Below are positions 1-46,739 of a stretch of 46,739 nt of DNA, piece after piece; the first letter of the stretch is position 1, and each line of letters starts with the position of its first letter. Location of the stretch: positions 1 through 46,739 of the forward strand of contig LT649279.1 of the NCBI GenBank assembly GCA_900128395.1. The letters are read 5' to 3'. The notes below the pieces were generated by a model. The model made no database searches, was not told the DNA's origin, and saw only the letters and a list, made by a program, of their open reading frames with translations. A program made the position numbers and the translations under genes. The stretch is from Stramenopiles sp. TOSAG23-2 (taxonomy: Eukaryota > Sar).

Positions 1-453
1 AGTATTGAGCATATTACTTAACACGAGAAGTGTAAAATTATTTATGAACTTAAGATTTTAACCATCATTTATTACTAACCATCTCTAATACGAATTATAT
101 ACTCGTATACTCGTATCATATTTGAGATATGATATGATAGTAGATATATTAATATTGGCTCCAAGCGCTGTATTCCCAAGCTGGCAAGGAGAGTATGATA
201 TGATATGGGAATTGTTAATTGGGTAGAAATATGAAAAATTTAAAATACGCGCAGTACGTGTACATTTATTTTAAAAATATGATAAGAGAATATTAACAAT
301 TATTATTTTATATAAAAATTAATATATTTTCAATTGGTACAATTTACGGTTTTCGGTTGAAATTATAATACGTCGCTCGTACATCATATATATTCGTACA
401 TTTACGAAGTCTACCTCGTAATAATAAATTTTCGTATTTCGTATATACAATTT
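1..453. repeat. Left-edge spacer with two pieces of a dispersed repeat
   Basis: This is AT-rich sequence 3' of the trehalose-phosphate synthase-like gene. Bases 1-65 (beginning agtattgagcatattactta) recur at 29701-29767 and, inverted, at 41560-41621. Bases 152-272 hold a second, more diverged module: aatattggct, a tattc...gagag...ggaatt core and aaaatacgcgc...gtacattta, in the same order as the inverted copy at 41675-41805. The order of the two modules differs from that in the 29.5 kb copy, so they probably come from two adjacent element copies. No coding potential is seen. Copies were matched by eye. Confidence 0.6.
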
Positions 454-3400
454 TTATCTTGTGCTTGCACAAAATCCATCTAAAATATCTACAATGATTT
501 CTCTTTTATCCACATAATATTGCGCTTTGCTTACTCCTTTAGGACTTATGCAGGTAAATGCATTGCGTAAATTACCATCACGATATCGTGATAAAATGGA
601 ATTGAATAACCCAATATCATAACGATGACTAGCAACACAAAATGTAAAGTCAAATAAACTTGAAGTGGATTGATTAATTGGTGATAAATTCGATTTTGTA
701 TTATTAGATATATTTACTTGCTCGGTTCGATTTAAATCCATTATCCGATCTAATATTCTAGCTAATGCCGTTGCACCGTTGCAACCAATTGGTCGTATAA
801 CAATTGCTCGTGCAATTGATGAAAAAATGGTTTCGATTGGCTTTAACGTTAACATTGAATCAAGTAAAGTATAAAGCTCTTTAGCTTGCGCTTGTCCAAT
901 GTCAATATCTGCATGGTGATAATGCCATACAATGCAACTTTCCAAAGATACATCGATATATGCACCAGGTGTACGCTCAGCATAATGATGCAACACTTCC
1001 ATAACTTCAGTTTTCCAACTCAAATTTGTGTCCCAATTTCCAGCTGTTGGATGCCACGTTGATTTAATTCTTCCTGTTGAAAAAGGGCTGTTGCTATAAC
1101 AATTATCGTTGTTGTTGCTTTCATTATGCATTTTAAATGCATACCCGTACTCCATGATCAATCCCAATCGTGGTATACCAGAAAACCAGGTTTCCATATT
1201 GACTTTATTGATTCCACCCATAACATAAACAACATTATTTGCATTATTACAAAGTTGTCTCAATATACTCAATGTTTTCGAAGTTGGAGGTGCTACTTGT
1301 GGAAAGGCTGAGAAATCTGGAGACAGGACGCCTTGGTATGAAAAGACAAACAACCGCTTAATGGAAGACGTATATGTTGCTTGTAAATCATGGTATTTTG
1401 GTAGACGTAATGATTTATTTTCTAATTTTACCAAGTTCATCTTGTTCGATTCCTTGACTAGTTGTGATGCCCAATTTTGAGCGTTATATGTACGAACGTA
1501 TTTCAACAGTTTTAATAAACGCAATTGTCTATTTTCAACAGTCATCACTAACGCCCGCTTTATTGCTTCTGCAACTGCATCGACATCATAAGGATTAATT
1601 GTTATAGCACCTTTTAATGAAGTGGCGCAACTTAAAAATTCGCTATACAAAAGTACACCAGGATTTGATTCATCTTGCGCCGCAACAAATTCAAGACCAG
1701 TGACATCAATACCACCTTTTAACGTAGTAATAATTCCAACATCAGCAATGTGGTATAAAACTAATAGATCATGAAAATCAACATTTCTTATTAAACGTAT
1801 AGGCACGTAATCAACTGCACCATACATACCATTAACAGAAGAAACAAGCTTACTTATTTGTTTCGATAAAAACTTTAATGTATCTGTAGCATATCGATGC
1901 TTGCCTGTTATACCTGGTACCATCCATCCATATACAACTTGAACTAAAACAATCTGCTTTTTTTTCCATGCAGATGGATTTTCTTTTAAGTACATTGCAA
2001 ATGCACTTATCTTTTGCATAATACCAGAAACACGACTTAGTTTATCATATGCAACAATTACTTTTTTACCAAAAAATTGTTTTGTCATACTTTTATGCTT
2101 CAATCTCATTTTCCCCGCATTTTTTGATTCTGCAAGAGCAATCTCTTTTTCTTCCATACTATCACTACTACTAACAATGCTATTGGTATCAATACTATCG
2201 CTAGTATCCAGATAATCATCCGCATTATTATTATTATTATTATTGTCCCTCTCATTATGTCCAATTGTATTATTGATAGCATCATTATGAAATGGTTTAA
2301 CCAATGTTGATGGTGGTGGATCAAGATTGACAGTATAATTTTCAGGAATTATACCAGGTGGTGCTACAATCAATTTAATAAGACGTCCTTCAAATTCAAC
2401 AACACTTGGCGAAGCTTCTAGACCTAATAAACGCTCACAAACACTTATAAAATTTTGTATAAAATGAAAATGATCAAACATAATAATATCAGCCCCTAAA
2501 CAGCCCTCTAACAACTCTTGGCGTTGTGCAAATACACTAAAGACATCAAACGATGGAAATGGGCTTCGCATAATAAAAATAACATTGGCATTTTCAAATC
2601 GCTTTCGTATCAATCTTGGCAATAACATAAGCCCAATATCATTCACAATTATATATTTATCTGCGTTGTCATAAATTTCTGTTAATCGATTTAAATATAT
2701 TTTTTGTACTTCTTCAAACATAGTCATTCGTAATTTTAATGTAGCTAAAAATATAGATACGCTGTTTCCATATGATATAGATGAGGCATGTGCACCAACA
2801 TTAGTTGTGCTATTAAGACGATGGTGATTTGGCATGCCAATGGTAAATGATGAATCACTACGGAGGCGTTGATGTTGATCCTGATCACGACTTAATTGAA
2901 ATCCCAAAGGTGACCTTTGTTGGATGAATGATGATGGTGATGTTGGTGTGGTAAAAGTCAACGAAGAAGGTGATCGCGGGACGAAGAGTGGTGAATATTG
3001 GGAAGAGTTTGGTAACGACAATGGATTAAAGTTTTTATTATTGATGCTATTTATTCTGGAAGTGATTGTGGTTGAAGCAAACGAGGATAAGCGTTCCGTT
3101 GCCGGATTTGATGTACTTTCAGTGTCTAACATGCTAAAAAAAATTGGAAACAAGACTTCATCACAAAATTCCATGTAACCCTGCGCTGTTGAGACTTTCA
3201 AAAATATTGGTTTACATTTGTATTCATCTATTAATTTTTTTTCTATCCCATTTTTTGCGTATGACGTTACACCAGCACAACCTGGCCAAGATAAACATTG
3301 TATATTCGCACCTAACTTCAACAAAGTATCTAATGCTGGTCGTAAAGCATCAATAGATTTACGATATACATAACCGGTTCCTTCTTCGTTTAAAAATACA

Positions 3401-3597
3401 GAGACGGGCGTACTATTACCACATACAATTGCGTTGAATCCATCAAAAATTTTGTTACTATTATTAGGTTCATTGTTACTATTATTAGTAAAACGTACTC
3501 TATCTAATTTTTTATGTAATTTTAATAGTTCGCTTAACAAACTGTCTTCTTCCTCTTCCAATGCTTCATTATATTGTTCCTCATCATCATAATCCAT
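454..3597 (-). CDS. Trehalose-6-phosphate synthase/phosphatase-like protein, probably catalytically dead
   Basis: This 1047-residue protein has the layout of the two-domain enzyme that makes trehalose from UDP-glucose and glucose-6-phosphate: an acidic N-terminus, a GT20 synthase domain (about residues 45-715) broken by an Asn-rich low-complexity insert (about 440-495), and a HAD phosphatase domain (about 745-1045). The fold is recognisable from stretches such as LMLLPRLIRKRF, GLEFVAAQ and NPYDVDAVAEAI. Catalytic motifs are altered. HDYH is N319-D-I-G322. The Arg and Lys of the DRLDYxKG motif are K519 and S524. RDGMNL is KGGIDV. In the phosphatase, DYDGTL is SYQGVL (753-758), so both Asp are lost, and GDDxSDED is ASHRYDIG. 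A regulatory or scaffold role, as for plant class II TPS proteins, is my inference. It is divergent from the IleRS gene across a 507-nt spacer and ends in TAA. Confidence 0.85.
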   Translation of the reverse strand: MDYDDEEQYNEALEEEEDSLLSELLKLHKKLDRVRFTNNSNNEPNNSNKIFDGFNAIVCGNSTPVSVFLNEEGTGYVYRKSIDALRPALDTLLKLGANIQCLSWPGCAGVTSYAKNGIEKKLIDEYKCKPIFLKVSTAQGYMEFCDEVLFPIFFSMLDTESTSNPATERLSSFASTTITSRINSINNKNFNPLSLPNSSQYSPLFVPRSPSSLTFTTPTSPSSFIQQRSPLGFQLSRDQDQHQRLRSDSSFTIGMPNHHRLNSTTNVGAHASSISYGNSVSIFLATLKLRMTMFEEVQKIYLNRLTEIYDNADKYIIVNDIGLMLLPRLIRKRFENANVIFIMRSPFPSFDVFSVFAQRQELLEGCLGADIIMFDHFHFIQNFISVCERLLGLEASPSVVEFEGRLIKLIVAPPGIIPENYTVNLDPPPSTLVKPFHNDAINNTIGHNERDNNNNNNNADDYLDTSDSIDTNSIVSSSDSMEEKEIALAESKNAGKMRLKHKSMTKQFFGKKVIVAYDKLSRVSGIMQKISAFAMYLKENPSAWKKKQIVLVQVVYGWMVPGITGKHRYATDTLKFLSKQISKLVSSVNGMYGAVDYVPIRLIRNVDFHDLLVLYHIADVGIITTLKGGIDVTGLEFVAAQDESNPGVLLYSEFLSCATSLKGAITINPYDVDAVAEAIKRALVMTVENRQLRLLKLLKYVRTYNAQNWASQLVKESNKMNLVKLENKSLRLPKYHDLQATYTSSIKRLFVFSYQGVLSPDFSAFPQVAPPTSKTLSILRQLCNNANNVVYVMGGINKVNMETWFSGIPRLGLIMEYGYAFKMHNESNNNDNCYSNSPFSTGRIKSTWHPTAGNWDTNLSWKTEVMEVLHHYAERTPGAYIDVSLESCIVWHYHHADIDIGQAQAKELYTLLDSMLTLKPIETIFSSIARAIVIRPIGCNGATALARILDRIMDLNRTEQVNISNNTKSNLSPINQSTSSLFDFTFCVASHRYDIGLFNSILSRYRDGNLRNAFTCISPKGVSKAQYYVDKREIIVDILDGFCASTR

Positions 3598-4104
3598 ACT
3601 GATTCTAACGATTATGTTATAAATTGATATACAAATATACCAACATTTGTATTGATATGTGTTGTATAAAATATTTATTTTTATTATACAGTATCCATTT
3701 GTTTGTTGGTTTGGGTGCTTTTAATGATATATTATTAAGGATTTATTATATCCGATTCTTTATATAATTAAATTATATAGTATGATCGATTATATGATCC
3801 ATTATTATATCTACCTTAATTGAAAATATGCACACCACATCATTATTATTATAAAAAAACAAAATAAAAAAAAAGGCTATTTATTATTATTATTATATAG
3901 GATGTGTATGTATTGAATGTATATACATACAACAAGAAGAATTATTCGAATTGAATATTATCATATATATATATATATATATATATTTTAACATATTTGA
4001 TGTAATATACAATACAAAACATTACATGATATAGAAATCAAAGATATTGGTTGTTTATGTATATACCTAGATATATACATATTATTTAATATTATTAACA
4101 AAAC
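3598..4104. promoter_or_regulatory. Divergent spacer between TPS-like and IleRS genes
   Basis: This 507-nt AT-rich spacer separates two 5' ends and so must hold both promoters. It contains a (TA)n run at about 3965-3985 and A-runs around 3855-3873. No specific factor site is recognisable. Confidence 0.4.
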
Positions 4105-7100
4105 ATGTTAAATCATATTGGTAGGATAAGGAAGAATTATGTGAAATTTATTTTATTATCTACCACGAAAAACAATGTAAAACATAAAAGTACATCAACG
4201 ACAAAAAAATCTAAAAATATTTTACGGCATACTTTAAACTTACCAAAAACAAATTTACCAATGAAAGCAAATGCAGCGAAAAGAGAGCCTTATATGGTTG
4301 ATAGAACAACTACGAACTTGTACAAATGGCAGCAAGAGATGAAACGAGATTATGAAAATGATTATGTTTTGCATGATGGGCCACCATATGCAAATGGTTC
4401 GTTACATATGGGACATTTATTAAATAAAACTTTAAAAGATATTGGAAATAGGTATCAATTATTGAATGGTAAACGAATTGATTATATACCTGGTTGGGAT
4501 TGCCATGGTCTACCGATTGAATTAAAAGCATTACAGAACCTATCTCAAGACGAGAGGGAAAAGTTATCGCCTGGTGAAATACGAGAGTTGGCTCGCGAAG
4601 TAGCAATAGAAGCGATTGAGGGACAGCGTAATGATTTTAAAAGATGGGGTGTTATGGCGGATTGGCGAGATGTACAGGATAATAATTATACAACTATGAA
4701 CAAAGAATATGAATTTGCACAGCTTGAAATTTTGCAAGAAATGATTTTAAATGGTATTGTTTATCGTGGTTTAAAACCGGTTTATTGGTCTCCATCATCA
4801 CAAACTGCATTAGCGGAAGCTGAGTTAGAATATAAAGATCATTTAAGTCAATCGGTCTATGTAAAATTTAAATTCAAAGATTTTGGAAATGGAAATTTAA
4901 ATGATTTATTTGTAAAACATATTAGTAATAACAACAACGAAGACGTATATGCACTTATTTGGACCACAACGCCATGGACAATACCTGCAAATATGGGTTT
5001 ATGTGTTCATCCAAATGTGGAATATAGCATTGTACGCATTTTAACAAACAATGATAATAGCGAGGGATCATATCTTATAATAGTTGCTACTGAATTATTA
5101 GATCAGATTGATAATTTAATGGCTGAAACAACTTCCATTGAACGACTTGGTAATGGTGACTATAATATCCTTTTTAAAGTAAATGGTGACGATTTTAACA
5201 ATGGTGCTGCATGTTACCATCCAATGAATAAATCGCGTATATCTCCATTTTTGTTAGGTCAACATGTAACAACTGATGCTGGAACTGGTATTGTTCATAC
5301 AGCACCTGGACATGGACACGATGATTATATAGTATGGAAGCAAAAAGAAGAAGAAGAAGATAATGATATATCATCAAACAATAGCAATGATATTGCCTGC
5401 CCAGTCGATGATTATGGTAAATATACGGAGGATATAAATAAATTGATTGATTGTTCTGGTACGAATGCAGTAAATTTTATTGGAATGTCGGTTTTAAGTG
5501 ATGGCAATGATGCTGTTATCGATTGTTTGAAAGATACTAATATGTTGTATCATAAAAGCAATTATATACACCGTTATCCACACGATTGGAGGACAAAAGG
5601 TCCAGTAATTACAAGGGCAACGAAACAGTGGTTCGCAAATGTTGGGAAATTGCATAATGATGCTACAAGGGCACTTCAAGATGTTAAGATGATACCTCCA
5701 GTAAGTTCTACGCGTTTAGAAAATATGGTAACTGGCCGAAAAGAGTGGTGTATATCTAGGCAAAGACATTGGGGTGTGCCAATACCGGTATTTTATAATG
5801 TACATGATGGAACTGTTTTAGCGACAGAAGAATCTTTATCGCATGTTGGAAATTTAATAAGGGAACATGGGACTGATTGTTGGTGGACGATGTCCATGGA
5901 AGATTTATTACCACCAACAATTGTAAATTCAAATAAAAGTAATGATTATATTAAATGTACGGATACATTAGATGTGTGGTTTGACAGTGGTTCTTCATGG
6001 GCATCTGTTCTAAAGCAAAAAGGCTTAAAAGTACCTGCTGATCTATATCTAGAAGGTTCAGATCAACATCGTGGATGGTTCCAATCATCACTATTAACAT
6101 CATTAGCAGTTGGTAATGGCTTTGCACCATATAAAAATTTGTTAACACACGGTTTTGTATTGGATGAACATGAACGGAAAATGAGCAAATCATTAGGCAA
6201 CATTTTGGAACCATCGATGGTAATAAATGGTGGCAGGACAAAACCAAGAGAAATAATTGAAGAACCTACGGTTGTTGCTGATGCAGCTGCTGAAGGCAAC
6301 GATGGGGATAATGCGAAAAAGAAAAAAAAGAAAAAGCAAAAGAGAATAAAAGTGAAAGCTGTAAATTGGCCTGCATATGGGGTAGATGTTCTCCGAATGT
6401 GGGTAGCTTCAACAGATTTCACACATGATGTTGTTATTGGCCCAACAAATGTAAAAAAGGTTTCTGAAGCATTACGTAAAATACGTAATACTGCTCGTTT
6501 CATATTAGGTAATTTAGATTCTAGTAAGGAAAATGCGGTAGATTTTTCCAATGAAAATAAAATCAACGTTGATGTAGATAGTTTATCACCATTGGATAGT
6601 TTAATGATTTACCGTTTGGAAACATTTATACAGGAAACTGCCATTGCATATGAAAATTTTAATTATAGAAAAGTCTTTGATTTAGTTCAACAAATGATAT
6701 CTAATGATCTATCTGCGTTTTATATGGATGTATCAAAAGATCGTCTGTACTGTGATGACAAAAATGATTTAAAACGTAAACAATGCCAAGATGTATTGGT
6801 ATACACGTTAAAGGCATTATTAGCTGTCGTTGCACCTATCGCACCATTTACTTGTGAAGACATATATCAATATTATATCATCGATAACAATAAAAATGAA
6901 AAAAGTGATAATCAAAAGATGGAATATGTAGATAAAGATACCGGTAAAGGGACTGGTGTTTATGATGTAAATTCAGTTTTTCAAAATTTACAATGGCCAT
7001 CGCTTTCAAATACATCATCATCAGATAGAAAATCGAACATTTTAAATGGGTGGAAAATTATTAGTGCAACCCGTGATGCAACCAAGCGTCAAATTGAAAA

Positions 7101-7521
7101 TATACGTAAAGAAGATATTATAGAGCTTGGAGATGATTTAGAAGCAAAGGTTCATATTAGTATTATTTCATCGAAAAATGAAAATGTTGCTTCAAACGCA
7201 TTTTTGTTATTTAATAATGATTTAGAAGACATATTTGGCACGTCTCAAGTTACAGTAGAATATAAAAATATTGCTAACATGTCTGATGCAGCAGAGAGTA
7301 ATTCAACAGCGTATTCAGAGGTTGTAAATATATCCAATGAGGTTAATATTGTAGTTGTTGTTGATCAAGCAGATGGTGACAAATGTTTGCGTTGCTGGAA
7401 ATATTCCCCTAGTGTTGAAGAAGTTGATCTTGAACAAGTTATTATTTCAGATGATTCAGATGATAATGACAGTATGGTACCTTTGTGCCCAAGATGCAAA
7501 GAGATTGTTTGCGGTTGTTGA
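4105..7521 (+). CDS. IARS2: Isoleucyl-tRNA synthetase, bacterial/organelle type
   Basis: This class I synthetase charges tRNA-Ile; the bacterial-type form points to the mitochondrion. Its 1138 residues begin with a basic, Ser/Thr-rich, acid-poor leader (about 1-65) typical of a targeting peptide. HIGH is H101-M-G-H104. The CP1 editing domain shows the Thr-rich WTTTPWTIPAN segment and GTGIVHTAPGHGHDD. KMSKS is K692-S696. An anticodon-binding helical region follows, then a C-terminal zinc site with C1094, C1097, C1128 and C1131, as in bacterial IleRS. Oddities are an insert of about 45 residues with a poly-Lys core directly after KMSKS, acidic or Asn-rich inserts in CP1, and an acidic loop inside the zinc module. 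The start follows an aacaaaacATG context and the stop is TGA. Only about 100 nt separate it from the convergent gene downstream. Confidence 0.95.
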   Translation: MLNHIGRIRKNYVKFILLSTTKNNVKHKSTSTTKKSKNILRHTLNLPKTNLPMKANAAKREPYMVDRTTTNLYKWQQEMKRDYENDYVLHDGPPYANGSLHMGHLLNKTLKDIGNRYQLLNGKRIDYIPGWDCHGLPIELKALQNLSQDEREKLSPGEIRELAREVAIEAIEGQRNDFKRWGVMADWRDVQDNNYTTMNKEYEFAQLEILQEMILNGIVYRGLKPVYWSPSSQTALAEAELEYKDHLSQSVYVKFKFKDFGNGNLNDLFVKHISNNNNEDVYALIWTTTPWTIPANMGLCVHPNVEYSIVRILTNNDNSEGSYLIIVATELLDQIDNLMAETTSIERLGNGDYNILFKVNGDDFNNGAACYHPMNKSRISPFLLGQHVTTDAGTGIVHTAPGHGHDDYIVWKQKEEEEDNDISSNNSNDIACPVDDYGKYTEDINKLIDCSGTNAVNFIGMSVLSDGNDAVIDCLKDTNMLYHKSNYIHRYPHDWRTKGPVITRATKQWFANVGKLHNDATRALQDVKMIPPVSSTRLENMVTGRKEWCISRQRHWGVPIPVFYNVHDGTVLATEESLSHVGNLIREHGTDCWWTMSMEDLLPPTIVNSNKSNDYIKCTDTLDVWFDSGSSWASVLKQKGLKVPADLYLEGSDQHRGWFQSSLLTSLAVGNGFAPYKNLLTHGFVLDEHERKMSKSLGNILEPSMVINGGRTKPREIIEEPTVVADAAAEGNDGDNAKKKKKKKQKRIKVKAVNWPAYGVDVLRMWVASTDFTHDVVIGPTNVKKVSEALRKIRNTARFILGNLDSSKENAVDFSNENKINVDVDSLSPLDSLMIYRLETFIQETAIAYENFNYRKVFDLVQQMISNDLSAFYMDVSKDRLYCDDKNDLKRKQCQDVLVYTLKALLAVVAPIAPFTCEDIYQYYIIDNNKNEKSDNQKMEYVDKDTGKGTGVYDVNSVFQNLQWPSLSNTSSSDRKSNILNGWKIISATRDATKRQIENIRKEDIIELGDDLEAKVHISIISSKNENVASNAFLLFNNDLEDIFGTSQVTVEYKNIANMSDAAESNSTAYSEVVNISNEVNIVVVVDQADGDKCLRCWKYSPSVEEVDLEQVIISDDSDDNDSMVPLCPRCKEIVCGC

Positions 7522-7623
7522 AAAAAACGGAAAAGGAAGTTTGTGTGGGGTTGTAAAAAAATGCGCATAAATATTATATATATATATGATACTCTTATAT
7601 TTGAGAAAGCAAGATAAAAACTT

Positions 7624-8825
7624 CTACAACTTGGACTCTGTCAATCTCATTTCACCAGGCTTATTCTGATCTGGGCCTACCCATCTATTTACACGACTAA
7701 ACTTCTCAGTATAACCATATACACCCCAAACCTTATACCCCATTCTTTGTTTTAACTTGTTGTTACATTGATGAAAGACATCTTCTCGCAATCCTACATG
7801 AATATTTTCTTGTTGTCTCATATTCGGTGTATGACAATATTGAAATATCAACGGTCTTTCTCCATCCTTTCTGACATTAGCACCAGCTGCATGCCAAAGA
7901 CGCCCATCGAAGATAACAATTGTACCAGCTTCACTGTGGAGCGTATGAATGAGTGACGTGTTAGAGAATATCCTTTTTTAGGTTTAGGGGAAAAATGGAA
8001 TTTTACTTACCAATTAAAATTTACAGTCGGAAAAAGTTTTGTAAATTCTGAACTAAGAGGAGGGTAAATACCAGTAAGGTGGCTGCCTGGAACAACATGA
8101 GTTCCACCATTTGTTTTATCAACATCACATAGACAATAAACGACTTGGCAATATATCGGTGGTGGAATCATATCTGGTAAAGGAGTATCTCTTAAAGATG
8201 ATATTAGTGAATGTAATGTAAAAGGTTCAGATGGCCATCTTGAAAATAGTTCTGGTGCGTAGGCGTCTGCGCCACCATATCCTTTAGGAGTTTTCCCATT
8301 ATTCTTCATTACTGCTTCGCGACTGCTATAACGTATTGTATTTCCTGCCTGATCGCAATGCAGAGCTTGAGGAATGTTGCCAGGCCTTACAACATTTGCC
8401 CATAATGATCCTAACATCCACTTAGGATGTAATAATTTATCAACTAATAAAGATGGGGTTTCAAGGGTTACAAGTGAACGAAAACATTCTCCCTTGTTGA
8501 CTAACATGAAGACTTTTTGGTTCGGCTGGTCTTCTTCCTTTTGTATTTTAAAAGTATCGTGAACTTTATCTCCAGTATATTCTAAACCATCCTTTGTTGC
8601 TATACCTGCTTCAAGTTCCGCTTCCATTTGCTCTTTCAATCGTATTCTCAACTTTTTGAGGTGTGTTGATGATAATCCATTTTTTATATAACAATATCCA
8701 TATCTATATAAATCATTCTCCAGCTGTGTTAAATCTTCCGTAGGTTTTGGCAATTCATCTATATTTACATTTAATGGAGGAGGCAATAATTTTGCCAATT
8801 CTGGCGTCAACGGTGTTGTTTTCAT
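7624..8825 (-). CDS. Peroxisomal phytanoyl-CoA dioxygenase family protein (two exons)
   Basis: This is an Fe(II)/2-oxoglutarate oxygenase of the PhyH family. Exon 1 is 8825-8011 and exon 2 is 7933-7624, giving 374 residues. The join is in frame and reads NFN-C-EAGTIVIFDGRLWH across the splice, restoring the expected strand between the metal ligands. Iron ligands are the H-C-D triad in ALHCDQAG and the distal His of DGRLWHAAGAN. The protein ends in Ser-Lys-Leu, a canonical PTS1 peroxisomal signal, which fits alpha-oxidation of a branched acyl-CoA, but the substrate is not shown. PhyH relatives act on many small molecules. It is divergent from the secreted-protein gene at 9035 with 209 nt between starts. 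Confidence 0.88.
7934..8010 (-). other. Spliceosomal intron, 77 nt
   Basis: On the minus strand the donor is GTAAGT, directly after exon sequence ttttaattg, and the acceptor is ctccacAG before tgaagctgg. Removing 77 nt joins two parts of the dioxygenase domain in frame; without removal the reading frame stops two codons past the donor. Confidence 0.88.
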
Positions 8826-9034
8826 TGTATTTTAATTAAACTGGCGTCAGTTATGCATATATATATGTATATATATATAAACTGGTGTTGTCAGTTATGT
8901 ACAAATGTAAAATATATTTATTATTAATAAAATAGATGACACGTCTGTATTTTGTTTATTATCAAACGTCCATATGTTACCAATACTCATCGTCAAAAAA
9001 ATTAATCGAGTGAATTTCCTTTTCATTCTACAAT

Positions 9035-10243
9035 ATGGTTAAATATATTAGTACCATTAGGTCTATGTTTACTATTATTTTTATAATTGTTACTGTAATA
9101 ATGTCTTCTTTCAATAATTACTATTTATGTGTTGCTCAACATGCACCTCCAATACCGGTAAATGTACCTTCAATACAAAGATTGAATCAAGATCATACTT
9201 TACCGACAAAGAAAAGACAGATAGAAGACCATATAACGTTAACAACAAAGCGTAAACCATGGCGAGGCCCGTCAAAATTATCCACTTTAAAATTAAAAGG
9301 TTATAAACATAAGATAGAAGAAGTTTTACCAACACGTTTAAAACTATTAAATACAACCGAACGTGTTAAATTTAATAATGACTTAGCAAAACAACAGGAC
9401 TTTTTGCGAAATATCGCCAACGGAAACGATGTTGCCCCTCCCCTCCAAGCACAGCAACAACAACGCAATAATATACAAAGTGGTACAACGATAGAGACCT
9501 CCCCAAGCACTATTAAAGAATTAGCAGGTGAAGCACTAAATGCTATTACAAATTTGCGACAAACTGGTCAATTGCGTTGGTCAACAAAGGAAAAAGATGT
9601 TTTAAACCAAGTTGCTAATGGGCAATTTCGATTGCCAGTAAATATCCATGGCAAAGCACAAACATCAAAATATGAAAATAAAATTATTCCATTATATTCT
9701 AAAAAACCAACCCAAACTATGGATTCATTATTACAGCAATCAAAGCCATCGCATCATGGACGTTTAGCCAATAACAAAATTGATAAATTAAAAATGGAAG
9801 GAGATTGGAAAAAATTTATAAAAAATAAAAAAAATTTAATACCACCTTTAGAAGGTGTGAAAAAACATCTTCGATCGCAATCAACATTGTCACCACATCA
9901 TCGACAAAACTTACAATCATTTGAACAACATCAACAGCAAATGCATTCAAGGCAACAGCAATTTAACAATCAAGGGCAATATGGCGTAAAAGGAGTTGAT
10001 ATAGATAGTTTTGATCCGTTTGAGCATGACACTGAAACGAATGAACAAGGACGAAAGAAGGCACCGATATTGAGAGAGCCACCAAGTCATTCTTTAGGTG
10101 TCATTGCAGGTGGGCCGAGAGTTGGTATAGCTGGTAATGGTGGTGATAGTGGTAGTATATCAGCTCAAATTTTACAAAGTGCACCACAATATCAGTATAC
10201 AAAATTAGATAAATCTGCATGGCCAGCTGGTGGAAATAGTTAA
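9035..10243 (+). CDS. Secreted Gln-rich protein of unknown function
   Basis: I do not recognise this 402-residue protein. It starts with a hydrophobic segment (about residues 7-33, rich in Ile, Val and Phe) that looks like a signal peptide or signal anchor. The rest is basic and low in Cys, with Gln/His-rich tracts (about 140-150 and 290-325) and a Gly-rich stretch near 350-375. That suggests a secreted or cell-surface protein with much disordered sequence. It shares a 209-nt divergent spacer with the PhyH gene. Its last 39 nt overlap the 3' end of the opposite-strand App1-like gene. Confidence 0.7.
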   Translation: MVKYISTIRSMFTIIFIIVTVIMSSFNNYYLCVAQHAPPIPVNVPSIQRLNQDHTLPTKKRQIEDHITLTTKRKPWRGPSKLSTLKLKGYKHKIEEVLPTRLKLLNTTERVKFNNDLAKQQDFLRNIANGNDVAPPLQAQQQQRNNIQSGTTIETSPSTIKELAGEALNAITNLRQTGQLRWSTKEKDVLNQVANGQFRLPVNIHGKAQTSKYENKIIPLYSKKPTQTMDSLLQQSKPSHHGRLANNKIDKLKMEGDWKKFIKNKKNLIPPLEGVKKHLRSQSTLSPHHRQNLQSFEQHQQQMHSRQQQFNNQGQYGVKGVDIDSFDPFEHDTETNEQGRKKAPILREPPSHSLGVIAGGPRVGIAGNGGDSGSISAQILQSAPQYQYTKLDKSAWPAGGNS

Positions 10244-12304
10244 GCGCTGGTGATAGTTGTCTAGACTTGCGTGTATGCTAAAAATGACATTTCTACCACG
10301 TTTCCCTGTAGACTCACCAAAATATAATCCAGACAAGTCATTAGTTGCTGCTTCTACTATTCTGACAAAAGCATTACGATTAATTAATTTAGATTCCATT
10401 GCTTTGATTGCCGCATCGACATAATTTCTATGAAATGTTAATCCATTATCAATGTAATGTTGCTTTAATTCACCATCACCAGTTGCATCTTTATCTTCAT
10501 TGATATTATGTATAAATACACCACGTACATTATTGTTCCCGTCCGAAACATCATCTTTTAATGCCATTAAACCCAACCGGGCATCACCTTGTCCACTATC
10601 ACCCAATATAACATAGTCGTATTCCGGAAACATATCACTGTATTCACGGAAGTTTGCATATTTTTTTTCTGCCATTTGCTGACTAGAGAATAAATGTTGA
10701 AATGAACCACTTAACAATGTTGCTTGTTTAGATACACCACTACGATTTAGCCTATTACTTGTCAATGTTGTAACAAGACTACGCCAACCTTTCGGTCTTG
10801 CAGTTAAAAATGCAACATTATTTATATCAACATCCTTTCCAACTGTATCTATTGAAAACTCGCGAGATATTGAACCAGCCTTTTTGTATTTTTCAATAGT
10901 GTTGGATACTTTTTCATCATGAATAAAATCATCAATGTTATCTTCGTCCTTTGGCATATTATTATTAAGATCGATTATCATATTATTATCATAATTGTTG
11001 TTGCTATTATTATTATATTCTATAAATAAATCATCATCTAATGCGTTTATCACATTTACATGGCTTGATATTTCTTTTTTTTTTTTAAGATTAGAATCCA
11101 TATTTATTCCTTTCCTATTAACATTACTACTTAAAGAATCGAAATCCCAAGCAAACTTCATGCTACTATCATCAATTAGATTTTCTTTTATAATGTTTTT
11201 ACGTTTTCTTAATTTTTCAATGCATCTTTTTATTGTAATTTCTAATTCTTTTACATCATCATCATTATTATTATTATTCTTATTATTATCAGTTGTCTTC
11301 ATAAATGAACTCATTTCAACTTCATCTAAAAATGCTTTTACACCTGGATAAACACAATTTCTAGGATATCTTCGATCATGTAAAACACAAAATATGGTAT
11401 CATCTATATCCGACAAAACTTTAATTGGCTTTGATTTATTTTTCAACAGTAGACCTTTTGTCAATAGTAACGCTTCATTTTTTATATGTTTTAAGATCTT
11501 TATTTTTAATTTTTCAGCTATGTCAATAAAAATTAATTTCTGCAAATTAAACCTTGTACCACCGGCCATCAGTAAATTTTTCAAATCTTTCAATTCCTCA
11601 CCATATGTATGTAAAATTAGTTTGCCAACAAAATCTTCAACATCACTATTATCTCTTATATTACCATTGGCATGCAATGATTTAATAATTGCACATTTAC
11701 TTTGGACGGATAATTCTTCCAGGCGCTTATCAGATAGTAAATGAATTAAAACTTTCATTGCATTTTTTTTCTTTTTCCCAGTAAATTGCTTAAATATCAA
11801 TGCAGCATTCATTGTTTTTCTTGGTGTTAATTTTCTTTCTTCGGTAATGTGGTTACTATTCATAACATCAAATGAATCTCTAAGTCTTCCTCTTCTGGTG
11901 CGACGATGTAATGAGGTTAACACTCGATTTAAATCTTCTTTTTTACAGTGGCGCAAAATCCATAATAATGCCTTTTCAATTCCAACTGAATTTCTATCAT
12001 TTGCCATATAACTTTTAGACTGCAACAATAGCTCAACAGTTTCTAATGTATTGAACATATTTTCATTTAAAAACGAATCACCGTTACTCAAATTTCCATG
12101 GACATCATCCCCTCTTTTGATGACAAATGACTTGTGAAAAAAACGCCGAGATATTTGTTGAATATTTTTATGCTTATTAGTGTCAGTTTTGACAAATAGT
12201 TTTCCATGGTATAGAATATTATTATTATTATTACTATTTACAGCAATACGTTTCGTTCGTATTGCAATTTGTCTTGCAATTGTAGAAATGGAACTTCGCA
12301 TCAT
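10205..12304 (-). CDS. App1-type (DUF2183) HAD phosphatase domain protein
   Basis: This 699-residue protein has a C-terminal domain resembling yeast App1, the Mg-dependent phosphatidate phosphatase of the HAD superfamily. The nucleophile motif is SDIDDTI (D-x-D-D-T), followed later by FLTARPKGW and the App1-type acidic motif ILGDSGQGD. A long Asn/Asp-rich insert separates motif 1 from the FLTARP motif. The N-terminal 55 residues are basic with Arg, Ser and Asn and few acids, so mitochondrial targeting is possible. Residues about 90-290 are helical and match nothing I know. Phosphatidate as substrate is inferred from the family. Divergent from the SelO-like gene; the 3' end overlaps the convergent gene by 39 nt. 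Confidence 0.75.
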   Translation of the reverse strand: MMRSSISTIARQIAIRTKRIAVNSNNNNNILYHGKLFVKTDTNKHKNIQQISRRFFHKSFVIKRGDDVHGNLSNGDSFLNENMFNTLETVELLLQSKSYMANDRNSVGIEKALLWILRHCKKEDLNRVLTSLHRRTRRGRLRDSFDVMNSNHITEERKLTPRKTMNAALIFKQFTGKKKKNAMKVLIHLLSDKRLEELSVQSKCAIIKSLHANGNIRDNSDVEDFVGKLILHTYGEELKDLKNLLMAGGTRFNLQKLIFIDIAEKLKIKILKHIKNEALLLTKGLLLKNKSKPIKVLSDIDDTIFCVLHDRRYPRNCVYPGVKAFLDEVEMSSFMKTTDNNKNNNNNDDDVKELEITIKRCIEKLRKRKNIIKENLIDDSSMKFAWDFDSLSSNVNRKGINMDSNLKKKKEISSHVNVINALDDDLFIEYNNNSNNNYDNNMIIDLNNNMPKDEDNIDDFIHDEKVSNTIEKYKKAGSISREFSIDTVGKDVDINNVAFLTARPKGWRSLVTTLTSNRLNRSGVSKQATLLSGSFQHLFSSQQMAEKKYANFREYSDMFPEYDYVILGDSGQGDARLGLMALKDDVSDGNNNVRGVFIHNINEDKDATGDGELKQHYIDNGLTFHRNYVDAAIKAMESKLINRNAFVRIVEAATNDLSGLYFGESTGKRGRNVIFSIHASLDNYHQRLTISTSWPCRFI

Positions 12305-12907
12305 ACCACACTATATCTTACTATTAATATTATATATACAATGATTTACAACAATTTTGATTGTGGAAGATTTATTGTGTATCAGTTTCTTTGATCAGTG
12401 AATGTACAGTATAATATGTATATATATTTGGGTTGGCAACAAACAAATCTATACATCGTTGTTTGCCTTAAAACTTTGGAGGTATGGCATAGTTAAAATT
12501 TATAAGACTACAAAAATATACTTAATTTCAAAAATATAGGGGGGGTATTTCACAAAAATTTATATACAGCATTACAGCATTACGCACTCTCGAAACATCT
12601 CGGACTGTTCCCACTTTCTTATATTATATAATACAAGAACAACACTACTAACAAATATAAAATTTGGTGAAGGCTGGAATAATAAAAAAGAAGCTAGCCA
12701 GGGCTAGCCCAGCTAGCACACTATATATATAGATAGATAGGTAAAAAAAATAAAAACAGCATATTAATTAATAAATTACAATATATCGATAGTGCTATAA
12801 ATTAAATACTGTTTTCAAATAATGTATTGGTTAATTCCAATATAGCCAAAATAACTGGTGTAATATATTAATATCAAACTATAACTATATCTTGCCAAAT
12901 TGTACAT
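12305..12907. promoter_or_regulatory. Divergent spacer with a GCTAGC cluster
   Basis: This 603-nt spacer separates the 5' ends of the App1-like and SelO-like genes. It is AT-rich apart from a short GC-richer patch with three GCTAGC palindromes at 12694-12699, 12704-12709 and 12713-12718, spaced 10 and 9 nt start to start. A dimeric factor site is possible but not shown. Confidence 0.35.
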
Positions 12908-15622
12908 ATGGAGGGTAACAAATATGATAAGGAGGAAGATTCAAAAGTAGAAATAACGGCGGAAGTTTCAAAAGAACAGCTTCGCGATGAATTGAAAACT
13001 AATAGTGATGATAATACTAACAACGAACGAAACTCTGTAAAAATTAATTTATTATCAGAAAGGAACAATTATAAGTTTCCTATTGTACTCATAAATGATT
13101 ATTTTCAATCTAGCACTGAAAGTGACGACAAAGGTGCCTCCAGGAATTTCGAACGTGTAACCATAAAACCGTCTAAGAATAATAAGTTAATTGTTGTCAG
13201 CAATAACTTTTTCCAAAAATTTCAAATAAAAGAAAAAAAAGTCTTAGATTATGAGGAAGATTTGGCATTGTATTTCACAGGTTCAAAGTTGTTTCCCAAT
13301 AGTGATTGTATTTCAAGCTCATTTTTTGGTTTTGAGTATCAGGTACCATTGCATTTAAAAAAACGTACGAATAATTTGTATTTAGGAAACCTAGTACCAC
13401 TCCCACCGGCTAAGAAACCAAGTTCGCCGAAGAAAAAAAAGAAGGAAAAAAATAAAAAGGATAAAAAACGAAGTAGCCGTAGTCGTAGTGGCAGTCGTGA
13501 AAAAGGTGGTAGTAAAAGTCGTGAAAGTTCCTCTCCTAGTAAAAGTTCCTCGCAAACAAATGATGATAATGGTATAAATGTACTAAATGTAAAAGGTTGT
13601 GAGTATGTACTTTATATAAATGGCGATGAAAAGAAGGAAGCTATCGTAAATCAAAGCAATAAAAGAACGATAAAGCAATGTTTATTAGAATTTTTATGTT
13701 GTGAAGCTATGCAAGGTTTGAAAATACCAACTCGACTTGCATGTGGTGTTACTATGGATAAAGAAAAATTGAATGGGACAATTATGTACTTCTCAAAGTC
13801 GTATTTACATTTTGGTAATTTTTTAACGACGACGAGGAAATGCAATACTTCAGAATCGCAAAAAGAGCAACTTGAACATATTAAAAACTTAATTGATTCC
13901 TCCACGGAACTGTTTACACAATATGAACCAATATATAAAAATATTGATTCAACATTTGTAAAGGACCCAACTAATAAATACCTATTATTTTTTCGAAATG
14001 TAGTTGAAAATACAGCAAAATTAATAGGAAAATATCAAGCTATAGGTTTTGTACATGGAAATATAAGTTCTGAAAATCTAAGTATATGTGGCATTGGCAA
14101 TGGTTATGATATGTTTACTTTTATAGATGAATATGATATAAATTTTAAATCAAATTTAGTAGATAAAGTAGGATTGTATTCATTGAAAAATCAAAAACAA
14201 TCATGTAGACAAGAATGTGAAACAATTGGCCAATCAATCATGGCATTATTCACAGAATCAACAACGTCCAATGGAGGAGAAATAGAAAATAAAATAGTAG
14301 ATATCGATAATGAAAAACACTTTCTACCTACGCCACCAGAGGAGTTAGTTGAACATATTTTAATAAATTCATTTGATAAAGTATATGACGAGACATATTG
14401 GAATGAAATGAGGAAAAAAGCTGGTATACCAAGCAATAAAGGTGAGGTAGATATTATTTTGCTCCAAGAACTATTGAATTTAATGGATGAAAGTAAAGTA
14501 GATTATCACAATGTATGGCTAGCGCTTGAAAAATTCGATATTCCAATACAATGGCCATTTGAATGGGATCAAGCAAGGGATGTCACAAAGAAGGAAGATG
14601 CAGAAAAACTTGAAGAGCTATCCGAAGAACAAGATAAAATATTTGAAGAAGTTTTGGCTGATATTATGAAACAAGTTGCGACTCTTACTGAGAAAAAGGC
14701 AATGTTACGGAGATTATTATATACAGATACGACAATGGATAAATTTGTAAATCTTTCCATGTCAAATCCTGAAAATTTGTTTGTAAATCATACAAGCAAT
14801 AATGATTTGAATTACCACATGGGACTGCGGTTAGAAATATCTAAATTAAATGCAATAGACCCAGATGTATATTATAGAGAAATGAGACAAAAGTGGATGG
14901 CTTGGTTGCGAAAGTATTTACAAAGGCTAGAAAATGAAATTGATTACGATGCACTGTTCGAGAAGCCACCACCGGAACCAGAAGAACCAGAAGAAGTTAA
15001 ACCAGAAACTCCGTCTAAAAAGAGCAAAAAGAAGAAGAAAGGAGACAAAAAGGAGAAAAAAGATAAGAAGAAAAAGAAAAAGAAACTGAAGAAAAAGAAA
15101 TGGGGTAAAAAAACACCATACAAATTATCAACAAAAATGCACAAGCCTTTAGCAAAAAAACGTTTGGAATATTTAAAAAATAGAAATCCAAAGTTGATAT
15201 TACGCCGTTATATTGCAAAGGAGGCTATTGACGATGTAATTGAAAAAAATGATTATTCAAAATTACGTGCATTGGCGTTGGCATTAAAGAATCCATATGA
15301 CGAAACATTATATGAGAAATGTTTGAAAGATGTTAACGAAAAAAAGCTTGTATATGATGATTTAAGAGCGAGACGTTTAGGTGGTAGAGTACTTGCTGAA
15401 CATTTATCAACACGCCATGCCTCCAGCAATCGTGGTAGTAAAAAGAGTGATGATAATGATGGGGTATTATTTTTTCCATACGTGGAAGAGGAAAAGTTAT
15501 ATTTACGACAAATGCATATTGGTTTTAAATTAATCAATACTACAAAAAAGGTTACGTATCCATATATATTGGAAAAGCCACCTCCATGGGCAAGAGGCGT
15601 TTATGATTATGTAAAGATCTAG
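12908..15622 (+). CDS. Divergent SelO/YdiU (protein adenylyltransferase-fold) homologue
   Basis: SelO proteins have a kinase-like fold and transfer AMP to Ser/Thr/Tyr of partner proteins, often in mitochondria. This 904-residue protein shows SelO landmarks in order: LALYFTGSKL, LEFLCCEAMQGLKIPT, FLHFGNF-like YLHFGNF, GFVHGNISSENLSI (381-393), FTFIDEYD, and the C-terminal NPKLILRRYIAKEAI...NPYDE block. Active-site positions differ from active SelO: the LKGAG Lys is N238, the TDN Asp is E389 (N390 kept), and the metal-binding Asp of IDYG aligns with G399. No C-terminal selenocysteine or Cys motif is present. Two Lys/Ser-rich inserts (about 170-220 and 695-745) are disordered and could direct nuclear or RNA contact. 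It is probably a pseudo-AMPylase. The assignment rests on motif order and the residue mapping on by-eye alignment. Confidence 0.78.
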   Translation: MEGNKYDKEEDSKVEITAEVSKEQLRDELKTNSDDNTNNERNSVKINLLSERNNYKFPIVLINDYFQSSTESDDKGASRNFERVTIKPSKNNKLIVVSNNFFQKFQIKEKKVLDYEEDLALYFTGSKLFPNSDCISSSFFGFEYQVPLHLKKRTNNLYLGNLVPLPPAKKPSSPKKKKKEKNKKDKKRSSRSRSGSREKGGSKSRESSSPSKSSSQTNDDNGINVLNVKGCEYVLYINGDEKKEAIVNQSNKRTIKQCLLEFLCCEAMQGLKIPTRLACGVTMDKEKLNGTIMYFSKSYLHFGNFLTTTRKCNTSESQKEQLEHIKNLIDSSTELFTQYEPIYKNIDSTFVKDPTNKYLLFFRNVVENTAKLIGKYQAIGFVHGNISSENLSICGIGNGYDMFTFIDEYDINFKSNLVDKVGLYSLKNQKQSCRQECETIGQSIMALFTESTTSNGGEIENKIVDIDNEKHFLPTPPEELVEHILINSFDKVYDETYWNEMRKKAGIPSNKGEVDIILLQELLNLMDESKVDYHNVWLALEKFDIPIQWPFEWDQARDVTKKEDAEKLEELSEEQDKIFEEVLADIMKQVATLTEKKAMLRRLLYTDTTMDKFVNLSMSNPENLFVNHTSNNDLNYHMGLRLEISKLNAIDPDVYYREMRQKWMAWLRKYLQRLENEIDYDALFEKPPPEPEEPEEVKPETPSKKSKKKKKGDKKEKKDKKKKKKKLKKKKWGKKTPYKLSTKMHKPLAKKRLEYLKNRNPKLILRRYIAKEAIDDVIEKNDYSKLRALALALKNPYDETLYEKCLKDVNEKKLVYDDLRARRLGGRVLAEHLSTRHASSNRGSKKSDDNDGVLFFPYVEEEKLYLRQMHIGFKLINTTKKVTYPYILEKPPPWARGVYDYVKI

Positions 15623-15702
15623 AGAGGAGTAGAGCTTGTACGTAAATGTATGCATACTTCGTATCATTCATTTTTGTTATATATGCGAGAAAACTGTATG
15701 TC

Positions 15703-15754
15703 ATATATAAAATCGTATAAATTTCTTTATATATAAAATCGTATAAATTTCTTT
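15703..15754. repeat. 26-nt tandem duplication in a convergent spacer
   Basis: Two identical 26-nt copies begin at 15703 and 15729 (unit starting atatataaaatcg and ending atttcttt). They lie in the 241-nt spacer between the 3' ends of the SelO-like and coiled-coil genes. Confidence 0.9.
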
Positions 15755-15863
15755 TACTCCCATTCGACATACGTATATATCATAAAAATATTATGTTGTG
15801 AAAAAATATACAAGGAATACGAAGTACATATATATCATATTTACTCAAACATCACCATCACCA

Positions 15864-18017
15864 TCAGCAATTCCATTCACCATTATCCACATCCTCGGGT
15901 AAGTCAGCCATTGCCATGTGCATGAAAACAGACTCTCTTCTTTTATCATCATTTAATTCATCAAATAAAGAGTCTTGTTCAAGCATAGTTTCATTATCTT
16001 CCATTTCATTTTCATGTTTCTCTTTCTCACTTCGTAAGTCTTTCGTGAAATCCATAGTTTTCAATTTTAACAATGTCATTGATTCTGCCAATCGACTGAA
16101 TGTAACTGGCCTAGCCATTAATTTTGCAAATGCTCCATCTCCTTTTGATCCATCACCAACTGCACCAAATGTTTTAACAATGCTCTCGTAGGCCATTGCT
16201 CTAAAGTACATAGTCGTTTCTTGCCTTTTAACGCTAGTAGGAAGAAGTGCAGTACAAACATCATGAAAATGCTCTAAGCGCATGGAGGTTGCCATTGATA
16301 GATCTCGATCTTGTACTTCATTTATAAATGCAATTGTTCTAGGATCTACACGATTACAAAACATATGCGCATACCATTCAATGATTATTTCCCTATTGGT
16401 AAATTTAATGCCATCAATTTCACGTGCAAAACGTTCTTGAAAAGCACGATTACCTTGATCGATAATACGAAAGATGTTGCTGACGGGTACATCTCCAACA
16501 TACAATCGTTTTAAAAATTCTCTCCGATATTTTTCTTTACCAAGGTCAAAATAAGGTTCGCATGATTTTGTAATGCGCATCATTTCAATCATCATTCGCC
16601 ATACATGGCTTGTGATAGTGCCATTTAATGCTTTATAATATAACATTAGCAATTCACATTTATCTTTGTACATATCCAAACATTTTAAATATGCGTTACA
16701 AGCACGTTGACCAGTTTCATCATCACCATAGATCCTATTAAAATGTTGCTCCATAAAATTTTCCAACGGAACATACCTGTCATAATTGGTTCCACCATAC
16801 ATACCTTTAACAGCGGATACTACTGTTACAGGGGCGGAATATGCATTGTTAAACATTAAATTAAATTCTTCAAGCAATTGAGGGAATGTTGGCAATGGAT
16901 GATTCCAATCATTGTTAATAATATCTTCTTTTGCACTTTGATCTTGTTGTTGCTTTTTTTTCTTTTTCATTCTTTTTCTTTCCTCTTTTTTATCCAACTT
17001 TGATGATAACGTCGGGATTTGCTCTTGTATTTGTTTACGCTCATAATTCAATTTTGAGACAGCTTGCGCAAATTCAATTTTTTGCTGTTCAATATATGTA
17101 CCAGACCGCGTTGTATCCCAACGAACGGTTTCATATGCTTTTAGTTTTTCATCATATAACATTTTCAATTGTCTCATTAACATTTCCAATTGCATTATTG
17201 AACGTCTTGGTTCATAATGTTTTTCATAATCACTTTGTCCATCGCTGCCAAACATCTTGAATGTTACTCGTATACCTTCAACCTTACTGCGATATTCTAA
17301 CAATCTACGTATTTGATCTTTCCCTTTATCAATAGTATTTTTCATCGCATTTAATTCTCGTTTAATCAATGCTTCTCCATGTATCGATTCATCCTCTTTT
17401 TTTTTTGTTTCGCGCCTTTCCTCGCGCAAGTCAGTCGTTGCCCGTCGTTCAATTTCTTTGGATTTCTTCAATTCATATTGAGTTTGCCTTAAGGTACGGG
17501 CAATGCTTTCCTTTTCTGCGACAGCCATTTTACGTTGTTCTAACGAAGCGCGTAACATTTCTTTCGTTTGCTTCAATTTACCTTTTGCCATAATTAAGGA
17601 GTTTACAAGTTGTTCCGTAATTTCATAGAATGGTTTATTATGTAAAGCACCTGTACTTGATGACGTATTATTATTATTATTATTATTATGTCCTACTGGT
17701 AGTAGCAAAGATGATAATACTTTGACATTTTTCTGAGGAATTATGGTATAATCATCTCTGCAAAATATTAAGCTACGTAAATGATTACTTAAAGTTCTTA
17801 ATACATTTCCGTATACACCAACTTCGCTTGATACTTCATTTAACGTTTCAATACAGTGGGTCGCTAGTAAAAATCTATCACCAGATGATGATATTTCTGA
17901 TAGTGCAACTTCTAAGGACAATGCTCGCGATGCGCGTGAGGATGTGGAGGATGACATCGGTGAGTTGGTAGATGAATAAATTATTAAATATATAGATTGT
18001 ATCTTGTTGTTCCACAA
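15864..18017 (-). CDS. Coiled-coil protein of unknown function
   Basis: I do not recognise this 717-residue protein. After a Ser-rich N-terminus come a helical region (about 35-105), an Asn run (about 110-117), and a long charged coiled coil (about 135-350) rich in Lys, Glu, Arg and Gln. A globular helical domain with aromatic residues follows (about 365-640) and then an acidic tail. A cytoskeletal or ciliary role would fit but nothing proves it. The first in-frame Met gives a leader of isoleucine, tyrosine and asparagine that looks like untranslated sequence; the Met at residue 21, before SSSTSSRASR, is an equally good start (about 17957). Confidence 0.7.
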   Translation of the reverse strand: MWNNKIQSIYLIIYSSTNSPMSSSTSSRASRALSLEVALSEISSSGDRFLLATHCIETLNEVSSEVGVYGNVLRTLSNHLRSLIFCRDDYTIIPQKNVKVLSSLLLPVGHNNNNNNNTSSSTGALHNKPFYEITEQLVNSLIMAKGKLKQTKEMLRASLEQRKMAVAEKESIARTLRQTQYELKKSKEIERRATTDLREERRETKKKEDESIHGEALIKRELNAMKNTIDKGKDQIRRLLEYRSKVEGIRVTFKMFGSDGQSDYEKHYEPRRSIMQLEMLMRQLKMLYDEKLKAYETVRWDTTRSGTYIEQQKIEFAQAVSKLNYERKQIQEQIPTLSSKLDKKEERKRMKKKKKQQQDQSAKEDIINNDWNHPLPTFPQLLEEFNLMFNNAYSAPVTVVSAVKGMYGGTNYDRYVPLENFMEQHFNRIYGDDETGQRACNAYLKCLDMYKDKCELLMLYYKALNGTITSHVWRMMIEMMRITKSCEPYFDLGKEKYRREFLKRLYVGDVPVSNIFRIIDQGNRAFQERFAREIDGIKFTNREIIIEWYAHMFCNRVDPRTIAFINEVQDRDLSMATSMRLEHFHDVCTALLPTSVKRQETTMYFRAMAYESIVKTFGAVGDGSKGDGAFAKLMARPVTFSRLAESMTLLKLKTMDFTKDLRSEKEKHENEMEDNETMLEQDSLFDELNDDKRRESVFMHMAMADLPEDVDNGEWNC

Positions 18018-18092
18018 AAATAATCATGTATATTAAAATATTATTTTTTATTACAAAAATAATCATGTATATTAAAAAATATTATTTTTTTT
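18014..18092. repeat. 39-nt tandem repeat at the 5' end of the coiled-coil gene
   Basis: A unit beginning acaaaaataatcatgtatat occurs at 18014-18052 and again from 18053, with two small changes in the A/T runs. The first copy touches the earliest possible ATG of the minus-strand gene, one reason to suspect that the true start is further inside. The rest of the spacer to 18515 is AT-rich with no recognisable element. Confidence 0.8.
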
Positions 18093-18515
18093 TATATTTG
18101 TTTGAATGAATTGAAGAAATTATCGTCGGATTATGATGATGATAGAAGAAATATAACTGCTGCTGGAGGATTTTAGATCTATGATCTATGTGCTGTGAAG
18201 CAAAGCGGCGAGGCATTATTATAGGACCTAAGATTATACTTGTATTGTACATATTATACCTGGATTAAACTCGACTAGAGCTACCGTGGTATGCTGGTAT
18301 ATGCCTGCTGGATAATATTGGAATAAGTCTGCTTTTTGTCGAACCATCCAAAAATACGCAATATAAATATAGTAATAATAATACGTGTTAATAATTACAA
18401 AAATATCAGGTATATAATACATAGATTCGATAAAAGGATAATAAATGTAGAACAGAATTTCAATATACTTTTTTGCAAAACAAATTATTCGATTAACGTT
18501 ATCATTATAAATATC

Positions 18516-19346
18516 ATGGGAAAGTTAACAAAAATTATTACTGGTGGTGTATTGGCCGGTTTGATTGTGCGATATGGATTACCTGAGGCACTGCGTTTAT
18601 TAGGCTTACATGCTCGATATGAAAATTACAACATTAAAGTTACAGGGAAAGCCCTAATTATAGCAACTAACCAGTCAAAGCTTGCACCGAGGGATCAGGA
18701 TACAGGTGTTGCATCTTCTGAAATCACGCATCCATACTATGATTTTCAAGATGCAGGTATGGATGTTGATGTTGGATCGATTAAAGGAGGACTGGTTCCA
18801 GTCGATCCATCTACAATCGGCTGGCTTATGTTGCAGACTTCAGAGCATTGCCGAAGGTCATTAACAGATAATGAATTTCAATCTAAAGTAAAAAACTCTC
18901 TTTCTATTTCTGATATCAATGTGAATGATTATGATATTATATATTTGGCTGGTGGATGGGGCGCTGCATATGATTTTGCGCAATCACCTGAACTAGGCGA
19001 ATTTATTACTCAGGCAAATGCTTCCAATAAATTAATTGGATCCGTTTGCCATGGTGCACTTGGCCTTGTAAATGCTAAAAAAGAAAATGGCGAACCTTTA
19101 TTGAAAGGGCGTAGGGCAACAGGGGTAACTGATAAACAGATAAAAGAATTGGATATTACTGTTACACCAAAACATCCAGAGACTGAAATGAGGAAAACTG
19201 GTGTCATTTTCGAATCAGAAACTGCATTTAAAGATCCATTTGCGCGCCATACAGTGGTCGACGGCAACCTAATAACCGGTCAGAATCAGAACGACGCAGG
19301 TCGTGTAGCTCAAGAATTGTTAAAGCTACTGAAATCAAAAATTTAA
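18516..19346 (+). CDS. DJ-1/PfpI family protein (class I glutamine amidotransferase-like)
   Basis: This 276-residue protein belongs to the DJ-1/PfpI/Hsp31 superfamily, whose members act as glyoxalases, deglycases or chaperones. The nucleophile elbow is SVCHGALG with C178 followed by H179; upstream are YLAGGWGAAYDF, the usual strand-turn next to the active site, and HPYYDFQDAG. Residues about 5-27 form a hydrophobic or amphipathic leader, so membrane attachment or organelle import is possible. I start at the ATG in atATCATGGGAAAG rather than an upstream in-frame ATG at 18336, because that extension is Ile/Asn-rich and looks like translated 5' UTR. Methylglyoxal detoxification is a family-based inference. 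Confidence 0.88.
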   Translation: MGKLTKIITGGVLAGLIVRYGLPEALRLLGLHARYENYNIKVTGKALIIATNQSKLAPRDQDTGVASSEITHPYYDFQDAGMDVDVGSIKGGLVPVDPSTIGWLMLQTSEHCRRSLTDNEFQSKVKNSLSISDINVNDYDIIYLAGGWGAAYDFAQSPELGEFITQANASNKLIGSVCHGALGLVNAKKENGEPLLKGRRATGVTDKQIKELDITVTPKHPETEMRKTGVIFESETAFKDPFARHTVVDGNLITGQNQNDAGRVAQELLKLLKSKI

Positions 19347-19834
19347 AATGTGTTATTTTCTTTTTTCACATAAATTTTTTTTTGGGAAAAGCACAAAAGT
19401 GCAAAAGTGGGAAGTGCAAGGGTGCAAGTGCAAAAAACTAAAAAACCTAACCAAAAAAGGCGTGTGAAAGCCAACACAAAACCAGGTGTGTAAAGAGGAG
19501 ACCTTAAAAAAATGAATCTGTATATAATACTGTCAACTGTGAACTGTGATACTGTATTCCGAGTGTATACTCTGGGTAAGTTAAAAATGCATCGGGGATT
19601 ATTACAATTTAAATTAGGTCTATTTATACTTGTTGTGGTATTGTTTTGCCTATTATTTTACATGTACCAGATTATTTTATTATTACGCGTCGTCAATGTA
19701 AAAAATGTGCTCATGTGAATATATATCGATAATACTATAAAACGTATTATTAGAATTATGTGTACATCTATACAATAATACATACAAAACGTAGAGTGAT
19801 ATATATATATATATCTACACATCAATATCAAAAA
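19347..19834. other. Spacer with GTGCAA-type short repeats
   Basis: Between two same-strand genes, 19388-19436 contains irregular repeats of an agtgcaa motif. A 68-codon reading frame at 19512-19718 with a hydrophobic stretch is present, but nothing supports it as a gene. The remainder is AT-rich leader of the downstream gene with a (TA)n run near 19798-19812. Confidence 0.5.
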
Positions 19835-22162
19835 ATGTCGAAGGAGAAGCCAGAAGCTACATCATTTCAACAACATACGGCACATAATTTATGTGAAGGA
19901 TATTTATGGAAATCTCCACGAGGATTTTTTGGTGGAAAATGGCGTAAACGTTTCTTTTGTTTAAATAATGACTCGGCTACTATTGGTTATTTTGATGGTT
20001 TAAAACAAAAAGGTAATATAAAAGTACATCACCAATGCTATGCGATACATGATGATTCAAAACAATGCCCGGAAGAACCTGCGTACTTTGTATTTCGTGT
20101 AGATAATAGAAATGAGAAAATGTATTTAGCCTCAAAAACTGCTACTGAAAGAGAAGTATGGATTAACCATATCAATAGCGTTGCAAAACATTTGAAAGAT
20201 TTACAATATTCTAAAAATACAAATATAGGTAAAAATAGGCAGTCTGTAGCGGCAGTCACTGGTATTGTACAAGACGATGCGAGCAGTGGGGGGTACATCC
20301 CGAAAGTCCGACTAATATCAAAAGAAACTTTTTTTAATTCTGAGGAAAATATGCAATTGAAACCTCCACCTGCAATTAATAGTGAGCCAACACCTTTAAA
20401 TTATCCAAAGCCAAAAGGTATTGTATTTCCACCAACTGATGCAAAAGATAACAAAGGGGGAGATAAGAAACAATCTGGAACAGCGGGTGTTGGAGGGGGT
20501 AATGATAATAAAAATTTTCTTCCACCACCACCATCCATTAGAAACGATTCGTTTAAAATGGCACCGCCACCATTACCATCAGCACTTCCAAATGATAAAA
20601 ATGCAACACGAAGAACTTGGAAAGTCAAAGAGGAAGGTGATTATCGCGGATTTTACGTTTGGGGTGCAAATTCTGTTGGGCAACTTGGTTTTAATGAGAC
20701 GGAAATTCATTGTGCCATCGCACCGAAAAAAATTAAAATGATGATTGGTGCTCAACGTTCTGTAGAAATTGCATGTGCTGGTGATAAACATACATTTTGT
20801 TTAACTAAAAATAAGAAAATGTATTTAACTGGCAGCGGAAATGAAGGGCAACTGGGTTGTGGGAAAATGAAAGTTGTACAACGTTTTTCATTAACTCGTA
20901 CATTAAAAGGTATTCAAGTTATCCACATAGCATGTGGTGCATATCATACCGTGTGTCAAACTAAAGATGGAAATGTGTTAAGTTGGGGAACAGGATTATC
21001 AGGATGTTTAGGACTTGGGCCTGATATATTATTTACAGATGAACCGCTACAAGTACAAGAAGTTGGTGTCCAAAATCATGTTTTAATTAATCGTTTTACT
21101 TGCGGTCCAGACAAAACCATTTTCATAACACATGCTGGTATAGTCAAAGCATGTGGTCTTAATGGTAAATTTGGTGCGTTGGGTTTAGAAACTAGTCTGG
21201 AAAATGTCTATACACCAACACCAGTGTTGTCGCTTGGAAGCAATAATCGTAGAATTACTGATGCTGGATTAGGTGCAAACTTTTCTGCATATTTAAATGA
21301 AGATGGCCATGTCTATGTATGTGGACAAATCAATATGGAAAAACATTTTGAGAAAGATGATGATGATGATGATGATGTAGAGGAAGAAATGGATGATAAA
21401 AAAGAAGATCGGATCCCGCTCGAACCATTTACTGTCCCTACATTATTCAAAATTGAAAAATCTTATATTAAAGCAATTGCAGCTGGGCATGAACATCTAT
21501 TAGCATTAGTCAAAAATAAAGAAACTGGAAGAGGACCAATTTTGTACAGTATGGGCAATGGGCAAAATGGGAGATTAGGCCACGGAGACACAGAGGATGT
21601 AAATGATGGTTTCAAATTAGTAGAATCTTTAAAGGAAATTCCAGGGAAGCAAATTTCTTGTGGTGGGGCATTTAGTGCTGTACTTTCTAAAGGTGGGTCG
21701 TTATTTACATTTGGCGATGGCCATGGTGGTGAATTGGGCAACGGGGCATTATTAGATGTAAATATCCCATTGCGTATACATGAACCGGAAGAAGAAGCTG
21801 GTAAACCATGTCATTATAGTTTCATATCATGTGGGTCCGAACATATGATATCGATTGTATCATCTGGAGAGGCAACTGGTGCTGCTTCTCATTATGCCGA
21901 TATTACACATTTAAAAGATGATACAGTTAGTGATCAAATGAATTCTGTTGCAGATAAAAAGAAAGGTTTAGTAAAACATAATCAAGTATACTACAAAGAT
22001 TTTAAAGGAAAGATTTTCGGACCGATGCCAGGTGAGATTGTAAGACATTGGTATGACCACAATTTAGTTTCACCCCAATTGACGATTTCTCTTGGTGGAA
22101 GGGATCATGAAGGACGAGGTAAATCTTTTTCTTGGGTTACAATAAAAGATTACTTTAAATAA
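19835..22162 (+). CDS. PH domain - RCC1 repeat - GYF-like domain protein
   Basis: This 775-residue protein has three parts. A PH domain (about 18-125; EGYLWKSPRGFFGGKWRKRFF, ending in the conserved Trp of EVWINHI) should bind phosphoinositides or a protein partner. A Pro/Gly-rich linker with PPPP tracts (about 165-255) follows. Then come seven RCC1-type blades (about 265-690), seen as repeats like VWGANSVGQLG, LTGSGNEGQLG, SWGTGLSGCLG and SMGNGQNGRLGHGD. The fifth blade is weak and carries an Asp-rich insert. The C-terminus (about 715-775; YYKDFKGKIFGPMPGEIVRHWYD) resembles a GYF domain, which binds Pro-rich peptides. The start is the MSKEK methionine, where homology begins shortly after; an in-frame ATG at 19760 adds only low-complexity residues. 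A GEF or scaffold role at membranes is inferred. Confidence 0.85.
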   Translation: MSKEKPEATSFQQHTAHNLCEGYLWKSPRGFFGGKWRKRFFCLNNDSATIGYFDGLKQKGNIKVHHQCYAIHDDSKQCPEEPAYFVFRVDNRNEKMYLASKTATEREVWINHINSVAKHLKDLQYSKNTNIGKNRQSVAAVTGIVQDDASSGGYIPKVRLISKETFFNSEENMQLKPPPAINSEPTPLNYPKPKGIVFPPTDAKDNKGGDKKQSGTAGVGGGNDNKNFLPPPPSIRNDSFKMAPPPLPSALPNDKNATRRTWKVKEEGDYRGFYVWGANSVGQLGFNETEIHCAIAPKKIKMMIGAQRSVEIACAGDKHTFCLTKNKKMYLTGSGNEGQLGCGKMKVVQRFSLTRTLKGIQVIHIACGAYHTVCQTKDGNVLSWGTGLSGCLGLGPDILFTDEPLQVQEVGVQNHVLINRFTCGPDKTIFITHAGIVKACGLNGKFGALGLETSLENVYTPTPVLSLGSNNRRITDAGLGANFSAYLNEDGHVYVCGQINMEKHFEKDDDDDDDVEEEMDDKKEDRIPLEPFTVPTLFKIEKSYIKAIAAGHEHLLALVKNKETGRGPILYSMGNGQNGRLGHGDTEDVNDGFKLVESLKEIPGKQISCGGAFSAVLSKGGSLFTFGDGHGGELGNGALLDVNIPLRIHEPEEEAGKPCHYSFISCGSEHMISIVSSGEATGAASHYADITHLKDDTVSDQMNSVADKKKGLVKHNQVYYKDFKGKIFGPMPGEIVRHWYDHNLVSPQLTISLGGRDHEGRGKSFSWVTIKDYFK

Positions 22163-22613
22163 ATGGGAGGAGGTAGGAGAAGGCGAAGGAAGTAGAGAAG
22201 GAAAAAAGAGATTATGGGTCGTAAAATTTATATGTGTCTGTGTGCATATATATATATCATTATATATGTATATAATATATTTGATACGGGAGTTATTGAC
22301 ACATTTTGTGAAATAGAGATATATATATTTACCTAATATATGAGTAAGAGAACATTTTATATATTTACCTTCATTGGTATTCTCTTTTATGGGATTATCA
22401 ACACACTAGTGTGAGATAGATTATTTCAGGTTATTGTATTCTTTTAAAGAGTAGGAATTATGATTGCTAATGCATCATATCATACCGAGTATATGTGTAT
22501 TAAACTTTCCCTTCTCGTGTTCACTTGCCCCATCTCCCATCACCCCATCATGTATTCTCTATTATTTCGAAATGCTTTGTAAAAATGGCTCTCCTGTATC
22601 TCTCTATCTATTT
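22163..22613. repeat. Convergent 3'-3' spacer with dispersed-repeat copy
   Basis: At about 22283-22470 this spacer carries the dispersed repeat: gttattgacacattttgtga followed by gagata, a second acacactagtgtgagata, and the core tgtattcttttaaagagtaggaatt at about 22435-22459. It is oriented as the copy near 29.5 kb and opposite to those at 35.2 and 41.7 kb. (TA)n runs lie at 22245-22280. Confidence 0.6.
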
Positions 22614-24218
22614 CTATCTATTTCTATGATAATAAAATGATTGAAAACGACGTGTATTTAATCGATGTATTTGCCATAGTTCAATTTGACAATTTTTTGC
22701 TTGAGGGCATGTGTCAATACCAGCAATTTTAAATTTATTCGCAGGTGGTGTTGCTGAAATATATTTTGAATATGTTGTGTTTTGCGAACCTGTCATTGCC
22801 TCACCATATGGGGTGAATTCTGTCTCTGAATATACTGGCATTGGAAATTTATCATGTACATCACTACTACCTTTTTTTGCATAAAATTCTACAGTTTGCA
22901 TTTTAACAAGTTTTCCTGTAATTGGTATCTTCTCATAATTATACCATTGGTAATGTTCCGTATTGATTCCATCAATTTTTGCTTTTCCCATATCTGTTGC
23001 ATTTGGATCAATTGCAAACCCATCGATACCTTCACCTGGTAATAATGGGCAAAATGATTCACATGTCTCTACACCATTTGTAATATTAATCAACATATCT
23101 TTGCTGATATTACCATAGAATGTTACCATGGTTTGGCCAGATATTTCATCTTCGTATCGTTCCCTTTGATTTGTCACATCATAGTAATGCATTCCTTTTT
23201 TTGCTGCACGAGTAACTAAACATTCGCCATTGATACTTTTTGTAGTCGGCAGACAACAAATATCCGTGCCAATTGCGGAACCGCCTTGATTAGAAAGCAT
23301 TTTACTATTTTCATATGCAAAGAAATCAGCTGAAAATTTTGGAAAAGAATTTAGTAGTTTTGATAGTGGCAATCGAATTTCTTTATTATCCATCATCATT
23401 GTTGTTGCTTTTTTTCTTCCAAATTTAGATTTCAACATGTTGGCACTACATCCAGAAGATAGCGGGCAATTTGCAAAAGATGCTGGATCAATATCAAATT
23501 GGTCGTCTAAATTTGATGCAGCTTCAAAATTAAGAAACGAGCTATTAAATGCTACGCCTACGCCTTTCAATACATTCATGCTGCTGAAGAATGGTGTGCC
23601 CTTATTATTCTTTGATTCTACATCTACGAAAAAATCAGTTGTCTGTATAGGTATCACTTTAAAAAGCATTTCCGACCATTGATAGTGGTTACATGTTTTA
23701 GTTTTTGCACCAGGACCTTCTTGTGAAACTTCTTCTTTTCCTAAGTATTTCACAGGAGAGCTCTGGTTGTCTATATTACCAATTTGTACCAAGCTTGTAA
23801 AATTCCCTTTTAATGGGCAATATTCATTGCAAACAAATTTATGACTTGAATTTTTTGTAGATCCTGGTGCTAATTCCATCTGTTTCATTACCTTCCCATA
23901 TAAACTTGCAAGAATGCAAGGGCCGTTACTACACATGGTATTCATACGAGATCTTTCTTTTGTGCCTTGTTCCTCTACTTTATCAAGTGAAAAAATTCCT
24001 TGTAACTGGCAGCCAGGTGTACCAGCTGCGCAACATGCTCCTCCACCTCCAATGCTTTTAACATCGCCCTGAGCAACTACTACGTCACTTTGAACGGAAG
24101 CTTTGAAATCTTTAATAAAAGTTGGTGGTGTAATTGATAATACTACAGTGTAAATTGTAAAAAGTAGTAGTAATAAAGATATTCTTACGAAATTGGATGT
24201 TGCTGATGATGCATTCAT
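22614..24218 (-). CDS. Secreted Cys-rich protein with an internally duplicated domain
   Basis: This 534-residue protein begins with a clear hydrophobic signal segment (about 12-30) and has several N-x-S/T sites. Two halves (about 33-265 and 285-515) repeat the same landmarks in order: CC, C, a basic segment (QGTKERSR / NQRERYED), CNEYCPL / CESFCPL, HYQW, KVIPI / KIPI, a short strand region, and CPLSSGC / CPQAKNC. The layout recalls lipid-binding LolA/ependymin-like beta folds seen in protist secreted proteins, but I cannot name a family. A lumenal or extracellular binding protein is the best guess. The gene is convergent with the PH-RCC1 gene. Confidence 0.75.
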   Translation of the reverse strand: MNASSATSNFVRISLLLLLFTIYTVVLSITPPTFIKDFKASVQSDVVVAQGDVKSIGGGGACCAAGTPGCQLQGIFSLDKVEEQGTKERSRMNTMCSNGPCILASLYGKVMKQMELAPGSTKNSSHKFVCNEYCPLKGNFTSLVQIGNIDNQSSPVKYLGKEEVSQEGPGAKTKTCNHYQWSEMLFKVIPIQTTDFFVDVESKNNKGTPFFSSMNVLKGVGVAFNSSFLNFEAASNLDDQFDIDPASFANCPLSSGCSANMLKSKFGRKKATTMMMDNKEIRLPLSKLLNSFPKFSADFFAYENSKMLSNQGGSAIGTDICCLPTTKSINGECLVTRAAKKGMHYYDVTNQRERYEDEISGQTMVTFYGNISKDMLINITNGVETCESFCPLLPGEGIDGFAIDPNATDMGKAKIDGINTEHYQWYNYEKIPITGKLVKMQTVEFYAKKGSSDVHDKFPMPVYSETEFTPYGEAMTGSQNTTYSKYISATPPANKFKIAGIDTCPQAKNCQIELWQIHRLNTRRFQSFYYHRNR

Positions 24219-24764
24219 TTGTTGTTTTAAATAAAAAAGATACTAATAAAATATATTTGAGCAATGTGAAAAGTTGTATGAATACAACATATCTTCATCC
24301 ATTGTAATTGGTGTAATACCATACCTAGATAAGAATATAGATATTAAGAAGATTTTGATGATACATTATTATTATATTATAAATACTAATACTGCTGGAA
24401 TTACCTGGTACGCACGTACCAGGTAATTTGCTCGACTATACTACTTGTATAATACCAGGTACATTTTAACATGTGTGTAGTATTAATATAATAATATAAT
24501 AATGATTTTTTACAAAGTATTGTGCTATTACCAGATTAGTATTAGATATAATTATAATATTAATATTAGATGATTTTTGTTGATGAGTTAGACTCGTTAG
24601 AGTGATGAGTTTTTACTGTACAAAAAGTATGGACCGACACTGGCACACCAGGCACACTGATTTTCAGAATTTTTTCCTTGTGTGTACCATCAGGCGGTGT
24701 TATAGTTATGCCAGTATGAGGTACAGATGTAAACCTGAAAAGTATTCATCATCAAGCCATTTCA
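24219..24764. other. Tandem-gene spacer containing a perfect palindrome
   Basis: This AT-rich spacer lies between two minus-strand genes. It has a perfect inverted repeat at 24399-24428 with 14-bp arms (aattacctggtacg and its complement) around two bases. A further taccaggtac lies at about 24453-24462. A 95-codon plus-strand frame at 24602 overlaps the next gene antisense and looks spurious. Confidence 0.6.
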
Positions 24765-25529
24765 TCAAGCCAAACCAGCTATTTTCTCCCATCCTTCAAA
24801 AGTTGACATATTCAAAGGCACTTGTACTGCATTATTACATACGATTACCCCCGTTGGCCCAAATACAATCAAACGTGGAATTCCACTGACTTGAAAGTAA
24901 CTAGAGACTTGATTTCGCGAAGGTGCTTCATAAGGCAATGCTAGCCATGTATGATGTTGTTGAAAATAAGTAATAAATGATGATGCATCACGGTCAGCAG
25001 ATACAAACATGATTTCAAATTGCTTTTTTGCTTTCTTAACTTCTTTGTAAAATGCATTCAACATTGGAGTAAATTTTCTACATGGTGGGCACCAGCTTGC
25101 AGAGAAATATAACGCAAACAATCCATTTCCTACTGTGTCTATACTAACCATCTTCCCTTTCGTCGTTAATAATTGCTTTCCCAGCATGTTACTGACAATG
25201 GGATTCACTCCGTCCATTGTTTTATATGGTTTGGATTGATTTGACCATTTTGATTCTTTATTTAAACCACGAAAACGAAACATATAATTTGTTGATGCTT
25301 TTAAGTTATTTTTTTTCATTATATTACCACTCAATTTATTTGACAGGGTCAACCATTCCTTATCTTTGTCACTTTTAATTTGGATTTCATATGTTGTAGA
25401 ATTTTTTATTTCTTCCCATTGGACAGTTAGTGACGTGGATGTTGCTGTTACTAATGTAGGTGATGCAGGGGTTATCTCCGTTTGTTCCATTGGGGTTGTA
25501 TTCTTTTCATTTTCTGATATTGCAGACAT
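24765..25529 (-). CDS. FN3 domain - thioredoxin-like (nucleoredoxin/tryparedoxin type) protein
   Basis: This 254-residue protein joins a fibronectin type III domain (about 22-108; SLTVQWEEI, TTYEIQIK and NYMFRFRGLN mark the strands) to a thioredoxin-fold domain (about 112-245). The redox motif is W146-C147-P-P-C150 in FSASWCPPCRKF, the signature of nucleoredoxins and tryparedoxins, and GIPRLIVFGPTG holds the cis-Pro. It should reduce or sense disulfides in the cytosol, since no signal peptide is present. The FN3 part may bind a client or anchor the enzyme. Confidence 0.9.
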   Translation of the reverse strand: MSAISENEKNTTPMEQTEITPASPTLVTATSTSLTVQWEEIKNSTTYEIQIKSDKDKEWLTLSNKLSGNIMKKNNLKASTNYMFRFRGLNKESKWSNQSKPYKTMDGVNPIVSNMLGKQLLTTKGKMVSIDTVGNGLFALYFSASWCPPCRKFTPMLNAFYKEVKKAKKQFEIMFVSADRDASSFITYFQQHHTWLALPYEAPSRNQVSSYFQVSGIPRLIVFGPTGVIVCNNAVQVPLNMSTFEGWEKIAGLA

Positions 25530-26259
25530 GTTTTATTCTATGTTTTTCATATATCATGTATTATATTATATTGTATTTCTATACACCGTGTTCTGTCTAT
25601 CTTTGTACCTATTTACAGTTAGCAGTTTTAATTTAGAACATACAATTTTCTAACAGTAGTGCAATATCTGTGTATACGGCCATCATATATGTCAGATTAA
25701 TAAATATCCAGCCACCATATTATATTTTTATATTTTGTACTTCTTTTTTTTTTTTGTATTTATGCCATATATTGGTTGCATTGCTATTCTTCTAAAAAAA
25801 AATAGTGCAATAATAATAAATAGAAGGCCAATTTCAATTTCAATGTACTACAATAATTTAATAATATACTATACTATTATTGAAATTATGGGCCTATCAT
25901 ATTAATATTAATTTTCTAGCCGGTATTCCGGTATTATTATTATATAGCATGGGAATAGTATTATATTATGATATAAATATTGATTTTTACAATGTGTTAT
26001 GTGGATAATTTCAAATATTTTAATTTGAAATTTGGCAGGCCACAGCAGGTTCCCAGGCTGTTACATTGTATTGTACTATATCATCTTAACTGTATATATA
26101 ATAATATTATTATTAATATATATTTATATATACAGAAAGAGTGACATCGTAGATATTCAAAAAGATAAGAATAATATATAACTTTCACTATTACCATCAA
26201 AAGATATAAAGAAAACAAAAAGGAGAAAATAAAATAAAAAACGATATAATTTAAAACAG
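25530..26259. promoter_or_regulatory. Divergent spacer, nothing specific
   Basis: This 730-nt, very AT-rich spacer lies between the 5' ends of the nucleoredoxin-like and CEP295-like genes. It holds homopolymer T/A runs and ATTATT-rich stretches. No RNA gene, dispersed-repeat copy or clear motif is seen. Confidence 0.4.
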
Positions 26260-27886
26260 ATGGAAGTAGATAGTAGGACAGTCCCGATATTTACCTCAAG
26301 GGAGCAATTAGAAGCATATGTTACACGTGGTGTATATCCAGTTAGGACGAATCAAGAAGAAAATGTACCGAGTACTTACAATATGCATCGTGAAAAATAT
26401 AACCGTGCAATACGTAAAAATGTTATCGATGTTTCCACGTATAATAGCAATAAACGAAAAGCAGAGAAAGAGAGGGAAAAGAAGATTATCTATAGTATAC
26501 ATAGAGGTAGATATGAAACAGCAAATATGACTTCAGCCATGACTACGGAGAAAAATGCTAATACAAATAGTAAAATACCTTTAAGTCAAGGAGAAATAGA
26601 AACTATTCATAAGCAAGAAAATGCTAAAAGGCGTGCTTTAAGAATTAAACAAGTAAGAGATCACGAAAAATTATATGCCGCACGACTAGTACGTTTGAGA
26701 CAACAGCAAGTTGCGACGAAACATGCTAAGGTTATAGCAAAAAAGCGACAAGCATGGGAAGAGGAACGTGAACGTGATTTAAACGATTTACAAGGTCGTT
26801 ATAAAATTCAAGTAGCCAGTATTGGCTCTGCACAAAAACAAGCATCAAGACTTGTAGGAATACAAGCAGATGAAGCTAGAAAAAATTTGAGAGTCTGGGA
26901 ATTATCGAATTCTGTCAATGACAAACGACATTCCAAAGCCGTTGTTACAGAAAAAAATGCAGATAGTGATCATAAAAGAAAAATACAAGAAGCAAATCAA
27001 CGGACGGAAACGAGATACAATGAGCAACAAGTGCAACGTTTCAAGGCACATCAATACAAAGCAGCTATTGATGAGGCAAAAAGTAGGCGCGTAGAATCTC
27101 ACACCGTGGAAGTAGATTATAGCAATACAGACGTTGTGCGTGAAATTATTGCACCAGTGCAAACGCAAGGATCAGGCATTGTTGACTTCTCAAAAACCCA
27201 TTTTCACCATGCAGTTACACGTCATCGTGCTGCACAAGGACCACAAAGATCCACTGAAAAAGTTGAAGATGAAATTCAAAAAGGTGCAAATGAAAATCGA
27301 TCGGAGCTTCAAGTTGGTATTAGTCGTGGTCCTATGATCAGTGGTGTAGATGGTGCAATCAATGCGCGTAAAGCACAAATTGAACGACAAGCAAAACAAG
27401 AGGCAGATGCTGCATTAGCAAGAGAAAGGGCACGGCAACGTGCACGAGTTGCTGCTGAGAAAATTAGAATGGAGGAAGAATATCGAACTATATCAGATCA
27501 ATTGAAAGTATTAGATATGTCTAATCGTGCTGCGAGATTAAAAGCATTTCAACTTACACAACGTAATCGGGCTGGAAATACGGTTGGTACGAAGCCAATT
27601 GGGGCAAAGGATATTGATGCTGCTGCTGAAGATTCATTCGAACGTGAATTCATTGATGGAAAGGCATCTTTTGAATTGGATGATAGTAATGCTGAATTTA
27701 ACAACTCGGGAGATATGAAATATGCAATTAAAGAAGCTGTAGAAACGAAGCCAGAAACAAATATTCGTACGGTAGACGACAAGAAGAAAACGCAAGTTAA
27801 AACTGTCATACCTACAGTTGAGAAAGATAGTAGCGCAACAATACGTAGTAATGGTAGTGGGGCAGTACTGGATAATAATATAGACA

Positions 27887-27923
<37 letters not shown>

Positions 27924-29394
27924 ATTTAGTAGCAGCAGTGTTCAAACTGCAAGTAATGTAGATGGAAGAGTAGTGAAAAAAATTCATATTAGCCGTACTG
28001 GTTCTGTCGAAGTATCTGTAGAGCGTCCACCTAATAATGAATCTCCAACGCGAACTATGATGCAAATTTCGCAAGGGTTATCACAATTAGCTGGTGAGCT
28101 AAATGATGCAAGTGTAAAAACAAGTCCTGCAAAAACAAATCCAGATGATTTTTATCAATCGTATTTACAAAAATATACAAAGGATACAGCAACAACTAGT
28201 GATAAAATATCCCAAGCAAGGCAACAGATGAGGCGTGATCGCGCTTTAGCTGCTAAAAATAAAAAACAAATGGCAGACGATGATAATGATAATAATAATG
28301 ATGACATATTTATGTTTAAAGTAGGGAGTAAAGGTCAAGTAATAGATGCAGAGCGTGAAACCACTATGACTACTACTACCACTACTACTACTACCACTAC
28401 TACTACAGTAGACATCGAAGAAGAAGAAGGAGATGATGAGGAAAGCATGGCACGTAGAGCAGCAGCAGCAGCAGTAGTTGCGACACATCATAAAATAACC
28501 ATGGAGGAAGAAGAGGATGAATATGTAAATACTGGTGGCAATGACTTCTCAACTGATAGTTTAGGATTAATGCCAGGTGATTTGGATCTTGAAGAAGATC
28601 CTGTGAAATTATTGAAAGAAGCTGAATTAGCATTAGCAGAAGCTGAAAATGTGACATCCGGTGGTGGTAGTGGTGGTGATAATGTGACATTAGGAGATGG
28701 TGTACAAGCAATGTTAGATCAAGATGATCAAAATTTCAAATCTGCATTGGATGAAGCAAACGATGTATTGCGAGAATTAGATGAAATGACAAAAGTTGAA
28801 ATTACACGAGAATTAAATGTTGTTGAGGATACAAATGCAACTGCTACAGTTACTGTTCCTCGTGCACAAAATCTTAATCAACGTATGAGTAATAGTCAAA
28901 ATAATGAGGATGGCGATACTGGGAAATGGAAAACGAAAGAAGAGGAAATTGCAGAGGTAGCAGAGGCAGAAAGAATTAGAAAAGCTAAAAAGGGAATGGT
29001 ATGGGAAGTGAAAGTAGGTGATGGTAGTGGTGCAAAGGCATCAACAAAAGCAACTAGTTTAAATGCTCGCTTAAAGAAAGGTGAAAAACCTAAAATTGCA
29101 ATCGAGGAAGCACGGAAACGAAGTAAAAAAAATAGTTCAAAAGCAAATAAAAGAGCTAAAATGAAAAGTGCACAAGCAATTGCGCGTGAAAAGGAAAAGA
29201 AACGAAGAGCTGTGTTAGAAAGACGCCAAAAAGCGAAAGAGGCGGACAAAGCAAGAAGAGCTTTATTAGGCAAGAAACAAGTAAAAATTCCTACGGCGTC
29301 GATGACAAATGATGATGATGACAGTAGTAGTACTGCAACAGCAACAAAGAAAACAACTAGTAAAAAGAAAACCCAACAAAAGAAGAAGAAGTAA
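26260..29394 (+). CDS. CEP295-like centriole/basal-body coiled-coil protein
   Basis: This 1044-residue, highly charged protein resembles the N-terminal region of animal CEP295 (centriole assembly). Shared features are a leading segment with basic repeats, RRALRIKQVRDHEKLYAARL, a WEEERERDLNDL helix, and a segment like ASIGSAQKQASR...QADEARKNL (about 125-260), then QVQRFKAHQYKAA and an acid/base-rich helix (INARKAQIERQAKQ). The second half is mainly low complexity: Asn run (about 545-555), Thr run (about 705-719), Ala run, Asp/Glu tracts and a Lys-rich C-terminus. CEP295 in animals is longer, so this may be a short form or only an analogue. A role at the flagellar basal body follows from the match. 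Confidence 0.6.
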
Positions 29395-30066
29395 AAAACA
29401 AAATATATATATTAATAATTCTCTTATTTATAATTTAAAAAACAATTATTAAAATATTGTATCATATTATAGTATTTAAAAATATGCATGTAATTATTTT
29501 ATACGAATTATTGTCTCAGTTATTGTATTCTTTCTGGAGAGTGTATGTATGAGGAATTATCATGTGAGTAAATTAAAAAATAAGCTATATCATTAATATA
29601 TGTGATGCATTAATTAAAATTATATACGTACTTCGTAATATATCTATACGTATATATATTACGCGTACATTTACTTTATATTTTAGTAAAACGATTGACT
29701 ATTGAGCATATTACTTAACACGAGAAAGTTTAAAATTATTTATAACACTTACGTAGATTTTAACCATATCATTTTTTTAGTATTTTTTATTTAAATAAAT
29801 AATTTATTAAATATCATATCAAAATATATCATACTGATACGAATAATAAATTAGAAAATATTTATATAAACACTATGGATAAATCTGTCATATCTCATTA
29901 TCATATGATATATCTAGTATATATACTTCGTATATACGAACTTCGTATATGAGTATATTTTGGTGGGATAATTCATATATATATTTTATTATGTTGTTGT
30001 ATCAATACGCATATGATATGATATGATATGTGTCAAAAAAAATTTCCGTTGTGAGCTATCATACAT
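29395..30066. repeat. Convergent 3'-3' spacer with the fullest dispersed-repeat copy
   Basis: From about 29505 to 29767 this spacer has both modules of the dispersed repeat in order: the core ttattgtattctttctggaga...aggaattatcatg (29521-29563), attacgcgtacattta (about 29659-29674), then attgagcatattacttaaca (29701-29720) and the aaaattattta / gattttaaccat segment. Palindromic acttcgtatat and catatgatat motifs follow at 29895-30025. Confidence 0.65.
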
Positions 30067-30611
30067 TTATTTCTTATTATTTTTTGAAAACCAACGCGTA
30101 GCTTTTACACCTTGACTTTCTTGAATTTGCACTAATTCACCATCATCATTAATGTAACGAATATCAATCAATTCCCTACCTTTCCCTGATGAAACGAGCT
30201 TAATCCCTTTGGTGCCTTCAATGTCTATTATATATATATATATGATGAATATCTTGTTAGAAATAAGTTTTGTAGGACAGTTTTATGAAATAAATATAAC
30301 TTACCTATCCATTGTATATTAACATCAACGAGTCCTTCAACTCTTGCATCTTCCAGTTGCTTTGTCACACCAACTTCAAATTCGTTGGTACGTTCACCGG
30401 ATAATCCATTTGTAAGAACAGTGAAATTATCACCATCTTGATCAATGGATATTGTTGTTTTTCCAACGCCATAACCTGTGGCCCAGGCAGCATTTTTAGC
30501 CACCCAACCTTTTACTCCGCTTGTATTAATTTCCAATAATTTATCCATATCCTCCTGACGACAACATAACCATTGACCAGTGAAGTCTGGAACGTCATTT
30601 TTTGAACTCAT
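30067..30611 (-). CDS. Fatty-acid-binding-protein-like (calycin) protein, two exons
   Basis: This small intracellular lipid-binding-type protein has 154 residues. Exon 1 is 30611-30305 and exon 2 is 30224-30067. The N-terminal FTGQWLCCRQEDMDKLLE followed by GWVAKNAAWATGY resembles the FABP opening (FxGxW, then a helix-turn-helix lid). Alternating beta strands follow (TTISIDQDGDNFTVLT, NEFEVG, VNIQWID, ELIDIRYINDDGELVQIQE), and it closes on ATRWFSKN. Spliced length and strand order fit a ten-stranded barrel. I start at MSSKND because the FABP homology begins soon after; the upstream in-frame Met adds a poorly supported leader. It probably carries fatty acids or another hydrophobic ligand in the cytosol. 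Confidence 0.75.
30225..30304 (-). other. Spliceosomal intron, 80 nt
   Basis: On the minus strand the donor GTAAGT follows caatggatag, and the acceptor is a (TA)n tract ending atatAG before acattgaagg. Removal gives QWI-D-IEGTKGIKLV in frame, which continues the barrel to a TAA stop. Confidence 0.85.
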
Positions 30612-31281
30612 ATTCTGTATGGTTGTATATATAGTGGTTTCTTTTTTAATCAATATTTTACTTTGTTATTTTCTTTAATTCCGTTTTGTTTTTACCTGCA
30701 GCTGCAGTGCAGTTAAAATATATGCATATTGATATATGTGTGTTCCGACTACTGGTATATATATAAAAAACGTACCGAACCAAGTTACCAAGTTAGACAT
30801 ACCACGTGCATATACAGTACAGTATATAGACTACCTGGCATACCAGCATACTCTGCATACAGTACTAGACGACTAGTACAACATACACGTATACAGTACC
30901 ACCAGGACAGTAGGACATAGACTTACATTATTAATAATGTAACATAGGACATAGGTATAGCATGATATTGAATAATGATAGAACAATTTTTTATGCCACA
31001 GCTTCCTCGTACCACAGCTATGATATTGCTGGATTGGCAGGATTACCACTAATTAGAATCTACTGCCTACTGCCTGGACGGCGACTGCCAGCCGCCAGGA
31101 AAGCCTGGAAAGCCAGACTGGTGGTAATAATAAATAGATTAAATAAATAAGATTGAATATTCATTTAATTATTACATATACTACTGTATATTACATTTAT
31201 TTGTAGTAGAATCACACCACACGTTGCACAAAACAAAAAAACAAAAGGAAAAACAATAAGAAACGAGGTAAATAAAACAAC
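30612..31281. promoter_or_regulatory. Divergent spacer with a GC-richer structured segment
   Basis: This spacer separates the 5' ends of the FABP-like and four-domain genes. It contains ctgcagctgcag at 30696-30707. A GC-richer segment at 31042-31128 has nested complementarity: attaccac (31042-31049) pairs with gtggtaat (31121-31128), and inside it cctgg-a-cggc (31073-31082) pairs with gccg-ccagg (31091-31099). Two frames of about 62 codons here show no protein character. Confidence 0.45.
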
Positions 31282-34200
31282 ATGACGACTCCAATAATTA
31301 AAGAACGAAAAGCGAAAACGTTGCGGTCAAGGGATGGCTTGATTCAATACGCACGCAATGATTATTCACAAGGAGGGGAAGATGGTATTTTAGAAAAAAT
31401 ATTTACCATCTTAGATGAGGATGAAAGAAATAATAATAATAATAGTAATAATACAATTCAAAGATGGTGTGTGGACGTTGGGGCATGGGATGGAAAGCAT
31501 TTATCTAATACATATATGTTATTAAATTCAACAACGTTGAAATCAAAATGGTCGGGCGTCTTAATTGAAGCTGATGTTGATCGCTGTAAATCATTGAAAA
31601 AATTATATGAAAACAAGACAAATAATATCATATTGAATTATACCGTATCTTGTGAGAAAAATTCTGATTCATCCCTTGTTAATATCATTAAAAAACACGC
31701 GCCGACTCTACCAACCAATTTAGATTTTTTAAGCATAGATATTGATGGTGCTGATTACTGGGTATTAGTAGATGTGCTTGAGAATAGCAATATTCGGCCA
31801 AAATTGATTGTCATTGAGTTTAATCCTACTATGCCTGACAATATTGTATATGTACAACCACATAGCGATGAAATAAGACATGGATCTTCCCTTCGTGCTT
31901 TTTATGATTATGTCAAACCAAAAAAATATACATTAATTGAAACGACAATTTATAATGCATTTTTTATCCAAACAGAATTATATGAAAAATGTTTTAAAAC
32001 AATTGTAGCAGACACAAGTATTGAAGCATTGCATGAAGTGACGATGGGTACAACATTATATCAATTGTATGATGGCACTATAAAGATTGCTGGATGTAAA
32101 AAATTATTATGGCATCGATTACCGATACGTGAGGAAGATATACAAATATTAAAAAAAAAGAAAGAAAGATCATTTCCATTTATACCACCATCAACAATGA
32201 GAACTAATATTGACTGTAGTAACGAGAAACATAGTGTAGAGAAAATGGAAATATTTACATCAAATATAAAATGTAAAGCACCAACAAAAATAATTAATTT
32301 AAAGGCGTTTCTTAGTAGTGATCAAAAAAATAATCAAAAACAGACCAGTGAAAATTTATTGGATGCGTTTGGAAAGGATGGTTTTGCAATCGTAACTGGG
32401 ACACGGGCATCTATAGAAAGCTATTACAATGCACTGAAATCATGCAAAGATTTTTTTCTTGCACCTGAATATGTACGAAGAAGTACGCTCGCGAAAGATT
32501 ATGCAAGACGTGGTTATAGTCCATCATTGACTGAAAATTTTGCATCTTTAATTGGTAGTAAAGGACCAAACGATAGTGTACGAAAATTTAGAATTGGTCC
32601 TCCAAACGATTCTGATACACAAGCCTATAACAACAAGCTATCTGTATTGTTCCAACCAAATATTTGGCCAAGCAATAAAATGTGGACAAATAAATTAAAT
32701 AATAACATTGCCAATGATTTTAAAACGAATGTGATTGAATATTATAATATGATCTCTACAATATCAGATATTGTATTAAATGCCATTTGTAAATGTTTAC
32801 CTGACCAATCAATTGCAAAGGATATACAAAATGCAAATAATATAAAACCAAAATCATCCATTTTGACATTGTTGGGATATAAACTTGAAACGATTAGTAA
32901 TAAATCTAATGATGAAATAAATGAAAAAATACTAGTTGCTCCCCATACAGATGTTAGTGTGTTGACTATTTTGATATATGATGGTGATAGTGCAATATTA
33001 CAACGCCAAGATTCAAATGGTATATGGCAAGATGTGATTGTGAACAACGATAATAATGATAATCAAAATTATTCTAGCAAATCTGGACCAAAGTTTGTAG
33101 TCAATATTGGTGATTGTCTATCTGATATGAGTGGTGGGTTATTAAAATCAACATTACATCGTGTCATTCGTAATCCAAAGACAAGTAAAAGCAATACACG
33201 TAGTTGCCTGGCATTTTTTTTAGGCTTTGCTAGTGATGCAATTATCAAGGTTGGTAAAAGTAAAAATAGATTAGCATTAACATTTGAGGAATGGAGGAAA
33301 CAAAGGATACAAAAAGCAATGTCTATTTTGAAAAATAAGAAGAAAAATAATAAAGAAATGTTGTCTTTGACCGGAGCAAAAGTTACAAATATAAACGATT
33401 CCAAAATAGATAAAATACATATTGTCGATGTAGAAATATACATAATGAAGTATGAAAATAAAAAATTGGAATTATTGAAAATGTTACAACGTTTATTTTC
33501 TAAATCTATGCAAATAATTATTGACATAAAAACGAATAAACGCCATCCAGCAGTTGATAAATTTATACATGGACAATTGAAAAATGAATTTGGAAACTTG
33601 GAAGAGTTGAAAAAAAAACATAGTATTGTACATAAGGGTATCTTTCTAGTAGCACATAATGAAAAAGGTGCTATTATTGGTATGGTTGCAATTGAAAAAT
33701 CTTCTTATAAAGTGTCCGACAAAAATGTGAACAGTGCACAATCAAATAATATTGCAGTTTTAAAACACATGTGTGTATCTAATCAATACCGCTCAAAAGG
33801 TATTGGAACACGACTTTTGCGAACAGCATTAAATCATAGTTTATCAATGGGTTATTTAAAAGTCCATTTGGATACAATAGCGGGGATGAAATCAGCTCGT
33901 AAATTATATATAAAGCATGGTTTTCAAGAAATATCACGTAAAACATTAGGTTTGGGTTTAAAAGAATTTACGCTTGTCAAATATAGCATTGATTTATCAT
34001 TAACAAACACAATAAAGAAGCAGCCGAATGTAGAAAAACCATTATTACTTTCTCGTTTTGATGATTATCTTACTTTTTTTAAAGAATATGGATATGTAGT
34101 CATACCAAACATACTCTCGCCATCACAAATTGATCATGCTTTAAATGAATATGATAAAATGTTATTGAAATATGGCATAGATATAAAAAATAATTTAGTA

Positions 34201-35091
34201 GCAACTGCTAAAAATGCTCGTAAACTTTCATCGACACATGGGGCTGGTGGCATATTAGATTTATTCTATCCTAAATGGAAAATTGATTTAACATTAAATA
34301 ATCAATTATATTATCTTGCATATTTAAAATTATTGCAAGGCACATATGGAAGTTATGCTAGTTCTAGTATTATCGATGATTGTACAAGCGAAATATGGTC
34401 ACATCCATATAAAATAAAAAATAAAAACAAAGCTTTCATACATATCGATCGGATTGGTTGTCGTTTTCCAGATGATATTGTACAATCATCTGATGATTCC
34501 AACGATAAACAATTTCAACGTGGTTTAGCGCCTCACATGGATTGTTGTCCAAAAGATATAAATGGTGGTGGAGGAAAACAATTTCCAAGATGGCGACCAA
34601 TACAATGTTTGCTCTCTTTAACATCTACTATGAATAAAAATGAAGGTGGTTTTGAGTGTGTACCAAAATTTCATAAACAGTTCAAAACTTATTATGAAAA
34701 CAAAATGTTAAAACCAGTTGATAACAGTAGTACGAAGAAAGATAAAATTATTTGTGTTGGTGATTTTACACCAATGCGTGATCCAAAAATTTTGGAACAA
34801 TATCAACATATACCAATTCCAGCAGGAGCTGCATTATTTTGGGATCAGCGTTTACCACATGCAAATTCTTTTAAGAACAATTCAAATAAAACTCGGCGAT
34901 GTATTTATGGTGGATTTTTACCACATGTTGATAAGAATACTTTATATGCAAAAGAACAATTACAACGATTTGAAAAAGGATTGCCACAAGTTGATTTTTG
35001 GATGAAAGAACAAGAAGGAAGGTTATTTCAAGAAACAATAATAGAAAAAGAACAAATAAATGATTTGGGTTTGAAAATGTTAGGTGTTTGA
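31282..35091 (+). CDS. Four-domain enzyme: FkbM-like methyltransferase, IPNS-like 2OG oxygenase, GNAT acetyltransferase, PhyH-like 2OG oxygenase
   Basis: One 1269-residue chain holds four catalytic-type domains. (1) About 15-275: SAM methyltransferase of FkbM type, with VDVGAWDG (64-71) and LSIDIDGADYW (150-160). (2) About 345-665: isopenicillin-N-synthase-like Fe(II)/2-oxoglutarate oxygenase, with H555-T-D557, distal H626 and R640-x-C642 where most relatives have RxS. (3) About 690-905: GNAT N-acetyltransferase, with CoA loop R837-S-K-G-I-G842 and the closing ARKLYIKHGF. (4) About 915-1265: PhyH-like oxygenase, with H1085-M-D1087 and distal H1193. All metal ligands are present, so every domain looks active. 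No signal peptide. The ATG lies in a good aacaacATG context and no stop interrupts the domains. It probably tailors a small molecule or peptide through methylation, two oxidations and acetylation; product unknown. Confidence 0.85.
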   Translation: MTTPIIKERKAKTLRSRDGLIQYARNDYSQGGEDGILEKIFTILDEDERNNNNNSNNTIQRWCVDVGAWDGKHLSNTYMLLNSTTLKSKWSGVLIEADVDRCKSLKKLYENKTNNIILNYTVSCEKNSDSSLVNIIKKHAPTLPTNLDFLSIDIDGADYWVLVDVLENSNIRPKLIVIEFNPTMPDNIVYVQPHSDEIRHGSSLRAFYDYVKPKKYTLIETTIYNAFFIQTELYEKCFKTIVADTSIEALHEVTMGTTLYQLYDGTIKIAGCKKLLWHRLPIREEDIQILKKKKERSFPFIPPSTMRTNIDCSNEKHSVEKMEIFTSNIKCKAPTKIINLKAFLSSDQKNNQKQTSENLLDAFGKDGFAIVTGTRASIESYYNALKSCKDFFLAPEYVRRSTLAKDYARRGYSPSLTENFASLIGSKGPNDSVRKFRIGPPNDSDTQAYNNKLSVLFQPNIWPSNKMWTNKLNNNIANDFKTNVIEYYNMISTISDIVLNAICKCLPDQSIAKDIQNANNIKPKSSILTLLGYKLETISNKSNDEINEKILVAPHTDVSVLTILIYDGDSAILQRQDSNGIWQDVIVNNDNNDNQNYSSKSGPKFVVNIGDCLSDMSGGLLKSTLHRVIRNPKTSKSNTRSCLAFFLGFASDAIIKVGKSKNRLALTFEEWRKQRIQKAMSILKNKKKNNKEMLSLTGAKVTNINDSKIDKIHIVDVEIYIMKYENKKLELLKMLQRLFSKSMQIIIDIKTNKRHPAVDKFIHGQLKNEFGNLEELKKKHSIVHKGIFLVAHNEKGAIIGMVAIEKSSYKVSDKNVNSAQSNNIAVLKHMCVSNQYRSKGIGTRLLRTALNHSLSMGYLKVHLDTIAGMKSARKLYIKHGFQEISRKTLGLGLKEFTLVKYSIDLSLTNTIKKQPNVEKPLLLSRFDDYLTFFKEYGYVVIPNILSPSQIDHALNEYDKMLLKYGIDIKNNLVATAKNARKLSSTHGAGGILDLFYPKWKIDLTLNNQLYYLAYLKLLQGTYGSYASSSIIDDCTSEIWSHPYKIKNKNKAFIHIDRIGCRFPDDIVQSSDDSNDKQFQRGLAPHMDCCPKDINGGGGKQFPRWRPIQCLLSLTSTMNKNEGGFECVPKFHKQFKTYYENKMLKPVDNSSTKKDKIICVGDFTPMRDPKILEQYQHIPIPAGAALFWDQRLPHANSFKNNSNKTRRCIYGGFLPHVDKNTLYAKEQLQRFEKGLPQVDFWMKEQEGRLFQETIIEKEQINDLGLKMLGV

Positions 35092-35654
35092 TCTTGGTTT
35101 TGATTTTGTTTTTATTTTTTAGTAAAAAACAATACAGAATAATTAAAAATGTACACGCGTATTTTTAATGTTTTATTTCCTAATACTCATGATGACAATT
35201 CCTAACTCTCAAAAGAATACAGTGTGACTGAGCCAACATTTAATAAATCTAATCTCACAAAATGTGTCAAAATAACTCCTGTAACCAGAAATTACCGATG
35301 AGGTCAATAGATGTTATCAACCTTCTGTTGATGAAAAATATGAAGAGGGCGGGGATAAATTGTATGAACTCGTACCAAGGGTACGAACTTCGTATAATTT
35401 AATTGTAAACCTCGCCAAACATGCACATTTATAATGCATTTAACGATTAGTATAGGGGCGCACGTCTTAATATATAAGCTGTTTGAATGTCTCGACATGT
35501 GTTTTTAACCCAATTCGAGGCAGCAAGTTCCCTGGATTCTTTCGATCCTGGAGTCAAAATAATATAAAAGTGTGTATTTATTAATAGAGAAGGACGTAAA
35601 TATATACAAACTTCGTATATTTTACTCTCTAGAGCTTCTCTCTCTCTCTCCTTT
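35092..35654. repeat. Convergent 3'-3' spacer with dispersed-repeat copy
   Basis: At about 35148-35275 is the dispersed repeat in the same orientation as that at 41.7 kb: gtacacgcgtattttta, catgatgacaattcct, aactctcaaaagaatacag, gtgactgagcc and ctcacaaaatgtgtc appear in the same order in both. Downstream are motifs of the type cgaacttcgtat (35389-35396, 35609-35618) and a CT-rich run at 35625-35653. Confidence 0.75.
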
Positions 35655-36170
35655 TTAAACAAATGCAACACGGGGACCTGATACAAATACTGGTTTGTTT
35701 TGAATTTTTGCTGGTGCTTTGTAACGAGGATCGCTTACTTTATAATAAACAACAGCAAAACGATCACCATTCAAATTGCTCGTGTCTACCATATGTGGCA
35801 TTCTACCATCAAAGCATAAAATTTGTTCCTTGTACATACAATTGTATTGTTTTCCATTATCGTCATCATAAATTATTGTAGAGCAATTTCCATCTCCTAA
35901 TGTGAAGACATATTGTACATCAATATCATTTTCATCAACATGCTTCTTAAAATAATTTTCACTACTATTCATGTAGCTAAATTGAACGACTAAGTACTCG
36001 CCATCACCAGCATATAAAGGATTAACTTTATTGATTATTTTTAATGCAATGTCATATGCAGCAATTAACCATTTAGGCTTCGAAGATTTACGCACATCAC
36101 CTATAGCAGCAAGACCATTGCTGCTAATTATGAATAATATTGCTGTTAATAATAGAGTAAAACGATTCAT
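35655..36170 (-). CDS. Secreted miniature 2-oxoglutarate/Fe(II) oxygenase-like protein
   Basis: This 171-residue protein starts with a signal peptide (about 4-21, LLLTAILFIISS) and then little more than a double-stranded beta-helix core. Candidate metal ligands are H77-V-D79 in KKHVDENDIDVQYVFTL and H126 in FDGRMPHMVD. A following Arg (about 137, GDRFAVVYY) is placed to bind 2-oxoglutarate. The order HxD...H...R and the spacing fit the superfamily; the length is at its lower limit. Substrate unknown; action in the secretory pathway or outside the cell is inferred. It is convergent with the four-domain oxygenase gene. Confidence 0.65.
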   Translation of the reverse strand: MNRFTLLLTAILFIISSNGLAAIGDVRKSSKPKWLIAAYDIALKIINKVNPLYAGDGEYLVVQFSYMNSSENYFKKHVDENDIDVQYVFTLGDGNCSTIIYDDDNGKQYNCMYKEQILCFDGRMPHMVDTSNLNGDRFAVVYYKVSDPRYKAPAKIQNKPVFVSGPRVAFV

Positions 36171-36535
36171 CCTATCTTTGTTTCTCTTTGCAATTTATAA
36201 TTTATATATGTTACGTATTTAGATCTTCTTTTATTTGTTTCAATTTTTTAATCAAAGATATATCTAATAATATATGTGCATATGTCCCCTCTTTCAAAGA
36301 TGAAATTGTAATGTGGCTCCTTCACTCCTCACATCCCGATTCGTCAAAAAAAATATTAAGTATATATATTTGTATACTAATATTTCTATCAAATGTATAA
36401 AAGACCATTTTTATAAAAAATATCTTCTACTTCGGATGATATTTTTTTTTATGACATATAATATATATATATTTAAAATACGAATTACAACACACCATTA
36501 AGCCTCTCTTCTCACAGCATGTCACACACAAAAAA
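36171..36535. other. Tandem-gene spacer, nothing recognised
   Basis: AT-rich sequence between two minus-strand genes. I see no RNA gene, no copy of the dispersed repeat and no coding frame with protein character. Confidence 0.4.
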
Positions 36536-37699
36536 TTACATCTTTGCACTACTTAAAATTAGCTCGGAACTTTCCATATCTGGCCATAAACTACAAACAT
36601 ATGTAACACCAGGTTCGCATTCATTTTTCACAGTCTTATCCCATATTTTCAATGTAGCTTCTGCACCATATGCCCTTTCAGGATTGAAGGTTGGCAATTT
36701 CCAATTGGCATATGCAGCTTGAGCTTCACTTAACATTTTTCCAACTTTTGCTGGCCCATGTTCTTTTTGTGCATTTGCCATTGCAACAAAAATTAAAAAT
36801 GGAGCTGGAGGGGCTCCTCCATATTGTTTCAATTCTTTCTTTAAAACATCAGGATTATCAGTACTAAACAATTTACCACCAAAACCTACATTTGTTTTTC
36901 CCACACTTCCAAAATCGATGATTGAGGAGCCAAGTGTTTTTCTTAAATCCGAATTGACTTTTGAATTTCCTGCCATATCATAAATAGCAAATTTACCATT
37001 ATTACTCAATGAAGAAATTGTATCATACGTCACAACAACATCGTATATACCTGTATCTTTGACAAATTGTACATTACGACTACTTGTAATACCAATTCGT
37101 TTCATATTAAAATTATGAAATTTTGCAGCAAATGCTCCAGTCAACGAAGTTCTACTAGAAGCTGATGTGAAAACAATTGAAGTTGCCCCTTTACTAACTG
37201 CTTGCATCGTTGCTGACCAACCAGTACCAAACAATAATCCATCTGCAGTCATCATGTCTTCATGGTCGACTTTTGAGACATCCAAAGGTTCACTTAAACG
37301 ATAATTTCTATATGCATTTATTAACTTTGACCGGTGTGGTGCAGTATCTTCAAATGCTCCTCGTTTAATTTTTGATGGTGTTAGAACACAATATTTACGC
37401 ATCGGAAAATATCCATGTATTCTTTGTCCAACTTGTACATGTGGTGAGCGAGATGCTACCACAATTCCAACCCCCCAGGCAGGAGAGGATGCAAAATTAG
37501 CATCCCCAGTCGGATAATGCACAAATGTTTTTAAGGAAACTCTGCCTAACAATGCGTAAGTGACTGTGTTAGATGTTAAAACAAATTTAGCAATATGCAC
37601 CAATACATCTCCTTGATTTATTGCTAAACTTGCAGTAAATGGTGCTACCTTTGCTTCCAACGGTGAAGCTTCGTTCATGACAATATGGTTTAACGACAT
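36536..37699 (-). CDS. DUF2855 family protein (MDR-like oxidoreductase fold)
   Basis: This 387-residue protein looks like DUF2855, a poorly studied family distantly related to medium-chain dehydrogenases/quinone reductases. Visible family features are an N-terminal strand ending NTVTYALLG, a WGVGIVVASRSPHVQVGQRIHGYFPM segment like the MDR substrate domain, a GTGWSATMQ helix, and a nucleotide-binding-type SIVFTSASSRTSLTGAFAAK strand-helix with IYDMAGN later. No zinc-binding Cys cluster is seen. Cofactor and substrate are unknown. Lying minus-strand just beyond two oxygenase genes, it could act on the same pathway, but no evidence links them beyond position. Confidence 0.75.
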   Translation of the reverse strand: MSLNHIVMNEASPLEAKVAPFTASLAINQGDVLVHIAKFVLTSNTVTYALLGRVSLKTFVHYPTGDANFASSPAWGVGIVVASRSPHVQVGQRIHGYFPMRKYCVLTPSKIKRGAFEDTAPHRSKLINAYRNYRLSEPLDVSKVDHEDMMTADGLLFGTGWSATMQAVSKGATSIVFTSASSRTSLTGAFAAKFHNFNMKRIGITSSRNVQFVKDTGIYDVVVTYDTISSLSNNGKFAIYDMAGNSKVNSDLRKTLGSSIIDFGSVGKTNVGFGGKLFSTDNPDVLKKELKQYGGAPPAPFLIFVAMANAQKEHGPAKVGKMLSEAQAAYANWKLPTFNPERAYGAEATLKIWDKTVKNECEPGVTYVCSLWPDMESSELILSSAKM

Positions 37700-38094
37700 C
37701 TTTATTTTATCTTCTTCTTTTATTATTAATATATCTATATACTACTTTCTTTTATTTGTCAGCATATATATATTGTTGCAAAAATTATAATTCATAAAAT
37801 ATTAATTACAATATACTTCGATGTATAGAATTAATATTAATATGGCACAATAATAATACCTGTAATATATATTATATAGCAAATGCTTGCTATTATAATG
37901 CTGCTTGCCTATTATAATTATTAATATAATATACTGTGGGCATAAGGCGGCGGGGCAGACAGAGAAGAAATGCACAAATGCATGCATCTTTTATAGCTAT
38001 ACCGTATTTTTTTTGCGACCACACACATCAAAATCTCATAGAGAGTTTCCTGCAAGCTTTTCTCCCTCTTACCTCCTCTTCCTCTCTATACACA
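37700..38094. other. Tandem-gene spacer, nothing recognised
   Basis: AT-rich spacer with a more CT-rich stretch around 38055-38090. No repeat copy or RNA gene is recognised. Confidence 0.4.
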
Positions 38095-38883
38095 TTAATG
38101 ATACGATGAAGTGCAATTGATTCCACTTAATGGTTTATTATCTACAGTGCAAATTTGCACATGACCTCTTTCTTGCAAACTACAACAAAAGTGTTTATAT
38201 ATATATACTTTACCATATCTATTTTGAATTTTTCCACAATTAGAAGGTGTGTAAATAGTTGGAAATACACCATGCATCGTTAGACCTTCAACCATTACAC
38301 CCATTGCACTGCCTAATACTAGAATAGATAATGGATGATTTGATACATTACAAACTGCAAAAGCAAAACCTACGACATAATGGTGTATATGAAGTTTTTT
38401 CTCGTTGCTATTTAATGTAATTGTTATGACGCACAAGATGATACAAATAGCTATTATGAATCCATATACTCTCATATATTGAAGTCCTTTTAAATTATGT
38501 TGTTGACACCTTGCGTTGCTTATAAATGTTACTCCGAAAAAGCCAAATATAACTACAAATTCAACAAAAAGTTCATCAAAGTCTTCTTTATTTCGATACT
38601 GCATATAAAAGTTTTTATCATTGTGGCCTAAAAGAACTCCTATATATGGAAATACGAAAGCTGATATTACTAGCGAAAATATATATATCAATAAATTGAA
38701 CGGTTGAAAAAGATATTTTTCTCTATTCTTTTCAGGTAAACTTGTTACGATTACTACTACTGTGACGTTAAAAATCACATCTAAAGCATTGTTTAAATTA
38801 TATCTTGAATCCATACGAATAATTGTAATTACAAACCATAAGATAATAGACAATGCTACTGACAAATATATTATGCGTTCCAT
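38095..38883 (-). CDS. Polytopic membrane protein with HIHH motif
   Basis: I cannot name this 262-residue protein. It has about six hydrophobic segments (about 5-24, 35-48, 60-85, 103-120, 138-158 and 167-200). A His cluster H165-I-H-H168 opens the helix HHYVVGFAFA, followed by VLGSAMGVMVEGLTMHG. The His cluster at a membrane edge plus a Gly-rich helix could bind metal or haem, as in some membrane hydroxylases and reductases, but the spacing fits no family I know. The C-terminal 45 residues have several Cys and are probably lumenal or cytosolic. It is divergent from the sulfatase gene. Confidence 0.65.
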   Translation of the reverse strand: MERIIYLSVALSIILWFVITIIRMDSRYNLNNALDVIFNVTVVVIVTSLPEKNREKYLFQPFNLLIYIFSLVISAFVFPYIGVLLGHNDKNFYMQYRNKEDFDELFVEFVVIFGFFGVTFISNARCQQHNLKGLQYMRVYGFIIAICIILCVITITLNSNEKKLHIHHYVVGFAFAVCNVSNHPLSILVLGSAMGVMVEGLTMHGVFPTIYTPSNCGKIQNRYGKVYIYKHFCCSLQERGHVQICTVDNKPLSGINCTSSYH

Positions 38884-39475
38884 ATATATATATTTACGTT
38901 TTCGTCTTGTGTTTTTTTTTATTTTTCAATTGAATTGCAAATGTAGTATAGTCGTAATTTGTAAAGAAGATTTTGTTAAATTGATCTTTACTTTTTTTTT
39001 ATATAGAAACGAAAATTTATTTTAATAATTCTGTTTTTATTAAGTTTAACGGGTAAAGAGATGAATATAATTTATATAGTAGAGTAACTGTTACATTTCT
39101 ATTTATTTATGTTGTCTACAAATCTATTATTTCCTTTTTCGACTATTTGTGTGTTTAATAGGGTATGTAAGTGTTATATTTTTACTTTGGTAAAGTCTGG
39201 ATGATGGGTGAGGTCACCACATTGCAAAAAAATACATGTATTTATTATATTTGTTGATATCTATACTTGCCTTAGGCTTGTACGTATTCAATCTGCTAAA
39301 ATATTTCCTATCAAAATAATAATATTAAATAAAAATAGGTAGAGAAGAGGAGGAGTATTATACACCAATTCAATCATTCAAACAGAAAAGATTTATTATA
39401 ATAAATAAAATACAAGAGCTTTATAGATGACGAGACAAACAAAGGATATACCTGGTTACAGATTACAATAAAACA
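38884..39475. promoter_or_regulatory. Divergent spacer, nothing specific
   Basis: This 592-nt AT-rich region separates the 5' ends of the membrane-protein and sulfatase genes and must carry both promoters. T-runs occur near 38911 and 38993. No distinctive motif is seen. Confidence 0.4.
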
Positions 39476-41425
39476 ATGGAAAAAGTTATTCTTGCAGTAT
39501 TGCACTTATTATTGCTATCAATAATATGTAACACGGTTAATGGACAATCAAATGTTAGGAATGCAATATTTCAACGTAGTAATATTGAGATATTACCAAC
39601 TGGAGCATCATCATTATTAAATAGACAAAGTACAAATAGTTCGACTGATTCATCGAAACGTTCACAGCCTCATATATTTTTAGTTGTCTCGGATGATCAA
39701 GGTTATAATGATTTAGGTGCATTTAACGGTTTGACGGAGTCAAAGCCAACAACGCCTCGATTGGATCAACTGTCTGAAGTAGAAGGGTTAAAGTTAAATA
39801 CTTTTTATGTCACACCACTATGTTCTCCAACACGTGGAGCTTTAATGACTTCTAGATGGCCACATCGTTGGGGTGGACAAAGTAGTGTGATACAACCATG
39901 GACACCACAAGGTATACCATTGGAGGAAGTATTTTTACCACAGCGATTAAAACAAGTCGGGTATAGAACGCATATGGTTGGCAAATGGCATTTAGGGTTT
40001 TGTTCCAATGGATATACGCCTACAGCTCGAGGGTTTGATACTTATTATGGCAAATATTTAGCCCACGGGGATCATTTCGACCATACAGCAGAAGATCACC
40101 AAGACGATGGAAGTTACGGGGATGGGATTGCGATGGGTGGTGCTATTGATTTTCATGAAGAATATAACGAAGGGAAAGTTAAACGGCATGTATTAGATCG
40201 CAACGGGTCATATTCGACGGATTTATTTGCCCAGCGTAGTGTGGAGATAGTACAAGCCCATCCACATAATGACGCGCCATTGTTTCTTGAATTAGCATTT
40301 CAAGCCATTCATTGGCCCGTGCAAGCACCACAGTTTCAAATAGATCGTAATTCGCACATAAAAGATATTGGGAAATTTCCAAAACGTAGGACGAGTGCTG
40401 GGATGATGAGCGCCATTGATGACGCTGTTGGAAGAGTTGTCGATGCGTTTAAAAGTAAAGATATGTGGAAAGATACATTATTCATTTTTTTCAGCGATAA
40501 TGGAGCAAGTGTCGATGCAGGGGCGAGTAATCACCCATACAGAGGCTCTAAAGTTTCCGCTTTTGAAGGGGGCGTAAAAGTACCTGGAATTGTTGCTGGC
40601 GGAAGATTGCCATCTCATTTAAAAGGTACCTCCAATAATAAAATATTTTCTGTCGTCGATATTATGCCTACGCTTTGCCATTTAGCAGGATGTTTACCAA
40701 CATATTATGACAAATCGTTGGATAATTTAGATGGATTGAATGTCTGGGATGCAATGGTTGATCCTGCTGTTCCATCGCCTCGAAAAGAGGTTGTTTTTCA
40801 ATTGGATCCTGATGGCCCAAAAGAACTTGGTCTCTTGTTAAACAATGGTCATATTAAAGGGCGCAATATAGGGGCAATTCGTGTTGGTAAATGGAAGTTA
40901 ATAGATGGTTTTCCTGGGCGTTCGCATTGGTATGGGCCAAATCCAGATGGTGCTTGGCCAGTGCCATACGTAATTGGTAGAGATGTTACTGATTATAATG
41001 GTTTGTTTAAAGTTAGTGATGGTGGCCATGATGTTATTGCCAGATTACGAGAAGAGCATGGAATATCAGGTGCAGTCACAGATCCTGAACAACTCGTCTT
41101 GGCAAGGGCGAAAGCAAAGGAATGGATACCAAAATATTTAAAGAATTTATGGTTATTTGATTTGGAAAAAGATCCCACGGAAACAACGGATTTGTCAAAG
41201 GATCATCCAGAAATTGTGGAGCAATTGCGACAAAGATTAAATGTACATCGTCAAAATAGCGTAACTCCATATCAAGGATGGAGAGGAGTTGGAAATGAAT
41301 TGAAAACAAAGCGTGGCCCAGGCCAAGATCCCATTACTGGAACACGAGTTTTTGATCAATGGTTGGATCGACTAAATGGTGGTATTGGAACGATGAATAT
41401 AAATACACCTAGAAGTAAAATGTGA
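39476..41425 (+). CDS. Secreted sulfatase (arylsulfatase B-like)
   Basis: This 649-residue type I sulfatase hydrolyses sulfate esters, probably of sulfated polysaccharides. A signal peptide (about 1-23, ending VNGQS) opens it. The metal-binding SDDQGYND motif is near residue 75. The formylglycine motif C116-S-P-T-R120 is intact, followed by GALMTSRWPHR. MVGKWHLGF and FFSDNGASVD supply further conserved active-site residues. Architecture and length fit the arylsulfatase B/GalNAc-4-sulfatase group. C116 needs a formylglycine-generating enzyme encoded elsewhere. Convergent with the purple acid phosphatase gene; together they suggest sulfate and phosphate scavenging from outside or in a digestive vacuole. 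Confidence 0.95.
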   Translation: MEKVILAVLHLLLLSIICNTVNGQSNVRNAIFQRSNIEILPTGASSLLNRQSTNSSTDSSKRSQPHIFLVVSDDQGYNDLGAFNGLTESKPTTPRLDQLSEVEGLKLNTFYVTPLCSPTRGALMTSRWPHRWGGQSSVIQPWTPQGIPLEEVFLPQRLKQVGYRTHMVGKWHLGFCSNGYTPTARGFDTYYGKYLAHGDHFDHTAEDHQDDGSYGDGIAMGGAIDFHEEYNEGKVKRHVLDRNGSYSTDLFAQRSVEIVQAHPHNDAPLFLELAFQAIHWPVQAPQFQIDRNSHIKDIGKFPKRRTSAGMMSAIDDAVGRVVDAFKSKDMWKDTLFIFFSDNGASVDAGASNHPYRGSKVSAFEGGVKVPGIVAGGRLPSHLKGTSNNKIFSVVDIMPTLCHLAGCLPTYYDKSLDNLDGLNVWDAMVDPAVPSPRKEVVFQLDPDGPKELGLLLNNGHIKGRNIGAIRVGKWKLIDGFPGRSHWYGPNPDGAWPVPYVIGRDVTDYNGLFKVSDGGHDVIARLREEHGISGAVTDPEQLVLARAKAKEWIPKYLKNLWLFDLEKDPTETTDLSKDHPEIVEQLRQRLNVHRQNSVTPYQGWRGVGNELKTKRGPGQDPITGTRVFDQWLDRLNGGIGTMNINTPRSKM

Positions 41426-41999
41426 AAAGCGGGGGAGATATGTGCACTGTTGTTAATTTTAAAAAAGTTTGTTGAGAGAAATTGTAGGTGTTATGATATA
41501 TATAAATATATCCCGAAACATTATATTTTACGAACCCGTATACATATATGATATATATTGGTTAAAATCTTAAGTTAATAATAGTTTTACTTCTCATGGA
41601 AAATATAATATGCTCAATACTCAATCTCGAGAATAAACATTCTGTAATCCTACTATAGTGAAGCTCTAATGCACGTTAAATGTACGCGCGTATTTTAATT
41701 TTTTATTCCTACCCATGACAATTCCTACTCTCAAAAGAATACAGAGTGACTGAGAGCCAAAATATTAATATATCCTATCTCACAAAATGTGTCTCAATAT
41801 AATTTTATATTAAAATTAAATAAAAAAAAATATTTTTAAGTTTCACACCACACACAACTCTTATATCGTGCGCGGTGTAATAATGTGCGCGGTATAACAT
41901 CATTACCCGCAAATAATCAATAAAATGATGGATGGTACTCGTATATCATATCATATCTTATCGTATCAAATGTACATTATAATATATATATATGCACTG
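41426..41999. repeat. Convergent 3'-3' spacer with two-module dispersed repeat
   Basis: This spacer holds a near-complete copy of the dispersed repeat in the plus orientation. The first module at 41560-41621 (ggttaaaatcttaagttaat ... tgctcaatact) is the complement of window bases 1-65. The second module at about 41675-41805 (gtacgcgcgtatttta, catgacaattcctactctca, aaagaatacag, gtgactgagagcc, ctcacaaaatgtgtc) matches the copy at 35.2 kb. Confidence 0.75.
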
Positions 42000-42203
42000 C
42001 GTAAAAGAAAAAACACTATTCTTTCACAATTACAAACTGATCTAAAATTTCTTCGTTTGCAGATAAAATTTGTTTCCATGTAACATTATTTGGATTGATT
42101 TCGTAAAAGAAAAAACACTATTCTTTCACAATTACAAACTGATCTAAAATTTCTTCGTTTGCAGATAAAATTTGTTTCCATGTAACATTATTTGGATTGA
42201 TTT
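42000..42203. repeat. Exact 102-nt tandem duplication covering the end of a CDS
   Basis: Bases 42000-42101 are repeated, apparently without change, at 42102-42203 (unit starts cgtaaaagaaaaaacactat). The right-hand copy contains the last codons and TAG stop of the purple acid phosphatase gene. The left-hand copy repeats that coding end downstream of the stop, so it is untranslated. The unit is 34 codons long. Either a very recent slip or an assembly duplication. Confidence 0.95.
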
Positions 42204-43701
42204 TTATATATCCAAAACTAACAAAATTAGTACGATTCAAACCTTTTGGCCAATAACTTGGTCCACCAGGTGGTTTTGAATTCTTTTCCCTGTTCCCTGC
42301 AGCTCCATTAACAACATATACAGGCGCTGGACAGTTAGTGTAATTCATTGATTGAACATTTGTTTTATAAACTGGGAGGCTGCGCTCATAATCATGCTCA
42401 TGTGCTTGTATTACTAAATCAACTTTATTTGTATATAAAACATCTTCAATCGCATCCCGTAACACTTTATTTCCATGTGGAATATCTTGCCCACCATGGT
42501 TTGAACAATATAATGGTCGATGGCCATATGCAATTTTCCAGCGTAGTTTATTTACATCATTGGCTGCAGCTGTTACCAACTCGTTTTCAATCCATTTTGC
42601 TTGTGTTTTTGAAATTCTTGCTCGATCATACCATGTCTCCGTATCCATCGCAATAAATTGAATATTGCTTACTTGAAAACTATAATATAAATTTTGATGA
42701 GATCTTTCATCAGGCATATAAAATCTATTTATATATGCACTGAAATTAAACCACATCTCATGATTACCAGGTGTTACTTGGTATGGAACTCGACTTGCAA
42801 TTTTCTCCACCTTTCTCATAAAAACATCCCAGTGTTCAAACTCACCATCAGCGTAACTTATATCACCATTATGTATTATCATATCAAGTTCATCATTATC
42901 AATTAATTTGCTTAAGCTATTAATTGTATTATCAGAATTCGATGCATAGCCCATGTCACCAATACTACCTATTCGTAAAGGATGCAAATTACTATTACCT
43001 ATGTCTACATGAAAGGTTTTAAACGAATATATTTTGGACCAATGTGTACCATCTCCTACTCGATAAAAATAACGTGTCGCTGGCTGTAGGTTCTTCATTT
43101 TGCAAACATGAAAATTTCCTTGCCAACCAAAATGATCATAACTAGTACTAAAACCACCGGTACTAGTAAAATTCAAAATATTTTCATCTAATCCATATTG
43201 TACTTGATGCAATTTCGTATCTTCCAACGTTGTCCACATCACAGCCATTTCTGACAAATCTTTTGTTAAAGAAATATGTACTTGCTCAGGTGTTAATTTA
43301 GTAAGGCAACACTTTACTTTACATGCACCAGCAATATTACATAAGTTGCTTGAATCCCATGCTAGCGAATTGAATTCTTTGATTGCTAAAGGAAACACTT
43401 TGACCATACCTTTTACAATAAAATCACATATTTTTTTTTCTACATTATGTTTTTGAAATTTACTATTACAAGCTTCTTGCAATGCAGTAATTGTGCTGTT
43501 TAAACTTGTTTTATTTTCTGCATATTTATAAATTTTCTTTGCTACAACTTTACATGCTGAACACTTAATACTTGCACTTTGACACGAGGTAACAAGAAAT
43601 AATGCGAAGAAGAGGAAAATATGTCGTATATGTTTACGTTGTATCATTGTTTTATATTGTCTGCATAAATTGTGGCGATTTACGTTGAAACTTAAATGCA
43701 T
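42118..43701 (-). CDS. Purple acid phosphatase with N-terminal saposin B domain
   Basis: This secreted or vacuolar metallophosphatase of 527 residues releases phosphate from organic esters. After a hydrophobic signal segment (about 28-43) comes a six-Cys saposin B-type domain (about 45-132; CSACKVVAKK, KKICDFIV), which in other proteins binds lipids. A fibronectin-like PAP N-domain (about 135-230) follows. The catalytic domain (about 238-525) has the five PAP blocks: GDMG (D249), GDISYAD, GNHE (313-315), GHRPLYC and QAHEHDYER. A second in-frame Met at residue 19 would place the hydrophobic segment closer to the N-terminus and may be the true start. The 3' end is duplicated downstream of the stop. 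Confidence 0.95.
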   Translation of the reverse strand: MHLSFNVNRHNLCRQYKTMIQRKHIRHIFLFFALFLVTSCQSASIKCSACKVVAKKIYKYAENKTSLNSTITALQEACNSKFQKHNVEKKICDFIVKGMVKVFPLAIKEFNSLAWDSSNLCNIAGACKVKCCLTKLTPEQVHISLTKDLSEMAVMWTTLEDTKLHQVQYGLDENILNFTSTGGFSTSYDHFGWQGNFHVCKMKNLQPATRYFYRVGDGTHWSKIYSFKTFHVDIGNSNLHPLRIGSIGDMGYASNSDNTINSLSKLIDNDELDMIIHNGDISYADGEFEHWDVFMRKVEKIASRVPYQVTPGNHEMWFNFSAYINRFYMPDERSHQNLYYSFQVSNIQFIAMDTETWYDRARISKTQAKWIENELVTAAANDVNKLRWKIAYGHRPLYCSNHGGQDIPHGNKVLRDAIEDVLYTNKVDLVIQAHEHDYERSLPVYKTNVQSMNYTNCPAPVYVVNGAAGNREKNSKPPGGPSYWPKGLNRTNFVSFGYIKINPNNVTWKQILSANEEILDQFVIVKE

Positions 43702-44200
43702 TTATTATGTAACAATTGTTTAATTCTCTTTTACTCTATTTGTTTAGATCTATAGATTTCTTATAAAATCAATAAATAATACAAGTTGTGTAATAATAAT
43801 TTGAATTATTGTGTTGTGCTGCAATTTATTATGTCACATGACAACAATGATGGTATTTACCAGGTAGAATGGAGCAATGATGGGTTTTTTTTTTGAGGAG
43901 TGCTGGAGTGCTGGAGTGCTGTGGGAGTGCTGGAGTGCAAGGAGTGCTGGAGTGGTTTTTTTTTTGGTTGATGATTATTAATTATTGAAATTATATGTAG
44001 ACAAAATTAAAATTATTTCAGTAATACATCCATAGTAGCTTAAAGCTACAAAATGAACAGTTCGTCGTATTATTTAAGAACTCTTTCTAGATAAATTCAA
44101 TAAAATACTCTCCTTTCGCAAAATTTTAATCTTTCCCAGGCGATTTAACGAAAGGTACGACTAAATTCACTGCCCCATAATACAATATCATCCATATTTA
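43702..44200. repeat. Tandem-gene spacer with GGAGTGCT minisatellite
   Basis: At about 43897-43955 the units ggagtgct / gctggagt repeat about six times with small changes, bounded on each side by a T-run (43886-43894 and 43957-43965). The rest of the spacer is AT-rich with nothing recognised. Confidence 0.75.
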
Positions 44201-46288
44201 TTACGTTGCTTCTTCATCTGTTTTACCATATAATCTACCAACTAAGGCCATGTCGCCATTTCCAAAACCTAAATCATTTTCAACATGATCATATATCTCC
44301 CCTACTTTTTCCGTAATTTTTAAATCAATTTTATTTTCCCTTGCTTCATTTAATATTATACGTAAATCTTTATACAAATTTTTCAATGGTGCCCCGCTAT
44401 TTTCCAATTTACTTGAATAAAAATCATAATCGACATCATTAATAACACCAAGACAACGTTCAAAAATTTTACTATAACCCCATGAATCTTTAATTAAATC
44501 ATTTAATAAATTTAAATCATCAAGACCTAATTCTTTGCCTAAAACTAACGCTTCATTAGCAGCAAGACTATGTATACCAACTAATAATTGATTAATTAAT
44601 TTTGCAGCAGTTCCAGCACCTTCACCTCCCATTAATACAATACGATTTCCCATTGCATGTAATGGTTGTTTCACTTGTTCAAATGCTTCTTTATGACCAC
44701 CGCACATTATACTCAATGTGCCCGCATTAGCTCCTTCCGGGCCACCTGAGATCGGTGCGTCCAGAAAATTTATGTTTGAAAAATTATCATTGAAAGCATC
44801 ATGGCATTCTTTTGATAATGTTAAGGAACATGTTGAATGGTCTAAAACAACAATATCCCTATCATCATCATCGCTTCTAGATTTTAAATTATTTAAAATA
44901 GAATTTGAATTATCTCCAATTAAAATTTCCCTGCATATTTCTTCGTTTGATAAACATACTGATATTATATTGACATTTCTCGTATGTTTCATCAAATCAT
45001 GTACACTTTCATATACATTAATAGTATCTGCTTTTTCAGGATACTTTGCCTTTAAATCTGTTGCTTTTTTCAACGTACGATTATAAACGTGAACGACAAA
45101 ATCATTTTTTATTAAATTTTCTACCATTCCGATACCCATATTTCCCAAACCGATAAACGCGATTTCTTCTTTTTCCTTTTTTTTGTTTTCATTTTTTATA
45201 TTTAAAAAATCTTCTGCATAAATATCCACCATGTCTTCTGCAGTCATATTTTTACCTGGCAAATCTAACGCTGATGCAATTTCACATTCAACATCTGATA
45301 ACATGGACCCGACAATGGTAGATAAGTTTTCATCAATATTTATTTCAGCATTACCAAATTTTAAATTATTTTTCGTAGCAATATTTGATGCATGTTCGTA
45401 TAAATCTTTTAATGTTACTGGAGTTGCAAATAGATTTGCTGCTCTATCTACACCAAAACCATGTTTTCGAAACGTTTCTTCCTCTGTATTATGTAATTTT
45501 ATCAAGGAATCAATTACAGATCGATGAGATATAACAGGGTGTGGCATATCCATAGGTATTTGAACATTTGACGTTTCACCATTTAATGGTTCACGCACGA
45601 TTCCAGAAAATATACTAGTTGTTGCAGCATTTGGAATACCTGGGCGTACAATGACTGTTGGCAAGCGTGCTGAACGACCTGTTAAATATCCTTTCCGATT
45701 ATAATCATTAATTAATGCTTCACAACATGCTTTTGTCATTCCATATGTAGTTTCAGGTAAAAATTTACTACCATCTGATGGGCAAAATAAATTTTCCTCG
45801 CTGCCAGATGTTTTGATTAATGAATTACGCCCAAACACAGCACCGGTAGATGAAAATATAAATGTTGTATGATTCTTATTTCCTCGTGCTGCTTCTAACA
45901 AGTTCATAGTTCCTTGTAAATTTGTTTGCAATGCTAAATCAAAATCTTGTTCCCCTTGACCTGACATAACAGATGCTAAATGAAAAATACTTGTTACATT
46001 GTTTTCCGAGGTTACGATGCTTTGTATGAAATCTTTTGATGCGACGTCACCATATTGGATGTCAAGGCTTACATTATATTGTTCAAATTCATTATTTAAA
46101 GCATTTAATTCGACTGCATTTTTTATTGCACTTGGATGATCAACTAATATTATTTTGGCAGGTTTTGTCAATGCATTACCAATTGGTCGACAAATTAAAT
46201 GTTCTGCTTGGGATATTTTTTTCGCTAAGTTCAAACCAATAAAACCTAAACCACCCGTTACCAATATTGCCCCTTGTTGCGTTGCCAT
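44201..46288 (-). CDS. Fusion: D-erythronate dehydrogenase-like SDR + L-threonate/3-hydroxyisobutyrate dehydrogenase-like enzyme
   Basis: This bifunctional protein has 695 residues. The N-terminal half (about 5-345) is an extended SDR close to bacterial DenD: Rossmann TGGLGFIG (11-18), HLASVMSGQGEQDFDLA, and Y182-x3-K186 in TYGMTKACCEALINDY, then RLPTVIVRPGIPNAATTS and the FSGIVREPLNG block typical of DenD. The C-terminal half (about 374-690) is a beta-hydroxyacid dehydrogenase of the LtnD/HIBADH group: FIGLGNMG, DAPISGGPEGANAGTL and the catalytic-Lys helix AAKLINQLL. In bacteria DenD oxidises D-erythronate and LtnD L-threonate, both to 2-oxo-tetronates that feed a kinase and decarboxylating step. 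The fusion therefore suggests breakdown of four-carbon acid sugars (for example from ascorbate). No targeting signal is evident. Confidence 0.88.
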   Translation of the reverse strand: MATQQGAILVTGGLGFIGLNLAKKISQAEHLICRPIGNALTKPAKIILVDHPSAIKNAVELNALNNEFEQYNVSLDIQYGDVASKDFIQSIVTSENNVTSIFHLASVMSGQGEQDFDLALQTNLQGTMNLLEAARGNKNHTTFIFSSTGAVFGRNSLIKTSGSEENLFCPSDGSKFLPETTYGMTKACCEALINDYNRKGYLTGRSARLPTVIVRPGIPNAATTSIFSGIVREPLNGETSNVQIPMDMPHPVISHRSVIDSLIKLHNTEEETFRKHGFGVDRAANLFATPVTLKDLYEHASNIATKNNLKFGNAEINIDENLSTIVGSMLSDVECEIASALDLPGKNMTAEDMVDIYAEDFLNIKNENKKKEKEEIAFIGLGNMGIGMVENLIKNDFVVHVYNRTLKKATDLKAKYPEKADTINVYESVHDLMKHTRNVNIISVCLSNEEICREILIGDNSNSILNNLKSRSDDDDRDIVVLDHSTCSLTLSKECHDAFNDNFSNINFLDAPISGGPEGANAGTLSIMCGGHKEAFEQVKQPLHAMGNRIVLMGGEGAGTAAKLINQLLVGIHSLAANEALVLGKELGLDDLNLLNDLIKDSWGYSKIFERCLGVINDVDYDFYSSKLENSGAPLKNLYKDLRIILNEARENKIDLKITEKVGEIYDHVENDLGFGNGDMALVGRLYGKTDEEAT

Positions 46289-46739
46289 AGTTGTTTTATT
46301 GATAATATAAAAATCATTATATCCTAAATTTATATGTCTCTATATCTATCTATATAATTCTATATCTTTTTAATATTATATACGTATGTCTTTGCATAGC
46401 AGGGTTGGATTTACACAGTATAATAATATTAATAGTTTAAGTTGTTGTTGTTGTGTTTAGTTGCTTTACCAGGTAGTGCTTTAACCATAGTCTGCGTCGT
46501 CAGACTCTTTCGAAAGAAAGAGTCAAATTTATATGTCTCTATATCTATCTATATAATTCTATATCTTTTTAATATTATACGTATGTCTTTGCATAGCAGG
46601 GTTGGATTTACACAGTATAATAATATTAATAGTTTAAGTTGTTGTTGTTGTGTTTAGTTGCTTTACCAGGTAGTGCTTTAACCATAGTCTGCGTCGTCAG
46701 ACTCTTTCGAAAGAAAGAGTCTGCTGAGGTATGTAGAGA
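46289..46739. repeat. 199/197-nt tandem duplication with a GAAA-capped hairpin
   Basis: Bases 46326-46524 and 46525-46721 are near-identical copies, differing by a missing TA in the second. Each contains a ttgttgttgttgtg run, taccaggta and a stem-loop gactctttc-gaaa-gaaagagtc. In the second copy the stem extends to 11 bp (46698-46708 with 46713-46723). Small reading frames inside are not credible genes. Confidence 0.9.

Follow-up and report, generated by a model that had tools for sequence, protein, structure and literature searches.

A 1269-residue reading frame from a probable stramenopile joining methyltransferase, IPNS-type oxygenase, GNAT and PhyH-like domains

The window, i.e. the whole stretch of 46,739 nucleotides that was analyzed, has a GC content of 33% and long open frames on both strands, and looks eukaryotic. 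Its genes include those for a trehalose synthase/phosphatase-type protein, a class I (I, L, M, V) tRNA synthetase, an RCC1 protein, a sulfatase and a purple acid phosphatase, and other domain fusions are present as well. A PhyH-type open frame at 8007–8825 stops early, having reached position 155 of the 213 in the profile. Neither Rfam nor a tRNA scan gave a match in the window. The frame under study lies on the plus strand and encodes a methyltransferase (MT), an oxygenase of the isopenicillin N synthase (IPNS) type, a GNAT acetyltransferase and a second oxygenase related to PhyH and Gig2. Its features are given below; homologue counts refer to 123 proteins consisting of an MT and an IPNS-type domain.

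31282..35091, plus strand: single open reading frame of 1269 amino acids, MT-IPNS-GNAT-PhyH (translation, homologue search, codon score)
31318..32193, plus strand: FkbM-like SAM methyltransferase domain, residues 13–304 (family HMM, 434 bits with the query itself in the training set; bacterial relatives)
31474..31494, plus strand: SAM motif DVGAWDG, residues 65–71 (alignment of the 123 homologues)
32272..33336, plus strand: IPNS-type oxygenase (DIOX_N and 2OG-FeII_Oxy), residues 331–685 (Pfam, family HMM, structure profiles)
32944..32952, plus strand: presumed iron ligands H555 and D557 (HTD), identical in 123/123 homologues
33157..33159, plus strand: presumed iron ligand H626, histidine in 120/123 homologues, gap in three
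33199..33201, plus strand: probable 2OG-binding R640, arginine in 121/123 homologues, gap in two
33337..33525, plus strand: linker from the MT-IPNS module to the GNAT domain, residues 686–748 (no Pfam match; frame 0 has the top coding score)
33526..33981, plus strand: GNAT acetyltransferase domain, residues about 749–900 (PF13508, E 1.3e-12; PDB 2gan)
33790..33807, plus strand: putative acetyl-CoA motif RSKGIG, residues 837–842 (located in the translation)
34051..35019, plus strand: PhyH/Gig2-like 2OG oxygenase, residues 924–1246 (family HMM, 507 bits with the query itself used for training; PF07350 and PF05721 both exceed their cut-offs)
34534..34542, plus strand: presumed iron ligands H1085 and D1087, invariant in the 14-row PhyH alignment (A2)
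34858..34860, plus strand: presumed iron ligand H1193, invariant in A2
34894..34896, plus strand: probable 2OG-binding R1205, invariant in A2

The frame is a real coding sequence. Its 1269 codons contain zero internal stops, which at the base composition of the window would occur by chance with a probability of ∼7e-45, and in 28 of 29 tiles, those over both linkers included, no other of the six frames reaches the codon score of frame 0. The sole exception is the last tile, which holds nine codons and the stop. Together, the stop-free probability and the codon score rule out a chance frame. The start codon agrees with the N-termini of diatom homologues, and the stop codon coincides with the point where members of the PhyH family terminate. 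A second deposited copy, P0002, also has 1269 residues and differs from the query at four of them (M467I, S818N, C1034Y and H1215Y), leaving the named catalytic residues untouched. Because its source is an NCBI contig of 4179 bases and its sequence differs, we infer that P0002 is the product of an independent assembly. On the strength of this copy and of junctions seen in other proteins, a simple assembly join was rejected.

An earlier note, made from the letters of the window, had described four domains in one uninterrupted frame, each with its catalytic landmarks, and two oxygenases from different branches, one IPNS-like and one PhyH-like. The translation, Pfam and the family HMMs bear out the four domains, Pfam separates the two oxygenases as proposed, and the landmarks are found at the residues named (D65–G71, H555/D557/H626, R837–G842 and H1085/D1087/H1193). 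In Pfam, DIOX_N, 2OG-FeII_Oxy, GNAT, PhyH and Gig2-like models score above cut-off; FkbM falls slightly under it.

The FkbM match (PF05050) covers residues 145–186 at 21.2 bits against a cut-off of 22.7, or 21.9 bits when residues 1–690 are searched alone. It is weak in the family, where 5 of 29 members match at E 0.01; a precomputed PF05050 annotation is carried by three of the best 120 of 261 relatives of the first half. Both this annotation and the bacterial relatives of the MT domain speak for the assignment. Of seven such relatives scanned, two pass the FkbM cut-off, five match at E 0.01, one matches another O-methyltransferase family and one lacks any match. Against the assignment, sequence and profile searches gave no match to solved FkbM-type methyltransferase structures. 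The domain does carry DxGxxxG and a following acidic residue, which we take to be the SAM-binding motif of FkbM methyltransferases. D65, G67 and G71 are identical in 116 of the 123 MT-IPNS homologues (gap in the other seven) and E96 is kept in 122 (gap in one), while W277 and H278, in a C-terminal extension of the domain, occur in all 123.

In the IPNS-type domain, DIOX_N (PF14226) matches residues 337–465 and 2OG-FeII_Oxy (PF03171) residues 550–647, both above cut-off; the closest solved structures by profile are thymine dioxygenase, TraH and related oxygenases. The roles given to H555, D557 and H626 as iron ligands and to R640 as 2OG binder are those typical of the family, and the same applies to H1085, D1087, H1193 and R1205 in the PhyH-like domain. 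Position 642 belongs to what we take to be the RxS motif of IPNS-type Fe(II)/2OG oxygenases, and is a cysteine in 102 and a serine in 10 of the 123 homologues. Three GNAT models of Pfam score above cut-off within residues 774–889, PDB 2gan aligns to residues 749–900 (E 0.001), and RSKGIG fits R/QxxGxG/A, presumably the acetyl-CoA motif of GNAT proteins. The PhyH and Gig2-like matches lie within residues 1105–1268, above cut-off.

To place the protein among its relatives, searches were run with the whole sequence and with its two halves. The whole-protein search returned 36 proteins: P0002 with all four domains, 31 matching in the MT-IPNS half, three in the MT domain only and one in the PhyH domain. 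This search and that with the first half scored the 8000 candidates sharing most words, and further four-domain proteins are possible beyond these. A profile of the first half (A1) gave 261 matches, of which the best 120 are covered by our figures. By domain profile, the 141 proteins considered, including the query and P0002, comprise the 123 MT-IPNS proteins (one with its MT match split in two), two MT-IPNS-PhyH proteins (the query and P0002), three with MT alone, 11 with PhyH alone and two with an IPNS-like domain plus PhyH; this count used three profiles (MT, IPNS and PhyH; GNAT was not among them) on proteins retrieved mostly with the first half.

MT precedes IPNS in all 123 two-domain homologues, and all 13 of those with a whole or partial organism name are from diatoms, ten by NCBI taxonomy and three (Cylindrotheca fusiformis, Skeletonema dohrnii and a Nitzschia sp.) by shared genera. 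They are annotated as 'isopenicillin N synthase-like dioxygenase', as 'Fe2OG dioxygenase domain-containing' or as hypothetical. The query can be aligned with this family over both domains, yet it runs on for ∼580 residues past the oxygenase; judged by this alignment, it is an extended variant of a bifunctional MT-IPNS family. In a midpoint-rooted tree of 37 rows, representing 36 of the 123 homologues, the query sits on a long branch outside the other 36, and Leptocylindrus forms the next split; the root was chosen for drawing, and where the query belongs is uncertain owing to its long branch.

Searching with residues 690–1269 yielded 13 relatives, every one of them matching in the PhyH domain. 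Four have an organism name: Aphanomyces and Saprolegnia, which are oomycetes, Pelagophyceae sp. CCMP2097, and the pelagophyte Aureococcus. The three family profiles detect no second domain in the relatives from the first three. In the Aureococcus protein (P0049) and its near twin P0043, which stands for 34 member sequences, an IPNS-type oxygenase precedes PhyH. This half is distant, scoring 70 bits with A1 (thymine dioxygenase, the best solved structure, scores 51), and the Aureococcus-type fusion may be another enzyme pair than that in the query; the argument for a shared pathway is therefore weaker. Two further relatives, P0040 and P0048, contain two PhyH stretches each by Pfam. The PhyH domain of P0039 is 63% identical to that of the query, and the start of this protein aligns with ∼50 residues of the GNAT tail at a score of 71, whereas the best of 2000 shuffles scored 42; even so, Pfam at E 0.1 reports no GNAT family in P0039. 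The PhyH tree places the query, P0038 and P0039 in one clade with full support, although the program flags a meeting of long branches between this clade and the group containing P0047 and P0048. From the GNAT-like tail of P0039 and this clade, the join between GNAT and PhyH is probably older than the query species. The join between MT-IPNS and GNAT-PhyH occurs in the query and P0002 only, among the retrieved proteins. With diatoms, pelagophytes and oomycetes as the named relatives of its two halves, the query probably comes from a stramenopile.

The survey thus modifies one claim of the earlier note, which knew of no described protein with this domain order. The full order is shared by only the near-identical P0002 among the 36 whole-protein matches. 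The first half, by contrast, is recurrent, and the second is not wholly without precedent, as oxygenase-oxygenase pairs recur elsewhere and a GNAT-oxygenase pair is likely found once. Among the listings and abstract openings of the open-licence PubMed Central literature, we found neither a published description of such fusions nor a reported function for the two-domain MT-IPNS proteins.

The genomic surroundings of the query and its relatives were also surveyed. In the same assembly (17.45 Mb, 793 contigs), the whole-protein search located three more matching sites, two resembling MT and one resembling PhyH; a second copy of IPNS was absent from the best candidates scored. Viral contigs contain no relative of the PhyH profile A2, and the 22 viral loci matching A1 all do so within query residues 7–259, the MT part; a viral origin was rejected. 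A bacterial operon combining MT with IPNS was also rejected, as the DNA of 80 bacterial loci, several of them on short contigs, has no IPNS-family match; nor was any homologue of the C-terminal PhyH family found around the MT gene in these loci. A PhyH-like gene lies in the surrounding DNA of 5 of 106 loci, strongly in L080 and in L041, the locus from which the query itself derives, and weakly in L050, L055 and L056; these are too few to serve as support. Near the bacterial MT gene, a glycosyltransferase or Wzt-type exporter gene is present in three of the seven loci whose neighbors were scanned, and 4 of the 10 neighbors scanned have no Pfam match.

We propose that the query is a composite tailoring enzyme, in which a stramenopile MT-IPNS bifunctional enzyme and a GNAT-PhyH module were joined in this lineage, and assign this reading a probability of about 0.7. 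The MT-IPNS enzyme would have gained the GNAT-PhyH module by fusion. All four domains are presumably active, and with the catalytic residues intact in all of them, a protein that has decayed or serves a structural role only is less likely. The FkbM-like domain would transfer a methyl group, probably to oxygen, the GNAT domain would acetylate an amine, and each of the two Fe(II)/2OG domains would hydroxylate or desaturate at a C-H bond. Their target could be one acceptor or successive intermediates of one pathway. A crude hydropathy scan detected no strongly hydrophobic N-terminus in the query or in any of the 118 MT-IPNS homologues that start with Met, making a secreted or ER-targeted enzyme unlikely; the protein would thus be intracellular and bypass secretion. 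Given the conserved catalytic residues and the lack of a secretory signal, the best reading is a tailoring enzyme whose four activities are directed at a single small molecule or sugar. The surroundings of the bacterial MT genes and the fusion of a related MT to a carbamoyltransferase in P0037 hint that the acceptor is a sugar, an amino sugar or a small metabolite of related kind, a suggestion that we regard as doubtful.

One alternative is a tandem fusion, in which MT-IPNS and GNAT-PhyH share a chain but serve separate pathways and have no common substrate. Each half exists alone, as 123 retrieved MT-IPNS proteins do without the second half and the PhyH family of oomycetes and a pelagophyte does without the first, and therefore neither half needs the other; the same window also holds other domain fusions. 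Against this, a GNAT-like tail is joined to PhyH in a second protein (P0039), and PhyH is combined with another oxygenase in at least four (P0040, P0043, P0048 and P0049), more than chance suggests. We consider unrelated halves unlikely. A division of the frame itself, either because it spans neighboring genes or because in-frame introns remove a domain junction, is much less credible still. The organism looks eukaryotic, and the early stop of the PhyH frame at 8007–8825 indicates that introns or broken genes may exist, but frame 0 keeps the top coding score across both linkers, P0002 reads through the same 1269 residues (though it is possibly also a gene call from DNA), and the MT-IPNS junction recurs in 123 other proteins, with one further protein probably sharing that between GNAT and PhyH.

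The enzyme could also modify protein or RNA, following the logic of ALKBH8, instead of a small molecule. ALKBH8 combines a 2OG oxygenase with a SAM methyltransferase on a single polypeptide, and in NCBIfam the GNAT domain matches best to the protein acetyltransferase RimI, albeit far under its cut-off (30.1 versus 86.4 bits). Pfam, however, detects no RNA- or protein-binding domain up to E 1, and the nearest solved oxygenases (thymine dioxygenase, TraH, SpoC and SnoK) are small-molecule enzymes by name. A macromolecular target is thus improbable, less so than a split frame but more so than two unrelated halves.

A more specific version of the composite tailoring enzyme can be put forward tentatively, at rather less than even odds: an assembly-line enzyme with four activities that methylates, twice oxidizes and acetylates one stramenopile metabolite, its first half being an undescribed MT-oxygenase widespread among diatoms, from an unnamed pathway. 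The linked clues are MT-IPNS in diatoms, IPNS-like-PhyH in Aureococcus, PhyH preceded by a GNAT-like tail in P0039, and all four domains here. Taken together, these fusions would predict one stramenopile pathway that is testable in cultivable diatoms.

The closest counterparts of the query are the MT-IPNS proteins (from diatoms, where named), which have the same domain order, 33–46% BLASTP identity to residues 1–690 and the catalytic residues kept, but end after the oxygenase and have neither GNAT nor PhyH. The IPNS-like-PhyH fusions P0049 and P0043 share a PhyH domain of the same family (40–45% identity) with an IPNS-type oxygenase ahead of it; they differ in their distant IPNS-like half and in having no MT or GNAT. 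P0037, an FkbM-type MT fused to a NodU-type carbamoyltransferase, has an N-terminal MT of the same subfamily (35% identity) and a different partner. Among solved structures, GIG2 (PDB 6akz), YbiU (2dbi), SnoK (5epa) and PHYH (2a1x) represent the family of the C-terminal domain by profile, with weak and partial similarity to the query (E 1e-4 to 3e-3). ALKBH8 consists of an AlkB-type 2OG domain, an RRM and a tRNA methyltransferase, and acts on tRNA; no AlkB, RRM or tRNA methyltransferase family is detected in the query by Pfam up to E 1. ALKBH8 resembles the query in having a SAM methyltransferase and an Fe(II)/2OG oxygenase on the same polypeptide, and differs from it in the AlkB type of its oxygenase, the opposite domain order and its tRNA target.

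The surroundings of the fusion gene, together with a second PhyH ORF (PhyH being a 2OG oxygenase family, to which the C-terminal domain of the fusion protein is also assigned), comprise the following features of the window:

35655-36170, minus strand: 171-aa ORF, roughly 560 bases past the 3' end of the fusion gene
36536-37699, minus strand: DUF2855 protein (E = 1.2e-54), near the fusion gene
8007-8825, minus strand: PhyH ORF, with a profile match ending at position 155 of 213

In PDB, the DUF2855 protein has only a weak match, to an ene-reductase (E = 0.025). The 171-aa ORF has no matches in Pfam and none in PDB under E 0.37. Judging from its sequence, it may carry a signal peptide, and an HxD...H pattern is reminiscent of a small 2OG oxygenase.

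Since the profile match of the second PhyH ORF stops short, the distal part of the domain is absent, for which an intron, a frame break and a truncated gene are alternatives. Two convergent ORFs, 9035-10243 (plus strand) and 10205-12304 (minus strand), overlap at their ends by 39 bases (10205-10243).

Other domain fusions are observed in the window, both on the minus strand. An NAD-dependent epimerase-type SDR is fused with a 3-hydroxyisobutyrate-dehydrogenase-like enzyme (44201-46288), and a thioredoxin-like domain shares one ORF with a fibronectin type III domain (24765-25529).

Outside the window, the retrieved homologues P0035 and P0036 match the FkbM-like methyltransferase domain, including its C-terminal extension; both then continue over long stretches unmatched in this analysis, and P0035 seems to terminate in a membrane anchor. 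In a Pelagibacteraceae MAG (locus L041, 5974-7618), a PhyH gene adjoins a gene of this methyltransferase family on the opposite strand.
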